From Anaerolineaceae bacterium (lineage in GTDB: Bacteria > Chloroflexota > Anaerolineae > Aggregatilineales > Phototrophicaceae): 64,000 nt of DNA. This document shows positions 1 through 64,000 of the stretch, one piece after another (position 1 is the stretch's first letter; every line of letters begins with the position of its first letter). The stretch is from assembly GCA_026708325.1 (NCBI GenBank), contig JAPOVC010000009.1, positions 1 to 64,000 of the forward strand. The letters are read 5' to 3'. A program made the position numbers and the translations under genes. The notes below the pieces were generated by a model, which saw only the letters and a list, made by a program, of their open reading frames with translations, ran no database searches and had not been told where the DNA came from.

Positions 1-205
1 TGGTCGCGTTGGGATGCATGTCCATGTATTCCTGCGCGACTTGCTCAGCGATTGCCGAATGCGCCGGGTGCTGCTCGGGCCGGTAGTAGACCTGTAAATG
101 GACAACGATTTCACCCGAAATTTCGCTATCCTGTGCCAAGGCCGTACCGAAGGCTGCGAAAAGAAGCGCGACGATGAGAAGTAGTGACAGTTTCTTAAAC
201 ATCAT
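1..205 (-). CDS. ABC transporter solute-binding protein, N-terminal part (runs off the left edge)
   Basis: Only the first 68 codons are in the window. They start at 205 with tandem ATG ATG behind a good ribosome site (AAGGAAAGG). The peptide opens with a Sec signal (MMFKKLSLLLIVALLFAAF, cleavage near ALA-QDS). A mature start follows (EISGEIVVHL, then QVAQEYMDMHPNA) that is typical of family-1 extracellular sugar-binding proteins. It would deliver a substrate to an importer encoded beyond the edge. The nearest upstream gene is the SDR ending at 350, with a 144-bp gap. The substrate cannot be told. Confidence 0.75.
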   Translation of the reverse strand, partial: MMFKKLSLLLIVALLFAAFGTALAQDSEISGEIVVHLQVYYRPEQHPAHSAIAEQVAQEYMDMHPNAT

Positions 206-349
206 GTTGCCTTTCCTTAGAGTTGAAGTTTTCGCTGCGGACAAAATATGACACACCTCGCGTATAGGCGCACCTCCCCGGCTGTTTTTCAACTTGTAAT
301 CCGCGGACAAAAATCTTGTCCCTGCCTTTGGGCGGGCTCGGCAAAACAC

Positions 350-1183
350 TCAGTCATGCGGCGCCACCCCCTCCAGAGAGCGGCTGGCGAAACGTTCACG
401 GTTGGTCAGTTGAATCGTCATGCCGCCGTCGCTGAAGATATTGGCGCCGGTTATGTAGGAGGACTGGTCGCCGGCCAGAAAGAGCACGACCTTGCCGACC
501 TCGCGCGGCGTCTGCACGCGAGCGAGCGGGATGTTGTCCAGCCAGTGCTGCCTCGCCATGTCGGCGTCTTCCGCGGCGTCCTGAATGTCGTTCCAGATTT
601 GCGTGTCGGTCAGGCCGGGGCTGACGGCGTTGACGCGAATGCCATGGGGGGCGAACTCGATCGCCATGGAACGCGTCATCATATCGACGCCGCCCTTGGA
701 GGCGGCGTAGGGCGCGGCGGCCGGCAGGGTGGCGACGGTGTGCACGCTGGCGATGTTGATGATGTTACCGCTGCGACGCCGGACCATGGCCTCAAGCGCG
801 TAGCGGCTGCAGAGAAAGCTGCCCTTCAGGTCGACGTCGACGACGCGGTCCCAGTCGGCCTCGTCCATTTCCAGCGTGGGCTTGACGAAGTTCACGCCGG
901 CGTTGTTGACGAGGGTGTCGATCTGACCGTAAGTTGCCAGGGTCTCGTCCATGAGGCGCCGGCAGTCAGCGGCGCTGGAGACGTCGGTTTTGACGAAGAG
1001 ACCCACCCCGTGGCGCTGTTGCAGTTCTGCGGTGACCTGGGCGCCCAGGCCTTCATTGACGTCGGCGACGACGACCTCGGCGCCGGCTTCAGCGAAGCAG
1101 TCGGCGATGCCGGCGCCAATGCCGCTGGCGGCGCCGGTGACGATGGCGACGTGTCCCTTCCAGTTCATCGGCAGTCCATTCAT
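350..1183 (-). CDS. SDR family NAD(P)-dependent oxidoreductase
   Basis: A classical short-chain dehydrogenase of 277 residues. It shows the Rossmann cofactor motif TGAASGIG near residue 16, VNNAG in the middle, a catalytic Ser in the INIAS segment, the Y-x3-K pair in YAASKGG, and the PG motif (VSPGL). D in VVVADVN at the end of beta2 suggests NAD preference. The first ATG (1181-1183) overlaps the TGA of the GntR gene by one base, so it is probably translated by coupling; an internal ATG at 1168 is an alternative. Co-transcription with a GntR/FCD regulator suggests oxidation of a sugar- or sugar-acid-type hydroxyl. The substrate is unknown. Confidence 0.9.
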   Translation of the reverse strand: MNGLPMNWKGHVAIVTGAASGIGAGIADCFAEAGAEVVVADVNEGLGAQVTAELQQRHGVGLFVKTDVSSAADCRRLMDETLATYGQIDTLVNNAGVNFVKPTLEMDEADWDRVVDVDLKGSFLCSRYALEAMVRRRSGNIINIASVHTVATLPAAAPYAASKGGVDMMTRSMAIEFAPHGIRVNAVSPGLTDTQIWNDIQDAAEDADMARQHWLDNIPLARVQTPREVGKVVLFLAGDQSSYITGANIFSDGGMTIQLTNRERFASRSLEGVAPHD

Positions 1184-1929
1184 CAGCTTCCAGCCGGTGT
1201 CGGCAGATTAAATTCAGTTACCGGATTGCTTGTAGCGCGCTGACCGAGATAGGCGTAATTGGCCTTGATGCGCTTTTGCGAGGCCACGATGTGCCCTGTC
1301 ATCGCCGCCTTCGCTTTCACTATGTCTCCCCCCCTGAATACGTCGATGAGTTCCCTGTGGGTGGATACGTGTTTCATCAATTCAGGTGGCAACACCGCGT
1401 AGGTGGCTTCCGCCAGAAAGCGACCGATGCGGGAGCGCAGGCTCGACACCAGTTCAATCAGAATTGAATGTTCGGAGAGATCCCACAGCAGCGAGTGAAA
1501 GGCAGTATCCAACTCAATGATCGCCTGCCGGTCGCCGTTCCTCGCCGCTTCAATCATCAACTGAAAGATTCGTTCGAGTTCGAGTTCGGCGGCATCCGAC
1601 CAGTTGGGAAGCGCGAATTCAACAACCATTGACTCTAGGGTGATCCGTATGGAAGTGACCTCATCGAGTTCCCTGGCTGAATACGTATGAACGAATGCGC
1701 CCCGCCGCGGCTCCTTGATGACCAGACCCTCGTCGATCAACTTCTGAATCGCGGTTCGCACCGGCATGCGGCTAACCAGCAATTGCGCCGCGATCTCCTG
1801 CTCCACCAGACGGGTTCCAGGCGGGAAGTCGCCATCCTTTATGGCGCTGCGCAGCCGCCTCGCTACTTCGTCACTCAAACTCCCGGATTGTGTAATCGGT
1901 TCCAGTTCATGCATGATGACTGTGACCAT
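1183..1929 (-). CDS. GntR family transcriptional regulator with FCD domain
   Basis: A winged helix-turn-helix domain comes first (LSDEVARRLRSAI...VSRMPVRTAIQKLIDEGLV). An all-helical FCD ligand domain follows, with the usual metal/ligand residues (D in ELDTAFH, H in THRELIDVF, H in MTGHI). FCD-type GntR proteins typically repress sugar-acid or organic-acid catabolic genes and release DNA on binding the metabolite. The start is uncertain: ATG at 1929 is used here, with ATG 1914 and TTG 1950 as alternatives. None has a strong ribosome site; TTG 1950 has AGGGA about 9 bases upstream. A consensus-like promoter and a palindrome lie upstream, pointing to autoregulation. Confidence 0.9.
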   Translation of the reverse strand: MVTVIMHELEPITQSGSLSDEVARRLRSAIKDGDFPPGTRLVEQEIAAQLLVSRMPVRTAIQKLIDEGLVIKEPRRGAFVHTYSARELDEVTSIRITLESMVVEFALPNWSDAAELELERIFQLMIEAARNGDRQAIIELDTAFHSLLWDLSEHSILIELVSSLRSRIGRFLAEATYAVLPPELMKHVSTHRELIDVFRGGDIVKAKAAMTGHIVASQKRIKANYAYLGQRATSNPVTEFNLPTPAGS

Positions 1930-2084
1930 GGTGTTGCACGCCAGTAACAATCAAGGAAATCCCTGTCAGTCCCGGGGCAAAAATACAGCGCCCGGCACAG
2001 CGTTGTCCGCATGACCGCAAGCCCCACCAGGTGCGCAAATCGTCATCCGGACGCCCGTCAGCAGTTTATCCAATATCCGCAGAA

Positions 2085-2101
2085 TTGCATTTGGAATGCA
2101 A
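2085..2101. promoter_or_regulatory. Palindromic operator candidate, GntR operon
   Basis: A perfect inverted repeat, TTGCATT-TGG-AATGCAA, overlaps the end of the -10 box and the expected transcription start. An operator here would block initiation, which fits a self-repressing GntR/FCD protein. That GntR binds it is inference. Confidence 0.5.
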
Positions 2102-2128
2102 AATATCGCGCATTGTATATGTTGTCAA
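2100..2128 (-). promoter_or_regulatory. Sigma-70-type promoter of the GntR-SDR operon
   Basis: On the minus strand the sequence reads TTGACA (2128-2123), a 17-base spacer, then TATTTT (2105-2100). The -35 box is perfect, the spacing ideal and the -10 box 4/6. It lies in the gap between the amidohydrolase stop (2168) and the GntR gene and points at GntR. Confidence 0.65.
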
Positions 2129-2167
2129 ATCAGGGTGGCGGGGAAGGCATGCCATGCGCCATGCAGA

Positions 2168-3037
2168 TCAGGACAGTTCCCGGTCGACCAGGCGGTAGAA
2201 GGCCAGGGCGTTGTCGTGGAAGAGTTGCTTCAACTCCGCGTCCGAACAACCCGCAACGGCCCATTCAAGCGTTTCCACCCAGCGCGGATACGCCGTGGCC
2301 TGGGCGGCGACCGGCCAGTCGCCGCCGTACATTACGCGCTCGAAGCCGAAACATTCGATGACGTGATCGATACAGGGCCTGAGCTGTTCCCGGGTCCAGT
2401 TGTCGTGGTCGGCTTCGGTGGCCAGGCCGGAGATCTTGCACCAGACGTTGGGAAACTCTGAAAGCGTCCGGATTTCGGCGCGCCAGGGGTCCAGCAGACC
2501 GCTCCTGATGTCGGGCTTGCCGATATGGTCGAGGATGAACTGCACCTCGGGGCACTGCGCCACCATTTTGATGGTGTTGGCCATCTGGTAATGAACGATG
2601 CAAATGTCGAAAGTCAGGCCGTACTGTGGCAGCAGTTGAACGCCCGCAACGAAGTCCGGGCGCAGGCAGAATTCGATGTCCGGTTCAAACTGGATGATGC
2701 GCCGGATGCCCTTGACGCGCGGGTTGGCGGACAGTTTTTCCAACGCGGGCCGGGCGGCGTCGCCGAGTTCCAGCGGCGCCCAGGCCACGATGCCCTGCAG
2801 CCGGCCGTCCTGATCGGCGAGGCTCTCGACCCAGTCCGCTTCCTGCTGAAACTGCGCGAAGTCCACCTCCGCCTGCAGGAAGACCATTTTCCCGACGTCG
2901 ACCGGCCCGCAGGCGCGGTCATAGTCTTCCAGCAGGTAGGGCTTGTTCAGGAAGGGAATGTCATCCAGCCAGGGGTAGCGCATGAGGCGCGGGTCCCAGA
3001 CGTGGAGATGGGTATCGACAATGGGGAAATCGGGCAT
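2168..3037 (-). CDS. Amidohydrolase family protein (COG3618, sugar-lactonase-like)
   Basis: A metal-dependent TIM-barrel hydrolase of 289 residues. It shows the N-terminal metal motif VDTHLHVWDP, H in CIVHYQ, DHIGKPD, and the C-terminal metal Asp in YGGDWPVA. This matches the family containing L-fucono- and L-rhamnono-lactonases and 2-pyrone-4,6-dicarboxylate hydrolase. The start is ATG 3037 behind GGGAGCGAAACG; an extension to 3082 lacks a ribosome site. It lies downstream of a sugar ABC importer and upstream of the GntR-SDR pair, so lactone hydrolysis after uptake and oxidation of a sugar is plausible. A second, truncated copy of its 5' part is at 6962-7438. Confidence 0.85.
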   Translation of the reverse strand: MPDFPIVDTHLHVWDPRLMRYPWLDDIPFLNKPYLLEDYDRACGPVDVGKMVFLQAEVDFAQFQQEADWVESLADQDGRLQGIVAWAPLELGDAARPALEKLSANPRVKGIRRIIQFEPDIEFCLRPDFVAGVQLLPQYGLTFDICIVHYQMANTIKMVAQCPEVQFILDHIGKPDIRSGLLDPWRAEIRTLSEFPNVWCKISGLATEADHDNWTREQLRPCIDHVIECFGFERVMYGGDWPVAAQATAYPRWVETLEWAVAGCSDAELKQLFHDNALAFYRLVDRELS

Positions 3038-3127
3038 CGTTTCGCTCCCTGGAAGAATCCTTAACGCAGACCTGCACACCATGCAGATGGCATACGATGG
3101 TCTTTATACCTGAAGAGTTGGGGGTTG
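2593..3127. repeat. Direct repeat copy A (5' part of amidohydrolase plus upstream DNA)
   Basis: This segment is nearly identical to 6993-7528 in the same orientation. Similarity runs from inside the amidohydrolase codons (at the FDICIVH segment) through its start and about 90 bases upstream, ending near the GTTGGGGG run. The two copies bracket the sugar transporter genes. Confidence 0.85.
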
Positions 3128-3431
3128 TGCAGCAGGGTGAGGTTGTCGCCGTGGAAGCGGGTGTTTGCCATGGTCATCCGGGGGTTACGCCGGGAGTGGC
3201 GAAGCGAGCGGATTCGGCTCGTGGCTCGTCGATTCGGATGATCTTTCTTCTCTGAAATCGATCCAGGTGTTTCCTCGGCAATGCGAAATCGTGCCGGGAA
3301 GGACTCAACCTTGCGGACTACCTGTTTGCCGCTCAAGGGATTTACGTAAGTCTCGGAATGAGTTGCGCTCGTCTGCTCAATTTATGCCAGGGGGAGCCGT
3401 GCCGGGAAGCAGCCATGCCATCAACCCTGGA
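3038..3431. other. Intergenic region, 394 bp
   Basis: The first 90 bases belong to direct repeat copy A. The rest separates the permease stop from the amidohydrolase. A minus-strand frame across 3061-3336 has no ribosome site and no recognisable family. I see no convincing terminator or promoter. Confidence 0.5.
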
Positions 3432-4355
3432 TTAACCTTTTACTGCCCCGGCGGTCACTCCGTGCACGAAATAGCGCTGTAAAGAGAAGAAGATCATCAA
3501 TGGCACGATCATCGAAATAAAGGCGCCGGCCGCCAGCAGATTCCACTGGGAGCCATATTGACCAAGCAATTCTCGTATGCCGGCGGTCAGGGGCATCATT
3601 TTGGAGTCCTGCAAGAAAATCAGCGCATTCAACAAATCGTTCCAGACCCAAACAAACTGGAATATCGCCAGCGATGCCAGCGCCGGCGTCGAGAGCGGCA
3701 GCACGATGCGAAAGAATATCATCAATTCGGAAGCCCCGTCTACGCGAGCCGAATCGAAAACTTCACCCGGTAAGTCCGCAAAGAAGTTGTAGAGCAGAAA
3801 TATTGCAAAGGGTGTGCCATAGGCGGTATGCGCGAGCCAGATTCCGGGCCAGGTTCCAGCCAATCCGAAGATATTATATATGCGTAACACCGGCACCCAG
3901 GTCGTCTGCAGCGGGATGATCAGCAGCGCAATGATCGTCAAATACAGAGTATTGCGAAACGGGAAGTGCATCCAGGCAAAGCCATAAGCAGCCAATGCCG
4001 CAAAAAAAATCGGCAAGAAGGTTGAAGGAAAAGTGATAATGAGGGTATTCACGAAATTCTGGGTGATCCCCGGCGGCGCTAACTGACTGTTGCGCAGGAC
4101 TTCGTCATAGTTGTCCAGGTTCAGGCGATCGAGCTCATCGAAAACCGTCCACCAGCCGGAAGTGGCAATGTCCGCCGGCGAGCGAAAGGATGTTGTGAGT
4201 ATGCCGAAAGAGGGGATCAGCCACAGCACTGCCAGAAAAATCAGCAATACGTGAAGGGGACCGCGCCGCGTCAAGGCGATAAACGTTTGCGCCCATGATG
4301 GTTTCGGCACAGTTTTCGCTGGCGCTTGCTTGTAAGCTGATTGGGGAGCGGTCAT
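3432..4355 (-). CDS. Carbohydrate ABC transporter permease (MalG type)
   Basis: An inner-membrane permease of 307 residues with about six transmembrane helices; the first is LLIFLAVLWLIPSFGILTTS. The cytoplasmic EAA loop is clear (EVFDSARVDGASELMIFFRIVLP), and this is where the shared ATPase docks. It overlaps the upstream permease gene by 4 bp (ATGA), so the two are translationally coupled. No ATP-binding subunit is encoded nearby. As is common for family-1 sugar importers, a multitask ATPase elsewhere is probably used. Confidence 0.93.
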   Translation of the reverse strand: MTAPQSAYKQAPAKTVPKPSWAQTFIALTRRGPLHVLLIFLAVLWLIPSFGILTTSFRSPADIATSGWWTVFDELDRLNLDNYDEVLRNSQLAPPGITQNFVNTLIITFPSTFLPIFFAALAAYGFAWMHFPFRNTLYLTIIALLIIPLQTTWVPVLRIYNIFGLAGTWPGIWLAHTAYGTPFAIFLLYNFFADLPGEVFDSARVDGASELMIFFRIVLPLSTPALASLAIFQFVWVWNDLLNALIFLQDSKMMPLTAGIRELLGQYGSQWNLLAAGAFISMIVPLMIFFSLQRYFVHGVTAGAVKG

Positions 4356-5257
4356 GACAAGCTGCCCCGAACCTGGCGTATTTGATAGATGATCGCAGGC
4401 GTCACCAGTATGAACAGAATAACGGCCACCGCGCTGCCATAACCCACCCGGTTATTGCCAAATATTTCCAGCCAAACGGTGAACCCGATCACACGGGTCG
4501 CGCCACGCGGTCCGCCTTCCGTCATGACCAGAATCAGATCAACCATCTTCAAGGTATTGATCGTCAGCATGATGGTGACGAAGGTCAAGGGGCGCTTCAT
4601 CATGGGAAAGCTCACGCGCCAGAAGACCTGCCATGCGTTGCCGCCATCGACTTTCGCCGCTTCCAGAATTTCCCGCGGCAAACTCTTGTACGCCGCCGAA
4701 AGCACCACAGTCGGAAGCCCGGCGGAAATCCATGTCGCCGCCAGAATGATGGCGATGTTCGCCAACTCCTTTCGTCCCAGCCAGGTAATTGGATCCATTT
4801 GCGGAAGCACAGATGTCATCGCCGCATTTAGAACGCCCTTGGTTAAATCGGGACTATAGACAAAAATGAAGATCACCGAAGCTGCGGTGGAAGAAATCAC
4901 CATCGGCAGAAAAATAATCGATTTGATTGTCGCTTCATAACGGACGCGGTCGGACAATATGGCTATGAGCAAGCCTATACCGACAGTTAAGGAGGGAAAG
5001 ACCAACACCCACAGGGCTGTGTTGGGCAGCACCCCGGATGGCGGCCACTGATTCAAGCGCAGGAAAGTCTTGTCAGCTGTCAGCAGGCGTTCGAAGTTCG
5101 CAAGGCCAACAAACTCCCTGCCCGGATTCAGCATGGTGCCTTTGGTAAAACTGAAATAGATGGTCTGAAGAGTTGGGTAAACCAGGAAAACCACGAGTAT
5201 GAACAGCGCAGGACCCACAAAGAGCAAGGGCAGCCATTTGCTGTGTCTGCCAGTCAT
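4352..5257 (-). CDS. Sugar ABC transporter permease (MalF/UgpA type)
   Basis: A permease of 301 residues. The first helix is LLFVGPALFILVVFLVYP, and the EAA loop is LPREILEAAKVDGGNAWQVF. A start at ATG 5257 is chosen because AAGGAGG lies 11 bases upstream; an in-frame ATG at 5296 lacks a ribosome site. It forms a heterodimer with the following MalG-type permease and receives substrate from the binding protein encoded at 5613-6887. The 355-bp gap from the binding-protein gene is unusually wide for this operon type. Confidence 0.93.
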   Translation of the reverse strand: MTGRHSKWLPLLFVGPALFILVVFLVYPTLQTIYFSFTKGTMLNPGREFVGLANFERLLTADKTFLRLNQWPPSGVLPNTALWVLVFPSLTVGIGLLIAILSDRVRYEATIKSIIFLPMVISSTAASVIFIFVYSPDLTKGVLNAAMTSVLPQMDPITWLGRKELANIAIILAATWISAGLPTVVLSAAYKSLPREILEAAKVDGGNAWQVFWRVSFPMMKRPLTFVTIMLTINTLKMVDLILVMTEGGPRGATRVIGFTVWLEIFGNNRVGYGSAVAVILFILVTPAIIYQIRQVRGSLS

Positions 5258-5612
5258 TACCTTGTTAGCCTCCTTGTTGAACGCTGCACCCGGCACTTCG
5301 CCTGTTGCGTCTGAGCCGCCTGATATTGCTTCTCTGCTCTGCTAACGCCGGGCAACCGGACAGTCTGACCTGCCGCGCTGTGGGAGGAAACTGCCAAAGC
5401 CCGCTCGCTGGTAGCGTAATGAACAGCGTACGCTCACAAAGATTATGACATTTCACTTTGTGCAGGCTTCAGCTTCAACGAAATTGGCAAAGCCCGACGA
5501 ATGATCCGTACCGGCTTCCAAAGCCGATGAAGCCACCGCTGCAAACGACAGTTGTAAAAAGACGCGGACAACTGAGTTAGCTTGCCCGCGTCACAGAAGC
5601 TGTCAGATTGCG
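5258..5612. other. Gap between solute-binding protein and permease genes
   Basis: A 355-bp non-coding stretch within the transporter operon. It contains a small perfect stem-loop at 5512-5526 (CGGCTT-CCA-AAGCCG), about 90 bases after the binding-protein stop. Stem-loops here commonly protect the binding-protein message and raise its level over the permeases. No gene was seen. Confidence 0.5.
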
Positions 5613-6887
5613 CTAATAAGCGGCATCGGCAGCGTCTTCAAGGGTTTCCAGAATTTCCATCATGCTATCGGGATCCGCCAGGTAGTCTTGCAAGGCGACA
5701 AACATGGCATCGCCACCGACGGCGCCCGGCGCCAGATCCGAACCATCAAAGACGAAGACATCGGTCGCGGCAATCTGCTGCGCTTCCTTGGCTTTGCAGG
5801 CATCGTAGGATTCAAGAGGCACACCCGTATTAGGCGAAAGAATCGCGCCCTGTTCGGCGGTGGCCCAAATCGTTGCCGATTCCGGGCTGGCCAGCCAGTG
5901 CATCATGGCGCGGACTTCGGGTCTGTCATTGAAGACCATCATGACATCGCCACCGCCCATCAAGGTATCGCCGTGCATATCGCCGGGTTCAGGGAAATTG
6001 AACCAATCGAAATCCTCACCACAGGTCAAGTCGGGGAAAGTCTCGGAGATGATGCCACCGACGAAACTACCGGAGAGGAACAATTCCCCGGCCGGGTCTT
6101 CCGGGCGGAAGGCGGCATCAATGCCGGAGCGCAAATCAGTGGACAGCGCGCCCTCGACACCGCCGCTGATTCTTTCATCCGCGGGATCAAAGATTTGCCG
6201 GAAGAGTTCGAGCGTCTCGACAACGGTCGGATCTGTCCACTCGACTGTGTGGGTGACAAACAGACCCTGATACATTTCAGGACCGGCAACGCTGACATAG
6301 AGGGTTTCGAACCAATCCGTCAGGACCCAGGCCGAGCCCGCCGTTATCATGAAGGGCACTTGCCCGTTGGCGACGTAGGCATCTCCCAACGCGATAAGTT
6401 CCTCGTATGTGGCAGGAACTTCCATACCCAGCGCAGCCAGCGAAGCCGGCTTGTACCAGAAGGTGCCCTTGGAAGAAACCTTGACCATCAAGCCGTAAAG
6501 TTCCCCATCAACCGTACCGATCTCAAGGAGGCTGTTCGGCGTATAAGCCAGGACCTCGTCTGACAAGAAGGGATCATCGCCGCCACTCAGTGGAATCAGC
6601 GCGCCGTCGCGGGCGAAGCTGGCGGTTACACCGGGACGCGGCATTTGGGCGATATCGGGGGCATTGCCAGCCGCCACCAGCGGACCCAGATCCACCTCAA
6701 TTGATGACAGGCTGAGAATTTCATAATCGATGCCAGAGGCATCCAGCACCTCGACGAATGCGGCGAGTTCGGCGCCGCCCCAGCCGGTCGCGATTTTGAC
6801 TGGCTCCTGTGCGGCTGTCGGCACAGCAAGGAGCGCCACGAATGCAAGCACTATAAGGATGCGGACAAGATATTTCGCTTTAACCAT
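5613..6887 (-). CDS. Extracellular solute-binding protein, family 1 (sugar type)
   Basis: 424 residues with a Sec signal peptide (MVKAKYLVRILIVLAFVALL, cleavage near PTAAQEP). The mature domain has typical family features: GNAPDIAQMPRPG, and YGLMVKVSSKGTFWY, where the binding cleft lies. The start has a strong ribosome site (AGGAGAAAAGATC-ATG). It is the first gene of the SBP-permease-permease operon. The ligand is probably an oligo- or monosaccharide or polyol, judging only from the family and the neighbouring lactonase-like hydrolase and SDR. Confidence 0.92.
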   Translation of the reverse strand: MVKAKYLVRILIVLAFVALLAVPTAAQEPVKIATGWGGAELAAFVEVLDASGIDYEILSLSSIEVDLGPLVAAGNAPDIAQMPRPGVTASFARDGALIPLSGGDDPFLSDEVLAYTPNSLLEIGTVDGELYGLMVKVSSKGTFWYKPASLAALGMEVPATYEELIALGDAYVANGQVPFMITAGSAWVLTDWFETLYVSVAGPEMYQGLFVTHTVEWTDPTVVETLELFRQIFDPADERISGGVEGALSTDLRSGIDAAFRPEDPAGELFLSGSFVGGIISETFPDLTCGEDFDWFNFPEPGDMHGDTLMGGGDVMMVFNDRPEVRAMMHWLASPESATIWATAEQGAILSPNTGVPLESYDACKAKEAQQIAATDVFVFDGSDLAPGAVGGDAMFVALQDYLADPDSMMEILETLEDAADAAY

Positions 6888-6961
6888 GATCTTTTCTCCT
6901 GAAATTATCTGACTTTACTTTCCAGGCGGAGGTGTTGCACTACGCCAACAATGAGACGCGT

Positions 6962-7438
6962 TCATGTGTAGTATACAATCTTTTGTGTTTTATGGACGAT
7001 GCAAATGTCGAAACTCAGGCCGTACTGTGGCAGCAGTTGAACACCCGCAACGAAATCCGGGCGCAGGCAGAATTCGATGTCCGGTTCAAACTGGATGATG
7101 CGGCGGATGCCCTTGACGCGCGGGTTGGCGGACAACTTTTCCAGCGCCGGCCGGGCGGCGTCGCCGGGTTCCAGCGGCGCCCAGGCCACGATGCCCTGCA
7201 GCCGGCCGTCCTGGTCGGCGAGGCTGTCGACCCGGTCCGCTTCCTGCTGGAACTGCGCGAAATCCACCTCCGCCTGCAGGAAGACCATTTTCCCGACGTC
7301 AACCGGCCCGCAGGCGCGGTCATAGTCTTCCAGCAGGAAGGGCTTGTTCAGGAAGGGGATGTCATCCAGCCAGGGGTAGCGCAGCAGTCGCGGGTCCCAG
7401 ACGTGTAGATGCGTATCGACAATGGGAAAATCTGGCAT
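6962..7438 (-). pseudogene. Truncated amidohydrolase (5' fragment of a duplicated gene)
   Basis: The first roughly 140 codons match the intact amidohydrolase at 2168-3037 with only about six substitutions (for example NKPFLL for NKPYLL and EADRVDS for EADWVES). After LSFDICIVH the similarity stops and the frame ends in nine unrelated residues (KTQKIVYYT). The catalytic C-terminal half, including the GGDW metal site, is missing, so it cannot be active. The start ATG 7438 keeps its GGGAGTGAATCC ribosome site, so a short peptide may still be made. Confidence 0.85.
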
Positions 7439-7528
7439 GGATTCACTCCCTGGAAGAATCCTTGACGCAGACCTGCACACCATGCCGATGGCATACGATG
7501 GTCTTTATACCTGAAGCGTTGGGGGTGA
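6993..7528. repeat. Direct repeat copy B
   Basis: Partner of 2593-3127, same orientation, nearly identical over about 535 bp including the promoter-proximal DNA. Recombination between the copies would delete about 4.4 kb (the sugar importer) and leave one intact amidohydrolase gene. Confidence 0.85.
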
Positions 7529-7563
7529 AACCACTTCCCAAATTGATCGATTGTCCTGGCTTG

Positions 7564-7980
7564 TCAGGATGGCATTGCCGCGGGTGCGCCGGCACCGTGC
7601 ATCACCACGTTGTACAACTCGATAATTTCGCTCTCACTGAAGTCGCCCAGCGCCTCTGGCAGCCATTCTGGGGAACTGAGCACTTTCGGCAGAAGCTGCT
7701 CAAGAGCCTTGCGCATGGCGAAGACGAACTCTCTTCTTGTGGGCACAGGTTCGCGCGGCGGCGAAAATACAGTCAAAAAAGGCGCCAACTCTCTTTGAGG
7801 CTGATTAATGCGTCGGTGCATGTCATCGATCTGATTCAACAGTTTCTGCAGATCGGGACCACACTCATCCAGGATGTCAGTTGAGACGACGCCCAAACGG
7901 ATATCAATACCGGCCACCCTTACATGACGGACGCGCGAATCACGCCATTTCTCATATGAGAGTTTTGCGCTTGCGCTCAT
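7564..7980 (-). CDS. Hypothetical protein, accessory cassette
   Basis: 138 residues, no signal peptide or membrane segment, unrecognised. It is helix-rich in the middle (LQKLLNQIDDMHRRINQPQRE) and contains a conserved-looking segment PEWLPEALGDFSESEIIELYNVVM near the C-terminus. The start ATG 7980 has a clear ribosome site (GGGAGG). It follows the DUF3800 gene after 37 bp on the same strand, and its base composition is less GC-rich than the surroundings. It may be a small partner or antitoxin-like protein of the DUF3800 product, but that is only a guess from position. Confidence 0.6.
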   Translation of the reverse strand: MSASAKLSYEKWRDSRVRHVRVAGIDIRLGVVSTDILDECGPDLQKLLNQIDDMHRRINQPQRELAPFLTVFSPPREPVPTRREFVFAMRKALEQLLPKVLSSPEWLPEALGDFSESEIIELYNVVMHGAGAPAAMPS

Positions 7981-8017
7981 GTTGGCCTCCCGGAAGCTCA
8001 TTCAGCATAACATTTAT

Positions 8018-8881
8018 TCACGGCGAAGGGGTGAATGGCTGGAAATCGATTGTGTGGTGCGTGACACCGGGTTCCTGTGTCCACAGGCCACGACCGGGGA
8101 AGGCGGGGTTGTCACTGAGCATGGTCGGGCCGAGGTCGCTTGCCTGGCACAGTCGGGAGAACAGGTCCAGGAGTGGGAAGCGAGTGGACCATTGCGGCGC
8201 AGTCAGTCGCAGGTCAAGTTGTTTACCCAGACCCAACCAAGTTTCATAGTCATCCGAGTATTGGTGCGAAAAAGCTGCCATCCCGGCAAGCAAATCAGCA
8301 AGTTGGATCGAATAGTTCAAAGACTCCTTTATATCCCTTACCTCAATCGTAGAGTGTACGGCTGTCTCCATACTCCCTCTTATTTCGTTTTGCAAGGCAG
8401 GAAAGTCCAGGCCAGTGTGTCGATCCGGTGCCAGTGTCCAGAATGGCGCAACTGATCCTTCGGCGGTTCGCCATCGAGATATGACTCGCAAAAACAGAGA
8501 GCCGTACATCATTTGCAGATGCATTGAATTCCGTTTACCTCGGCCGCCGCGCAAGCGATTCATGAAATTGCGTGCCTGCTGATTCCAGACAAGCACATCA
8601 ATGTGCAGTTCCCGGTTTGCCGCCAAACTCACGGCTGCTTCCAGTACCGACGCGGCATCTCGTTGGCGTCGGTTGTTGTTCAAGTCCTTCCACTTGATTT
8701 CGGACACGATGGCGCCGGCATCGCAGCGAGACGCGCAAAGGCGACGCTCGACTTCGCGGTAGTCTCCCCGGCGCGCTGACACACAGGCTACGGCGCGGTA
8801 TTCGCCACGGCTCCAGTAGGCCTCGTCGGCGAAGCCAACATGTGTAGTTCTTTTGTCCAGGCCAATGCTCTGAAGGCTCAA
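8018..8881 (-). CDS. DUF3800 domain-containing protein
   Basis: 287 residues with the layout of DUF3800. An acidic N-terminal strand (HVGFADEAYWSRG) replaces the usual Y-I-D-E-S motif. Then come SEIKWKDL, an HIDVLVWN strand, and the helix SIQLADLLAGMAAF with its conserved Q-x-A-D. DUF3800 proteins are predicted RNase H-fold nucleases often found in mobile or defence regions. The start is a TTG at 8879-8881 preceded by GGGAG at 8-base spacing; no ATG exists before the first conserved Asp. It is middle gene of a three-gene cassette. Function unproven. Confidence 0.75.
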   Translation of the reverse strand: MSLQSIGLDKRTTHVGFADEAYWSRGEYRAVACVSARRGDYREVERRLCASRCDAGAIVSEIKWKDLNNNRRQRDAASVLEAAVSLAANRELHIDVLVWNQQARNFMNRLRGGRGKRNSMHLQMMYGSLFLRVISRWRTAEGSVAPFWTLAPDRHTGLDFPALQNEIRGSMETAVHSTIEVRDIKESLNYSIQLADLLAGMAAFSHQYSDDYETWLGLGKQLDLRLTAPQWSTRFPLLDLFSRLCQASDLGPTMLSDNPAFPGRGLWTQEPGVTHHTIDFQPFTPSP

Positions 8882-8911
8882 CTACTGCACTCCCATTGTG
8901 CGCCCTCGCGC

Positions 8912-9280
8912 TCAGCGCACGGCTACGGTGTTGTCCCTGAAGTGATACATGTAATCGTGCAGTTGACGCACAAGCATTTCACCGCGCTTCACTTCAGCGT
9001 CGCCTGGTGCGAATATCAGATAACGTGAATGGAGGACTCCGCCGTCCCGCGCCTGGCTGCTCTTGTAGACTCCATCGTCGCGTGGCTCTGCGTTGGGCCA
9101 GTCTTCCAGCACCAGCGCCGGTACCATCCCTTCCAGTTCCGGTAGCGGGCGAGTTACGGGCGGTTCGAACTGTTCACCGAACCAGCGATATTCAATGACC
9201 AAGGCCAGTTTCTGGTCGCCCACCTGAAAATGCGCAATGGCGCGGGCATCCATTCGCGGATCGCCGTGTGTCGATGTCAT
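8912..9280 (-). CDS. Hypothetical protein, accessory cassette
   Basis: 122 residues, soluble, unrecognised. It is rich in beta-type segments (FQVGDQKLALVIEYRWFGE, HSRYLIFAPG) and ends with VRQLHDYMYHFRDNTVAVR. ATG 9280 is preceded by GAGGAG at 11 bases; ATG 9253 is an alternative. It is the first gene of the cassette, 30 bp before the DUF3800 start. A TACAAT-like -10 box lies about 45 bases upstream of the ATG with only a weak -35. Confidence 0.55.
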   Translation of the reverse strand: MTSTHGDPRMDARAIAHFQVGDQKLALVIEYRWFGEQFEPPVTRPLPELEGMVPALVLEDWPNAEPRDDGVYKSSQARDGGVLHSRYLIFAPGDAEVKRGEMLVRQLHDYMYHFRDNTVAVR

Positions 9281-9353
9281 CTGCGATGTGGCTCCTCGCG
9301 TGCATGGATGTCTGTATCATCATTGTACACGCAGAGAGTCTGCCTGTGCGTGG

Positions 9354-10130
9354 CTACAGCCTCTGCAGATGCTGGCCGCCGTTGACGTTGATCACCTCGC
9401 CGGTGCTGAAGGGGAAATGGCCCTCGACGATCGCGACGCAGGCCAGCGCCACGTCCTGCGGCAGGCCGAGGCGGCGGATCGGCGTGAAGCCCTGGCTGAC
9501 GAGGCGGCGGTAGCGCTCCAGCACCACGGCGGTCATGTCGGTCTCGATGATGCCGGGACGCAACTCGTAGACGTGGATGCCGTGTTCGGCGAGGCGGTCG
9601 GCGTAGAGTTTGGTCATCATGCCCATGCCGGTCTTGGAGATGCAGTATTCGCCGCGGCTGGTGCTGGCGACGACGGCGCTCATCGAGCCGATGTTGATGA
9701 TCGTGCCGGCGCGCTCCGCGGCCAGCATGTGCCGCGCGATGCCCTGGGTCAGGAAGAGGGGTCCGCGCAGGTTGACGCCCATGACCTCGTCGTAGCTGGC
9801 CTCGCTCATTTCAAGGATGTCCACGCGCTGACGCGGCGCCATGCCGGCGTTGTTGACCAGCAGGTCGACCCCGCCCCAGGCGCCGATGGCCTCGCGCAGC
9901 AGGGTCGCGCGGCCCTCTGACGCAGCCACGTCGGCCTGGATGGCGCGGGCCTCGCCGCCGGCCTCCTCTATCTCGCGCAGGCAGGAAGCGGCCGAGTCGG
10001 CGTCGGCGCGGTAGTTGACGAGTACGCGCCAGCCGCGCTCGCCCAGGGCGATGGCGATGGCGCGTCCGATGCCGCGGCCGGCGCCGGTCACGAGGGCCAC
10101 GCGCGGCCCTGTTTTTTCAGATGTGGACAT
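9354..10130 (-). CDS. SDR oxidoreductase, 3-ketoacyl-ACP-reductase-like
   Basis: 258 residues with TGAGRGIG (cofactor), VNNAG, Ser in INIGSMSAV, Y-x3-K as YCISKTG, and the C-terminal FSTGEVINVNGGQHL typical of FabG-like SDRs. R in LVNYRAD after beta2 suggests NADP(H). The ribosome site is CCCGGAGGCAAC. It follows the GH88-like hydrolase gene after 165 bp containing two R2 hairpins. This may be a sugar-derivative dehydrogenase rather than a fatty-acid enzyme, given the neighbouring unsaturated-uronide hydrolase. Confidence 0.88.
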   Translation of the reverse strand: MSTSEKTGPRVALVTGAGRGIGRAIAIALGERGWRVLVNYRADADSAASCLREIEEAGGEARAIQADVAASEGRATLLREAIGAWGGVDLLVNNAGMAPRQRVDILEMSEASYDEVMGVNLRGPLFLTQGIARHMLAAERAGTIINIGSMSAVVASTSRGEYCISKTGMGMMTKLYADRLAEHGIHVYELRPGIIETDMTAVVLERYRRLVSQGFTPIRRLGLPQDVALACVAIVEGHFPFSTGEVINVNGGQHLQRL

Positions 10131-10172
10131 GTTGCCTCCGGGAGTTTCCAGATCGATGGATATGGCACGACA

Positions 10173-10239
10173 GGCGATTTGCTAAATCGCCCCTACGATT
10201 GTGCCGGGCGATTTGAGCGGGCGACATGATATGTCGTCC
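10173..10239. repeat. R2 palindromic repeats (two hairpins)
   Basis: GGCGATTT-GCT-AAATCGCC at 10173-10191 is a perfect 8-bp stem with a 3-base loop. At 10219-10239 GGGCGACAT-GAT-ATGTCGTCC is a 9-bp arm pair with one mismatch. The same motifs recur at 30467-30575 and 31481-31604. Confidence 0.8.
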
Positions 10240-10295
10240 CTGCGGTGCCGGGCAGGGCGGTCGCTGAAGCGACTCCGTCCTTCGCGAACGCCCCT

Positions 10296-11399
10296 TCACT
10301 CATTCAGGTAATTGCACAAGGCTTCGAGAAAAAAGTGATCGCCCCACATGACGCTCTGGTTGACGCCGAGGCCTCGGCGCTCGTGGTACATGCCGCAGCG
10401 CAGGATGCCCTCGTGGCCGTCGGCGTCGTCGATGAGGAAGGGCGGTGCGCAGAGCGTGTAGAGGATGCGCCGCGCGCTGTTGCGGTAGAGGCGGGCACGC
10501 AGGGGGTCGCTGGTGAGTCGCGCCAGTTGCTGGAAACCGCTGGCGGCAATGGCGGCGGCCGAGCTTTCGTAGGGGTGTTGCGGCTCGGGCTCGAACCAGT
10601 CGTTGGGGGGAATGCCGTGCGCGGGCGTATGTTCAAGGTAGCAGGCAGCGCAGGCCTCGGCGGTCTGCAGGAAGCGGGCGTCGCCGCTGAAGCGATAGGC
10701 GGTGCCGAAGCCGTAGAGCGCCCAGGTCAGGCCGCGCGCCCACATCGAGTCGCCGCGCCAGCCCTGGTGGGTGCTCTGCCGCAGGAACTCGCCCGTGTCG
10801 GTATCGAAGAGGCCCTCGTGGGCGGTGCTGCCGTCGCCGCGCACGAGGTAGCGGCGCGTGGTGAGGCAGTGCTGGTTGACGCGGCGCAGCAGGTCGGCGT
10901 CGCCGGTCTCCTGCGCGGCGTAGTAGATGATGCCGATGTTCATCATGATGTCGATGAAGAGGCTCTGCGGGCCGACGAAGGAGGGCAGGTAGCGGCCCTT
11001 TTCGCGGAAGCGCGAACCGGCGGTGTGGCCGGCCTCGATGATCACGTGGTGCTGAAACTCCTCGCCGTCCGCGTCGTACCAGCGCTTCCAGCTGGACCAG
11101 AAGAGGAAGCCGAGGTCGTGGACGCTGGTGTCGGTCGCGCGGTGTTCGATCAGGCGGCAGTAGTGGATGGCGCGCTCGCGAAACCAGGGGTCGCCGGTCT
11201 GCTGGTGGATGAGCCAGAGCTGGCCGGGCAGGAAGCCCTCGCACCAGTTGGTCCAGGCCTCGCCCTCGTGGCGCCACTGGCCGTCTTCAGTGTAGAGCGG
11301 GAAGTAGTCCGGATGGACGGTGACGAGTCGGCGCAACTGGCGCGCGGCGTAATCGAGGGCGTGTTCGGCACGATCGCGCAGTGGTCCGGTCGTGGTCAT
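10296..11399 (-). CDS. Glycoside hydrolase family 88 (unsaturated glucuronyl hydrolase-like)
   Basis: 367 residues forming an (alpha/alpha)6-barrel enzyme that removes unsaturated uronic acids from oligosaccharides by hydrating the 4,5 double bond. The two family aspartates appear as D95 in VHDLGF and D150 in SLFIDIMMN. Aromatic substrate-site motifs are also present (TNWCEGFLPGQLW, WARGLTWALYGF, WGDHFFLEAL). No signal peptide is present, so it acts in the cytoplasm on imported fragments. It overlaps the upstream M20 peptidase gene by 4 bp, an odd pairing functionally. Confidence 0.88.
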   Translation of the reverse strand: MTTTGPLRDRAEHALDYAARQLRRLVTVHPDYFPLYTEDGQWRHEGEAWTNWCEGFLPGQLWLIHQQTGDPWFRERAIHYCRLIEHRATDTSVHDLGFLFWSSWKRWYDADGEEFQHHVIIEAGHTAGSRFREKGRYLPSFVGPQSLFIDIMMNIGIIYYAAQETGDADLLRRVNQHCLTTRRYLVRGDGSTAHEGLFDTDTGEFLRQSTHQGWRGDSMWARGLTWALYGFGTAYRFSGDARFLQTAEACAACYLEHTPAHGIPPNDWFEPEPQHPYESSAAAIAASGFQQLARLTSDPLRARLYRNSARRILYTLCAPPFLIDDADGHEGILRCGMYHERRGLGVNQSVMWGDHFFLEALCNYLNE

Positions 11400-12724
11400 T
11401 CAGCCTCCCCGAATCGCTGGATGAGGGAATACATGGCATTGGTGCCGAAGTCCATGGAGGCGACCGGGATGCGCTCGTCGGCGGCGTGCAGGGCCGACAT
11501 GAACTCGATCTCCGGCGGCAGGTCCATGGGCAGAAAGCCGTAGCTCTGGATGCCGAGTTGCGAGAACCAGCGGCCGTCGGTGCCGGCGGGCGTGATGGCC
11601 GGCACGGGGATGGCGTCGGGGTCACCCTGGCGCAGGACGTCGGCGAGGGTGGCGAAGAGGCCCATGTCGGGTTGTTCGGGGGAGACGCCCTTGCCGCCCA
11701 TGCGCTGCAACTCGAGCTCGACGTCCGGGCCGAGCAGGTCGCGCAGTTCGCCATGGACCTTGTCGCAGTCCTGGCCGGGCAGGATACGCACGTCGAGGCG
11801 CAGACGCACCTCGGAGGGGACGACGTTGCTCTTGTGGCCGCCCTGCACGATGGTGGCGTTGAAGGTGTTGTGCAGCAGCGGTTCGAGCCAGCGGCCGAAT
11901 TCGCCCAGCTGGTCGAGCACCTGGTCGGTCTGCGCGGGATCCAGCAGACGCAGCAACTGCTCGCGCTCGTCGGCGGGCAGGGGCCCGGCGAGGGCCTCGA
12001 TCATCAGGCGCACGCCGGGCGTGACGTGCACCGGCAGGCGGCTGCGATCAAGGATCTGCAGGGCGCGTCCCAGTTGCGCCATGGCGCCGCCGCGCAGGGG
12101 CATCGAGCCGTGTCCGCCGGGCCCGCGGAAGGTGACCATGGTGCCGCAGCCGGACTTTTCGGCGACCTGGATCGGGTAGTACTTGCGGCCCCTGAGGTAG
12201 GAGGTGTAGCCGCCGACCTCGCCGATGCCGAAGCGCACGCCCTCGAAGAGTTCCGGGTGTTCGTTGACGAGATAGCCGGCGCCGTAGCGGCCGCCGACCT
12301 CCTCGTCGGCGAGCACCAGCAGCAGCACGTCGCCGGGGGGCGTGAAGCCATGCGCCCTGGCGCGCAGGCAGGCGGCGATCATCATGGTCACGCCGCCCTT
12401 CATGTCCAGCGTACCGCGGCCCCAGACGTAGCCGTCGGCGATGGCGCCGCTGAAGGGCGGATGGGTCCACTGCTGGTCGGCGGCGGTGACCACGTCGACG
12501 TGGCCGTAAAGCAGCAGCGGCGGCGCCTGGCCCGCGCCCGGCAGGCGCGCCAGCAGGTTGGGGCGGGCCTCGTCTTTGGCGATGATCCGATAATCGATGC
12601 CCCCCTGCTGCAGCAGGTCAGCTACGTACCGCACGCAGGCGGCCTCGTTGCCGGGGGGATTGGTGGTATCAAAGCGGACGAGTTGTTGCAGCAACCCGGC
12701 GGGGCGCTCGTGAATGGGGGTCAT
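11396..12724 (-). CDS. M20 family metallopeptidase (ArgE/DapE/CPG2-like)
   Basis: 442 residues with all di-zinc motifs: GHVDVV (H75, D77), RGTLDMKG (bridging D107) and ADEEVGG (catalytic E141, metal E142). D in PAGTDGRWF and the C-terminal His in SALHAADE complete the site. A dimerisation domain sits in the middle (GPGGHGSMPL). Such enzymes cleave acetyl, succinyl or aminoacyl amide bonds; the substrate here is unknown. ATG 12724 follows AGGACC. It is the first gene of the operon with GH88 and SDR, and is divergent from the cyclophilin gene. Confidence 0.9.
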   Translation of the reverse strand: MTPIHERPAGLLQQLVRFDTTNPPGNEAACVRYVADLLQQGGIDYRIIAKDEARPNLLARLPGAGQAPPLLLYGHVDVVTAADQQWTHPPFSGAIADGYVWGRGTLDMKGGVTMMIAACLRARAHGFTPPGDVLLLVLADEEVGGRYGAGYLVNEHPELFEGVRFGIGEVGGYTSYLRGRKYYPIQVAEKSGCGTMVTFRGPGGHGSMPLRGGAMAQLGRALQILDRSRLPVHVTPGVRLMIEALAGPLPADEREQLLRLLDPAQTDQVLDQLGEFGRWLEPLLHNTFNATIVQGGHKSNVVPSEVRLRLDVRILPGQDCDKVHGELRDLLGPDVELELQRMGGKGVSPEQPDMGLFATLADVLRQGDPDAIPVPAITPAGTDGRWFSQLGIQSYGFLPMDLPPEIEFMSALHAADERIPVASMDFGTNAMYSLIQRFGEAE

Positions 12725-12824
12725 GCGGATGGTCCTAATGTTTCACCAGGGAATTCAGTGTACAGTGGGGATGTTGCGACTGCCAGGGATGGCGGCTACC
12801 CCGGACCGGTGAGAGGAGCAGTGG

Positions 12825-13322
12825 ATGGCGAGGCAATATTCGACGGCGCCCGGCATGATTATTGACGTGAGCAAGAGCTACGTGGCGCATTTTCATACCA
12901 GCCGTGGCGATTTCGACGTCCAGCTCCATGCGGCAGAGGCGCCGCTCACGGTCAACAACTTTGTTTTTCTGGCCCGTGAAGGCTTTTATGATGGAGTCAT
13001 CTTTCATCGCGTCATCAAAAATCCGCCATTCATGATCCAGGGGGGCGACCCCACGGGCACCGGCCGCGGCGGGCCGGGCTATCGCTTCCCGGACGAGGCC
13101 TCCGCGCTGGAGTTGAAGCATGACGGCCCGGGCGTGTTGAGCATGGCCAACGCCGGACCCAACACCAACGGCTCGCAGTTCTTCATCACGCACGTCGCCA
13201 CACCGCACCTGGACGGCAAGCACGCCGTCTTCGGCCGGGTCGGTGGCGACGGCCAGCAGGTGGTGAACGCCATTGAGCAGGGCGACCGGATCGAAACCCT
13301 GAGCATCAGCGAACTCGACTGA
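12825..13322 (+). CDS. Peptidyl-prolyl cis-trans isomerase (cyclophilin type)
   Basis: 165 residues covering one complete cyclophilin domain. FHRVI holds the catalytic Arg. [33 protein letters not shown] and [11 protein letters not shown] follow, all family hallmarks. There is no signal peptide, so it is a cytoplasmic folding helper. The start has GAGAGGAG nine bases upstream. An N-terminal stretch of about 17 residues precedes the domain. The next gene begins 7 bp after its stop. Confidence 0.95.
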
Positions 13323-13329
13323 ACAATAA

Positions 13330-14097
13330 TTGACAAAACATCTTGCGGTCCGCCAGCGACGGCGCACGCTGCTGCGAGTCGCGGCCGCCACCCTGCTGCT
13401 GGCGCTGGCCGGCCTGGCCTACTTTCTGGCGAGCGGACCCCGGGCGGAACCGGCGGCGCTGGCCGCCCTGGTCCCTGACGAGACCCTCGTCCTGCGCGAC
13501 GAGGGCTGGCTGACCCTTGCCCCGCGCGACGCGGCGCCGGCGGCCGGCCTGGTGTTCTACCCCGGCGGCCTGGTGCCGACGGAGGCCTACGCGCCCCTTG
13601 CGCGCGCCGTTGCCGCCGAAGGCTATCTGGTGGCGCTGCTGCGCATGCCGCTCAACCTGGCGGTGCTGGACAGCGGCCGGGCCCTGGCCGTCCTCGAGAG
13701 CTATCCGGAAATCGGGCGTTGGGTCGTCGCCGGGCACTCGCTGGGCGGCAGCATGGCCGCGCGCTTCGCGGCAGACCATGCGCAGGGCATCGACGGGCTA
13801 TTGCTGCTGGCCGCCTGGCCGGAGGACAGCGTCGATCTGTCTACATCGCCGCTGGCGGTGACCAGCGTGTACGGCAGCGAGGACGGTCTGGCGACGCCGG
13901 GCGAGGTCCTGGCCGCCGCCCCCCGTCTTCCCGCCGACACGGCATTCATCCGCATTGAGGGCGGCAACCACGCGCAGTTCGGGCGCTATGGCCGGCAGAA
14001 CGGCGACAACGAAGCGTTGATTTCGCCCGACGAGCAACTGGCGCAAACTGTCGAAGTCGCGCTCGCGCTGCTGCGCCGGGTGGAAGCGGCGGGCTGA
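13330..14097 (+). CDS. Alpha/beta hydrolase, membrane-anchored
   Basis: 255 residues. An N-terminal membrane anchor (LLRVAAATLLLALAGLAYFLA) precedes an alpha/beta-hydrolase domain. That domain shows a strand-loop FYPGGLVP near the oxyanion hole, the nucleophile elbow GHSLGGS, acidic YGSEDGLAT, and the catalytic His in EGGNHAQFG. It resembles the 'alpha/beta hydrolase fold-5' group, substrate unknown. The proposed start is TTG 13330, which lacks a clear ribosome site, so the exact N-terminus is uncertain. It is probably cotranscribed with cyclophilin. Its stop converges 6 bp from the stop of the amino-acid ABC ATPase. Confidence 0.85.
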   Translation: MTKHLAVRQRRRTLLRVAAATLLLALAGLAYFLASGPRAEPAALAALVPDETLVLRDEGWLTLAPRDAAPAAGLVFYPGGLVPTEAYAPLARAVAAEGYLVALLRMPLNLAVLDSGRALAVLESYPEIGRWVVAGHSLGGSMAARFAADHAQGIDGLLLLAAWPEDSVDLSTSPLAVTSVYGSEDGLATPGEVLAAAPRLPADTAFIRIEGGNHAQFGRYGRQNGDNEALISPDEQLAQTVEVALALLRRVEAAG

Positions 14098-14103
14098 CGG
14101 GCC

Positions 14104-14892
14104 TTACAGGATCTGGCTCAGGAAGAGCTTGGTGCGCGGGTGCTGGGCGCGTTCGAAGAAGTGCTCCGGCTCGCCCTGCTCGACGATGCGGCCCTCATCC
14201 ATAAAGAGGACGCGGTCGGCCACCTCGCGGGCGAAGCCCATCTCGTGCGTGACGACCAGCATGGTCATGCCGGTCAGCGCCAGTTCCTTCATGACGTCCA
14301 GCACTTCCTTGATCATCTCGGGGTCCAGCGCCGAGGTGGGCTCGTCGAAGAGCATGATCTTGGGTTCCATGGCGAGGGCGCGGGCGATGGCGACGCGCTG
14401 CTGCTGCCCGCCGGAGAGCTGGCCGGGGTATTTGTGGGCCTGTTCGGGGATGCCGACGCGCTCCAGCAACTGCATGGCGTCGTTCTCGACCTCGGCGCGC
14501 GGGCGATGGCGCACGCGGATGGGGGCGAGGGTGATGTTCTGTATCGCCGTGAGGTGCGGGAAGAGGTTGAATTGCTGGAAGACCATGCCGATCTCGCGGC
14601 GAATGGCGGCGATGTTGCGCACGTCATGGCCCATTTCCCGGCCGTCAACGATGATCTGCCCCTCCTGATGCTCCTCCAGGCGGTTGATGCAACGGATGAG
14701 GGTGGACTTGCCGGAGCCGGAAGGGCCGATGATGACGACCACTTCCTGCGGGGCGACGCTTACGTTGATATCGCGCAGCACGTGAAACTCGCCGAACCAC
14801 TTGTTCATGTCGCGGCAGATGATGATGGGCTCTTCATCCATCTGGCTGATGGTGGTCCCCTGGCTCAGGGGGTCATTCCCGGCAGTGGCCAT
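14104..14892 (-). CDS. aapP: General L-amino acid ABC transporter ATP-binding protein (AapP/GlnQ type)
   Basis: 262 residues. Walker A is GPSGSGKST, the Q-loop is [10 protein letters not shown], the signature [16 protein letters not shown], Walker [14 protein letters not shown], and the H-loop VTHEM. The [17 protein letters not shown] run and the overall length are those of polar amino-acid uptake ATPases. GGGAGAGACGTC precedes ATG 14892. It is the last gene of the operon, 20 bp after the AapM-like permease, and powers both permeases from the cytoplasmic face. Confidence 0.95.
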
Positions 14893-14912
14893 GACGTCTC
14901 TCCCTTACCGGC

Positions 14913-16949
14913 TCAGGCGCGGGCGGCGCCGGAGCCGCTGGCCTCGATGCGGCGGCTGACATTGGACATGACAGAACTGAAGATGAAATAAAGGATGGCG
15001 ATGAAGATATAGGTCTCGCGGCGCAGGCCCTGGAATTCGGTCTGCGAGGCGATCAGGTTGGCGACGCCGGTGAGGTCGATGAGGCCGACGATGGTCACCA
15101 GCGAGGTGTCCTTGAAGAGCGAGATGAACTGGCCGACCATGGCCGGGATGACGGCGCGCAGCGCCTGTGGCAGGGTGATGTGCAGGGTGATGCGCCAGGC
15201 GGGCAGGCCCAGCGCGCGGGCCGCTTCCACCTGCCCCGGCGGCAGACTCTGCAGGCCGCCGCGCACGTCTTCGGCGAGGTAGGCGGCGCTGAAGAGAATC
15301 AGGGCCACCATGACGCGGTAGGGCGCGTTGTCCGGGCCGCCCAGGCCAGGCAGCACGAACTGCACCAGCAACATCGACATGAAGAGCAGGGTGATCAGCG
15401 GCACGCCGCGGAAGACCTCGATGTAGAGCGTGCTGGCGGCGCTGACGACGGGCAGGGCGCTGCGGCGCCCGAGGGCCAGCAGAATGCCGATCGGGAAGGC
15501 CGCGACGAGCGCGACGACCGTCAACACCAGGGTGAGCAGCAGGCCGCCCCAGAGCTGGGGGTCGCTGGCGCGCAGCACGCCACCTTCGCCGAAGCCGGCG
15601 ATCAGCAGGAATGCCAGCGGAATGGTGACCAGCCAGAGCCAGACCGCCGAACGCCGCACGCGTCTCAGGGGTGCTTCCTGTTCCCGGTCCCGCCGTCTCA
15701 GCCACTGCGCCGCGGCGTAGGCGGCGGCCATGAAGGCCACAAAGAGCGTCAACCCGAGGTTGAGTTGACCCAGGAAGGGCCCCAGCATCAGGCGCAGAAA
15801 ATCCGCCAGCGGGCGCTCGCCCCGATACTGGTGATCGATGATGCCGAGCATCGGCAGGTCGGCGCCGCCGGCATCGCGCGGACGCCCCCCTTCGACGAGC
15901 AGGCGGTCGGTGGCGCGCATGTACTGGAAGGCGCGTTCGCCTTCGCGAATGAAGCTGCGGTCGAAGATGGGGTAGAGGCCGCTGGCGCGCAGCAGCGCGA
16001 TGCTGTCATCGCTGTCCGCGACGCGCTTCTCCAGCACGTACCAGCCATCCCGCGGCAGTGTCTGACGCAGTTCCTCGCCCGGCGCGAGGCTGCGGCTGAA
16101 GATTTCCTCGCCCGTCTCGCCGCTGAGCAGCGTGAGCAGGACCGGGTAGGCGCTGACTTCGTAAGTGCTGTGAACGGGCGGCGGGACTTCGGTCTTGCCG
16201 AGTTCCTCCTCGTGGGCCGCGCGCTGTCGCCCGGTCAGGCGATCGCCGGCCAGTTCCCTCTCGATCGTCGCCAGGCGCCCGGCGCTGCCGAGGCGGTTGG
16301 CAGCGGCGTTGCGCAGGGTATTGGTCATGACGTCGCTGAAACTCGTGAGCTGCGCCAGTTCCGCGTCGTCGGCGGGCCTGACGAGACGGAAGGCGACTTC
16401 CTCCTCCGCGCCGGCGATGAAGGCGATGCGCTCCAGCGGGCGGGCGGTGATGGAACCGCTGGTGACCTCCCGTTGTCCGGCGGCCAGCCAGGTGGGCGGC
16501 AGCGGGATGGCGCTGGCGATGAGCCAGGGGATGACGAAGAGGGACAGCAGAACCCCGGCGAGGATCGTCCACAGGCGCAGGTGGATCCGCGACCAGGCGG
16601 CGAAATTCACGCCGGCCAGCACGGCGATAAAGAGGAAGAGGAAGGTGATGCGCGGGTCCATAAAGGCTTCGACCCGGCCGACCAGGAAGAGGCGCAGGTT
16701 GAAGATGATGGAGTACCAGTTGCCCGTGCCGATGCTCCAGTTGAGCAGGAAGGAGCATACGGCGACGAGGAACAGCGCAGCGAGGAGGGTGAGGGCGGTA
16801 TCCAGCGGCGAGCCGAAGAGATTGGCGCGCACCCAGGCCAGGGGCCCGACTTCCGTGATCGGCGGCCGCCGCTCCGGGGGTTCGTCGAAGTAGGCGATGT
16901 TGCGGTCCAGTCGCCGCGGCTGCCGCCTGCCCGCCATGCCGGTCTCCAT
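14913..16949 (-). CDS. aapM: General L-amino acid ABC transporter permease, AapM type, enlarged
   Basis: 678 residues, against roughly 380-400 for classical AapM. Four hydrophobic helices come first (to about residue 155). A soluble insert of some 240 residues follows (about 155-395), which is Arg/Glu-rich and has no recognised domain. The last 220 residues are a standard amino-acid permease core (GGLLLTLVLTVVALVAAFPIGI, EVFRGVPLITLLF, and EAA loop GQVEAARALGLPAWRITLHI). Its ATG overlaps the TGA of the AapQ-like gene by one base. The insert is predicted on the outer face, where it could contact the binding proteins. Confidence 0.9.
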   Translation of the reverse strand: METGMAGRRQPRRLDRNIAYFDEPPERRPPITEVGPLAWVRANLFGSPLDTALTLLAALFLVAVCSFLLNWSIGTGNWYSIIFNLRLFLVGRVEAFMDPRITFLFLFIAVLAGVNFAAWSRIHLRLWTILAGVLLSLFVIPWLIASAIPLPPTWLAAGQREVTSGSITARPLERIAFIAGAEEEVAFRLVRPADDAELAQLTSFSDVMTNTLRNAAANRLGSAGRLATIERELAGDRLTGRQRAAHEEELGKTEVPPPVHSTYEVSAYPVLLTLLSGETGEEIFSRSLAPGEELRQTLPRDGWYVLEKRVADSDDSIALLRASGLYPIFDRSFIREGERAFQYMRATDRLLVEGGRPRDAGGADLPMLGIIDHQYRGERPLADFLRLMLGPFLGQLNLGLTLFVAFMAAAYAAAQWLRRRDREQEAPLRRVRRSAVWLWLVTIPLAFLLIAGFGEGGVLRASDPQLWGGLLLTLVLTVVALVAAFPIGILLALGRRSALPVVSAASTLYIEVFRGVPLITLLFMSMLLVQFVLPGLGGPDNAPYRVMVALILFSAAYLAEDVRGGLQSLPPGQVEAARALGLPAWRITLHITLPQALRAVIPAMVGQFISLFKDTSLVTIVGLIDLTGVANLIASQTEFQGLRRETYIFIAILYFIFSSVMSNVSRRIEASGSGAARA

Positions 16950-18664
16950 CAGCGCGTCACCAGCTGGAAGCGCCGGTTGACGGCGTTCATGACCAGCGAA
17001 ATCAGCAGGCTCAGGGCCAGGAAGGTGACCATGACCATCAGGAAACCGGTGACCGACTGGCCGGACTGGTTCATGATGGTCACCGTGGTGGTGAAGGTAT
17101 CGGAATAGCCGATGCCGATCGCCAGACTCGAGTTCTTCGACAGGTTCAGATACTGGTTGCCGAGGGGCGGGATGATGACGCGCAGGGCCTGGGGCAGGAC
17201 GATGCGCTCCAGCAACTGCGCCTGCGAGAGGCCGAGCGCGCGGCCCGCCTCGATCTGGCCATGGGGCACGGCCTGAATGCCGGCGCGCACGATCTCGGCG
17301 ATGAAGGCCGAGGTGTAAATGACCAGCGCGACCAGCAGGGCCATCATCTCCGGCGTGAATTCAAGGCCGGTCAGGAAGCGGCCAAAGCGATTCTGGGTGG
17401 GCATCTGCACCAGCAGCGGTTGCGTCGTGGTGCGCAGACGGTCCTCGGTGGAGAGCAGTCCGGCCTGCGCCGCCTCGCCGAGGGGCTGCAGGACGACCTC
17501 GCCACCCTGCTCCACGGGGACGTGGGTCGGGGGCGGCTCAAGGCCGACCAGCACCCAGCCCAGCGCGGCCGGCACGAGCAGGGCCAGCAGCATGAGACGC
17601 CCGCGCGCGTAGGGCCGCCCGGTATCTTCCGTGCGGCGGCCAAGCCAGATCCAGACGAAGCCGGCGATCAGGATGCCGAGGCCGACGTAGGCGAACCAGG
17701 GCGCGAAACGGGCGGTGGCCAGCAGCTCGGGCATGACGAAGCCGCGGATGCTGATGTAGATTGCCGGGAAAGTCTCCACGCGCAGGCTGGCCATGGGCAG
17801 CAGCCCGTAGGCGAAGATCAGGGCGGCCGCCAGGGCGCCGAGCCCCAGCCCGCGGGCGCGCGCGCGCAACATCAGGGGCAGCAGCTTGCCGCGCCCCAGC
17901 AGGAAGAGGTTGATGCTGACCAGCAACAGGGCCAGCGTGGGGATCGTCAGGCCGGCGCCCGGCCGCCAGGGCCAGCCCTCGCCGCGCTCGAAATGCCCCC
18001 AGGCGAGCAGTTCCGAGACCAGCAGCAGGGCGCCGAAGCCATAGATCAGGGCTTCGCGGCGGTCGAAAGCGACCGAGGGGCTGCCGAGATAGCGTCGGAG
18101 CAGCAGGGCCAGCAGGAGCCAGAGCACGATGCGCAGACTGACGAAGGTCACCCCTTCAGCGGGAATGGTGATGGCGTCCCGAATCTGGGGGAGGCTGAAC
18201 ATCACAATGAAGTACCAGACGAATATTTGCACCAGCAGGGGTGTGTTGCGCAACACCTCGACGTAGGCGCGGGCGATGTTGCGGATGAGCCAGTTGGTGC
18301 TGAGCAGGAAGACACCGACGAAGAGGCCCAGCACCGAGGCGGCCACGAGGCCGATACTGACGACCCGCAGCGTGTTGATCAGGCCGACGACGAAGGCCTG
18401 GCCGTAGGTGGAATCGCCGCTGTACCAGTCCGGACTCTCGCTGATGGCGAAGCCGGACCGCAGTTGAAGGAAGTTGAAGGCCGGCACGAGGCCCTTGGCG
18501 CGCAATTGCTCGGCGGCGGTATTGCCCAGCACCCAGAAGACGCCCACCGCCAGAAACACGAAGAGTATCTGGCCCAGCACCTGCAGCACCCGCTGGTCCG
18601 CCAGGATGCGGCGCAGCAGACTGCCTTGGGGTTGCAGGTTGGTCAGGGGAGTGTCGTCTTGCAC
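16949..18664 (-). CDS. aapQ: General L-amino acid ABC transporter permease, AapQ type, enlarged
   Basis: 571 residues. The permease signature is split. The first part (QAFVVGLINTLRVVSIGL...EVLRNTPLLVQIFVWYF) lies near residues 80-150. The second (IAEIVRAGIQAVPHGQIEAGRALGLSQAQ, then LPQALRVIIPPLGNQYLNLSKNSSLA) is near the C-terminus. Between them lie about 300 residues with several extra hydrophobic helices and a short hydrophilic loop; AapQ proteins normally carry a smaller insert here. I place the start at GTG 18664 (AGGA eight bases upstream). The longer frame to 18742 only reads across the end of the binding-protein gene. Confidence 0.88.
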   Translation of the reverse strand: MQDDTPLTNLQPQGSLLRRILADQRVLQVLGQILFVFLAVGVFWVLGNTAAEQLRAKGLVPAFNFLQLRSGFAISESPDWYSGDSTYGQAFVVGLINTLRVVSIGLVAASVLGLFVGVFLLSTNWLIRNIARAYVEVLRNTPLLVQIFVWYFIVMFSLPQIRDAITIPAEGVTFVSLRIVLWLLLALLLRRYLGSPSVAFDRREALIYGFGALLLVSELLAWGHFERGEGWPWRPGAGLTIPTLALLLVSINLFLLGRGKLLPLMLRARARGLGLGALAAALIFAYGLLPMASLRVETFPAIYISIRGFVMPELLATARFAPWFAYVGLGILIAGFVWIWLGRRTEDTGRPYARGRLMLLALLVPAALGWVLVGLEPPPTHVPVEQGGEVVLQPLGEAAQAGLLSTEDRLRTTTQPLLVQMPTQNRFGRFLTGLEFTPEMMALLVALVIYTSAFIAEIVRAGIQAVPHGQIEAGRALGLSQAQLLERIVLPQALRVIIPPLGNQYLNLSKNSSLAIGIGYSDTFTTTVTIMNQSGQSVTGFLMVMVTFLALSLLISLVMNAVNRRFQLVTR

Positions 18665-18699
18665 GCGGGCTGTCCTGAAGAATGCGATGTGGCGTAAGT

Positions 18700-19734
18700 C
18701 TAACGGAAAGGCGGCGCGTACATCAGACCGCCCTCCGTCCACAGGGCATTTATACCGCGTTCCAGGTTAAATGGCGGCACATTCAGGTTGCGCGCGAAGA
18801 TTTCGCCGTAGTTGCCGACCTGGCGGATGACTTCCACCATGAAGTCGTTGGCGATGCCGAGGTAAGAGCCGGAGGCGTTGCCGTTCTGACCCAGCAGGCG
18901 CTGGATGGAGGGGTCGTCGCTGTCGAGGAAGTCGTCGACGTTGGCGCTGGTGATGCCATGTTCCTCGGCGGTCAGGAGGCCGAAGACGGTCCAGGCGATG
19001 ATCTCGGCGAATTGCGGGTCGGACTGCGGCGAAACCGGACCGAGCGGTTCCTTGCTCAGCGTAATCTCCAGTATCTTGTGCACTTCAGGTTCCGGGGCGG
19101 TGGCGTGACGCGCCAGCAGGGCGGACTTGTCGCTCGTCCAGGCCTCACAGCGGCCGTCGAAGTAGGCCTGCCAGGCGGAAATGGCGTCAGGGAAGACGAG
19201 AATGGCGGTGTCCAGACCGCGAGCCAGCACCGCGTCGGTGATGTTGAGTTCGGTCGTGGAGCCCTGTCCCACGCAAATCGAGGCGCCGTCCAGGTCCTCG
19301 ATGCTGTCGATCCCGCTTGCGACGCGCGTGCCGATGCCCTGGCCGTCATAGAAGGTGGTGGGGCCGAAGATCGCGCCCCAGACGGCGTCGCGGCTGAGAG
19401 TCCAGGTGGTATTGCGCGACAGCATGTCGACTTCACCGCCTTGCAGCGCGGCCTGACGTTCGGCGCCGACCAGGGGTCGGAAGGAAATGGCGTTGGCATC
19501 GCCCAGCAGGGCGACGGCCACCGCGCGGCAGATGTCGATATCAAAGCCCTGATACTGACCGGCGCTGTTGACGGCGCCGAAGCCGACCAGATGGGCATTG
19601 GAGCCACAGACCAGCTTGCCGCGGGCGAGCACGGATTGCGTGACGGGCCCGTGGGCCCCGATGTCCTGGGCGAGGGCCACGGCGGCCGGGAGCAACACGA
19701 TCAGCAACAGCAGGGGCAGGTGCAGGCGTGTCAT
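18700..19734 (-). CDS. aapJ: Amino acid ABC transporter substrate-binding protein (AapJ type), copy 1
   Basis: 344 residues with a Sec signal (LLLLIVLLPAAVALAQD). The two-lobe fold is typical of AapJ: VLARGKLVCGSNAHLVGF, GFDIDICRAVAVALLGDANAISFRPL, DMLSRNTTWTLSRD, GQGSTTELNITDAV, and the C-terminal RLLGQNGNASGSYLGI. It captures L-amino acids outside the membrane. ATG 19734 has only a weak ribosome site. It lies 27 bp from copy 2. Its last 110 residues are almost identical to copy 2 while the N-terminal lobe differs. Confidence 0.93.
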   Translation of the reverse strand: MTRLHLPLLLLIVLLPAAVALAQDIGAHGPVTQSVLARGKLVCGSNAHLVGFGAVNSAGQYQGFDIDICRAVAVALLGDANAISFRPLVGAERQAALQGGEVDMLSRNTTWTLSRDAVWGAIFGPTTFYDGQGIGTRVASGIDSIEDLDGASICVGQGSTTELNITDAVLARGLDTAILVFPDAISAWQAYFDGRCEAWTSDKSALLARHATAPEPEVHKILEITLSKEPLGPVSPQSDPQFAEIIAWTVFGLLTAEEHGITSANVDDFLDSDDPSIQRLLGQNGNASGSYLGIANDFMVEVIRQVGNYGEIFARNLNVPPFNLERGINALWTEGGLMYAPPFR

Positions 19735-19761
19735 CGGACCCGGCGCGTCCCGTCGGCGTCC

Positions 19762-20796
19762 TTAACGGAAAGGCGGCGCGTACATCAGGCCGCCCTCCGT
19801 CCACAGGGCATTGATGCCGCGCGCCAGGTTAAAGGGCGGCACACTCAGGTTGCGCGCGAAGATTTCGCCGTAGTTGCCCACCTGGCGGATGACTTCCACC
19901 ATGAAGTCGTTGGCGATGCCGAGGTAGGAGCCGGAGGCGTTGCCGCCCTGACCCAGCAGGCGCTGGATGGAGGGATCGTCGCTGTCGAGGAAGTCGTCGA
20001 CGTTGGCGCTGGTGATGCCATGTTCCTCGGCGGTGAAGAGGCCGAAGACGGTCCAGGCGATGATCTCGGCGAACTGCGGGTCGGACTGCGGCGAGAGGGG
20101 CGTGCCGGGTTCCTTGCTGAGCAGGATATCGAGAATCGCGTGGGCGGCAGGGTCGCTGGAGGTGGCGTGCAGGCCGATGATGCTGGCGCGGTTGGCCGTC
20201 CAGGCCTCGCAGCGGCCCTCGAGATAGGCGTGAAAGGTGGAAGTCAGGTCAGGATAGCCAAGGACGGCGATGTCGAGGCCGCGCGCCGAGGTGACATCGG
20301 TGATGTTCAGTTCGGTGGTCGTGCCATGCTGGACGCAGATGGCGGCGCCGTCGAGTTCGTCGATGGTCGAGATGCCGTATTCGGCGCGGGTGCCGATGCC
20401 CTGGCCGTCATAGTAGGTGGTGGGGCCGTAGATGACGCCCCAGGTGGTGTCACGGCTGAGCGTGCGGGTGGTGAGGCGGGAGATCAGGTCGACCTCGCCG
20501 CCCTGGATGGCCGCCTGGCGCTCGACGCCCCTCAGGGGCCGGAAGGTGATCGCGTCCGCGTCGCCGAAAATCGCCACGGCGATGGCGCGGCAGACGTCGA
20601 TATCGATCCCTTCAAAGATACCGGCGTCGTCGATGATGCCAAAACCGGGGTACTCAAAGGGCACCCCGCAATTCAGGTGACCCCGGTCGAGGACGGCCTG
20701 CATGACAGGCCCCCGGACGACGCCATCCTGCGCGAGGACGGCGGCGGCCGGGAGCAACAGTGTCAGCAGCAGCGCGACAGGTCCTGCGCGTGCCAC
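19762..20796 (-). CDS. Amino acid ABC transporter substrate-binding protein (AapJ type), copy 2
   Basis: 344 residues, signal VALLLTLLLPAAAVLAQD. It has the same family motifs as copy 1, with changes in likely ligand contacts: GVPFEYPGFGIIDDAG against GSNAHLVGFGAVNSAG, and DLISRLTTRTLSRD against DMLSRNTTWTLSRD. This suggests different amino-acid specificity on a shared permease. The start is GTG 20796, a few bases after a small terminator-like hairpin (20803-20819). Confidence 0.92.
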   Translation of the reverse strand: MARAGPVALLLTLLLPAAAVLAQDGVVRGPVMQAVLDRGHLNCGVPFEYPGFGIIDDAGIFEGIDIDVCRAIAVAIFGDADAITFRPLRGVERQAAIQGGEVDLISRLTTRTLSRDTTWGVIYGPTTYYDGQGIGTRAEYGISTIDELDGAAICVQHGTTTELNITDVTSARGLDIAVLGYPDLTSTFHAYLEGRCEAWTANRASIIGLHATSSDPAAHAILDILLSKEPGTPLSPQSDPQFAEIIAWTVFGLFTAEEHGITSANVDDFLDSDDPSIQRLLGQGGNASGSYLGIANDFMVEVIRQVGNYGEIFARNLSVPPFNLARGINALWTEGGLMYAPPFR

Positions 20797-20802
20797 TGCG
20801 TC

Positions 20803-20819
20803 AAAAGCGCCCTTGCGCT
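20803..20819 (-). terminator. Weak intrinsic attenuator between binding-protein copies 3 and 2
   Basis: On the minus strand AGCGC-AAGG-GCGCT is followed directly by TTTT. The 5-bp stem is short, so partial termination is more likely than full. It would raise the level of copy 3 over downstream genes. Confidence 0.35.
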
Positions 20820-20823
20820 GTCT

Positions 20824-21858
20824 TTAGCGGAAGGGCGGGCCGTAGAGCAGACCACCGTCGGTCCACAGGGCGTTGATGCCGCGACCGAGGTTGAAGGGCG
20901 GCACGCCGAGGTGACGATGGAAGATTTCGCCGTAGTTGCCCAGCTGGCGGATCACCGTGACCATGAAGTCGTTGGGGATGCCCAGGTAGGAACCGGAGGC
21001 GTTGTCGTTCTGGCCCAGCAAACGCTGGATGGTGGGGTCGTCACTCATGAGGAAGTCATCGATGTTCTCGCTGGTGATGCCGGCTTCCTCGGCGTTGATC
21101 AGGCCGAAGACCGTCCAGGCGACGATGTCGGCGAACTGCGGGTCGGACTGGGGCGAGAGCGGGCCCAGCGGCTCCTTGCTGAGGGTGACGTCCAGCACCA
21201 TGTGCTGGCTGGGGTCAGCGGAGGTGGCGTGGAGGGCGGCGAGGCTGCTCTTGTCCGTCGTCCAGGCTTCACAGCGGCCATCGAGATAGGCCTGCCAGGC
21301 GGCGGCGATGTCCGGCTGGGCCAGGATGGTGATATCCAGGCCGCGCGCGGCCACCGCGTCGGTGATGTTGAGCTCGGTGGTCGTGCCCTGGGTGACGCAG
21401 ATGGACGCGCCGTCCAGTTCTTCGATGGTGGTGACGCCCAGATCGACGCCGGTGCCGATGCCCTGACCATCGTAGAAGGTGGTCGGGCCGAAGGTGGCGC
21501 CCCAGACGACGTCACGGCTCAGGGTCCAGGTGGTGTTGCGCGACATCATGTCAATTTCGCCACCCTGGATGGCTGCCTGACGTTCGGCGGCCGCCAGCGG
21601 GCGGAAGGAGACGGCGTTGGCATCGCCGAGCACGGCCGCGGCGACGGCGCGGCAGATGTCGATGTCAAAGCCCTCGAATTCACCGGCGTCGTTGACGACA
21701 CCAAAGCCGGCGAGTTGCTGGTTGACGCCGCAGACCAACTCACCACGCTCCATGATCCGCTGCGTAACAGGGCCCAGCACCACGTCGTCCTGCGCGAGGA
21801 CGCCGACGCCGGAGACCAGCAACGAAAGCAGGATAATTGCGGACAGCATCTTGGCCAT
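20824..21858 (-). CDS. Amino acid ABC transporter substrate-binding protein (AapJ type), copy 3, operon-first
   Basis: 344 residues, signal MLSAIILLSLLVSGVGVLAQDD. Motifs are GELVCGVNQQLAGFGV, GFDIDICRAVAAAVLGDANAVSFRPL, DMMSRNTTWTLSRD and TQGTTTELNITDAV. This set of residues is closest to classical general L-amino-acid binding proteins. The start ATG 21858 has a strong site (AGAGGAAAGGAACC); an in-frame ATG at 21936 would lie inside the leader inverted repeat. It is the first gene of the six-gene importer operon 21.9-14.1 kb. Confidence 0.94.
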   Translation of the reverse strand: MAKMLSAIILLSLLVSGVGVLAQDDVVLGPVTQRIMERGELVCGVNQQLAGFGVVNDAGEFEGFDIDICRAVAAAVLGDANAVSFRPLAAAERQAAIQGGEIDMMSRNTTWTLSRDVVWGATFGPTTFYDGQGIGTGVDLGVTTIEELDGASICVTQGTTTELNITDAVAARGLDITILAQPDIAAAWQAYLDGRCEAWTTDKSSLAALHATSADPSQHMVLDVTLSKEPLGPLSPQSDPQFADIVAWTVFGLINAEEAGITSENIDDFLMSDDPTIQRLLGQNDNASGSYLGIPNDFMVTVIRQLGNYGEIFHRHLGVPPFNLGRGINALWTDGGLLYGPPFR

Positions 21859-21896
21859 GGTTCCTTTCCTCTCCATAAACTTTGTCTCAGGTACGC

Positions 21897-21953
21897 GTAC
21901 GCTTCTGCGCGTGGCGCCCATCGCTGCGCGCCGCATTACCCGCAGAAGCGTAC
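21897..21953. promoter_or_regulatory. Inverted repeat in the aap operon leader
   Basis: GTACGCTTCTGCG (21897-21909) and its exact complement CGCAGAAGCGTAC (21941-21953) are separated by 31 bases. That spacer holds a nested GGCGC/GCGCC pair. One arm overlaps the -10 box and expected start of the putative promoter. It could be a leader RNA hairpin or a pair of operator half-sites about 44 bp apart. Confidence 0.6.
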
Positions 21954-21980
21954 TGTAACATTTTCATGTGGATTTGCCAG
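21952..21980 (-). promoter_or_regulatory. Candidate promoter of the aap operon
   Basis: CTGGCA (21980-21975), a 17-base spacer and TACAGT (21957-21952), each 4/6 to consensus. It sits between the SelW-like gene and the first binding-protein gene, with a leader of roughly 90 bases. Confidence 0.35.
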
Positions 21981-22016
21981 CGTCAGGCCTTTTCGGGCCC
22001 TCTACACTGACTTAAT

Positions 22017-22295
22017 CTAACCTGCAGCGACTGCCTGGCCGGCCAGATACTTTTCGAAGATGCCGCGGATCTCGCCCTCTTCGGCGTGACGACCCGTCTC
22101 TTTCTTCGAATACAGCAACTCACCGTTCACCACGAACTCGAACAGGCCACCGCTGGCCGGAATCAGATTCCAGGATCGGACGTGCGCCAGAAGTTCCTTG
22201 TCACCGAGCAAATCTGCCGCCAAACTGACGGCTTGCGGGGTGTAGTTTCAAGAGGCGCAATAGGTCAGGGTGATATCGAGCGTTCCGTTCTGCAT
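22017..22295 (-). CDS. SelT/SelW/SelH (Rdx) family protein, candidate selenoprotein with in-frame TGA
   Basis: The frame from ATG 22295 (ribosome site AAGGAGA, 8-base spacing) reads MQNGTLDITLTYCAS, then TGA at 22250-22248, then NYTPQAVSL and on to a stop at 22017. That is 92 residues if TGA is selenocysteine. The motif becomes C-A-S-U at the exact place of the family's redox C-x-x-C/U. The rest (RSWNLIPASGGLFEFVVN, KKETGRHAEEGEIR) is standard SelW/Rdx thioredoxin-like. A SECIS-like hairpin follows 21 bases after the TGA. Conventional annotation would call only 22017-22223. Role: thiol redox, partner unknown. Confidence 0.8.
22216..22232 (-). promoter_or_regulatory. Bacterial SECIS-like stem-loop
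   Basis: Minus-strand GCCGTC-AGTTT-GGCGGC forms a six-bp stem (one G-U) with a five-base loop whose second base is G. The loop begins 22 bases after the TGA. Published bacterial SECIS models ask for a loop G in the first two positions and a 16-37 base spacing, so it fits. Confidence 0.65.
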
Positions 22296-22377
22296 CACCA
22301 GTCTCCTTTCCCTTATGACGAATCGAACAAGGCCATTCGCTTCATGAAGGCGTCGCAAGACGGCATTCATGACACGC

Positions 22378-22383
22378 AGTATA
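22378..22383 (-). promoter_or_regulatory. Candidate -10 box for the SelW-like gene
   Basis: TATACT (5/6) on the minus strand, about 83 bases upstream of the ATG. The -35 region at 17-base spacing is poor (TTCGCG), so this is tentative. Confidence 0.3.
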
Positions 22384-22419
22384 CAGCATTCACCCGAAAG
22401 CGCGAATCGTGGCGACTCT

Positions 22420-22851
22420 TCAACGCCCGTCGTCCTTTTCGGCCAGCCAGGCGCGCAGGCGACGCTGCAGATCGTCGCGCACGCGGGCGAAGGCCGCCAG
22501 GCGCTGTGCCTCGTCGCCCGGCCCTGAAGCCGGGTCCGGCAGGCTCCAGTGGACGCGCTCGACGTGGCCGGGGAAGGTCGGGCAGGTTTCCGCGGCGCGG
22601 TCGCAGACGGTGATGACCGTGTCGACGGGTTCGGCCAGGAACTCGTTGACGTGTTGCGAGCGCTGGCCGCGGATGTCCACGCCGATCTGGTCCATGGCGC
22701 GGATGGCGAGGGGGTTCACGCCCGATGGCGCCACGCCGGCGCTGCGCACGCTGACGCGATCGCCCGCGAGGTGGCGCAACAGCCCTTCAGCCATCTGCGA
22801 GCGGGCGGAATTGGCGGTGCAGAGGATGAGTACCCGCGGCCTGTCTGACAT
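22420..22851 (-). CDS. arsC: Arsenate reductase ArsC, low-molecular-weight phosphatase family (thioredoxin type)
   Basis: 143 residues. The N-terminal P-loop CTANSARS gives the C-x5-R-S signature with the nucleophilic C11. Downstream TVCDRAAETCPTFPG carries the C-x(n)-C resolving cysteines and a DP motif (LPDPASG), as in thioredoxin-coupled arsenate reductases. The start ATG 22851 has AAGG at 9 bases. The frame stays open to 23169, but that part is R1 repeat DNA and not protein. Related phosphatases exist, but the cysteine set favours ArsC. It lies upstream of the SelW-like thiol protein on the same strand. Confidence 0.88.
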   Translation of the reverse strand: MSDRPRVLILCTANSARSQMAEGLLRHLAGDRVSVRSAGVAPSGVNPLAIRAMDQIGVDIRGQRSQHVNEFLAEPVDTVITVCDRAAETCPTFPGHVERVHWSLPDPASGPGDEAQRLAAFARVRDDLQRRLRAWLAEKDDGR

Positions 22852-23003
22852 GGCGGGCCCTTCATATATGGAGGAACGATCGGACAGTTCGGCAGTATAC
22901 CCCGCGCCCAGGGCCAGCGCGGCGGGCGCCAGGGTATGGCGCCCCTGCAGTCGTTTGTTGCCAGCGTATGCAGGGGCCGCCGGGCGCGCGCGATGGTAAG
23001 GCG

Positions 23004-23187
23004 CCCTCACCCCCCAACCCCTGTCCCGCTCAGTCGCGGGAGCCCTTCCCTCAGGGAGAGGGGGAGCAAAAATCCTGGTAGAGGGGAAGACCTTCCCGCC
23101 GGGTTGCGGGAGCCCTCGTCCCATCTTTGGGGACGGGAGTCCTTCAGGGAGAGAGGGAGTCCTTCTCAAGGGATGAGGGTGAGAAAA
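23004..23187. repeat. R1 dispersed palindromic repeat, copy a
   Basis: It starts CCCTCACCCCCCAACCCC, continues through the palindromes CCCGCTCAGTCGCGGG and CTTCCCTCAGGGAGAG, and ends GGATGAGGGTGAG. A second, degenerate unit of the same type follows in the same block. It fills the gap between arsC and the first MFS gene. Confidence 0.85.
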
Positions 23188-23232
23188 TGACAGGGGATGA
23201 GGCTTGCCATGCCTGCCAAAGGGGGCAGCAGT

Positions 23233-23281
23233 CCAATCGCGTTGAATGGTCCTAATGCCGCCTGGCGCGCGGCATTATGAT
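23233..23281 (+). promoter_or_regulatory. Shared MFS upstream element 1 (palindrome plus TATGAT)
   Basis: CCAATC-GCGTT-GAATGG (23233-23249, 5/6 arm match) is followed by GTCCTAATGCC and TATGAT at 23276-23281, 39 bp before the GTG start. The same arrangement precedes each of the four MFS genes, which argues for a common operator and promoter. Confidence 0.55.
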
Positions 23282-23320
23282 ACGCGTCTCATCACAGCAT
23301 TTGCGTCAGGAGCGGCGCCT

Positions 23321-24514
23321 GTGAAATCTGCCTGGGTGTTGTCAGGCGCCATGTTCAGTTCCTACCTGGGCATTTCCATTCTGGCGCCGGTGCTGCCCCC
23401 ACTCATGAGAGAACTGGGCCTCAGCGAGTTGCAGGGCGGCCTGATTCTGACCGGCTCTTCCATCATGTGGGTCATCTTCAGCCCCTGGTGGGGCCGGCGC
23501 AGCGACGTCAGCGGGCGCAAACCGGTCATTCTGCTGGGGCTGGGCGGCTACGCGCTCGGCGTGCTGAGCTTCGCCCTCGTGACGCAGGCGGGGCTGGACG
23601 GCGTCATCGCCAGCGCGACCGTGACCTGGCTGCTGCTGGTGGGCGCGCGCCTGATTGTGGGCATGCTTTTCTCGGCGGCGGGGCCGGCGGCCCAGGCCTA
23701 CATCGCCGACGTCAGCGCAGGTCGGCAGCGCGTGAGCGCGATGGGCATCCTGACGGCCTCCAACGGCCTGGCCACCATCCTGGGCCCGGCGCTGGCCGCC
23801 CTGGTGGTGGGCTTTGGCCTGGCGGCGCCGATCCTGCTCTCCGCGATCACGCCGCTTTTTGGCATGCTGCTGGTGTGGCGCCTGCTGCCCGCCGTGCCGG
23901 CCAAACTGAAGCGGGGCGAGCGCGCGCCGACGCTGCGCATCACGGACCCGCGTCTGCTGCCGCTGCTGCTGATCGGCTTCTTCGTGATGAGCGCCCTTTC
24001 GGTGACGCAGTTCACCATCGGTTTCCTCTTTCAGGACCGTCTGGGCCTGGACGGCGTGGAAACGGCGCGGCTGGTGGGCCTGGCGGTGATGGCCAGCGGC
24101 GTGGCCCTGCTCTTCGCGCAGATGGTGCTGATCCAGGTCTTCCGGCTGACGCCGCTGATGCTGCTGCGCCTGGGCATTCCGCTGATGCTGATCGCGCTGA
24201 TCGTCCTGACGCTGGCGGCCGACTTCGCCGCCATGACCCTGGCACTGGTGCTGATGGGCCTGGCGGTGGGCATGGTGTTGCCGGGCTTCCGCACGGCCAT
24301 CACCTTCGCGGTTGAGCCTCAGGAGCAGGGCGCGGCGGCCGGTCTGGCCAATTCGGTGCCGGGCTACAGTTTCATCTTTGGCCCGCCGCTGGGCACCGCG
24401 CTCTATGGCGTGAACGCCGGTTCTCCCTACCTGGTGGCGGCCCTGTTCGTGGTGGCCGCTTTCGCCATGCTGACGCTGCGTACGCGGGAGCGCGCGGTGC
24501 AACCCGCGACCTGA
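23321..24514 (+). CDS. MFS transporter (DHA1/TetA-like), tandem copy 1
   Basis: 397 residues with 12 hydrophobic segments. Motif A between helices 2 and 3 is WWGRRSDVSGRKPVI, QAYIADVSAGRQR follows helix 4, and a motif-C-like GLATILGPALAALV marks antiporters that export drugs. GTG 23321 is chosen because AGGAG lies eight bases upstream and the other copies begin at the same place; an ATG at 23246 falls inside the operator. The substrate is unknown, and the gene could export a toxic metabolite or antibiotic. Confidence 0.88.
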   Translation: MKSAWVLSGAMFSSYLGISILAPVLPPLMRELGLSELQGGLILTGSSIMWVIFSPWWGRRSDVSGRKPVILLGLGGYALGVLSFALVTQAGLDGVIASATVTWLLLVGARLIVGMLFSAAGPAAQAYIADVSAGRQRVSAMGILTASNGLATILGPALAALVVGFGLAAPILLSAITPLFGMLLVWRLLPAVPAKLKRGERAPTLRITDPRLLPLLLIGFFVMSALSVTQFTIGFLFQDRLGLDGVETARLVGLAVMASGVALLFAQMVLIQVFRLTPLMLLRLGIPLMLIALIVLTLAADFAAMTLALVLMGLAVGMVLPGFRTAITFAVEPQEQGAAAGLANSVPGYSFIFGPPLGTALYGVNAGSPYLVAALFVVAAFAMLTLRTRERAVQPAT

Positions 24515-24531
24515 TGCCGGGCGCTTGCAGT

Positions 24532-24580
24532 CCAATCGCGCGGATTGGTCCTTAATGCCGCGACGCCGAAGCATTATGAT
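24532..24580 (+). promoter_or_regulatory. Shared MFS upstream element 2
   Basis: CCAATC-GCGCG-GATTGG (24532-24548) is a perfect 6-bp inverted repeat. TATGAT at 24575-24580 lies 42 bp before the GTG. Confidence 0.6.
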
Positions 24581-24622
24581 ACGCGTCTTGTCTTCGTTTC
24601 CTTCACAACCCGAGAGTCCTCT

Positions 24623-25822
24623 GTGAAACCTGCCTGGATACTGTTTGGCGCCATGTTCTGCGCCAGCCTGGGGCACTCCGTGCTGGCGCCGGTGCTGCCG
24701 GCGCTGATGCGCGAACTGGGCCTGAGTGCGCTGCAGGGCGGCCTGCTGCTGACCGGCTCCTCCATCGTGTGGGTTATTTTCTGTCCCTGGTGGGGCCGCC
24801 GCAGCGACGTGCGCGGACGCAAGCCCTTTATCATGCTGGGCCTGACGGGACTGGCGCTGGGCGTCGGCCTCTTTGCCCTGGTCATGCAGGCCGGTCTGGA
24901 CGGGGTCATCGCCAGCGCGACCCTGGTCTGGCTGTTGCTGATGGGCGCGCGCGTGATCGGGGCTGCCCTGCATTCGGCAGCCGCCCCGGCCACGCAGGCC
25001 TACATCGCCGACGTCAGTTCGGGGCAGCAGCGCACGGCCGCGTTGGGCATCATGTCGGCGGCCAAGGGCCTGGGGAGCATCGCGGGACCGGCGCTGGGGG
25101 CGCTGGTCGTGAGTCTGGGCCTGAGCCTGGTCGCGCCGATCTTTCTGTCGGCGCTTACGCCGCTCGTTGGCATCGTGCTGGTATGGCGCCTGTTGCCGCA
25201 GGTGGAGGCGACCCTGAAGCGGGGCGAACGCGCCCCCGTCGTCAATGCCTTCGACCCGCGTCTGCTACCCCTTCTGGTCATCAGCTTTTGCGCGATGATG
25301 GTGCCTGCGGTGGTGACCTTCACCATCGGCTATCTGGTGCAGGACCGCTTCGGCCTGGACACCATCGAGACCACCCGACTGACGGGTCTGGCCGTGATGG
25401 CCAGCGGTGTGGCCCTGTTCTTCGCCCAGATGGTTCTGGTGCAGGTCCTGCGCCTGCCGCCGCTGAAGCTGCTGCGTCTGGGCATGCCGCTGGCGCTGGG
25501 CTCGCTCCTGCTGCTGGCCGCTGCCGCCAGTTCCATGCAGGTGATGCTGGCGATGTCCCTGATGGGGCTGGGCATCGGGATGGTGCAGCCGGGCTTCCGC
25601 AGCGCGGTGACCTTCGCCGTGGAGCCGCACGAGCAGGGAGCGGCGGCCGGCCTGGCGAGTTCGATCCCCGCCTACAGCTACATCATCGGTCCTGCGCTGG
25701 GCACCGCCCTCTATGGCATCAACCCGGTCTCACCCTTTTTGCTGGCCTCCGTGGTGATGCTGGCCGGAATCGCGGTGCTGGTGATGCACCCGCGCACACG
25801 GGCGCTGCAGCCCGCCATTTGA
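24623..25822 (+). CDS. MFS transporter (DHA1/TetA-like), tandem copy 2
   Basis: 399 residues, start GTG 24623. It has the motif A loop WWGRRSDVRGRKPF, QAYIADVSSGQQRTAALG, GLGSIAGPALGALV, and the mid-protein cytoplasmic loop EATLKRGERAPVV between the two six-helix halves. It ends in MHPRTRALQPAI. Helix 1 is HSVLAPVLPALMRELGL, shared with copies 1, 3 and 4. Its last 41 coding bases are repeated downstream at 26086-26126 beyond an R1 element. Confidence 0.88.
   Translation: MKPAWILFGAMFCASLGHSVLAPVLPALMRELGLSALQGGLLLTGSSIVWVIFCPWWGRRSDVRGRKPFIMLGLTGLALGVGLFALVMQAGLDGVIASATLVWLLLMGARVIGAALHSAAAPATQAYIADVSSGQQRTAALGIMSAAKGLGSIAGPALGALVVSLGLSLVAPIFLSALTPLVGIVLVWRLLPQVEATLKRGERAPVVNAFDPRLLPLLVISFCAMMVPAVVTFTIGYLVQDRFGLDTIETTRLTGLAVMASGVALFFAQMVLVQVLRLPPLKLLRLGMPLALGSLLLLAAAASSMQVMLAMSLMGLGIGMVQPGFRSAVTFAVEPHEQGAAAGLASSIPAYSYIIGPALGTALYGINPVSPFLLASVVMLAGIAVLVMHPRTRALQPAI
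25778..25818. repeat. 41-bp direct repeat, left
   Basis: The end of MFS copy 2, from CTGGTGATGC to GCCCGCCAT, is identical to 26086-26126. The two copies flank the R1 element at 25838-26021. Confidence 0.9.
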
Positions 25823-25837
25823 GGCGTCGCGCTGCGG

Positions 25838-26021
25838 CCCTCACCCCCCGGCCCCTTTCCCGCTCAATCGCGGGAGCCCTTCCCTCAGGGAGAGGGGGAG
25901 CGTTGCAAGAGCGAAACCATTCACAGGACGTGAGATGCTTGTCCAAACATGGTAGTTAAAACCCCTCTCCCTGAGGGAAGGGCTCCCGTCCCCCAAGACG
26001 GGAAAGGGTTTGGGGTGAGGG
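25838..26021. mobile_element. R1 composite palindromic element, copy b (MITE-like)
   Basis: It begins CCCTCACC and ends GGTGAGGG. The left arm of about 65 bp reappears inverted as the right arm, around a spacer of about 60 bases (GTTGCAAGAGCGAAACCATT and onward). No coding capacity. The same spacer is recognisable in copy c. Confidence 0.7.
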
Positions 26022-26085
26022 CGGCCGAGACCCGCCCCACTTCCCGTCCTGTGCGACAGGAGTTCTTCCATTCAGGCAGGTATGG

Positions 26086-26126
26086 CTGGTGATGCACCCG
26101 CGCACACGGGCGCTGCAGCCCGCCAT
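26086..26126. repeat. 41-bp direct repeat, right
   Basis: An exact copy of 25778-25818 (end of MFS copy 2), outside any gene. It is followed by CTGAGCCGG and the next shared operator, as in the uninterrupted gap between MFS copies 1 and 2. Confidence 0.9.
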
Positions 26127-26146
26127 CTGAGCCGGCGCCCTGCAGT

Positions 26147-26195
26147 CCAATCGCGGCGAATGGTCCTAATGCCGTGCTGCTGAAGTCACTATGAT
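26147..26195 (+). promoter_or_regulatory. Shared MFS upstream element 3
   Basis: CCAATC-GCGGC-GAATGG (26147-26163) followed by GTCCTAATGCC and TATGAT (26190-26195), 46 bp before the GTG. Confidence 0.55.
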
Positions 26196-26241
26196 ACGCG
26201 CCATGTTCCGCTGCCATCGTAACCTGTGAGTTGAGCCCCCT

Positions 26242-27441
26242 GTGAAAAGCGCCTGGATACTCTTCGCCGCCATGTTTTGCGCCAACATGGGCCATTCCGT
26301 GCTGGCGCCGGTGCTGCCGCCCCTGACGCGCGAGCTGGGCCTCAGCGCCTTGCAGGGCGGGCTGATCCTGACCTGCTCCTCCATCGTGTGGGTCGTCTTC
26401 TGCCCCTGGTGGGGCCGGCGCAGCGACGACCTGGGCCGCAAGCGGGTCATCATCATCGGGCTGGCCGGCTACGGGCTGGGCGCGGTGATCTTCGCCGTTT
26501 TTGCGCAGGGCGGTCTGGACGGGGTCATCGCCAACGCGACGCTGGTGTGGCTGCTGCTGGTGGGGTCGCGCATGATCGTGGGCGGGATGTATGCGGCGGC
26601 CGCCCCGGCCGCCCAGGCCTACATCGCCGACGTCAGCACGGGACAACAACGCACGGCCGCGATGGGCGTTGTGTCGGCATCCAACGGTCTGGGCGGCATG
26701 CTGGGCCCGGCGTTGGGGGCGCTGGTGGTGAGTTTGGGGATGAGCGTGGTCGCGCCAATTTTCATGTCCTCGCTAATGCCGCTGCTGGGCATGCTGCTGG
26801 TGTGGCGCCTGTTACCGGCGATACGCTCGCCGCTGAAGCAGGGCGAACGCGCGCCGAAGTTGAACGTGCTGGACGGGCGCCTGTTGCCCCTGATGATCAT
26901 CGGCTTCTGCGCGATGCTGGTGCCGGCGGTGGTGACCTTCACCCTGGGCTATCTGGTGCAGGACCGCTTCGGCCTGGACGCCATCGAGACCGCGAGCCAG
27001 ACGGGGCTGGCGGTGACGGTCAGCGGCGCCGCGCTGTTCTTCGCGCAGATTGTCCTGGTGCAGGTCCTGCGCCTGCCGCCGCTGAAGCTGTTGCGCCTGG
27101 GCATGCCGCTGGTGCTGGGCTCGGTGCTGCTGCTGGTCGCGGTTGCCAGTCCCCTGCAACTGATGCTGTCGATGGTGCTGATGGGCGTGGGCGTGGGGAT
27201 GGCGTTTCCGGCCTTCCGCAGCGCGGTGACCTTCGCGGTGGAGCCGCATGAGCAGGGGGCGGTAGCGGGCCTGGCGAGCGCCATGCCCGGCTACAGTTAC
27301 ATCGTCGGGCCGGCGCTGGGCACCGCCCTCTACGGCCTGGCCCCCTTCCTGCCCTTCCTCCTGACTTCGGTGATCATCGTGGCCGGCATCGGCGTGCTTT
27401 TCCTGCACCCGCGCACGCGGGCCGTGCAACCCGCGATCTGA
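26242..27441 (+). CDS. MFS transporter (DHA1/TetA-like), tandem copy 3
   Basis: 399 residues, start GTG 26242. Motif A is WWGRRSDDLGRKRVI, then QAYIADVSTGQQRTAAMG and GLGGMLGPALGALV, ending LHPRTRAVQPAI. It resembles copy 2 most in the C-terminal half (LVQDRFGLDAIET, LRLPPLKLLRLGMPL), consistent with serial duplication. All twelve helices are intact, so it should be functional. Confidence 0.88.
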   Translation: MKSAWILFAAMFCANMGHSVLAPVLPPLTRELGLSALQGGLILTCSSIVWVVFCPWWGRRSDDLGRKRVIIIGLAGYGLGAVIFAVFAQGGLDGVIANATLVWLLLVGSRMIVGGMYAAAAPAAQAYIADVSTGQQRTAAMGVVSASNGLGGMLGPALGALVVSLGMSVVAPIFMSSLMPLLGMLLVWRLLPAIRSPLKQGERAPKLNVLDGRLLPLMIIGFCAMLVPAVVTFTLGYLVQDRFGLDAIETASQTGLAVTVSGAALFFAQIVLVQVLRLPPLKLLRLGMPLVLGSVLLLVAVASPLQLMLSMVLMGVGVGMAFPAFRSAVTFAVEPHEQGAVAGLASAMPGYSYIVGPALGTALYGLAPFLPFLLTSVIIVAGIGVLFLHPRTRAVQPAI

Positions 27442-27457
27442 TTCAACCCGCTACAGT

Positions 27458-27505
27458 CCAATGGCGCGATTGGACCCAGGGTCGCCTGGGTAGAGGCGCT
27501 ATCAT
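27458..27505 (+). promoter_or_regulatory. Shared MFS upstream element 4 (diverged)
   Basis: CCAAT-GGCGCG-ATTGG (27458-27473) and TATCAT (27500-27505), 42 bp before the GTG. The GTCCTAATGCC segment is lost in this copy. Confidence 0.5.
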
Positions 27506-27547
27506 TGACGCTATGCCACTGGCAAGGCCACAGTCTGTGAGACATCC

Positions 27548-28747
27548 GTGAGATACGCCTGGATTCTGTTTTGCGCCCTGTTCAGCGCCAACCTCGGCTA
27601 TTCCGTGCTGGCGCCGGTGCTGCCCTCGCTGATGCGCCAGCTGGGCATGAGCGAACTGCAGGGCGGCCTGATGCTGTCGCTGTCTTCCATCGCGTGGATC
27701 GTTTGCAGCACCTGGTGGGGACGTTACAGCGACAGGCGCGGGCGCAAACCGGTCATCATGATCGGGCTGGCGGGCTACGCGCTGGGTTCGGGCGTGTTCG
27801 CCGCGGTGATGCAGGCGGGCCTGGACGGGATCTTCGCCAGCGTCATGCTGACCTGGCTGCTGCTGGTCGGGTCGCGCCTGATGGTGGGCGCGCTGTTCTC
27901 GGCGTCCATTCCGGCCGCGCAGGCCTACGTCGCGGACGTCAGCACGGGCCGGCAACGCACGCGGGCGATGGGCATCCTGACCTCGTCGGTGGGCATGGGC
28001 AACATCATGGGTCCCGCCCTCGGCGCGCTGGTGGTGAGCGTGGGGCTGGGTCTGGTGGCGCCCCTCTTCCTGGCGGCGCTGAGCCCGCTGCTGGGCGTGT
28101 TGCTGGTCTGGCGTTTTCTGCCGGCCGTGCGCCCCGTCCTTGTGCAGGGCGAGAGCGCGCCGAAACTGGGCATGTTCGACGGACGCCTGCTCCCCTTTCT
28201 GATGGTCGGCTTCTGCGCCCTGCTGGTGCTCTCGATGGTGCAATTCACGATAGGTTTTCTGGTGCAGGACCGCTTCGGCCTGGACGCCATCGAGACCACG
28301 CGCCAGACGGGGCTGGTGGTGATGGGCAGCGGCGTCGCCCTGTTGTTCACCCGCCTGGTCCTGATTCAGGTGTTCCGCCCCTCGCCGATGAAACTGCTGT
28401 GGGTGGGGATGCCGCTGATGCTGGCCGCGCTGCTGCTGATGGCCTTCTCGGCAAATCTGCTGCACTTGCTGCTGGCGATGGTGCTGCTGGGCCTGGGCAT
28501 CGGGATGGTGCAGCCGGGTTTCCGCAGCGCCATTACCTTCACCGTCGAGCCGCGTGAGCAGGGCGCGGCGGCCGGCCTGGCCAGCGCCATGCCGGGCTAT
28601 GGCTTCCTTGTGGGGCCGGCGCTGGGCACCGGCCTGTACAGCGTGAGCCCCTTCCTGCCCTACCTGGTCACCGCGCTGGTGGTGCTGGCCGGTATCGCCG
28701 TGCTGCTCGTCCATCCGGCCACCCGCGCCGTGCAACCCGCGACCTGA
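27548..28747 (+). CDS. MFS transporter (DHA1/TetA-like), tandem copy 4
   Basis: 399 residues, start GTG 27548. It has YSVLAPVLPSLMRQLGM, motif A as WWGRYSDRRGRKPVI, QAYVADVSTGRQRTRAMG, and the end VHPATRAVQPAT. It is the most diverged of the four in the helix 7-10 region (LVLIQVFRPSPMKLLWVGM). Four adjacent paralogues of equal length suggest selection for dosage or for different substrates. Confidence 0.88.
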   Translation: MRYAWILFCALFSANLGYSVLAPVLPSLMRQLGMSELQGGLMLSLSSIAWIVCSTWWGRYSDRRGRKPVIMIGLAGYALGSGVFAAVMQAGLDGIFASVMLTWLLLVGSRLMVGALFSASIPAAQAYVADVSTGRQRTRAMGILTSSVGMGNIMGPALGALVVSVGLGLVAPLFLAALSPLLGVLLVWRFLPAVRPVLVQGESAPKLGMFDGRLLPFLMVGFCALLVLSMVQFTIGFLVQDRFGLDAIETTRQTGLVVMGSGVALLFTRLVLIQVFRPSPMKLLWVGMPLMLAALLLMAFSANLLHLLLAMVLLGLGIGMVQPGFRSAITFTVEPREQGAAAGLASAMPGYGFLVGPALGTGLYSVSPFLPYLVTALVVLAGIAVLLVHPATRAVQPAT

Positions 28748-28826
28748 ACGCGCTCCCCCCAAACGAGTCCTTTTCCGTCTTGTGCCGAGAGTTCTTGCTC
28801 AGGTTTGGTTTCGCGTGGGCGCCGGG

Positions 28827-28985
28827 CCCTCACCCCCCGGCCCCCTCTCCCTCAGGGAGAGGGGGAGAGTTGCAAGGGCGAAACCATTCACGAGCGATGA
28901 GATTCTTGTCCAAACAAGATGATTAGGCCCCTCTCCCTGAGGGAAGGGCTCCCGCGACTGAGCGGGACAGGGTTTGGGGTGAGGG
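28827..28985. mobile_element. R1 composite palindromic element, copy c
   Basis: It has CCCTCACC at one end and GGTGAGGG at the other, with inverted arms around a spacer (GTTGCAAGGGCGAAACCATT) homologous to that in copy b. It occupies the 456-bp gap between the last MFS gene and the convergent glycosyltransferase gene. No gene was seen in the gap. Confidence 0.7.
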
Positions 28986-29084
28986 CCGCCGAAACCCGCC
29001 AGGTGCGAGAGTGTCTTGCCGAAACTCATTTCCCATTTGCAACCTGCCCAATTGGCACAAGGGACTGATTGTATTCATGGTGGC

Positions 29085-29127
29085 GCCCCTTTCCCGCTCA
29101 GTCGCGGGAGCCCTTCCCGGGGAGAGT
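29085..29127. repeat. R1 repeat fragment, copy d
   Basis: A half-unit carrying the CCCGCTCAGTCGCGGG palindrome and a shortened CCCTTCCCGGGGAGAG end. Confidence 0.75.
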
Positions 29128-29203
29128 CTTTTGCCAGGAGGGTGAGCTGTTCAGAGTGGACGACATCAACAGTTGTCAGAGGGGGCCCAGGGCGAAACCT
29201 GTT

Positions 29204-30160
29204 TCAGCGCCAGCGCGGCGGGTTCGTCCGTCGCCGCTGCCAGAGGCCGAGCGGCCAGCCGGTCATCTTGGCCACGTCGCCCGTCGCGCGGATGAGCGGC
29301 AGCAGCGGCAGGGCCGCCAGCCAGGGCTTGCCGCCACGCATTTGCCAGAGTCGCTGCAGCGGGCGCGCCAGATAAGCCAGACTCGCCAGGGTCAGCAGGC
29401 CCCACCAGAGTGGGTGCAGCAGCGCGCCGGCGAGCAGCAGCAGCGGCAGGGCCAGCAGGTACGTGGCGTAGCGCAGCAGGTGACGCTTCGTCCACAGGCC
29501 GGCGAGGCCGTCGCCGCGGGCGTAAAGCGCGTACTGGCGGAAGAATGCCGGCAGCGAGGGCCGCGGCCGGAAGTGCGCGAGGGCCCGCGGCGCGAAGACG
29601 AAGGGGCCGCAACGCTGGCGCAGGCGCAGGTCGAAGACCAGGTCCTCGCAGTGATCGAGCCATTCGGGGTAGCCGCCGACGGCCTTCCAGGCATCCCGGC
29701 GGAAGGCCACGCTGCGGCTGCTGGGCAGAAAGCGGCGCCCGTCGATTTCGCCGACCCCTGGCAGGGTTGTGGCGCCGAGAGCCAGTTCGAAGGTGTTTTG
29801 CGGGTCGGCGCGAAAGAAGCCGGCCACGGCGACGGCCTCCGGGTCCGCCAGCAAGGGTTCGCTCAGATGTTGCAGCCAGTCAGACGCGAGGCGCACACCG
29901 GCGTCGGTGACGGCGATGAGTTCGCCGCCGGCGGCCTCGATGGCGAGGTTGCGGCCGCGGCTGATGTTGCAGTCTGGTTCGCGGAGCAGGCGCAGCGGCA
30001 GACGGTCCCGGTAGCTTTCGATGATGGCGGTCGTGTCGTCCCTGCTGCCGCCGTCGACGATGACGATCTCGTCCGGCGGGCGGGTCTGCTGCAGCAGGGA
30101 GTCCAGCAGGGCGGGCAGGCTGGCGCTTTCGTTGCGCACGGTCAGGATGAGCGAGATCAT
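29204..30160 (-). CDS. Glycosyltransferase family 2
   Basis: 318 residues. The GT-A domain starts ISLILTVRNES, with donor-site IVDGGSRDDT and a DxD-like metal motif in AVTDAG. The catalytic region is DGRRFLPSSRSVAFRRDAW, then HCEDLVFDLRLRQR. Two C-terminal hydrophobic helices (TYLLALPLLLLAGALLHPLWWGLLTLA) anchor it in the membrane. It probably adds a sugar to a lipid- or envelope-linked acceptor. It is monocistronic, between repeats and the divergent DUF2277 gene. Donor and acceptor are unknown. Confidence 0.9.
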   Translation of the reverse strand: MISLILTVRNESASLPALLDSLLQQTRPPDEIVIVDGGSRDDTTAIIESYRDRLPLRLLREPDCNISRGRNLAIEAAGGELIAVTDAGVRLASDWLQHLSEPLLADPEAVAVAGFFRADPQNTFELALGATTLPGVGEIDGRRFLPSSRSVAFRRDAWKAVGGYPEWLDHCEDLVFDLRLRQRCGPFVFAPRALAHFRPRPSLPAFFRQYALYARGDGLAGLWTKRHLLRYATYLLALPLLLLAGALLHPLWWGLLTLASLAYLARPLQRLWQMRGGKPWLAALPLLPLIRATGDVAKMTGWPLGLWQRRRTNPPRWR

Positions 30161-30210
30161 GGGGCGAGTATACTCTCGACAGATATGGCAATGTGTCGGG
30201 GAGGCCGCGC

Positions 30211-30477
30211 ATGTGTCGCAATATCCGCAGGCTCTACAACTGTGATCCGCCGGTGGAGACGGAGGAAGTACGCGCCTCGGCGTTGCAATTCGTGCGCAAG
30301 GTCAGCGGCTATCGTAAGCCCTCGCGCGTGAACGAGGCGGCCTTCGAACGGGCCGTGGACGAAGTGACGGCCGCGACGGAGCGGCTACTGGCGACGCTGG
30401 AGACGAAGGCGGCGCCCCGCTCGCTTCGCCGCTCGCGGGATAAACCACAGCAATGGCCCGGGCGGCGGGCGACATGA
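30211..30477 (+). CDS. DUF2277 family protein
   Basis: 88 residues. The N-terminal MCRNIRRLYNCDPP, the following ALQFVRKVSGYRKPS and the helix NEAAFERAVDEVTAATERLL are the complete DUF2277 signature. Function unknown. GGGAGGCCGCGC precedes ATG 30211. The last 20 or so residues are basic and unrelated to the family, and the TGA stop lies inside an R2 palindrome. The original C-terminus may have been altered by repeat insertion. Confidence 0.9.
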   Translation: MCRNIRRLYNCDPPVETEEVRASALQFVRKVSGYRKPSRVNEAAFERAVDEVTAATERLLATLETKAAPRSLRRSRDKPQQWPGRRAT

Positions 30478-30575
30478 TATGTCGCTCCAGCACCACGCAC
30501 TGTACGGGCGACTTATGAAGTCGCCCGCGGCAACCTGCCCATCACGCACTGCAGGGGCGATTTATCAAGTCGCCC
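30467..30575. repeat. R2 palindromic repeats (three hairpins)
   Basis: 30467-30487 has arms GGGCGACAT/ATGTCGCTC around GAT. 30505-30527 is a perfect 10-bp stem (CGGGCGACTT-ATG-AAGTCGCCCG without interruption). 30555-30575 has GGGCGATTT/AAGTCGCCC around ATC. Linkers share CACGCACTG. They fill the gap before the first tandem SDR. Confidence 0.85.
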
Positions 30576-30615
30576 GCAGCCACCCTTACCTCGCCATTGA
30601 ATGGAAGGCGCGTCT

Positions 30616-30644
30616 TTGACGGCCAGGGCGTGGCTGGCTACCAT
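30616..30644 (+). promoter_or_regulatory. Promoter of tandem SDR 1
   Basis: TTGACG, 17-base spacer, TACCAT, 35 bp before the ATG. The same arrangement precedes SDR 2 (31662-31690). Confidence 0.6.
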
Positions 30645-30679
30645 CGACGGGCACATCAATGGCGCGGGAGAGGACGATT

Positions 30680-31426
30680 ATGGGACGGCTGGCGGGCAAG
30701 CGGGCGATTGTCACCGGAGGCGCGCAGGGGCTGGGAAGGGCGACAGCGCTGCGCTTCGCCGAGGAAGGCGCGCAACTGCTGGTCACCGACGTAAAGGCTG
30801 ACGCGGTCATGGCGGTGGCCGGGGAAATCAGGGCGGCGGGCGGCATGGCCCACGCGCTGCAGGCGGACGTCAGTGTGGCGGACGACGCGGAGCGCACGGT
30901 CGCGGCGGCTGTTGAGCATCTCGGCGGCCTCGACGTCCTGGTGAACAACGCCGGCGTCATGGGATACGGGACGGTGGCGGCGGCGACGGACGCCGACTGG
31001 CAACGCATCATCGGCATCAACCTGCACGGGGTCTTCCTGTGCTCGCGCGCGGCGATCCCGGTCATGGCGCAGGGCGGTGGCGGCAGCATCGTCTGCATTT
31101 CCTCCATTTCGGGCCTGCTGGCCCAGCCGAACCAGGCGATCTACAACGCCAGCAAGCACGGCGTGATCGGCCTGGTACGCTGCATGGCGCTGGACCACGC
31201 CGCGGAGGGCATCCGCGTCAACGCGGTCTGCCCGGGCATGATGCTCACGCCGATGCTGACGCATCTGCCGGAGGAACAACTGGCGGGCTATGCCCAGGCC
31301 AACATGCTCAAACGCGGCGGCGACCCTGCCGAGGTCGCGCAGCTGGTGCTCTTCCTCGCCAGCGACGAGGCCTCCTACGTGACGGGCGCGGTGATCCCCG
31401 CCGATGGCGGCGAATCGGCAAAATAG
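30680..31426 (+). CDS. SDR family oxidoreductase, tandem copy 1
   Basis: 248 residues: TGGAQGLG cofactor loop, VNNAG, Ser in CISSISG, YNASKHG (Y-x3-K), CPGMM, and SYVTGAVIPADGG at the end. D in LLVTDVKAD suggests NAD(H). ATG 30680 follows GAGAGGACGATT, the same context as the GTG start of copy 2. It is a duplicate of the next gene, and its own promoter is also duplicated. Substrate unknown. Confidence 0.92.
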   Translation: MGRLAGKRAIVTGGAQGLGRATALRFAEEGAQLLVTDVKADAVMAVAGEIRAAGGMAHALQADVSVADDAERTVAAAVEHLGGLDVLVNNAGVMGYGTVAAATDADWQRIIGINLHGVFLCSRAAIPVMAQGGGGSIVCISSISGLLAQPNQAIYNASKHGVIGLVRCMALDHAAEGIRVNAVCPGMMLTPMLTHLPEEQLAGYAQANMLKRGGDPAEVAQLVLFLASDEASYVTGAVIPADGGESAK

Positions 31427-31480
31427 CCGGACTTCATCCACTGTACGGGCCGCGAGAGCGCAAGCTCGAAGCATCCCGCA

Positions 31481-31604
31481 GGGACGACTTATCAAGTCGC
31501 CCGCCCTGTCATTTTGTCGCATTCGGGCGACATGATATGTCGCCCCTACACCACCTGTTGTACGGGCGAACTGGCCGATTGCAGGGGCGATATATCAAAT
31601 CGCC
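31481..31604. repeat. R2 palindromic repeats (three hairpins)
   Basis: Units at about 31481-31503 (GACTTATCAAGTC core), 31525-31545 (perfect arms GGGCGACAT/ATGTCGCCC around GAT) and 31586-31604 (GGCGAT/ATCGCC). They lie between the tandem SDR genes. Confidence 0.8.
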
Positions 31605-31661
31605 GGTATCAAATCGCCCGCAGCAACCCGCGCATCGCCCACCGCATGGGAGGGCCCGTCT

Positions 31662-31690
31662 TTGACAGCCAGGGCGGCACTGGCTACCAT
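31662..31690 (+). promoter_or_regulatory. Promoter of tandem SDR 2
   Basis: TTGACA, 17-base spacer, TACCAT, 35 bp before the GTG start. Perfect -35 box. Confidence 0.65.
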
Positions 31691-31725
31691 CAGCGGCCAC
31701 CTTAAGGGCGCGGGAGAGGACGATT

Positions 31726-32472
31726 GTGGGACGACTGGCGGGCAAACGGGCGATCGTCACCGGCGGCGGGTCAGGGCTGGGTCGCGCGACCTCCCTGCTC
31801 TTCGCGGAACAGGGCGCGCGCGTGCTGGTCAACGACATAAACGCCGACAACGCCGCGGCGGTCGCTGCGGAAATCACGGCCGCGGGCGGCGAGGCCCATG
31901 CGCTGCAGGCCGACGTCAGTCAGGCGGCCGACGCGGAGCGCATGGTGGCGGGCGCCGTCGAGCGCTTCGGCGGCCTGGACGTGCTGGTCAACAACGCCGG
32001 CGTCTTCCGTCAGGGCACGGTGGCGCAGGCGACGGATGACGACTGGGAATACATCATCGGCATCAACCTATATGGCGTTTTCGCCTGTTCGCGCGCCGCG
32101 CTCCCGGTCATGGCGCAGGGCGGCGGGGGCAGCATCGTCTGCGTCTCCTCCACTTCCGGCGTGATCGGCCAGGAATTTCAGGCGATCTACAACGCCAGCA
32201 AGCACGGCGTGATCGGCCTGGTGCGCTGCATGGCGGCGGACCACGCGGCGGAGGGCATCCGCGTCAACGCCGTCTGCCCCGGCTTGATGCTCACGCCCCT
32301 GCTGGCGCATTTCTCGGAAGAGGACTACGTGGTCGCTGCGGCCAAAAGCATGTTGAACCGCGGCAGCGAACCCGCCGAAATTGCGCAACTGGTGCTCTTC
32401 CTCGCCAGCGACGAGTCCTCCTACGTGACCGGCACGGCCATGTTGGCGGATGGAGGCGAGACCGCGCGCTAG
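31726..32472 (+). CDS. SDR family oxidoreductase, tandem copy 2
   Basis: 248 residues, same length and layout as copy 1: TGGGSGLG, VNNAG, SSTSG, YNASKHG, CPGLM, SYVTGTAMLADGG. It begins with GTG behind GAGAGGACGATT. It is strongly similar to copy 1 in the catalytic half but differs around residues 190-215 (LLAHFSEEDYVVAAAKSM), the usual substrate loop, which suggests divergence of specificity. Confidence 0.92.
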   Translation: MGRLAGKRAIVTGGGSGLGRATSLLFAEQGARVLVNDINADNAAAVAAEITAAGGEAHALQADVSQAADAERMVAGAVERFGGLDVLVNNAGVFRQGTVAQATDDDWEYIIGINLYGVFACSRAALPVMAQGGGGSIVCVSSTSGVIGQEFQAIYNASKHGVIGLVRCMAADHAAEGIRVNAVCPGLMLTPLLAHFSEEDYVVAAAKSMLNRGSEPAEIAQLVLFLASDESSYVTGTAMLADGGETAR

Positions 32473-32544
32473 AGTGACTTCCTGCGCCCCGCGCGCGAGC
32501 GACGCCCGGGCGCTGTGCAAGGCATGGACCGAAAGGGACTGACG

Positions 32545-33357
32545 ATGCGCGACGTGGCGTTCTGGCCCAAAAAGTTTCTTGACGAGGTGGAAGGCGCGCG
32601 CGTGACGCAGGGCGCGTTGCTGCACGCCCTTGGCGGCCCCAGCTTCGCTTACCGCACGGCAGAAGTGCTGGCCTGGATCGACCCCTATTTCTACGGCACG
32701 CCCGATGACTCGGTGCCCGATGCCTACCGCGCCGTGCCGATCTCCATCAAACCCGACGAGGTCGGCGCCGGCGACATCATCTTCTCGACGCACGACCACG
32801 TCGACCATTGCCACGAGGGTTCGCTGCTGCCGATGCTGGCCAACACGGAGGCCTTCTGCATCGCGCCGGCCTCCTCGGCCCGGCTGATGCGCGGCTTTGG
32901 CATCCCCGACGAGCGTATTCGCGAGGTCAAGCCCGGCGACAGCATCAGCCATCGCGACCTGACGGTCCGCGTCTACCCCTCCTACGACCCCAACGAGCCC
33001 CTGGCCGTCTCCTATATTCTGGACAGCGGCGGGACGACCTTCTTCGTCTCCGGCGATACTTCCGACGGGCCGGCGCTGGCGGAGGTCGGCGAGCGCGAGG
33101 CGCCCGACTACGCCCTGCTGGCCTTCGGCCGCACCTGGTACATGGACGAGGCGGAGATGCTGCGGGTGGCGTCGATCCTGCGTCCCGGCACGCTGCTGCC
33201 CTTCCACTGGGAGTTCTGGCGCAACCACACCGGCGACATCGTCAAATTCTTCGAGTTGTATTTCAGTCAAAAGCCGGATTTCGACGTGAAAATCCTGAGC
33301 ATCGGCGACTCGCTGCACATGGGCGGCCGAGCCCCGGATGAGGGGAGCAGAAGATGA
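32545..33357 (+). CDS. MBL-fold metallohydrolase (UlaG / L-ascorbate-6-phosphate lactonase-like)
   Basis: 270 residues. The metallo-beta-lactamase metal motif HDHVDH lies at residues 83-88. Further metal ligands are D in VSGDTSDG and H in LPFHWEFW. The UlaG-like family acts on lactones or cyclic phosphodiesters. ATG 32545 has AAAGGGA eight bases before; an upstream in-frame ATG lacks one. It is the first gene of the long plus-strand catabolic run and overlaps the next gene by 4 bp. Confidence 0.85.
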   Translation: MRDVAFWPKKFLDEVEGARVTQGALLHALGGPSFAYRTAEVLAWIDPYFYGTPDDSVPDAYRAVPISIKPDEVGAGDIIFSTHDHVDHCHEGSLLPMLANTEAFCIAPASSARLMRGFGIPDERIREVKPGDSISHRDLTVRVYPSYDPNEPLAVSYILDSGGTTFFVSGDTSDGPALAEVGEREAPDYALLAFGRTWYMDEAEMLRVASILRPGTLLPFHWEFWRNHTGDIVKFFELYFSQKPDFDVKILSIGDSLHMGGRAPDEGSRR

Positions 33358-33860
33358 CTGTCACTATCGACCACGTGGCGCTGATGGTCAGCGACCTCGA
33401 GCGCTCACGCGAATTCTATTGCGACCTGCTGGGCCTGGAGGTCGTTTCGCCGGAAGAACACAACGACGGCCCCATCTCCGAGATGGTGGCCATGGAGCGC
33501 GTGCACATGCGCGAATACCGCCTGCGCGCGCCCGGCGGCGTCAACGGCCACACGCGCAGCGCCGAACAGGGCTTCACCTTCGACCTGATTCAGTGGATTC
33601 ACCCCGAGAGCCCGAGTGGCCGGGTCCCGATTCACCACGTGCCGAGCGCGCACATCTGCTTCGGCGTGGAGAACGTGCCGGCGACCTACGAGAAGCTGCG
33701 CGCGGCGGGCGTCGAGATCGTCTCGCCGCCGGTGCGCTTCGAGGGTGAGGGCGAGTGGCACGTGCTCTTCTTCTACGATCCGGACGGCAATCTGCTGGAG
33801 TTGAACGAGATCGGCACGGGGCAGCAGGTGCCGCATGACTTCGACTGGACGGAGGATTGA
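33354..33860 (+). CDS. VOC family protein (glyoxalase/dioxygenase fold)
   Basis: 168 residues with two beta-alpha-beta-beta-beta repeats. Metal ligands are seen as H in IDHVALMV, H in SAHICFGVENV and E in DPDGNLLELNEIG. These enzymes are lactoylglutathione lyases, extradiol dioxygenases or epimerases, and the exact activity cannot be told. Coupled by 4-bp overlaps to the MBL gene before it and RmuC after it. Confidence 0.88.
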   Translation: MTVTIDHVALMVSDLERSREFYCDLLGLEVVSPEEHNDGPISEMVAMERVHMREYRLRAPGGVNGHTRSAEQGFTFDLIQWIHPESPSGRVPIHHVPSAHICFGVENVPATYEKLRAAGVEIVSPPVRFEGEGEWHVLFFYDPDGNLLELNEIGTGQQVPHDFDWTED

Positions 33861-35377
33861 TGAACGGGCTGGAGCAGTTTATGCAGGACCCCGGCACCAT
33901 GGTGCTGGTGTTGATCGCCGGCGCGGTGGGCGCCATGCTGGTCCTGTTTGTGGCGCTGTTTCTGATCCGCGGCCGCGACCGCGAGTTGCGGGCCCTGCGC
34001 GTCGACCACAGCCTGGAGCGCGACCGCCGTTCGCGCCTGGAGGTGGAAAAGGAGACCCTCGACAGGCAGGTGATCGAGGCCCGCGCCGAAATGGAGCGGG
34101 TTTTCAATTCCAACGAGGAGTCGCAGGAGCTGCTGAACGAGACGCGCAACCAGGCCACGCGCCTGGAGGCCGAACGCAACGCCCTCGACTCGCGCCTGGG
34201 CGAGGCGCAACGCGAACGCGACGTCCGCGAGCGGGAACGCGACGCGCTGCGCACGCAACTGGAGAAAGCGCAAAACAAGGTCACGGAACTGGAGACCCAG
34301 GTGCAGCATGGCGAGCATCTGCGGCAGCAACTGGAAAGCGCCGAGCAACGCTTCAGGGAGGCCTTCGATTCCCTCTCCGGCAAGGCGCTGGAGCAGAATC
34401 GCGAGCAACTGCTGGCCGACCTGCGGCGCGAAAACAGCAACGCGCAGCAGGCCGTGGATGGCCTCGTCAAGCCCGTCCACGAGTCGCTGGAGCGTTTGCA
34501 GCAGTCGCAGACCAGCCTTGATACGCGCATCAGTGACCTGCGCCAGAACTCGAGCGACCTTGAGGACCAGACGCGGCGCCTGGTGAACGCCCTGCGCCGG
34601 CCGGAACAGCGCGGCCGCTGGGGCGAATTGCAGTTGCGGCGTTGCGTCGAGTTGGCGGGCATGCAGCATCACGTCGATTACTTCGAGCAGGAAGCTGTGC
34701 CCGGTGGCGGCCAGCGACCGGACATGATCGTGCACCTGCCCAACAATCGCATCATCGTCGTCGATGCCAAGACGCCCATGGACGCCTACATCTCCGCCTG
34801 GGAGACGCAGAACGAGGAAGAGCGCAGCGCCTTTTTGCAGCAGCATGCCGACCAGGTGCGGCGCAATCTCGACCAGCTTTCGCAGCGGCGCTACCAGGAC
34901 AGTTTCGAGGAAAGTCCGGACTTCGTGGTCATGTTCCTGCCGGGCGAGGTGTTTTACAGCGCCGCGCTGGAGCAGCACCCCGCGCTCTTCGAGCACGGCA
35001 TGGAGAGTCGCGTGCTGATCGCCACGCCGACCATCCTGATCGCCCTGCTGCGCTCGGTGCACATGGGCTGGCGCGAGGCCGAACTGGCGCGCGAGGCCGA
35101 GGAAATCGGCCGCCAGGGCCAGGAGCTTTACCGTCGCGCCGGCACACTTGTGGACGGCCTGGCGGGCATCCGCAAGGGGCTGGACAACAGCGTACGGGCC
35201 TACAACAAGGCGGTGGGCTCGCTCAACAGTCGCTTCATTCCGCAGGTGCAGCGCTTCCGCGACCTGCATTCCATCAGCGGCGAGGAGGTGCCGGAGCTGG
35301 AATCGCTCCCCACCGATTTGCGCCGGCCGCGCAAGCTGTCGCTGAAATCCGGGGCGGAAGGCCCCGACAACAGGTAA
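33857..35377 (+). CDS. rmuC: DNA recombination protein RmuC
   Basis: 506 residues. An N-terminal membrane helix (MVLVLIAGAVGAMLVLFVALFLI) precedes a coiled coil from about residue 35 to 225. The RmuC nuclease-like domain then shows GRWGELQLRR and RPDMIVHLPNNRIIVVDAK (PD-(D/E)xK-type acidic residues), followed by a helical C-terminus. RmuC limits DNA inversions between inverted repeats and is suggested to be a nuclease. Its position inside a metabolic operon, with a 4-bp overlap to a VOC gene, is unusual. Confidence 0.93.
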   Translation: MMNGLEQFMQDPGTMVLVLIAGAVGAMLVLFVALFLIRGRDRELRALRVDHSLERDRRSRLEVEKETLDRQVIEARAEMERVFNSNEESQELLNETRNQATRLEAERNALDSRLGEAQRERDVRERERDALRTQLEKAQNKVTELETQVQHGEHLRQQLESAEQRFREAFDSLSGKALEQNREQLLADLRRENSNAQQAVDGLVKPVHESLERLQQSQTSLDTRISDLRQNSSDLEDQTRRLVNALRRPEQRGRWGELQLRRCVELAGMQHHVDYFEQEAVPGGGQRPDMIVHLPNNRIIVVDAKTPMDAYISAWETQNEEERSAFLQQHADQVRRNLDQLSQRRYQDSFEESPDFVVMFLPGEVFYSAALEQHPALFEHGMESRVLIATPTILIALLRSVHMGWREAELAREAEEIGRQGQELYRRAGTLVDGLAGIRKGLDNSVRAYNKAVGSLNSRFIPQVQRFRDLHSISGEEVPELESLPTDLRRPRKLSLKSGAEGPDNR

Positions 35378-35397
35378 CAGGACCAGGGGAGGCATCC

Positions 35398-35877
35398 ATG
35401 GGCGCAGTCACCATTCTGGATCACGTATCGGTCACGGTCAGCGACATGGAGCGCTCGCTGGACTTCTACTGCGGCCTGCTGGGCCTGGAGGAAGTCGAGC
35501 GGCACCGTCTGGAGGGCGACACCATCTCGCGGATGGCGGGCAAGCCGGAGGTCGTCATGGAGGTGGTGCGGGTGAAGGCGCCCGGGTCGCCGAAGGTGCT
35601 GCTGGACCTGCAGCAGTACGTGGTGCCCGACGGCAGGGTCTCCGACGCGCAGCTGGGCGACGCGGCGCACTCCCACATCTGCTTCGGCGTGCCGGACGTG
35701 TGGGGCACCTACCGCGACTGGCTGGCAAGGGGCGTCGACTTCGTCTCGGAGCCGGTCACCTTTGATCTGGGCTGGGGCGTGGTGCACGTGGTCTTCTTCA
35801 AGGACCCGGACGGCTTCGTGCTGGAATTGATGCAGGACCCCATCGAGTTGAAGGAAGGCGCGGAGATGCCGGGATGA
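35398..35877 (+). CDS. VOC family protein (glyoxalase/dioxygenase fold), second
   Basis: 159 residues: LDHVSVTVSDMERSLDFYCGLLGL at the start, H in HSHICFGVPDV and E in KDPDGFVLELMQ. ATG 35398 follows AGGGGAGGCATCC. It is similar in design to the VOC gene at 33354 and probably arose by old duplication. It overlaps the SDR that follows by 4 bp. Confidence 0.9.
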   Translation: MGAVTILDHVSVTVSDMERSLDFYCGLLGLEEVERHRLEGDTISRMAGKPEVVMEVVRVKAPGSPKVLLDLQQYVVPDGRVSDAQLGDAAHSHICFGVPDVWGTYRDWLARGVDFVSEPVTFDLGWGVVHVVFFKDPDGFVLELMQDPIELKEGAEMPG

Positions 35878-36680
35878 GCGGCGCCCTGCGTTACGGGCTG
35901 GAGGGCCAGGCGGCCATCGTCACCGGCGCGGGCCGGGGCATCGGCCGCAGTATCGCGCTGCGCCTGGCGCGCGAGGGCGTGGGCGTGACGGTGGCCGACA
36001 TCGACGGGGGCAATGCCGCCGCTGTCGCGCTGGAGATCGAGGCGGCGGGCGGCGCGGCCCTGGCGCAGCGGACGGACGTGACGCAGCGCGACCAGGTCGA
36101 GGCGATGGTGGCCGCGACAGTCGGGCGTTTTGGCCGGCTGGACATTCTGGTCAACAACGCCGGCATCGGCATCATTCAGCCGCTGCTGGAGACGGACGAG
36201 GCCAGCTGGCAGGCGCAGATGGACGTCAACGCGAAGGGCACGCTGCTCTGTACGCAGGCGGCGGCGCGCCACATGATCGCGCAGGGCAGGGGCGGCCGCG
36301 TCATCAACAACGCCTCCGGCGCGGGCAAGATCGCGCCGGGCGCGGCCACGCCGCTGGGCGCCTACGCCGCCAGCAAACACGCGGTGGTCGGCCTGACGCG
36401 GCAGTTTGGCGCCGAACTGGCGCGGCACCAGATTCTGGTCAACTGTCTCTGCGCCGGCATTGTCGATACCGAGATGTGGGCCCTGATCGATCGTGAGATC
36501 GCGGCGCTGGAGGGCGCCGAGGTCGGCTCGGTGATGCAACGGGCGGTGGACAGCATTCCGCTCGGGCGCGTGCAGCAGCCGGAGGACGTGGCCAACATGG
36601 TCGCCTTCCTGGCCTCGGACGACGCGTCCTACAGCACCGGCCAGTCCTTCAACGTGAGTGGCGGGATGTTGCCCTACTAG
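35874..36680 (+). CDS. SDR family oxidoreductase
   Basis: 268 residues: TGAGRGIG, VNNAG, NNASGAG, YAASKHA (Y-x3-K), TGQSFNVSGG at the end. D in VTVADIDGG suggests NAD. A loop with MWALIDREIAALEGAEVGSVM forms the likely substrate cap. Its start overlaps the VOC gene stop by 4 bp, and the E1beta gene begins 25 bp after its stop. It probably oxidises an alcohol intermediate of the same pathway. Confidence 0.92.
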   Translation: MSGALRYGLEGQAAIVTGAGRGIGRSIALRLAREGVGVTVADIDGGNAAAVALEIEAAGGAALAQRTDVTQRDQVEAMVAATVGRFGRLDILVNNAGIGIIQPLLETDEASWQAQMDVNAKGTLLCTQAAARHMIAQGRGGRVINNASGAGKIAPGAATPLGAYAASKHAVVGLTRQFGAELARHQILVNCLCAGIVDTEMWALIDREIAALEGAEVGSVMQRAVDSIPLGRVQQPEDVANMVAFLASDDASYSTGQSFNVSGGMLPY

Positions 36681-36705
36681 TCCGGCGGGACACGGGAGGC
36701 GAAGC

Positions 36706-37710
36706 ATGATGGCTGACAACGGGACGCGCGAGATCACCTTCGCCCAGGCGATTAACGAGGCGCTGCATGAGGAAATGCGGCGCGACGGGGACATCCTGGT
36801 CGTGGGCGAGGACGTGGGTCGCGCCGGCGGCGTCTACAAGATCACCCAGGGCCTCTACGACGCCTTCGGTGAGGAGCGCGTGCTGGACAGCCCCATCTCG
36901 GAGGCCGGCATCACCGGCCTGGGGGTGGGCGCGGCCCTGAGCGGGCAGCGGCCGGTGGTCGAGATCATGTTCGGCGACTTCACGGCGCTGGTGATGGACC
37001 AGGTCGTGAACCAGGCGGCCAAGATCCATTACATGTCGGGCGGCAAGTGGCGCGTGCCGATGGTGCTGCGCACGACGATGGGCGCGGGTCGGCGCGCCGC
37101 GGCGCAGCACTCCCAGAGTCTGCACGCCTGGTACTGCCACATCCCCGGCCTGAAGGTCGTGCTGCCCTCTTCGCCGCACGATGCCAAGGGCCTGCTGAAA
37201 TCCGCCATTCGCGACGACAGCCCGGTCATCTTCTTCGAGGACAAGATGATGTACCGCGAGAGCGGCCCCGTGCCCGCGGGCGAGTACTGCATCCCGCTGG
37301 GCGAGGCGCAGGTGTGCCGTGAGGGCGAGGACATCACCCTGATCGCCACCTCCAGCATGGTCGGCCTGGCGCTGCAGGCGGCGGAAGAACTGGCCGCCGA
37401 AGGCATCAGCGCGGAGGTCATCGACCCGCGCACGCTGGCCCCGCTGGACGAGGAGACCCTGGTGGAATCGGCGCGCAAGACCTCGCGCTGCATCGTGATC
37501 GACGAGGGCTACCGCCGCTTTGGCGCCACGGCCGAACTGGCCTCGCTGGTGGCCGAGCGGGCCTTCTACTGGCTGGACGCCCCGGTGCAGCGTATCGGCG
37601 CCATGGACGTGCCGGTGCCCTTCAGCCCCTCGCTGGAGGACCTGACCATCCCCGATGTGGCGACTGTGGTGACGCGCGCGCGCGACCTGGTGCGCGGCGA
37701 GGCGGGCTGA
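36706..37710 (+). CDS. 2-oxoacid dehydrogenase E1 component, beta subunit
   Basis: 334 residues. ITFAQAINEALHEEMRRD and VVGEDVGRAGGVYKITQGL form the family-specific N-terminus. Then come FGDFTALVMDQ, the HSQSLHAWYCHIPGLKVVLPSSP block, and the C-terminal EVIDPRTLAPLDEETL. It combines with the E1alpha product (44857-45840) to form the thiamine-diphosphate enzyme that decarboxylates a 2-oxo acid, as in pyruvate, acetoin or branched-chain dehydrogenases. CGGGAGGCGAAGC precedes ATG 36706, with a second ATG next to it. Confidence 0.93.
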   Translation: MMADNGTREITFAQAINEALHEEMRRDGDILVVGEDVGRAGGVYKITQGLYDAFGEERVLDSPISEAGITGLGVGAALSGQRPVVEIMFGDFTALVMDQVVNQAAKIHYMSGGKWRVPMVLRTTMGAGRRAAAQHSQSLHAWYCHIPGLKVVLPSSPHDAKGLLKSAIRDDSPVIFFEDKMMYRESGPVPAGEYCIPLGEAQVCREGEDITLIATSSMVGLALQAAEELAAEGISAEVIDPRTLAPLDEETLVESARKTSRCIVIDEGYRRFGATAELASLVAERAFYWLDAPVQRIGAMDVPVPFSPSLEDLTIPDVATVVTRARDLVRGEAG

Positions 37711-37714
37711 AGCC

Positions 37715-39208
37715 ATGTACCGCGTGGTGATGCCGGCGCTGGAGATGGCCCAGGAGACGGGCACCCTGCTGCGCTGGCTGAAGCAGGAGGGCGAGCCGGT
37801 GCAGCGCGGTGAGCCCCTGATGGAGATCGAGACCGACAAGGTCACGCTTGAGATTGAGGCCGGCGGCAGCGGCGTGCTGGCGCAGGTCAGCGCCGCGCCG
37901 GGCGACGTGGTGCCGGTGGGCCAGGTGATCGCCCTCTTGCTGGCCGAGGGCGAGGCGGCCCCGGGCTTCGGCCCGGCATCGCCTGCGGCCCTCACCCCAA
38001 ACCCTGTCCCGTCCCGGGGGACGGGAGCCCTTCCCGCAGGGAGAGGGGCTCCAGGCGACAGGGGCGGGCGTGAGGACTCTCGCGCACAGCCGCGAAGCGG
38101 GCGCCATGGGGCAGCCCGCTCGCTGGCGGCCAGCCCGCTGGCGCGGCGTCTGGCGGCGGAACACGGCGTGGACCTGCGTCACGTCCGGGCGGCCTCGGGG
38201 CGCATCAGCAAAAGCGACGTGGAGGCCTGGCTGGAGCGCCGCCCGGAGGAGGCCACCCCCACTCCAGCGCCCCTTTCCGGTCCCACCCCTGGCGGGAGCC
38301 CTTCAGGGAGCGGGGCTTTGGGACGGGATGCGATACCGGCGTCGCCGCTGGCGCGCCGCATGGCAGCGGAACGCGGCCTCGACCTCGCCGCCCTGGAGGG
38401 CAGCGGGCCGGAGGGCGCCGTGCTGGCCGCTGACGTAGAGGCGGCCGCGAGGGAAGCCGCAGCGGCCAGCGCCGCGGAGACGATCGTCGCGGCGGCGGAG
38501 CCGACGGTCGCCCATGACCTGCGGCGCGTCGTGCCGCTGACGGGCATGCGCGGCGCCATCGCGGCGCGCACGCAGGCCAGCGCTCAGGCCGCCCCGCACA
38601 TTTCCCTGACGCTCGGCGCCGACATGCGCGCGGCGCTGCTCCTGCAACAGCAACTGTCCTCGGCGGTGGAGTCTGCCAGCGGTCACAAACTGACGCTGAC
38701 GGCCGTGCTGGCGCGGGTGGTGGCGGAGACGCTGGGCTCGCATCCCCGGCTGAACGCGCAGCTGCTGGACGATGGCATTCACGAGTTGCGGGCGGTGAAT
38801 CTGGGCGTGGCGGTGGCGCTGGACGACGGCCTGCTGGTGCCGGTCATCCGCGATTGCGAAAACCTGGGCCTGGCGGAACTGCAGGCCAGGTTGCAGGAGC
38901 TGGCGCAGCGCGCGCGGGCGCGGCAACTGGCGTCGTCCGAGATGAGCGGCGGCAGTTTTACCCTGAGCAACCTGGGCATGTATGGCATCGAGCACTTCAC
39001 CGCCATCATCAACCCGCCGGAAGTGGCCATCCTCTCCGTCGGCGCCGTGCAGGAATGTGTGGTGGCCGACGCGGGTCAGGTGGCCGTGCGGCCGATGTTG
39101 CAACTGACGATTAGCGTCGATCATCGCGCGGTGGACGGCGCCGTGGCGGCGGCCTTTCTGCACGATGTGAAACAACTGCTGGAAGACCCCTGGTCGCTGC
39201 TGGTCTGA
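37715..39208 (+). CDS. Dihydrolipoamide acyltransferase E2, with two subunit-binding domains and repeat-derived linkers
   Basis: 497 residues. The lipoyl domain occupies 1-80, with K42 in EIETDKVTLE. Linker 1 (about 92-112, ALTPNPVPSRGTGALPAGRG) is an R1 repeat read in frame. The first peripheral subunit-binding domain is near 138-173 (ASPLARRLAAEHGVDL). Linker 2 (about 185-205) derives from a degenerate R1. A second binding domain follows at 208-245 (ASPLARRMAAERGLDL). The catalytic domain ends with the HRAVDG active site. It transfers the acyl group from E1 to CoA. No E3 gene is nearby. Confidence 0.93.
   Translation: MYRVVMPALEMAQETGTLLRWLKQEGEPVQRGEPLMEIETDKVTLEIEAGGSGVLAQVSAAPGDVVPVGQVIALLLAEGEAAPGFGPASPAALTPNPVPSRGTGALPAGRGAPGDRGGREDSRAQPRSGRHGAARSLAASPLARRLAAEHGVDLRHVRAASGRISKSDVEAWLERRPEEATPTPAPLSGPTPGGSPSGSGALGRDAIPASPLARRMAAERGLDLAALEGSGPEGAVLAADVEAAAREAAAASAAETIVAAAEPTVAHDLRRVVPLTGMRGAIAARTQASAQAAPHISLTLGADMRAALLLQQQLSSAVESASGHKLTLTAVLARVVAETLGSHPRLNAQLLDDGIHELRAVNLGVAVALDDGLLVPVIRDCENLGLAELQARLQELAQRARARQLASSEMSGGSFTLSNLGMYGIEHFTAIINPPEVAILSVGAVQECVVADAGQVAVRPMLQLTISVDHRAVDGAVAAAFLHDVKQLLEDPWSLLV
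37988..38050. repeat. R1 repeat in frame inside the E2 gene
   Basis: CCCTCACCCCAAACCC, GTCCCGGGGGACGGGAGC and CTTCCCGCAGGGAGAGGGG follow the same order as intergenic R1. The frame matches the R1 at 25.9-26.0 kb read on the minus strand (ALTPNPFPSWGTGALPSGRG). Confidence 0.85.
38267..38328. repeat. Degenerate R1 repeat inside the E2 gene
   Basis: GCGCCCCTTTCC, GGCGGGAGCCCTTCAGGGAG and CGGGGCTTTGGGACGGG resemble R1 with deletions. It encodes the second Pro/Gly/Ser linker between the two subunit-binding domains. Confidence 0.6.
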
Positions 39209-39288
39209 GCCGGCGCAGGGGGAAAGGAGCCTGCCTGAAGACAAAAACGCACTGCCGTCACAAATCCATCAATAACTGGAGAGAAAAC

Positions 39289-40836
39289 ATGTTGCAGAGA
39301 AAGATCTTGCTGATTATCAGTCTGCTGCTTCTGCTGCTGCCGGCAACGGCGCTGCAGGCCCAGGACGACACGGTCGTCATCGCCGTCGGCATCGAGCCGG
39401 TCAGCATGGACGTCTGGCGCGGCTTCGCCGAGACGGGCGGCCCCGGCTTCCTGAACGCCGTGGAGCAACTGGTCACGCGCGATTTTGCGTCTGGCGAAAT
39501 GGTGCCCCTGCTGGCGACCGCCTGGGAGTGGATTGACGACCGCACCATCCAGTTCACGCTGCGCGAAGGCGTGAGCTTCCACGACGGTTCCTACTTCAAC
39601 GCCGCGGCGGCGGCGGCCAGCATCAACCACACCTTCGACCCCGAGAACGCCTTCGACCTGCTGGATTTCGTTGGCTCGATGAGCGCCGAGGCCGTGGGCG
39701 ACTACACGCTCAACGTTTCGACGCCGGAGCCGGACCCGATCCTGCTGAACAAGATGTACTTCGTGCCGATCGGCTCGGCGCAGCAGCTGATGGACGATCC
39801 GGACTCCTACCACACCAACCTGATCGGCACCGGCCCCTACCGCTTCGTCGAGTGGAGCAGCGGCGAGTCGATCACCTACGAAGCCAACCCCGACTGGTGG
39901 GGCCATGGCATGATGGACGAGGCCGGCGGCGAAGTCTCCTTCCAGCGGGCGGTCTACCGCTTCCTGCCGGAAGACCAGGTGCGCACGGCGGCGGTGCAGG
40001 CCGGTGAGGCCCACATCGCGCAGTACATCACGCCGGAGCAGTGCGCCGAGGTCTCCATGAGCGACAGTGCGCGCTGCGAGTCGGCCGCCAGCGTGGAGAC
40101 GATCTTCATCCGCATGGACACCAACAGCCCGATGCTGGGTGACGTGCGTGTGCGTCGCGCCCTGCAGCTGGGGATCGACAAGGACCTGATCATCGAGACG
40201 ATTCTGGGCGGCACGGCCACGGCCACCGGCCAGATCGTCAACGACACGGCCCTGGGCCACAACCCGGACATCATGCCCTATCCCTATGATCCGGAAGAGG
40301 CGGCGGCCCTGCTGGAAGCCGCGGCGGCCGACGGCGTGCCGGTTGACATGGAGATCACGCTGGGCGCGCGCATCGCGGTGATGCCGGGCATCGACGAGAC
40401 GCTGCAGGCCGTCGCCAGCATGTGGGGCGATCTCGGCCTGAACGTGTCGGTCGAGTTCTTCGATCCGGAGGGCTTCGGCCAGGTGATGCTGGTCAACATC
40501 AAGGACGTGCCCGAGGACCGCAACTTCGTCGCCGTGCACCTGCATGGTCAGGAGCTCCTCGACTATCACATCTCCTACAGGTTCTACTTCTCCTGCGACG
40601 GCATCCTCTCGGTGTACTGCAACGAGGAAGCCGAGGCGCTGTGGAACGCCGCCGAACCGCTGGCGGGCGCCGAGCGCGACGCCACGCTGCAGCAGCTGAA
40701 CCAGGTGGCGCACGACGACGTGGCCTCCGGTTACATCGGCCATCTGGACTTCTCCTACGCGGTGAGCAACGCGCTGGACTGGTCGCTGAAGCTGGACCAC
40801 CGTCTGCAGGCCAAGGAAATGTCGCCGGCGGGCTAG
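39289..40836 (+). CDS. ABC transporter substrate-binding protein, family 5 (dipeptide/nickel type)
   Basis: 515 residues. The signal peptide is LLIISLLLLLLPATALQAQDD. The family-5 signature appears as LLATAWEWIDDRTIQFTLREGVSFHDG and the late TGPYRFVEW, then DVRVRRALQLGIDKDLI. Members bind di- or oligopeptides, nickel chelates, opines or sugars, so the ligand is open. It is the first gene of a complete importer (SBP, two permeases, fused ATPase) placed between the E2 and E1alpha genes. A strong stem-loop follows its stop. Confidence 0.93.
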   Translation: MLQRKILLIISLLLLLLPATALQAQDDTVVIAVGIEPVSMDVWRGFAETGGPGFLNAVEQLVTRDFASGEMVPLLATAWEWIDDRTIQFTLREGVSFHDGSYFNAAAAAASINHTFDPENAFDLLDFVGSMSAEAVGDYTLNVSTPEPDPILLNKMYFVPIGSAQQLMDDPDSYHTNLIGTGPYRFVEWSSGESITYEANPDWWGHGMMDEAGGEVSFQRAVYRFLPEDQVRTAAVQAGEAHIAQYITPEQCAEVSMSDSARCESAASVETIFIRMDTNSPMLGDVRVRRALQLGIDKDLIIETILGGTATATGQIVNDTALGHNPDIMPYPYDPEEAAALLEAAAADGVPVDMEITLGARIAVMPGIDETLQAVASMWGDLGLNVSVEFFDPEGFGQVMLVNIKDVPEDRNFVAVHLHGQELLDYHISYRFYFSCDGILSVYCNEEAEALWNAAEPLAGAERDATLQQLNQVAHDDVASGYIGHLDFSYAVSNALDWSLKLDHRLQAKEMSPAG

Positions 40837-40863
40837 CAGACGCCGCTGACGACGGACACCCGC

Positions 40864-40895
40864 GCGGCCCCTGGTTGACCCTGACCAGGGGCCGC
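40864..40895 (+). promoter_or_regulatory. Stem-loop between binding-protein and permease genes
   Basis: GCGGCCCCTGGT and ACCAGGGGCCGC form a perfect 12-bp stem around an 8-base loop, with no T-run. It is probably an mRNA-stabilising element that keeps binding-protein message above permease message. Confidence 0.65.
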
Positions 40896-40912
40896 CACAC
40901 AGGAATTCCGCC

Positions 40913-41845
40913 ATGCTCGCCTACCTCGCCCGACGCCTGCTGCAGTCCGTGGCGGTCACCTTCGTGGTGCTGTCGCTGGTGTTCGTCGCCGGTCGCATCC
41001 TCGGTGACCCGGTGCGCCTCGTGGTGGGCATCGAGGCCTCCGAGGAGCGCGTGCAAAAGGTGCGCGAGCAACTCAACCTGAACCAGCCCCTGGGCCAGCA
41101 ATACGCGAACTTCATCGGCGACGCCCTCAGCCTGCAGTTCGGCACCTCCTTCTGGCAGAAGGTGCCGGCCCTGCCGCGGGTGCTGGAGCGCATCCCGGCC
41201 ACCCTGACCCTGACGGCGGCCGCCCTGGCGCTGGCCCTGCCGCTGGGCATCACCCTGGGGGCGCTTTCCGCGCTGCGGCCCTGGTCGCGCATCGACCGCG
41301 TCACCAACGTCATTTCCCTGGGCGGCGTCTCGATCGTCGAGTTCTGGCTGGCGCTGATGCTGATTTTGATCTTTCCTGTGCGCCTCGGCTGGTTCAAGAC
41401 CTCCGGCTACGGCGGGATCGAATACTTCGTGCTGCCGGCGCTGACGCTCTGCTACAAGCCGCTGGGGCGCATCGCCCAGATCACGCGCAGCGCCATGCTC
41501 GACGAACTGGCCAAACCCTACGTCAAGGCGGCGCGCGCCCGCGGTCTGGCGGAGCGGCGCGTGGTCTTCGTGCACGCGCTGAAAAACGCCGCCGTGCCGG
41601 TGCTGACCATCAGCGGCGACGAACTGGCGGCCCTGCTCAACGGCGCCATCATCGTCGAGACGGTCTTCGGCTGGCCCGGCATCGGCCGGCTGACGATCCA
41701 GGCGCTGGAGCGGCGCGACCTGCCGATGGTGGAGGCCACCGTCTTCGTGGTGGCGATCTTCATCATCGTGACCAATTTGCTGGTGGACATGGCCTACACC
41801 TGGCTCAACCCGCGCATCCGCTTCAGCGCGGCGGGGGACGCATGA
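40913..41845 (+). CDS. ABC transporter permease (DppB type)
   Basis: 310 residues, six membrane helices. The N-terminus MLAYLARRLLQSVAVTFVVLSLVFVAGRILGDPV is classic for DppB/OppB. The EAA loop is AMLDELAKPYVKAARARGLAERRV, and the end is VDMAYTWLNPRIRF. It overlaps the DppC-type gene by 4 bp. It forms one half of the membrane channel. Confidence 0.94.
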   Translation: MLAYLARRLLQSVAVTFVVLSLVFVAGRILGDPVRLVVGIEASEERVQKVREQLNLNQPLGQQYANFIGDALSLQFGTSFWQKVPALPRVLERIPATLTLTAAALALALPLGITLGALSALRPWSRIDRVTNVISLGGVSIVEFWLALMLILIFPVRLGWFKTSGYGGIEYFVLPALTLCYKPLGRIAQITRSAMLDELAKPYVKAARARGLAERRVVFVHALKNAAVPVLTISGDELAALLNGAIIVETVFGWPGIGRLTIQALERRDLPMVEATVFVVAIFIIVTNLLVDMAYTWLNPRIRFSAAGDA

Positions 41846-42789
41846 CCACGGACGCCGTCACCCGCCTCGACAGCGCCAGTGAGGCGCCGCGCAACGTCGG
41901 CATCGGCCTGATCCTGCGCCGGCTGCTGCGCGACCCGGTGGCGGTCTTCTCGCTCATTGTGCTGACGCTGCTGCTGATCGCCCTGCTGGCCGCCGGCCAG
42001 GTCGCGCCCTACGACCCGCTGCGCCAGAATCTGCGCCTGCGCAACCTGCCGCCGGGGACGCCCCCGGTGGAAGAGGGCGGCTTCCCGCACATTCTGGGCA
42101 CCGACGAACTGGGTCGCGATGTGCTCAGCCGCCTGATTCACGGCGCGCGCGTGTCGCTGGCGGTGGGGCTGGGCAGCGCCTTGCTCTCCGGTACGGCGGG
42201 CACCGCGCTGGGCATCCTCGCCGGCTATTACGGCGGTCGCCTCGACGACCTGATCATGCGCCTCGTCGACCTGCAGATGAGCTTTCCCTTTTTGCTGCTG
42301 GCCTTGCTGGTGCTCTACGCGCTGGGGCCGGGCTTCCTCAACGTGATTCTGGTGCTGGCGCTGGTGCGCTGGATGGTCTACGCGCGCGTCGCCCGCGGCC
42401 TGACGCTGGCGATGCGCAGCTCACCCTTCATTGACGCCGCGCGCGTCACCGGCAACAGCGACCTGCGCATCATCCGCCGTCATCTGCTGCCCAACCTGGC
42501 CTCGCCGCTGGTGATCCTCTTCACGCTGGAGATCGCCGCCCTGATCCTCGGCGAGGCCGCGCTGAGTTACCTCGGCTTCGGCGTGCAGAAGCCGGAGCCC
42601 TCCTGGGGCCTGATGATCGAGGCCGGCAAGAGCTACGTCAGCACGGCCTGGTGGCTGACGACCTTCCCCGGCCTGGCGATCTTCCTGACGGCGCTGAGCC
42701 TGAATTTGCTGGCCGCCTCGCTGCGCGCCATCAGCGACCCGGTGCAGCGCGAGCGCTGGCTCAACGCCGGTTTGCGGGAGCGACCGTAA
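41842..42789 (+). CDS. ABC transporter permease (DppC type)
   Basis: 315 residues. Helix 1 is [22 protein letters not shown], with the DppC hallmark [24 protein letters not shown]. The EAA loop is [26 protein letters not shown], and the sequence ends with [11 protein letters not shown]. The stop TAA shares a base with the next ATG (TAATG). It pairs with the DppB-type permease. Confidence 0.94.
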
Positions 42790-44837
42790 TGGCGCAGGCC
42801 GAAGCGCTGCTGGCAGTGCGCGACCTGCGCGTCGAGTTTCGCACGGCGGCGGGCCTGACGCGCGCCGTCAACGGCGTGAACTTCACCCTCGAACGCGGCG
42901 AGACTCTCGCCATTCTGGGCGAGTCCGGCTCGGGCAAGAGCGTCAGCGCGCAGGCCATCATGGGGATCGTGGACAGCCCGCCGGGGAGGATCGCCGGCGG
43001 CTCGGTGCGGCTGCAGGGCGAGGACCTGCTGCAGCTGGACGCGGAGGCAATGCGCCGGGTGCGCGGGCATCGCATCGCCATGATTTTTCAGGACGCGCAG
43101 GCGGCGCTGGACCCGGCCTTCACGGTCGGCCAGCAGATCAGCGAGACGCTGCGCAGCGGCAGCCCGCTCTCGCCGCAAGAGGCGGGTGAGCGCGCCATCG
43201 ATTTGCTGGAGCGCGTAAAGATCCCGGAAGCGCGGCGTCGCGTGCACGATTACCCGCACCAGTTCTCCGGCGGCATGGCGCAACGCGTGATGATCGCGCT
43301 GGCGCTGGCGCTGGAGCCGGAGGTGCTGATCGCCGACGAACCGACCACGGCGCTGGACGTGACGGTGCAGGCCCAGGTGATGCAGTTGCTCTCGGACCTG
43401 CAGGCGGAGAGCGGCATGGGCCTGATCCTGATCACCCACGATCTGGGCGTGGTGGCCGAGGTCGCCGACCGCGTGGCCGTGATGTACGCGGGAAAGGTGG
43501 TCGAGACCGGCCCCATCGCCGCGCTCTACGCCCGTCCCGGCCACCCCTACACCGTCGGCCTGATGGACTCGATGCCGCGCGTCGACCGCCAGGAGGGGCG
43601 CCTGCTGGCCATCCGCGGCTCGCCGCCCAACCTGATGCGCATCCCCGCCGGTTGCGCCTTTCACCCGCGTTGCGCCCTGGCGCAGGAGCGCTGCCTGCAG
43701 GAGACGCCGGCCCTGTTGCCGCTGCCGGACGAGCCCGGTCGGCACAGCGCCTGCCACTTCGTGGCGGATATTCCGGGCCGCCGGCGCAGCGAGGTCAGCG
43801 CGGAGGTGGCGGTCGGCGGCGCGGCGGGTGAGGAACCCCTGTTGCGGGTGGAGGGGCTGGTCAAGCACTTCCCGCTGCGCAGCCGCTCCCTGCTGCGGCG
43901 CAGCCCGGGCGCGGTCAGGGCGGTCGATGGCGTCGACTTCGAGCTGTACCGCGGCGAGACCCTGGGCCTGGTGGGCGAATCCGGCTGCGGCAAGTCCACC
44001 GTGGCGCGCACATTGCTGCGCCTCGAGCGGGCCACGGCGGGACGCGCCTGGTTCGCCGGCGAGGACCTGTTCGCGCTGCGGGGCGAGGCGCTGCGCAACA
44101 TGCGTCAGCACATCCAGATGGTCTTTCAGGACCCGTATTCCTCGCTCAACCCGCGCATGACGGCCGGCGCCATCGTGTCCGAGCCCTGGGAGGTGCACGA
44201 AGGGCTGGCGCCGCGCGGGGAATGGCGCGCCCGCGCCCGTGACCTGCTGCGGCGCGTGGGGCTGGACCCGGACGACGAGCGTCGTTACCCGCATGAATTC
44301 TCGGGCGGGCAGCGGCAGCGCATCGGCATCGCGCGGGCGCTGGCCTTCAACCCGCAACTCATCATCTGCGACGAACCGGTCTCGGCCCTGGACGTCTCGA
44401 TTCAGGCGCAGATCGTCAACCTGCTGCAGGACTTGCAGCGGGAATTTGGCATCGCGGTTATTTTCATCGCCCATGATCTCTCCGTCGTGCGTCATATCTC
44501 GGACCGCGTGGCGGTGATGTACATGGGGCGCATCGTGGAGACCGGCACGCGCGACCAGATCTACAACCAGCCGACGCACCCCTACACCCAGGCGCTGCTG
44601 TCGGCGGTGCCGGTGCCGGACCCGGAGAGCGAGGCGCGGCAGCGGCGCATCATTCTGGAGGGCGAGGTACCCGGCGCGCTGGACCCGCCCTCCGGCTGTC
44701 GTTTTCGTACGCGCTGCTGGAAGGCCGAGCCGCGTTGCGCGCAGGAAGTGCCGGCGCTCATCGACCGCTTCGGCCACGGGCACCCGAGCGCCTGTCATTT
44801 CGCCGATGCGCGCGCGTCCGTGCCGGTCGGGGGCTGA
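42789..44837 (+). CDS. Fused dipeptide-type ABC transporter ATPase (DppD-DppF in one chain)
   Basis: 682 residues with two complete nucleotide-binding domains. Domain 1 has [34 protein letters not shown] and an oligopeptide-ATPase C-terminal region with the iron-sulfur-type cysteines ([14 protein letters not shown]). Domain 2 has [33 protein letters not shown] and a similar Cys cluster ([14 protein letters not shown]). The start is ATG 42789, directly at the previous stop. Energises the two permeases; the fusion fixes a 1:1 ratio. Confidence 0.94.
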
Positions 44838-44856
44838 AAAGAGGAGAGGAAGGGCC

Positions 44857-45840
44857 ATGAATGACACCCGCCCGATGGAAGAATACGTAAGCGAGCTGGG
44901 GCCGCGTTTTTACCAGCAGCTGGTCACCATCCGCGAGTTCGAGCAACGGGTGGCGGAGCTTTACATGCAGACGCTGATCCCGGGCATCGCACACGTGTCC
45001 ATCGGCCAGGAGGCGGTGGCCGTGGGTGTTTGTGGCGCGCTGCGCCGCGACGACTACATCACCAGCACGCACCGCGGCCATGGCCATTCCCTCGCCAAGG
45101 GCGCCAGCCCGGACCGCATGTTCGCGGAACTGCTGGGCAAGGAGGAGGGTTTCTGCCGCGGCAAGGGCGGCTCGATGCACATCGCCGACCCCGAGACGGG
45201 CAATCTGGGCGCCAACGCCATCGTCGGCGGCAGCCTGGCGATCGCGGCGGGCGCGGCGCTGGGCGCCAAACGGGCCGGCAAGGGTCAGGTGGCGGTATGC
45301 TTTTTCGGCGATGGCGCGCTGAACCAGGGGCTCCTGCTTGAATCGATGAACATGGCCTCGATCTGGCAACTGCCCGTGATTTACGTCTGCGAAAACAACC
45401 AGTACGGCGAGTACACGCCCACCGAGCGCGTCACGGCCGGCAATCTGGTGAGCCGCGGCGAGGCCTTCGACATCCCCTCCGCCCGGGTGGACGGCATGGA
45501 CGTCATGGCCGTTTACCGCCAGACCGGCGCGCTGGTGGAACGGGCGCGGCGCGGCGCGGGGCCGGGCTTCATGGTCTGCGACACCTATCGCTTTCAGGGG
45601 CATGGCATGAGCGACCCCGACCGCCCCTACCGGACGCGCGAGGAAGAGCGCGAGTGGATGAAACGCGACCCGATCGAGCGTTTCGCGCGTCTGCTGACGG
45701 AGAGGGGCCATTGCCCGCGCGAGGAACTCGACGCCATTGAGGCGGACGTGCGCGCGGAGATCGACGCGGCGGTGACCTGGGCCCAGGAGGCCGCCTGGCC
45801 CGCCACAGCCGAAGTGACCACCCATGTCTATGCGGAGTGA
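44857..45840 (+). CDS. 2-oxoacid dehydrogenase E1 component, alpha subunit
   Basis: 327 residues. The thiamine-diphosphate motif runs from GDGALNQG to CENNQYGEYTP, and the family blocks are IGQEAVAVG, STHRGHGHSLAKG, GFCRGKGGSMH and the loop YRFQGHGMSDPDRPYRTREE. It partners the E1beta product encoded 7 kb upstream, with the importer genes in between. GAGGAGAGGAAGGGCC precedes ATG 44857. The length and the GKGGSMH block fit the acetoin/pyruvate group. Confidence 0.93.
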   Translation: MNDTRPMEEYVSELGPRFYQQLVTIREFEQRVAELYMQTLIPGIAHVSIGQEAVAVGVCGALRRDDYITSTHRGHGHSLAKGASPDRMFAELLGKEEGFCRGKGGSMHIADPETGNLGANAIVGGSLAIAAGAALGAKRAGKGQVAVCFFGDGALNQGLLLESMNMASIWQLPVIYVCENNQYGEYTPTERVTAGNLVSRGEAFDIPSARVDGMDVMAVYRQTGALVERARRGAGPGFMVCDTYRFQGHGMSDPDRPYRTREEEREWMKRDPIERFARLLTERGHCPREELDAIEADVRAEIDAAVTWAQEAAWPATAEVTTHVYAE

Positions 45841-45863
45841 ATCGGCCAACAAGGAGAGAGTCA

Positions 45864-46865
45864 ATGCCTGAAAAGCTGAAAGTCCTGTTCCTGCCGCACC
45901 CGGCGCGCGCGGAGATGTTTTACCCCTGGGGCGTGGACGTCGTGAACGCGGTGCGCGCCACGGGAAACGATATCGAGGTCTGCGATTACAAGGCGGACCT
46001 GGCGCCGCAATTCGCGGGCGTGGACGTGGTGATCGACGTCGGCGGCGCCGCCGGCACGGAGGAGATGGCCGACCTTGCCGCCGGACAGGTGCGCCTGTGG
46101 CAGATCCTCGGCACGGGGCTGGACCACTTCGAGATGGACATCTGGCGCTCGCGCGGCATCCCGGTCGCCAACTGTCCGGGGCAGTTCAGCGCGGTGGCGC
46201 TGGCCGAGCACGCCTTGATGATGATTCTGCTGCTGGCGCGGCAGTACCCCGTCTCGCAGAGCAACCTGCGCGAGGGCGTGTTCTATGAACCGCTGGGCCT
46301 GGAACTGGAGGGCAAACGGCTGGTGCTCTACGGCTTCGGCGCCAGCGCCATCGAGCTGGCGAAGCGCGCGCGCGGCTTCGGCATGCGCATGTTCGCGATC
46401 GATATCCGCGACGTCAGCGACGAGGAGCGCGAGTCGCTGGGCGTGGAATTCGCCGGCAAGCCGGAGGACCTCGACGACCTTCTGCCGGAGACCGACGTGC
46501 TCTCCATGCATTTGCATCTGAACGCGACGACGCGGCACTGCGTCGATGCGCGACGCCTGGCGCTGCTGCCGGCGCACGCCTGGCTGATCAACGTGGCGCG
46601 CGGCGCCCTGGTGGACGAGGCGGCGCTGGCTGACGCCCTGCGCGACGGGCGTCTGGCGGGGGCGGGCCTTGACGTCTTCAGCACCGAGCCGCCGGACCCC
46701 GGTGATCCGCTGATGCATTTGCCCAACGTCATCGCCACGCCGCACTGTTCCGGCACGACCGACGGCACCTCGCGCAAGCGCTCGGGTGCAGCGGCCTCCA
46801 ACGTGGAACGGATCGCCGCGGGCCTGGAACCCCTGTATCGCGTCGACAACATCCCCCTGGAGTGA
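45864..46865 (+). CDS. D-2-hydroxyacid dehydrogenase family protein (1)
   Basis: 333 residues with the formate/glycerate dehydrogenase fold. The nucleotide loop is diverged (GFGASAIELAKRARG instead of GxGxxG with Gly at the last site). The catalytic Arg lies in NVARGALVDE, a Glu in the STEPPDP region and a His in ATPHCSG. AAGGAGAGAGTCA precedes ATG 45864. The altered loop may change cofactor binding. Likely oxidises or reduces a 2-hydroxy/2-oxo acid pair. Confidence 0.9.
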   Translation: MPEKLKVLFLPHPARAEMFYPWGVDVVNAVRATGNDIEVCDYKADLAPQFAGVDVVIDVGGAAGTEEMADLAAGQVRLWQILGTGLDHFEMDIWRSRGIPVANCPGQFSAVALAEHALMMILLLARQYPVSQSNLREGVFYEPLGLELEGKRLVLYGFGASAIELAKRARGFGMRMFAIDIRDVSDEERESLGVEFAGKPEDLDDLLPETDVLSMHLHLNATTRHCVDARRLALLPAHAWLINVARGALVDEAALADALRDGRLAGAGLDVFSTEPPDPGDPLMHLPNVIATPHCSGTTDGTSRKRSGAAASNVERIAAGLEPLYRVDNIPLE

Positions 46866-46869
46866 GACG

Positions 46870-47646
46870 GTGAAAAACAACGAGGTACGACACAATCTGC
46901 TGGCGGGTGTGCCGCAGATCGGCTGCTTCATGGGGCTGGGCAGCCCCAACGTGGCCGAATTGCTGACGCGCGCCGGCCTCGACTGGCTCGTGATCGAGAC
47001 CGAGCACAACAACCTCGACATCGCGCAGATCGAGCACATTCTGATGGCCGTGCAGGGCAGCGGCGCCATGCCGATCGTGCGCGTGGCCTCGTCGCAGCAG
47101 GTCTACATCCAGCGCGCGCTGGACGTGGGCGCCATGGGCGTGCTGGTGCCGATGGTGCGCAGCGTGGCCGAGGCCGAAGCGATCGTGGCGGCCACGCGCT
47201 TTCCGCCGGAGGGGAGGCGCAGCTTCGGGCCGCTGCGCGCCTCGCACTATTCCCTGGACAACGAAGACTATCTGCGGCGCGCCAACGACAATATCCTCGT
47301 CGCCCTGATCGTGGAAACGCGCGAGATGCTCGACAACCTCGAGGACATCGCCGCCGTGCCGGGCGTCGACGTGCTCTTTCTGGGGCCCTTCGATCTTTGC
47401 CTGTCGCTGGGGCTGGACCCGCTGCAGCTGCCGCTGCCGGAGGTCGACGCCGTGCTGGAGCGCATGCTGGAGGTCGGGCGGGTGACCGGAAAGGCCGTCG
47501 GTTACGCGGCGGATACGCCGGATGCCCTGCGCGCGCTGCAGGCGCAGGGCGTGACTTTCGTCAGCTACGGTCAGGACTACGGGCTGCTGATGCGCGCCAT
47601 CCGCGAGGGTGTGGCAGCCTTCGGCAATGCGCCGGCGCTGGACTGA
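46870..47646 (+). CDS. HpcH/HpaI aldolase family protein
   Basis: 258 residues forming a TIM-barrel class II aldolase of the 2-dehydro-3-deoxyglucarate / 4-hydroxy-2-oxoheptanedioate type. Seen are GLGSPNVAELLTRAGLDWLVIETEH, the R in VRVASSQ, and GVLVPMVRSVAEAEA. VETREMLDNLEDIAAVPGVD holds the metal Glu, and LGPFDLCLSLG the phosphate/carboxylate loop with metal Asp. It cleaves 2-oxo-4-hydroxy acids to pyruvate plus an aldehyde. Start GTG 46870 behind GGAGTGAGACG, 4 bp after the preceding stop. Confidence 0.92.
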   Translation: MKNNEVRHNLLAGVPQIGCFMGLGSPNVAELLTRAGLDWLVIETEHNNLDIAQIEHILMAVQGSGAMPIVRVASSQQVYIQRALDVGAMGVLVPMVRSVAEAEAIVAATRFPPEGRRSFGPLRASHYSLDNEDYLRRANDNILVALIVETREMLDNLEDIAAVPGVDVLFLGPFDLCLSLGLDPLQLPLPEVDAVLERMLEVGRVTGKAVGYAADTPDALRALQAQGVTFVSYGQDYGLLMRAIREGVAAFGNAPALD

Positions 47647-47662
47647 AACAGGGAGAAAATGG

Positions 47663-48643
47663 ATGGGGCGCATCTGGTGTGAACGACCGGTGCCGGAACG
47701 GTACCGGCACCTGGCGGGCGACGTCGAGCTGGTCTGGCGCGGCCCGGAGGAAAAGGGCATGGACGGGGTGCTGCGCAGCATGGCCGGCGCCCAGGGCGTC
47801 ATCGCCTCCGCCTACGTGCGTTACGACGGCGAGCTCTTTGACCGGATGCCGGAACTGCTGGTGGTCTCGCGCACGGGGATCGGCGTGGACGGCGTGGCGA
47901 TCGACGAGGCGACGGAGCGCGGTGTGGTGGTCTGCAACACGCCGGACGTGCCCAGCATCGCCACGGCCGAGTTCACCATCGCCCTGCTGCTCTACAGCGT
48001 GAAGCGCCTGGGCCGCTGCGCGCGACAGTTGCAGCGCGAGGAGCGCCTGGATTACTTCACGATGCACGACGCCACTGAACTGGCCGGCAAGGGTCTGGGC
48101 CTGGTCGGCCTGGGGCGCATCGGCGGGCGCGTGGCGCGCATCGCGCTGGCCTTCGGCATGCAGGTCACCGTGTACGATCCCTTCATCAGCCAGGAACGCG
48201 CCGACGACCTCGGCGTGCAGCGCGTGGATTCGCTGGAGCGACTGCTGGGGATGGCGGACGTGGTCTCGCTGCACTTGCCCTCCACGGCGGAGACGCGCGA
48301 GTTGATCAACGCGAAGACCCTGGCGCAGATGAAGCCGGGCGCGCTGCTGGTCAACGCGGCGCGCGGCACCCTGGTCGATGAAGCGGCGCTGCTGGCGGCG
48401 CTGGAAAGCGGACAGCTTTCCGGCTACGCCACCGACGTCTTCGCCAGTGAGCCACCGCCGCACACGCATCCCCTGGTGCAGCACCCCAATGTCGTGTGCA
48501 CGCCGCACGTGGCCGGCGCCACCGTCGAAAGCAAGGCGCAACTGTGGCCGCTGGCCCTGCAGCAGGCGCTGCAGGTGATGGAGGGCGAGCGGCCGCCGCA
48601 CGTGGTCAATCCGGAGGTGTGGGCGCGGCGGCGCGGGGCCTGA
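47663..48643 (+). CDS. D-2-hydroxyacid dehydrogenase family protein (2)
   Basis: 326 residues: GLGRIGGRVARIAL nucleotide loop, VYDPF with Asp for NAD, catalytic R in NAARGTLVDEAAL, E in ASEPPPHTHPL and H in CTPHVAG. It resembles phosphoglycerate and glyoxylate/hydroxypyruvate dehydrogenases. CAGGGAGAAAATGG precedes ATG 47663. It is one of three non-identical paralogues in a row around the aldolase gene, which suggests successive or alternative hydroxyacid substrates. Confidence 0.92.
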   Translation: MGRIWCERPVPERYRHLAGDVELVWRGPEEKGMDGVLRSMAGAQGVIASAYVRYDGELFDRMPELLVVSRTGIGVDGVAIDEATERGVVVCNTPDVPSIATAEFTIALLLYSVKRLGRCARQLQREERLDYFTMHDATELAGKGLGLVGLGRIGGRVARIALAFGMQVTVYDPFISQERADDLGVQRVDSLERLLGMADVVSLHLPSTAETRELINAKTLAQMKPGALLVNAARGTLVDEAALLAALESGQLSGYATDVFASEPPPHTHPLVQHPNVVCTPHVAGATVESKAQLWPLALQQALQVMEGERPPHVVNPEVWARRRGA

Positions 48644-48644
48644 C

Positions 48645-49640
48645 ATGAGCGACAAAATCGTCCTCGTCACCGACTACACCTGGCCCTCCACCGCGCCGGA
48701 GGCGGAGGTGCTGGCGCGCGTCGGGGCGCGGCTGCTGGTGGCGGAGACGGGCAGCGAGGAAGAGTTGCTGCGTCTGGTGCCGGGGGCCGACGCCATCCTG
48801 ACCTGCTTCAAACAGGTGCCGGTCTCCGTCGTGCGCGCGGGGACGAAGCTGCAGGTCATCGGGCGTTACGGCATCGGCGTCGACAACATTCCGGTCGACG
48901 AGGCGACGCGCCTGGGCATCCCGGTAACCAACGTGCCGGCCTACTGCCTCGACGAGGTGGCCGAGCACGCCCTGGCCCTTTTACTGGCGGGCGCGCGCAG
49001 CATCGTCCGCTACGACCGCGCCGTGCAGAAGGACAACTGGTCGCTGGCGACCGGCATGCCGGTCTACCGCGTGGTGGGACGCACGCTGGCGATCATCGGC
49101 TTCGGCAAGATCGGGCGCACGCTGGCGCGCAAGGCGGCGGCGCTGGACCTGCAGTTGCTGGCGCACGACCCCTGGGTGCCGGACGCGGAGATTCGCGCGG
49201 CGGGCGTGGAGCCGGCGGGTCTCGACGAGGCCCTGGCGCGGGCCGACTTTGTCAGTCTGCACACGCCGCTGACGGAGGAGACGCAGCATTTGCTCAACGC
49301 GGAACGCCTGGCGCGCATCAAGCCGGGCGCCTTCGTGATCAACACGGCGCGCGGCGCGCTGATCGACCAGGAGGCGCTGCTGGCGGCGCTGCAGTCAGGC
49401 CGGGTCAGCGGCGCGGGCCTGGACGTCTTCGTGCCGGAACATCTGCCGCCGGACCACCCGCTGCTGGCGCAGCCTGGTGTGATCGCCACGCCGCACACGG
49501 CCTTCTACTCCGAGGAGTCGGTGCTGGAGCTGGAGCGTCTGGCGGCGCAGAACGTGGCGGACATATTGAGCGGCAGGCGTCCGGCCGACGTGGTCAACCC
49601 GGAGGTGCTGGCGCTGGAGCGCTGGTCGCATCTGGTGTAG
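48645..49640 (+). CDS. D-2-hydroxyacid dehydrogenase family protein (3)
   Basis: 331 residues: GRYGIGVDNIPVDEATRLGIPVTNVPAYC, nucleotide loop GFGKIGRTLARKA, HDPW with Asp for NAD, R in NTARGALIDQEAL, E in PEHLPPDHPL and H in ATPHTAF. It is 2-hydroxyacid or phosphoglycerate dehydrogenase-like. It starts 1 bp after the previous stop and ends the catabolic run. It converges with the PIN-like gene on the minus strand. Confidence 0.92.
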   Translation: MSDKIVLVTDYTWPSTAPEAEVLARVGARLLVAETGSEEELLRLVPGADAILTCFKQVPVSVVRAGTKLQVIGRYGIGVDNIPVDEATRLGIPVTNVPAYCLDEVAEHALALLLAGARSIVRYDRAVQKDNWSLATGMPVYRVVGRTLAIIGFGKIGRTLARKAAALDLQLLAHDPWVPDAEIRAAGVEPAGLDEALARADFVSLHTPLTEETQHLLNAERLARIKPGAFVINTARGALIDQEALLAALQSGRVSGAGLDVFVPEHLPPDHPLLAQPGVIATPHTAFYSEESVLELERLAAQNVADILSGRRPADVVNPEVLALERWSHLV

Positions 49641-49643
49641 GGG

Positions 49644-50159
49644 CTATCGTGCGGGTGATTCGCCCAGGTATTCCTTGAGGAAGTCGTCGCGGTGGACCAT
49701 TGATACATTGAGCGGAGACTCGTCGATGGCATCAATTAGTCGCTGGTCTGTCGTGACAATGCATTCAGCCTGAACACCCGGAGCAAAGAACGTCTGAAAT
49801 AAATATGTGTCGTCGCGGTCTATTGTGTTGCTTTCCAACAGACTTTGAAGATCATCCGGTAAGTCACCAATTTGCGCATTAAGTAACCCACGACATTTCC
49901 TACTGTGTCTGATGATGTCTGTGTACAAGAGTGTAAACAGGCGTCGTTCCTCAGTCCGGTAAGTTTCTCTTTGACTGTTTCGGCTGTAGAAATTCCAGAG
50001 TTTCCTCATCCATTGACTCGCGACATATACAACTATTCCATCCGGGCTCTCCAGCAGAGCGGCCAGGAAGTTTCCACTTTGCTTTTGCCTGACAACACCA
50101 TTTTCGCCGACCAGGTCGTGCAAAATCCATTCATTCAGAATGAACCATCGGGATGCCAT
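49644..50159 (-). CDS. PIN-like hypothetical protein partnered with an AAA ATPase
   Basis: 171 residues, soluble. The strand order and acidic residues resemble a PIN ribonuclease fold: WFILNEWILHDL (E10, D15), then DRDDTYLFQTF (D114, D116, D117), then ECIVTTDQRLIDAI (D138, D144). PIN domains need three or four such acids around a metal. It starts 6 bp after the ATPase stop on the same strand, so it is part of a two-gene operon. The base composition is clearly less GC-rich than the flanks. It could be a toxin or effector nuclease. No known family name is claimed. Confidence 0.6.
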   Translation of the reverse strand: MASRWFILNEWILHDLVGENGVVRQKQSGNFLAALLESPDGIVVYVASQWMRKLWNFYSRNSQRETYRTEERRLFTLLYTDIIRHSRKCRGLLNAQIGDLPDDLQSLLESNTIDRDDTYLFQTFFAPGVQAECIVTTDQRLIDAIDESPLNVSMVHRDDFLKEYLGESPAR

Positions 50160-50165
50160 CGGTTG

Positions 50166-51368
50166 CTACTCTTCACGGCCGAAAAAGGCTGCAATTTCCT
50201 CCAGCTCACCTTCCATGAAACTGGACAATCCCCCATCTACCTGTCCAAGCTCGTTCACTTCCTGTCGTTCGAAGTGAGTCTCCCTGCCTTCCTTGTGGGT
50301 CAGGTAGAAGGCGACCTCTTCCGGTTTCAGGCGTTCGCGTGTGACTTCTGAAAGAAGTGCCAAAACCAGAGCTTCGCTGTGTGTTGTGATAAGGAATCTC
50401 TTCCCTTCTTCGTGGACTATGTCCACCAGGGCGTATGCCATCTTACGTATGGCGGATGGGTGCAGATGCGTCTCTGGTTCCTCGACGCACATCCATGTTG
50501 TTCCACTGTGAAGTGTACGGGCGAGGAACCAAGCAAGCTGGTTCACCCCAAAGCCATCATTTACAATTTCTGTCCCCACTCCTGTGCTGCGTTCAGAAAC
50601 ATCCAGTGTGAATACAGATGTACCCGGTCTAACGCGTACTCTCAGTTCACGTCCCGTTATGCGTTCCAGATATCGACTGACGCGAGGTTCCAGATATTTG
50701 TCATGGACCAGTAAGGAAGCCATCTCATCTTCGTTGATCAGTGATGGGGAAACGGGCACAACGGAATAGCTGTCGCGTGAGAAACCTCTTTGAAGCGGGA
50801 CCGCGCCGGTTTTCCTCAAAATCTCGACAGGTGTGTTCAGGATGGTTGCCAGGTCTCTGGCAGACTGGTTGTTGGGGACTGAAGTATCAACTGACTCCAA
50901 GTGGGCGTTGATGCCGTCCCAAATGACGTTCACGGATTGGTTAGTCAAGTTCACCTTGTGCTGGACATTGTTGTCAACCCGGTAAGGGAAGGAGACTGGA
51001 AGTTCAAACGAGAGCAATTCGGCATCTTTACCCGCGTTCATACTCAACAGGAATCTGCCATCCTGCTTGCTAAACTGTGCGCTCCATTTGACATTGTTGA
51101 CGGCTGCTTTCGCCTCGATTTGAAACTGGATTTCTTTGTCAGGATGGTGATTGTGGACGAGAGCTTCGAAACTACCGAGGTTTACAAACCCAAAGTCGAA
51201 GAAACTGTCGGTAGAGCTATTTGGGTTGAGAACAATGTCTTTCATCGCTAGCAAGGAATAGAGCAAGCTTGACTTGCCTGACCCATTGGGTCCGTATACG
51301 ACAGTGATGGGTGCCAATTCGACGCTCTGGTCCCTGATAGAGCGAAAGTTTCTTATGTCTAGTTTCAT
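50166..51368 (-). CDS. AAA family ATPase (SMC/OLD-like, AAA_15/AAA_21 type)
   Basis: 400 residues. KLDIRNFRSIRDQSVEL starts the fold. Walker A GPNGSGKSS is at 26-34, a signature-like GFGVNQLAW at 272-280, Walker B CVEEPE at 294-299 followed by THLHPSAIRKM, and the switch His in ITTHSEALV (H330). The C-terminus (VDGGLSSFMEGELEEI) resembles the DUF3696-type tail. ATG 51368 follows AGGAGGGGCTGTG. Such single-chain ATPases sense or bind DNA in several two-gene defence systems with a nuclease partner. Lower GC indicates transfer. Confidence 0.85.
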   Translation of the reverse strand: MKLDIRNFRSIRDQSVELAPITVVYGPNGSGKSSLLYSLLAMKDIVLNPNSSTDSFFDFGFVNLGSFEALVHNHHPDKEIQFQIEAKAAVNNVKWSAQFSKQDGRFLLSMNAGKDAELLSFELPVSFPYRVDNNVQHKVNLTNQSVNVIWDGINAHLESVDTSVPNNQSARDLATILNTPVEILRKTGAVPLQRGFSRDSYSVVPVSPSLINEDEMASLLVHDKYLEPRVSRYLERITGRELRVRVRPGTSVFTLDVSERSTGVGTEIVNDGFGVNQLAWFLARTLHSGTTWMCVEEPETHLHPSAIRKMAYALVDIVHEEGKRFLITTHSEALVLALLSEVTRERLKPEEVAFYLTHKEGRETHFERQEVNELGQVDGGLSSFMEGELEEIAAFFGREE

Positions 51369-51400
51369 CACAGCCCCTCCTGCCCCCTGGGCGGGAAGCC

Positions 51401-51406
51401 AGTATA
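51401..51406 (-). promoter_or_regulatory. Candidate -10 box of the ATPase/PIN-like operon
   Basis: TATACT (5/6) lies 33 bp before the ATG, with no good -35 box at normal spacing. Confidence 0.3.
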
Positions 51407-51431
51407 GCATTATCGAAGTGGCAGAAGCGTA

Positions 51432-51470
51432 AAGCCCCTCTCCCTCAGGGAGAGGGGCTTGGGGTGAGGG
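51432..51470 (-). terminator. R1 half-unit acting as likely terminator of the PhyH gene
   Basis: A 14-bp perfect inverted repeat (51432-51445 with 51447-51460) stands just after the PhyH stop (51478). On the minus strand it is followed by TTTAC after the CTT, a short T-rich tail. Its sequence is the right end of R1 (copy e). Confidence 0.5.
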
Positions 51471-51477
51471 CAGCTGC

Positions 51478-52305
51478 CTACACCTTCTCCGGGATGCGGT
51501 CGCCGTCGGGGCGGGCGATGTAGTTGAAGTGGCCGTTCGGTTCCGCGCCGCGGCAGAGGATGGCCCCGCTGTTCCAGTCGGGCAGGGTGCGTACCACGTC
51601 GCCGGGGATGAAGCGCATGGTCAGGCCGCAGCGACGCCGGTCCGAGAGGTTCGGCTCCGAGCCGTGCAGCAGCAGATCGGTGTGCAGCGACATCTGGCCG
51701 GCGCGCAGCTCGACCGGCACGGGCGCGGCGCCGTACTGCGGGGCGCCCTCGACGGTCTGCCAGAGGACGTTGTTCTCCTCCGGGCGGCTGTCGACGTATT
51801 CGATGGCGCCGTGCAGATGCGAGCCGGGGATGAGCGTCATGGCGCCGTTGTCGACGTCGGTATCGTCCAGCGCCAGCCAGACGGTGACGGTCTTGCTGGG
51901 GCTGAGCGCCCAGAAGGTGGCGTCCTGGTGCCAGCTGACGCGCTTGCCGTCGCCGGGCAGCTTGTTGAAGTAATGCGAGCCCCAGAGGATGACGGTCTCG
52001 CCCAGCAGGTCCTGCACGTAGTCGAGGATGCGGCCCTCGGTGACGAGGTCGTAGATGCCGGCGCAACTAGTGTGCCAGGCGTTGATGCCGTAGTTGTCGA
52101 GGCCGGCGGCCTCGGCCATGGCCGTCAACCCGTCGAAGTAAGCGCGGTGGGCGGCGATTTCCTCGCCTGAGAAGACGTCGAGCGGAAAGACGTAGCCGCG
52201 CTCGTTGTAGTGCGCGATCTGCTCCGGCGTCAGGTGGCGCGGCGCATCATTCCGGATGGGAAAGAAGCGCAGGTCGCGCTCCTCGCCGGGGAAGTCGGGG
52301 GCCAT
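51478..52305 (-). CDS. Phytanoyl-CoA dioxygenase (PhyH) family protein
   Basis: 275 residues of a non-haem Fe(II)/2-oxoglutarate oxygenase. Fe ligands are seen as H and D in SWHQDATFW and the distal H in LLLHGSEPN. The 2-oxoglutarate Arg lies in DRRRCGLTMRFIPG. The N-terminal LTPEQIAHYNERGYVFPLDVFS is the family opening. GAAAGGAGCCCGCC precedes ATG 52305. It would hydroxylate an unknown small molecule; such genes are multiplied in some Chloroflexota. Confidence 0.92.
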   Translation of the reverse strand: MAPDFPGEERDLRFFPIRNDAPRHLTPEQIAHYNERGYVFPLDVFSGEEIAAHRAYFDGLTAMAEAAGLDNYGINAWHTSCAGIYDLVTEGRILDYVQDLLGETVILWGSHYFNKLPGDGKRVSWHQDATFWALSPSKTVTVWLALDDTDVDNGAMTLIPGSHLHGAIEYVDSRPEENNVLWQTVEGAPQYGAAPVPVELRAGQMSLHTDLLLHGSEPNLSDRRRCGLTMRFIPGDVVRTLPDWNSGAILCRGAEPNGHFNYIARPDGDRIPEKV

Positions 52306-52371
52306 GGCGGGCTCCTTTCTGCTGGCGCAGCGCAAGTATACACAGGTGAACCGGTAGCCTGCATCTGCGGG

Positions 52372-52610
52372 CCCTCACCCCAAACCCCTCTCCCTAATGG
52401 AGAGGGGCTTTAACTAGGCGTGGTGATGGTCACGCCAATGCTTGCTGCGGGAAACAGAACTGGTTGCAGCAGTACACCACAACGTCTTTCTCCCCCTCTC
52501 CCTGCGGGAAGGGCTCCCGCGACTGAGCGGGAAAGGGGCCGGGGGGTGAGGGCGGGCAAGGCAACGCAGAGCGACCCTCACCCCAAACGCTTCCCCGGGG
52601 GGGTGAGGGC
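52372..52610. repeat. R1 repeat cluster, copy f
   Basis: Three R1 pieces in both orientations: 52372-52412 (palindrome CCCCTCTCCCTAATGGAGAGG), 52489-52552 (CTCCCGCGACTGAGCGGG, ending GGGGTGAGGG) and about 52575-52610. They fill the 325-bp gap between the GH51 and PhyH genes. Confidence 0.8.
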
Positions 52611-52630
52611 TGGCACAGCATGACGCCAGC

Positions 52631-54106
52631 CTAACGCCGGACTGCAAGCTCCAGCGCTGTCAGGGAATGCGGTTCGAGCGTGGCGGTCACTTCGCTGTCC
52701 TGCGTCAGCAGCGATTCTTGTCGCAGGCGGACTTCATTGGGCGTGTCGAAGGTGTTGCAGGCCTCGAGCGAGGGGCCGTTGAGCACGCTGAGACGCGCCG
52801 GGCCGTCGAAACGACCGGCCTCAAGGTGGACCGTGACCTCGCTGTGGGCGTCTTCAGTGCGGTTGACGAGAAAGAGCGTCAGTTGCTGGCCCGTCCGGTC
52901 GCGGGTGGCGGCGATATCCAGCACGGGCACGCCGCTGTAGCCGTTGCCGCTGAAGGTCGCGTCGCTCTCCTGCCAGGCGTCGAGGGCGATGGCGCCGCTG
53001 AGGCGGCTGTAAAGCTCGAGCGCGTGCCAGGTGGTCTGCAATACGAGGCCGTCGCCGTCGGGATCGGTGCGGATCGGGCCGCCCATATTCACGATCTCGG
53101 AGATATTGGCCATCTTGACGCTGTACGCGTGGCGCAGGAAGGCGTTCAGGTTCTGGGCGATGACCAGCATGTCCTGCAGGTTGAAGATGGCCTCGATGCC
53201 CTGGTCGTGATCGATGAACTTGAGCACGTTGTACTCGCAGACGGCGAGGTGAATCTCGCGTTCGATGCCATGGTTGAGGCGCATGATGCGGATGATGCCT
53301 TCCATGGCCTTCAGGCGATCCTCCAGCAGTTCGGAGGTGGCCATCAACGCCGGGAAGTCGACGCTCTCCATGCCGAGGCCGATGTACCAGTGGATGTCGA
53401 GGTAGTCGATCAGGTCGCCGGCCTGTTGCAGCAGCAGGCGCGGCGTCTCGACCACGTCGGCCGTCCAGTCCGACGTCCCCGCGGCCACCAGTTTGATGTA
53501 GGGATCGACCAGCTTCATGGCCTTCGCGAACTCGGCATAAGCGCGGGCGTATTCGGCGGCGGTCTTGTGACCGATCTGCCAGGGGCCGTCGACCTCGTTG
53601 CCGATGCCCCAGTAGCGCACCCCGTGCGGCTCGTCGAAGCCATGCGCCTGGCGCAGCTTCACCGGCTCGGTCGGGCGCGTCCCGTTGCAGTATTCGAGCC
53701 AGTCGCGGGCCTCACGCAGGTCGCCGTCGCCGCAGTTGACGACGAGGAAGGGCTCGGCATCCAGCCTCCGGCAGAAGCGGATGAATTCGTTCGTGCCGAA
53801 GTGGTTGCTGTCGATGGCGTTCCAGGCGAGGTCGAGGCGCGCCGGCCGCCCCCCGACGGGGCCGACGCCGTCGCGCCAGCGATAGCCCGAGACGAAGTTG
53901 CCGCCCGGGTAGCGGATGATCGGCATGCCCTGGCGGCGCAGGGCGTCGATCACGTCGAGGCGCAGGCCCTGGTCGTCGCTCAGTGGCGAGCCGGGGTCGA
54001 AGATGCCGCCGTAAATGCAGCGGTGCATGTGCTCGGCGAAACCGCCGAAGATCTTGCGGTCGATGGCCCCCACGCTGCGCAGGGGATTGAGCCAGACGTG
54101 ATTCAT
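52631..54106 (-). CDS. Alpha-L-arabinofuranosidase, GH51
   Basis: 491 residues. The (beta/alpha)8 domain carries GGFAEHMHRCIYGGIFDPGSPL, RYPGGNFVSGYRWRDGVGP, the acid/base Glu in YWGIGNE (E171) and the nucleophile Glu in VCEYNV (E291). A C-terminal beta-sandwich follows from about residue 390. No signal peptide, so it removes terminal arabinofuranosyl groups from imported oligosaccharides. It follows two permease genes and a sugar-binding protein gene on the same strand, suggesting uptake of arabinose-containing sugars. Confidence 0.94.
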   Translation of the reverse strand: MNHVWLNPLRSVGAIDRKIFGGFAEHMHRCIYGGIFDPGSPLSDDQGLRLDVIDALRRQGMPIIRYPGGNFVSGYRWRDGVGPVGGRPARLDLAWNAIDSNHFGTNEFIRFCRRLDAEPFLVVNCGDGDLREARDWLEYCNGTRPTEPVKLRQAHGFDEPHGVRYWGIGNEVDGPWQIGHKTAAEYARAYAEFAKAMKLVDPYIKLVAAGTSDWTADVVETPRLLLQQAGDLIDYLDIHWYIGLGMESVDFPALMATSELLEDRLKAMEGIIRIMRLNHGIEREIHLAVCEYNVLKFIDHDQGIEAIFNLQDMLVIAQNLNAFLRHAYSVKMANISEIVNMGGPIRTDPDGDGLVLQTTWHALELYSRLSGAIALDAWQESDATFSGNGYSGVPVLDIAATRDRTGQQLTLFLVNRTEDAHSEVTVHLEAGRFDGPARLSVLNGPSLEACNTFDTPNEVRLRQESLLTQDSEVTATLEPHSLTALELAVRR

Positions 54107-54981
54107 CCCTTAAGTCCTGAAAAGGCGACGCTTTCAATGATGAAGCGTTGCAGCACGACGAAAATGATGAGGATCGGCAGCAGGGCGATCATGGCGCCGG
54201 CCATCAACACCGACCAGTCCTGCACGTAGAAGTCCACCAGGCGCGCCAGCATAACCGAGACGGTCTGGATCTCGGGCGAGCGCAGATAGATCAGCGGCGC
54301 GAGGAAGTCGTTCCAGCGGTGCAGGTAGCCGAGCACGAAGAGCGTGGCGACCAGCGGCCGGGCCTGGGGCATGAAGACGTGACGATAGATCTGGAAGTAG
54401 CTGGCGCCGTCGACCTTTGCCGCGTCCTCCAGTTCGCGCGGCAGGCCGGAGAAGAACTGGCGGCTGAGGAAAAGGGCGAAGGGCGTGCCCAACAGGTAGG
54501 GCAGGATGACGGGGTTGAAAGTGTCGATCCAGTCCAGCTCGCCGAAGAGGATGAAGGTCGGGATGAGGGTGACGATGCCGGGGATCATCATGGTCATCAG
54601 CAGCAGGCCGAAGAGCGGCCCCTTCGCCGGGAAGCGCATGCGGGCGAAGGCGAAGCCGGCCAGGGTGCTGGTGGCGATCTCGCCGACGGTGGTGGAGAGG
54701 GCGATGAAGGTGGAATTGACGAGCCCGCGCGCGAGCTGCGTCTTCTCCCAGATCGTGAAGTAATGGTCGAGAATGAAGGGATTGGGGATCCACTGCGGCG
54801 GCATCACGAAGATGCCGCGGGCCGGCTTGAAGGAGGTCGACAGCATCCAGAAGAAAGGGATCAGAATGATGAAGGCGAGGGTGAAGAGGGCGACATGGGA
54901 CAGGGCGCGCAGCACCTGGGCCTGACGGCGCGCGTCGGCCTGCAGGGTGACGGGCGCGAGGCGGCGCAGGGCTTCAGACAT
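54103..54981 (-). CDS. Carbohydrate ABC transporter permease (MalG type)
   Basis: 292 residues: first helix VALFTLAFIILIPFFWMLSTSFKP, EAA loop LPRELEDAAKVDGASYFQIYRHVFMP, end FIIESVAFSGLKG. The start is set at ATG 54981, which overlaps the stop of the upstream permease by 8 bp; ATG 54990 is also possible. Its stop overlaps the GH51 start by 4 bp. It is a membrane subunit of the putative arabino-oligosaccharide importer. Confidence 0.93.
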   Translation of the reverse strand: MSEALRRLAPVTLQADARRQAQVLRALSHVALFTLAFIILIPFFWMLSTSFKPARGIFVMPPQWIPNPFILDHYFTIWEKTQLARGLVNSTFIALSTTVGEIATSTLAGFAFARMRFPAKGPLFGLLLMTMMIPGIVTLIPTFILFGELDWIDTFNPVILPYLLGTPFALFLSRQFFSGLPRELEDAAKVDGASYFQIYRHVFMPQARPLVATLFVLGYLHRWNDFLAPLIYLRSPEIQTVSVMLARLVDFYVQDWSVLMAGAMIALLPILIIFVVLQRFIIESVAFSGLKG

Positions 54982-56140
54982 GCTGCTCATGCTCGTAAAA
55001 GACCCAGCGGCGGGCGAGGCGGAAATTGGCCACCGTGATGAGCAGGATGACCACGCCCAGCAGCCAGGCCTGGGCCGAGGCGTAACCCATCTCAAGGTCG
55101 GCGAAGCCGTTCTTCCAGATTTCCATGACGACCGTGCGCGAGGCGTTGCCGGGGCCGCCGCGGGTCATGATGTAGGGCTGGGCGAAGCTCTGGAAGCCGA
55201 AAATCATGCCGGTGACCAGCAGGAAGAAGGTGGTCGGGCTCAGGCTGGGCCAGGTGACGAAGCGGAAGCGTCCCCAGAGGCCGGCGCCGTCGATCACGGC
55301 GGCCTCGTAAAGCTGGGAGGGCACGGCCTGCAGGGCGGCCAGGTAGATGAGCATCTGAAAGCCGAGCGCGCTCCAGATGCCCATGATCATCAGCGAGGGC
55401 TTGACCGTGCCCTGATCGCTGAGCCAGCGGCCTTCGGCGGGCAGGCCGACGCTGCCCAGCAGGTGGTTGAGGATGCCGAACTCGGGGTTGAAGATCCACA
55501 GCCAAATGACGGAGGTGGCGGCGATGGGCAGCACGTTGGGCAGGTAAAAGACGGCGCGCAGCAGGTTGCGGCCGCGCAGCTGCTGGTTGAGCACGATGGC
55601 GACGGCCAGCGCCAGCGCCATGCCGATCGGCACGGCCAGCAACATGTAGACGGTGTTGAAGAGCGCGATCCACAGCACGTGGTCGCGCGCGCCGAGCAGC
55701 CAGCGCTGGCCGAAGAGCGCGATCTCGCTGACCACGCCGAAGCGCTCCGGCAGCACCTCGCGGTCGCGCGGGTAGCCGGGGCGGCAGTCGAAGGGTTCGC
55801 CGGTGCGCTCGTCGTTGCGCTGCTGCCAGTCGGCCAGTTCGGAGGCGGGCACGTTGCGGTGCCGTCCGCACTGGAAGAGCAGTTCACCACTGGCCTCGTC
55901 GCGGGCCTGGGGCGTGTGCACGACAGAGACGCTGAAGATGGAATGCCAGTTTCTCGTACCGGCCCATTCGGCGGGCGAGAGCAGGTCCCATTTGGTGAAG
56001 CTGAGCGCCAGCGAGGCCAGCATGGGACCGAGGACGAAGAGAAAGAATCCCGCCGTGACGGGCAGGATGAAGAGCCAGGCCCAGAAGGCCTCGCGGCGGG
56101 TGTTGCTGGCCTGGGACAGGCGCGGGCGCAGAGGGATCAT
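54974..56140 (-). CDS. Sugar ABC transporter permease (MalF/UgpA type) with enlarged outer loop
   Basis: 388 residues against about 300 normally. Helix 1 is FWAWLFILPVTAGFFLFVLGPMLASLALSF. A hydrophilic loop of about 100 extra residues follows (RNWHSIFSVSVVH to GARDHVLWIALFN), containing two cysteines (FQCGRH, DCRPG) that could form a disulfide. The standard helices follow, with EAA loop VPSQLYEAAVIDGAGLWGRFRFV. The insert should face outside, where the binding protein docks. Confidence 0.92.
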   Translation of the reverse strand: MIPLRPRLSQASNTRREAFWAWLFILPVTAGFFLFVLGPMLASLALSFTKWDLLSPAEWAGTRNWHSIFSVSVVHTPQARDEASGELLFQCGRHRNVPASELADWQQRNDERTGEPFDCRPGYPRDREVLPERFGVVSEIALFGQRWLLGARDHVLWIALFNTVYMLLAVPIGMALALAVAIVLNQQLRGRNLLRAVFYLPNVLPIAATSVIWLWIFNPEFGILNHLLGSVGLPAEGRWLSDQGTVKPSLMIMGIWSALGFQMLIYLAALQAVPSQLYEAAVIDGAGLWGRFRFVTWPSLSPTTFFLLVTGMIFGFQSFAQPYIMTRGGPGNASRTVVMEIWKNGFADLEMGYASAQAWLLGVVILLITVANFRLARRWVFYEHEQHV

Positions 56141-56165
56141 CGCCTCAGGTTCTCATGCTGGTTGG

Positions 56166-56202
56166 CAGTCGCGCCGGGACGCCCGCCGCCCCGGCGCGAC
56201 TG
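56166..56202 (-). promoter_or_regulatory. Stem-loop between binding-protein and permease genes
   Basis: CAGTCGCGCCGGG and CCCGGCGCGACTG make a perfect 13-bp stem with an 11-base loop in the 74-bp gap. There is no T-run, so an mRNA-stabilising or processing element is more likely than a terminator. Confidence 0.65.
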
Positions 56203-56214
56203 ACGCTGCTATGG

Positions 56215-57630
56215 CTAGCCACCCATGCGTTGTTCGTCGATGGTGGCCCAGGCGTCGTCAAGGCCGGCCTGCAGGTCACCGGCGACGTCGAGCAGGGCGT
56301 CTTCGGCGAAGGCAACGTTGTCAACCACGACGTCCTGCCACATGCGGCCCCAGGGTTCCGGCTGCCACACGAACCAGTGCGGCACAAAGGACCAGGGACC
56401 CGGCAGCTGGCAGCGGGTCGTCTCAAGGAAGATCTGGGAATTGGCGGGCATTTGGCCGGGCTGCAGGAAGGCGTCGGTGTTGGCCAGTTCCATCTGGGCC
56501 GGGATGTTGTAGCCCAGCGCGGCCTGCGCCAGCTGGCCGTCCGGCCCGTAGATGAACTCGATGAAGCGGTAGGCCTGCTCCGGGTGTTCGGCGCCCTTCG
56601 AGCCGGCGATGATGGCGAGGCCGACGGAGCCGGACCAGCCGCTGACGCTGCAGCCCTCGGCGAAGGCGCGGATCTCGCCGCTGTTGCCGACGGGGAAGGG
56701 CCGCACGTCCCATTCAAAGTCGAGGGTCTCGCGGAAACCGGTGGTGGCCCAGCGGCCGTTCCAGTTCATGCCGACGCGTCCGGTATTGAAGAGATCCCAG
56801 ACGTTGATGCCTTCCAGCACAGCGGGCGGCGGCGTGATGCGGTGGACGTGATTCAGGTCGGAGAGGAACTGGATGGCGTCGATGGTGTTCTGGTCCTCGT
56901 GCGCGATCCAGGTGCGGCCGTCCTCGCTGACGTAGTGGCCGCCGTTGCCGAAGATCGGCCCGAGGCCCCAGCCAGGCACGGTCAGGGTGCCAAGACCGAA
57001 GGTCTCGACGTTGTCGGCGTCAAAGCCTTCTTCATTGGGGTGCAGGCCGTTGACGTCGGTGGTGAGGGCGATGCCGGTCTCCACCAGCTGGTCCCAGGTC
57101 ATGGGTACGTTGGGGTCCGGAAGGGGCACGCCCAGCTCGTTGAAGAGGTCGACGTTGATGTAAAGGGCGGTGGGGCCGACGTCGCGCGGCAGTTCGTAGA
57201 TGGGGCCGGTCATGAAGGCGCCGGTCTCGGCATCGAAGCGATAGCGGTCGGGGCCGGAGGGCCAGACGGCGTCGAGGTCGATGACCTCGCTGGCGTTGAC
57301 GAATTCCTCAATACTGACCAGGGCGCCCCTGGGGGCGAAGACGGCGAAGTCGCCGTCAGCGACGAGGGCGATGTCCGGCGGGGTGCCACCGGCGATGGAG
57401 GTCAACAGGTAGTCGACGTAGCCGGCGCTGGGCACGCCCTCAAGGGTGATGAAGACATCCGGATTGGCTTCGTTGAACTGGTCAATCAGTTCCTGGAAGA
57501 CCCGGTCGGCGGTCGGGTCGGCCCAGTGCAGATAGGTGAGCTGCAGCGGTTCCTCGTCCTGGGCGGCAAGCGGCGCGGCAGCCAGGCAGAGCAGCAGGGT
57601 CGCGAACAGGACAAACACTATACGTTTCAT
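56215..57630 (-). CDS. Extracellular solute-binding protein, family 1 (sugar type)
   Basis: 471 residues. Signal MKRIVFVLFATLLLCLAAAPLAAQDEE; mature start LQLTYLHWADPTADRVFQELIDQFNEANPDVFI, GGTPPDIALVADGDFAVFAPRGALVSI. The C-terminal half is rich in Trp (MNWNGRWATTGF, PHWFVWQPEPWGRMWQDVV), typical of oligosaccharide binders. ATG 57630 has GGAGGATCGGATTC; the open frame beyond it is R1 repeat DNA. It is the first gene of the operon leading to GH51. Confidence 0.93.
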   Translation of the reverse strand: MKRIVFVLFATLLLCLAAAPLAAQDEEPLQLTYLHWADPTADRVFQELIDQFNEANPDVFITLEGVPSAGYVDYLLTSIAGGTPPDIALVADGDFAVFAPRGALVSIEEFVNASEVIDLDAVWPSGPDRYRFDAETGAFMTGPIYELPRDVGPTALYINVDLFNELGVPLPDPNVPMTWDQLVETGIALTTDVNGLHPNEEGFDADNVETFGLGTLTVPGWGLGPIFGNGGHYVSEDGRTWIAHEDQNTIDAIQFLSDLNHVHRITPPPAVLEGINVWDLFNTGRVGMNWNGRWATTGFRETLDFEWDVRPFPVGNSGEIRAFAEGCSVSGWSGSVGLAIIAGSKGAEHPEQAYRFIEFIYGPDGQLAQAALGYNIPAQMELANTDAFLQPGQMPANSQIFLETTRCQLPGPWSFVPHWFVWQPEPWGRMWQDVVVDNVAFAEDALLDVAGDLQAGLDDAWATIDEQRMGG

Positions 57631-57702
57631 GAATCCGATCCTCCAACAGGCAAGGCATGTCGAGGCAAAGTTTAACCTTGTGGGCGACCCTGCGCCACAG
57701 GA

Positions 57703-57944
57703 GCGGCCCTTGTCCCGCTCAGACGCGGGAGCCCTCCCCCGACCCCTTTCCCGCTCAGTCGCGGGAGCCTTTCCCACCTTCGGTGGGAGCCCTTCCTCAG
57801 GGAGAGGGGGAGAAAACACTGTGGAGGTTGCCAGGGATTTCAGGTTGCAGGAGCAACGACGGTGCGCCATGCAGGAAGAACTCCTCTCCCGGGGAGAGGG
57901 ATAGTCTTTAATTTGATGAAGGGGAGTGCCGGTCGGGGTGAGGG
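57703..57944. repeat. R1 composite repeat, copy g
   Basis: Tandem CCCGCTCAG..CGCGGGAGCC units, the TTCCCACCTTCGGTGGGAG hairpin, a spacer with GAGGTTGCCAGGG, then an inverted remnant ending GGGGTGAGGG. It lies in the gap upstream of the sugar-binding-protein gene. It was probably the source of a false N-terminal extension of that gene. Confidence 0.75.
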
Positions 57945-58152
57945 ACAGCGCTGACCCGGACACAGGGCGCTACCGGCCCGAACCCGGGAACGCGTCGTCG
58001 TCGCGCATGATCCGGGCGGCCCCGGCCCCGCTGCTGCGCCTACGTCATGTCAGTGATCCGCAGGAGCCGCACAGGGGGCCTGGGCCGCTGTAACCGGAAA
58101 GTGAACTCCAGGCCGGGACCGATCCTGCCGGGGCGATGAGACCGACGGGCGT
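57945..58152. other. Intergenic DNA without recognisable feature
   Basis: About 200 bp between the R1 block and the stop of the SH3-like gene. GC-rich, no start with a ribosome site, no clear hairpin with a T-run. Confidence 0.4.
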
Positions 58153-58734
58153 TTACCAGTCCGTCATCACCAGGCTCTGATGTATCCAGCCATTGCGGTT
58201 GTGGCACGAGGCCCGGACGAAGTCGTTCACCGCAGGACGCCAGATGGTGAGCGGTTGACCCAGGCCGCAGCGCCCCACCTGGTTGTACTGGAGACCCGGC
58301 CCGCTCCTGATACGGGCTGTTCCCCTGATGATCCACGCCCTGTGCTCCGTCAGCGCCGGTGGCAGCGAATGCGCTGCGGGCTGCGTTGCGATACGGGGGC
58401 CGAGGCGGTAGACGCGGGTGCCGAGCCGGGCCTTGCCGTTGGCGTCGACGTAGAGGACGCAGGTGTCCTCTCCGGCGTCGATGTTGCCGTTACCGATGCC
58501 CATCTCGGCCTCGTAGATCGCGCGAAAATCACCGTACTTCGCCTCGACCTGCGCCACTGCTTCGGCGTCATTTTGATCGATGGCGGCGAGGGCCGCCTGG
58601 TAGATTTTGCGGTATCTCCCCACGGCATTGCGGAAGTTCTGCTCGCATCTGTCGGGTTCGGGCTGCGCAACTGCAAAACCGGCCGACAGACCCAACAGGG
58701 ACAAGAGAAGTGCGGCAACGGCGATCCGGTACAT
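58153..58734 (-). CDS. Secreted hypothetical protein with SH3-like C-terminal domain
   Basis: 193 residues. Signal peptide IAVAALLLSLLGLSAGFAVAQPE. A helical middle part follows (NFRNAVGRYRKIYQAALAAIDQNDAEAVAQVEAKYGDF). The C-terminal bacterial SH3-like domain runs ARIRSGPGLQYNQVGRCGLGQPL to WIHQSLV. Four cysteines in the mature chain could form disulfides. SH3b domains bind peptidoglycan or peptides outside the cell. The gene stands alone, with no operon partner, and the exact role is unknown. Confidence 0.75.
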   Translation of the reverse strand: MYRIAVAALLLSLLGLSAGFAVAQPEPDRCEQNFRNAVGRYRKIYQAALAAIDQNDAEAVAQVEAKYGDFRAIYEAEMGIGNGNIDAGEDTCVLYVDANGKARLGTRVYRLGPRIATQPAAHSLPPALTEHRAWIIRGTARIRSGPGLQYNQVGRCGLGQPLTIWRPAVNDFVRASCHNRNGWIHQSLVMTDW

Positions 58735-58936
58735 GGCCTGGCTCCCTCACTCGGGGCCTGGTCCGGTTCGGCGTAGTCCAGTGGCACTTGCAGGTTGCTG
58801 ACGCCGGTTTCCGGCGCAAGGCCCGAACGGACAAGTACCGGGGAACATATCGTGTAGAGGCCCTTCAGGCCAGGCCAGATGTCCGGGACGTCGTGGGTGA
58901 AGGCCCCGATCTGCACCGTGGTCGAGGTGGCGCGGG
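58735..58936. other. Gap with possible coding remnant
   Basis: The minus strand from 58916 to about 58750 reads openly and includes NLQVPLDYAEPDQAP. That segment resembles the N-terminal VPLDYA motif of TAP-type alpha/beta hydrolases. The frame then runs into the SH3-like gene out of phase, so at most a decayed fragment is present. Confidence 0.25.
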
Positions 58937-59098
58937 CGGCCCCTTTTCCCGTCTCGGGGGACGGGAGCCCTCCCCGGGGGAGAGAGGTTTGGGGTGAGGG
59001 CGAATTGAAATCCCTGGCCCCGGGCGGCCCTCACCCCCCGGCCCCTTTCCCGCTCAGTCGCGGGAGCCCTTCCCTCAGGGAGAGGGGGAGAAAACACT
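58937..59098. repeat. R1 repeat cluster, copy h
   Basis: Two R1 units in the same orientation: GTCTCGGGGGACGGGAGCCC to GGGGTGAGGG, and CCCTCACCCCCCGGCCCC through CGCTCAGTCGCGGGAGC to AGGGAGAGGGGGAG. Located after the clpB stop. Confidence 0.85.
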
Positions 59099-59125
59099 TT
59101 TGGTTGTTGCAAGGGTGACGGTCGC

Positions 59126-61738
<2,613 letters not shown>

Positions 61739-61860
61739 GGACACGCTCCTTCACTGCGTGCGGCTTTTCTGTCAGCATGGCAGGCGCACGCAAGAGGAAC
61801 GTCAGCGGGACGTATGAAGGACGTTGGCGGGAGAACTTGTTGCATGTCCTGGCGCCAGTG

Positions 61861-62192
61861 GGCCGCCCTTTCCCGCGCAGTCGCGGGAGCCCTCCCCCGA
61901 CTGAACGGGGCAGGGTTTGGGGTGGCAGGGCAGGCCGCCCTCACCCCAACCCCTCTCCCTCAGGGAGAGGGGCCATTTGCTGTGTTGACTCCCTTGCTTC
62001 CCGGGCCGGGTTGCTCTATGCAAAGTGCCTGTCCACGCTCCTGTTTTTATCCCCTGGCGCACTTCTCCCCCTCTCCCTGAGGGAGAGGGGGCCGGGGGGT
62101 GAGGGCCGGTCTGTGGCGGAAGCCCTCCCCTGGCCCCTTTCCCGCTCAGTCGCGGGAGCCCTTCTCAGGGAGAGGGGTTTGGGGTGAGGGCA
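61861..62192. repeat. R1 repeat cluster, copy i
   Basis: At least four R1 pieces in both orientations fill most of the 470-bp gap between clpB and the sensor kinase stop. They include CCCGCGCAGTCGCGGG and CCCTCTCCCTCAGGGAGAGG (61.96 and 62.07 kb), and a final unit ending GGGGTGAGGG. No gene seen. Confidence 0.85.
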
Positions 62193-62208
62193 GACAACCT
62201 CACTCCCT

Positions 62209-63465
62209 TCAGGCAAGACTGCGCGGCAGGGTGAAACTGAACTCCGTGCCGGCGCCCGGTTGACTGCTCACCTCGATACGGCCCTGGTGCGCCTCGACGA
62301 GGCCGCGGGCGATGGCCAGGCCGAGGCCGACGCCCCGTTCACCATCCTGGTCGCGGCTGCGCGCCTGCCCGCCGCGCCAGAAGCGCTCGAAGACCTGGGG
62401 CAGGTCCGCCGCGGCGATGCCCTCGCCGCTGTCGCTGACCGTGACGCGCACCTGCCCGGAGCCCCTGGCGACGGCGGCGAGGCGCACGTTGCCGCCGGCC
62501 GGGGTATGGCGGATGGCATTGCTGACGAGGTTGTAGAGCACACGCTGGATTTTTTCAGGGTCAATCAGCAGCGGGTCGACGTCGTCGCTGACCTCGCCTT
62601 CCAGTTGTACCTCGCGCCGGCGGGCGACGGGGCGCAGGGCGCCGAGCGTATCCGAGAGCAGGTCGCCAAGGGAACTGCGCTGCAGTTGCAACTCTACGTG
62701 GCCGCTTTCCAGCTGGGAGAGTTCGAAGAGGTCGTCGATGAGTCGGCTGAGGTTGCGGATTTCGCGCTGCGCGGTCTCCAGGTAGCGCTGCTGCGTGGCC
62801 TCGTCGCCGGCGACGCCGTCGACGAGGGCCTCGATGACCAGACGCAGCGAGGCCAGCGGCGTGCGCAGGTCGTGGCTGGTCCAGGCGATCAGGTCGCGCC
62901 GGCCCTGTTCGAGGCGCTCGCGGCGGGCGGCGGCTTCCTCCAGGCGTTCGGCCATCAGGTTGAAGCTGCGGGCGAGGGCCGCCAGTTCGTCCTGGCCCGC
63001 GGCGGGGACGCGAGTGCCCGTCTCGCCGCTGGCGATGCGCTCCGCCCCGCGGGCGAGGGCGCGGATGCGGGGCGTGAAGGCGTTGCTGATGAAGTAGCCG
63101 CAGCCGAGCGCGGTCCAGGCGCCGAAGACCAGCAGCACGGCGCTGAGGCCCAGGTCATGGGCGTCGAGGAACATTTGCCGCGCCAGCAGCCAGAAGTTGG
63201 CGAAGAGGGTCAGGATGGTCAGCAGGCTGAGCAGCATGAGGCCGTCGCGCAGGCGACGCAGACGCTGACCAAGGCCTGGCTGACCGATGCTCCAGGCGAT
63301 GAGAATGCTCACGCTGCCGGTAAGGCCCATGAGCAGGAAAAGTTGCTGCTCGTCCACGGCGGGCGGGGCGAAGAGCGGCCGCGCCAGCAGGGGAATCAGC
63401 AGCGCCGCGCAGAGCCAGACGCCGAGCAGCAACAATATCAGATGACGGACGCGGGTTGTGGCCAT
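62209..63465 (-). CDS. Sensor histidine kinase
   Basis: 418 residues. Four hydrophobic helices (about 7-30, 42-60, 74-95, 106-128) precede a HAMP domain (FTPRIRALARGAERIASGE to RSFNLMAERL). HisKA follows with the phospho-acceptor H198 in WTSHDLRTPLASL. The ATPase domain has LVSNAIRHTPAGG (N box), DSGEGI (G1) and GVGLGLAIARGLVEAH (G2). The sensor lacks a large outer loop, so it probably reads a membrane or intracellular signal. GGGAGGCCGGTC precedes ATG 63465. No response regulator gene is adjacent inside the window. Confidence 0.93.
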   Translation of the reverse strand: MATTRVRHLILLLLGVWLCAALLIPLLARPLFAPPAVDEQQLFLLMGLTGSVSILIAWSIGQPGLGQRLRRLRDGLMLLSLLTILTLFANFWLLARQMFLDAHDLGLSAVLLVFGAWTALGCGYFISNAFTPRIRALARGAERIASGETGTRVPAAGQDELAALARSFNLMAERLEEAAARRERLEQGRRDLIAWTSHDLRTPLASLRLVIEALVDGVAGDEATQQRYLETAQREIRNLSRLIDDLFELSQLESGHVELQLQRSSLGDLLSDTLGALRPVARRREVQLEGEVSDDVDPLLIDPEKIQRVLYNLVSNAIRHTPAGGNVRLAAVARGSGQVRVTVSDSGEGIAAADLPQVFERFWRGGQARSRDQDGERGVGLGLAIARGLVEAHQGRIEVSSQPGAGTEFSFTLPRSLA

Positions 63466-63508
63466 GACCGGCCTCCCTGCCTGGTGGACTGCTGACAATG
63501 GGTTGACT

Positions 63509-63525
63509 TGCGCTATAGTAGCGCA
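63509..63525. promoter_or_regulatory. Palindrome in the divergent kinase/PhyH gap
   Basis: TGCGCTA-TAG-TAGCGCA is a perfect 7-bp inverted repeat, 44 bp from the kinase ATG and 42 bp from the PhyH ATG. It is a good place for an operator serving both genes. Confidence 0.4.
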
Positions 63526-63566
63526 GCAACGCAGCAATGTAGGCAGTGGGCAGGCAGGAGGGCGGC

Positions 63567-64000
63567 ATGGCCCGCTTGAGTCGCGAAGATCTTGAAACCT
63601 TCCATGAGCGGGGCTACGTGGTGGCCGAGGGCCTGCTGGACCCGGTCGCCGACCTGGACCCCGTCATCGACGAGTACCACGGCGTGCTCGACAGCCTGGC
63701 CGACGAACTGTACGCGACGGGCGAGATCAGCGAGCGCCATACGGAGCTGGACTTCAACGAGCGTTATATGCGCATCTGCGAGGAGAGCGGGCGCATTCAC
63801 AGCCAGTATTTCGACTTTATGCTGCCCAAGCGCAACGTGAAGCCCGACTCGCCGTTGTGGGTGGGGCCGGCCATCTTCCACATGATCCGCAACGAAAGGC
63901 TGCTGGACGCCGTCGAGCAGTTCATCGGCCCGGAGATCTACTCCAACCCGGTGCAGCACGTGCGCATGAAGCCGCCGGAGCATCGCACGCCGGTCAACCC
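63567..64000 (+). CDS. Phytanoyl-CoA dioxygenase (PhyH) family protein, N-terminal part (runs off the right edge)
   Basis: The first 144 codons are present. It opens LSREDLETFHERGYVVAEGLLD, a usual PhyH start, and continues through HTELDFNERYMRICEESGRI and SPLWVGPAIFHMIRNERLLDAVEQFIGPEIYSNPVQHVRMKPPE. The metal-binding H-x-D and distal His lie beyond the edge. AGGAGGGCGGC precedes ATG 63567. It is not a close copy of the PhyH at 51478-52305. Confidence 0.88.
   Translation, partial: MARLSREDLETFHERGYVVAEGLLDPVADLDPVIDEYHGVLDSLADELYATGEISERHTELDFNERYMRICEESGRIHSQYFDFMLPKRNVKPDSPLWVGPAIFHMIRNERLLDAVEQFIGPEIYSNPVQHVRMKPPEHRTPVN

Follow-up and report, generated by a model that had tools for sequence, protein, structure and literature searches.

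Gene structure and reading frame of the selW-like locus

The window, by which we mean the whole analyzed stretch of 64,000 nucleotides, harbors on its minus strand a selW-like gene of the Rdx family at 22017–22295, comprising 92 codons and a TAG stop when TGA is translated as selenocysteine (U). The frame opens with an ATG at 22295, with GGAAAGGAGA ahead of it and a Shine–Dalgarno-like AAGGAGA at 22302–22308 on the same strand; purine-rich sites of the GGAG type are also located upstream of most selW homologues. It closes at TAG 22019–22017, and the sole interruption along its length is the TGA at 22250–22248 (minus strand), codon 16 of 92, which occupies the second position of the CxxC/CxxU redox motif, here Y-C-A-S-U (C13-A-S-U16). 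Conservation of this codon and the presence of Cys at the same place in CxxC relatives argue for its reading as selenocysteine. An earlier note made from the DNA letters had described a SelW/Rdx frame from 22295 to 22017 whose second redox position is a TGA; the sequence agrees with it in every detail. The same note predicted that standard gene callers would report a 68-residue fragment; the ORF list under table 11 indeed holds a 68-aa ORF from TTG 22223, which is all that remains of the family domain. Taken at face value, this ORF would allow the TGA to be a genuine stop followed by a downstream start at TTG 22223, but the resulting 68-residue product would be devoid of the first strand and of the redox motif, and residues 1–16 (YCxxU), upstream of the TGA, are conserved, so that we consider a genuine stop highly improbable.

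Family assignment and predicted fold

The product of 22295–22017 is a SelW/Rdx family protein. It scored 49.3 bits against the Pfam Rdx profile (PF10262; cut-off 22.6) and 48.7 bits against TIGR02174 (SelT/SelW/SelH; cut-off 34.2), and phmmer comparison with PDB sequences matched Atu0228 (2fa8) and other SelW-related structures. The AlphaFold2 model, built with Cys replacing Sec, reached a mean pLDDT of 83 and exhibits a strand at residues 6–13 followed by a helix at 19–30. Its best PDB matches were 2fa8, 2oka, 3dex, 2ojl, 2obk, and 2p0g, with mouse SelW (2npb) ranking lower, and the comparison with 2fa8 (TMq 0.73, E 4.8e-7) identified a SelW-like thioredoxin fold. The closest solved structures are Cys-type Rdx proteins (Atu0228/2fa8 and relatives), which share the fold but bear CxxC where the present protein bears CxxU. 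The CxxC/CxxU motif follows the first strand, and columns 13 and 16 are both invariant; the alignment of column 16 with the Rdx family, which the earlier note had proposed, found C or U there.

Conservation of the TGA codon across relatives

Viewed in one genome alone, a frame whose only defect is one TGA might be taken for a CxxC Rdx gene with a nonsense mutation, arisen either in a pseudogene or through a sequencing or assembly error. In a comparison set of 61 genomes (the genome itself and 60 relatives), 27 carried TGA at exactly the same selW codon, all within one order, with protein identities of 46–99%. The 26 other genomes were separately assembled and extend down to 46% protein identity, there is no second lesion in the frame, and the conservation of the TGA across genera refutes the pseudogene or error reading, which we regard as extremely improbable. 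Loci with the TGA codon were found in Anaerolineaceae/Anaerolineae MAGs (95–99% identical) and in Ardenticatena, and the same TGA also occurs beyond the phylum, in Acidimicrobiia, Acidobacteria, and Kroppenstedtia guangzhouensis; the search for this TGA in related genomes, suggested beforehand, therefore succeeded in 26 further relatives as well as in other phyla. In a sample of 400 genomes of the phylum, 182 had a match, many of them with an in-frame TGA, although some of the TGA counts include the terminal stop and hence do not translate into an exact tally of Sec forms. Cysteine occupies the TGA column in the Cys forms examined (L042, L047, and L048), and the two genomes with Cys forms alone (G015 and G029) gave no selA match.

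Selenocysteine machinery and the meaning of TGA

The source genome (3.3 Mb, 96.5% complete) possesses the complete set of SelA, SelB, SelC, and SelD, namely selA (548.8 bits), selB (351.8 bits, confirmed as SelB and not EF-Tu), a tRNA-Sec with anticodon TCA (UCA), and selD (370.6 bits), the latter in a frame with its own in-frame TGA. A second selB match, on contig 8, was rejected as EF-Tu. The Sec machinery that the earlier note expected the organism to own was thus found in full. The best FdhA match in the genome is free of an in-frame TGA, so the Sec trait is not explained by formate dehydrogenase. Across the comparison set, selA was matched in 26 of 27 genomes with the TGA, as opposed to 14 among the remaining 34 (Fisher p = 5.6e-6, with no correction for kinship). 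The lone TGA genome with no selA match is 68% complete, and G036 is counted among the 26 with a selA fragment that lies at a contig end and scores slightly below the cut-off.

An in-frame TGA is also the usual sign of a genome-wide reassignment of this codon in a lineage, for example to Trp or Gly. The neighboring arsC gene, however, ends in TGA, and seven selW homologues combine an internal TGA with a terminal TGA stop in the same gene, which excludes a simple genome-wide reassignment. Moreover, Cys is the only other residue in the column, and the genome encodes tRNA-Sec(UCA), SelA, SelB, and SelD, leaving reassignment with a vanishingly small probability.

The SECIS hairpin

A bSECIS hairpin, GCCGTC-AGTTT-GGCGGC, lies within the coding sequence at 22232–22216 (minus strand), as indicated by folding, synonymous-codon conservation, and pair counts over 27 sequences. 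It starts 15 nt past the TGA, and the AGTTT loop, with G as its second nucleotide, is reached after 21 nt; the hairpin and its distances had been given in the earlier note and are confirmed by the sequence. The published bSECIS rules comprise a loop of 3–9 nt, a stem of 4–16 bp, a G among the two leading loop nucleotides, a distance of 16–37 nt from the UGA, and an MFE ≤ −7.5 (PMC13188914). The isolated hairpin, with a 6-bp stem, a 5-nt loop, a distance of 21 nt, and −9.3 kcal/mol, conforms to all of them, and in the larger fold of a 51-nt stretch (−13 kcal/mol) an extra A-U pair produces a 7-bp stem with a GUU loop, in which G is first. Folding against the bSECIS model, another check raised at the outset, thus turned out in favor of the element, in which constraint at the RNA level is present too.

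The fit of the hairpin alone is nevertheless weak evidence, since about 11% of the TGAs in the window have a comparable hairpin: 205 of 1788 TGA triplets (11.5%) precede a conforming one when a stem of ≥ 6 bp, the bSECIS rules, and an MFE ≤ −7.5 are applied in this GC-rich window. The fold z-score (−1.3) was judged uninformative, and comparative tests were used instead. Among homologues with the same amino acid, the same codon was used at positions +7 to +10 after the TGA (GTC AGT TTG ACG) with frequencies of 1.00, 0.98, 0.84, and 0.81, where the codon usage of the genes themselves predicts 31, 23, 26, and 33%; most other selW codons, outside the hairpin, were near the expected synonymous identity. 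The serine of the hairpin is encoded by AGT in 22/22 cases, and elsewhere in the same genes AGT is the rarest serine codon (7/118). Over the 27 sequences, 98.8% of the stem cells were paired, a value that fell to 21–53% when the partner was slid by 1–3 columns, and two stem pairs exhibited two-sided changes from C-G to U-A. This covariation is limited in extent, as the stem has to encode protein at the same time. The hairpin sequence (GTCAGTTTGACGG) is largely fixed within the order. A search of the whole window at Rfam gathering thresholds returned nothing, the element reaching the threshold of no Rfam family. These sequence comparisons indicate that the hairpin is under constraint at the RNA level, and the comparative evidence comprises the strong part of the SECIS case.

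Proposed reading of the gene

We conclude that the selW-like gene is real and that its UGA codon 16 is almost certainly read as selenocysteine via the hairpin, yielding a SelW/Rdx oxidoreductase. The earlier note’s view of the TGA is supported by the machinery, the conservation of the TGA, and the constraint on the hairpin, as far as sequence can tell. We consider the case settled because the conservation of the TGA and of the hairpin codons, the Sec machinery with the co-occurrence of selA, and the use of TGA as a terminal stop as well coincide. We infer Sec insertion at codon 16 from the conservation and the machinery, and a redox role from the motif and the fold. In the proposed mechanism, the hairpin just 3′ of the UGA would be bound by SelB with Sec-tRNA(UCA), selenocysteine would be delivered at codon 16, and translation would run on to the TAG. 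The product would be a small oxidoreductase with a thioredoxin fold, belonging to the SelW/Rdx family. Its C-A-S-U pair would probably form a selenenylsulfide, to be reduced by a cellular thiol system.

Gene neighborhood

The selW-like gene is followed on the same strand by a gene for an amino-acid ABC transporter binding protein (PF00497) at 20824–21936, one of three tandem binding-protein paralogues in the window (20824–21936, 19762–20796, and 18700–19734). The arrangement extends to much of this Anaerolineae family: a binding-protein gene of this kind was directly downstream of selW on the same strand in 14 of the 27 TGA loci. These 14 are not all independent, three of them being from the window’s own genus. 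Should the two genes form a true operon, SelW might conceivably help to import or reduce a thiol or seleno-amino acid, for instance cystine or selenocystine, an unlikely proposal which, if true, would provide a physiological context for bacterial SelW. Between selW and the binding-protein gene, we also observed a very stable hairpin at 21897–21953 with perfect 13-bp arms (GTACGCTTCTGCG; −41.8 kcal/mol, z −5.2) and no T-run; among the loci compared, its arm sequence occurs only in the window’s own.

Other genes with an in-frame TGA

Targeted family searches for further selenoprotein genes in the genome revealed several more frames with an internal TGA. A PrxQ/BCP-like peroxiredoxin gene (L066 298–678; C13:85197–85577, plus strand) bears TGA at the peroxidatic position (TYG-U-TKQACGF) and adjoins a TGA-free AhpC/TSA homologue; it is probably a second selenoprotein gene. 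A protein with a TlpA/thioredoxin-like domain (L067; C5:35302–35622, plus strand), with TGA in WTFG-U-INC, a strong hairpin after it, and an SH3-like C-terminal extension judged by eye, is likewise a probable selenoprotein. An AhpD/peroxidase-related protein (L068; C20:136101–136250, plus strand) has an in-frame TGA in an HCRY-U-T motif. The TGA of selD is located in the N-terminal G-U-A-S-K segment (L018 1501–2436; C27:58870–59805, minus strand), and selD is itself probably a selenoprotein gene.

Relation to known SelW proteins

Mammalian selenoprotein W (SELENOW; mouse 2npb) belongs to the same fold family and shares the CxxU redox motif. The eukaryotic SECIS is located in the 3′ UTR, whereas that of the present gene is inside the coding sequence, just past the UGA. 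The SelW-like selenoproteins of bacteria (Sargasso Sea, GOS, Geobacter, and Symbiobacterium, among others) share with it the Rdx/SelW domain, the CxxU motif, an in-frame UGA, and a bSECIS hairpin; the present host differs in being an uncultured Anaerolineae bacterium. Such CxxU proteins were reported as bacterial selenoproteins from the Sargasso Sea (PMC1088965), with ten cases among sequenced bacteria (PMC1794560), and outnumber every other selenoprotein family of the Global Ocean Sampling data (PMC2398784). The SelW-like CxxU family has been known in bacteria since 2005; the present gene adds another member, and the understanding of the family is unchanged by it. That SelW genes are overlooked by annotation is already documented (PMC4607533), and here the annotation is corrected for a selW-like gene that callers would truncate to 68 residues or miss altogether. 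In 2006, a survey put the number of selenoproteins in Chloroflexi at only three; SelW matches that contain TGA are spread widely through the phylum and go far beyond that count. Within the present Anaerolineae family, SelW of the Sec type occurs commonly, as does a complete Sec trait.
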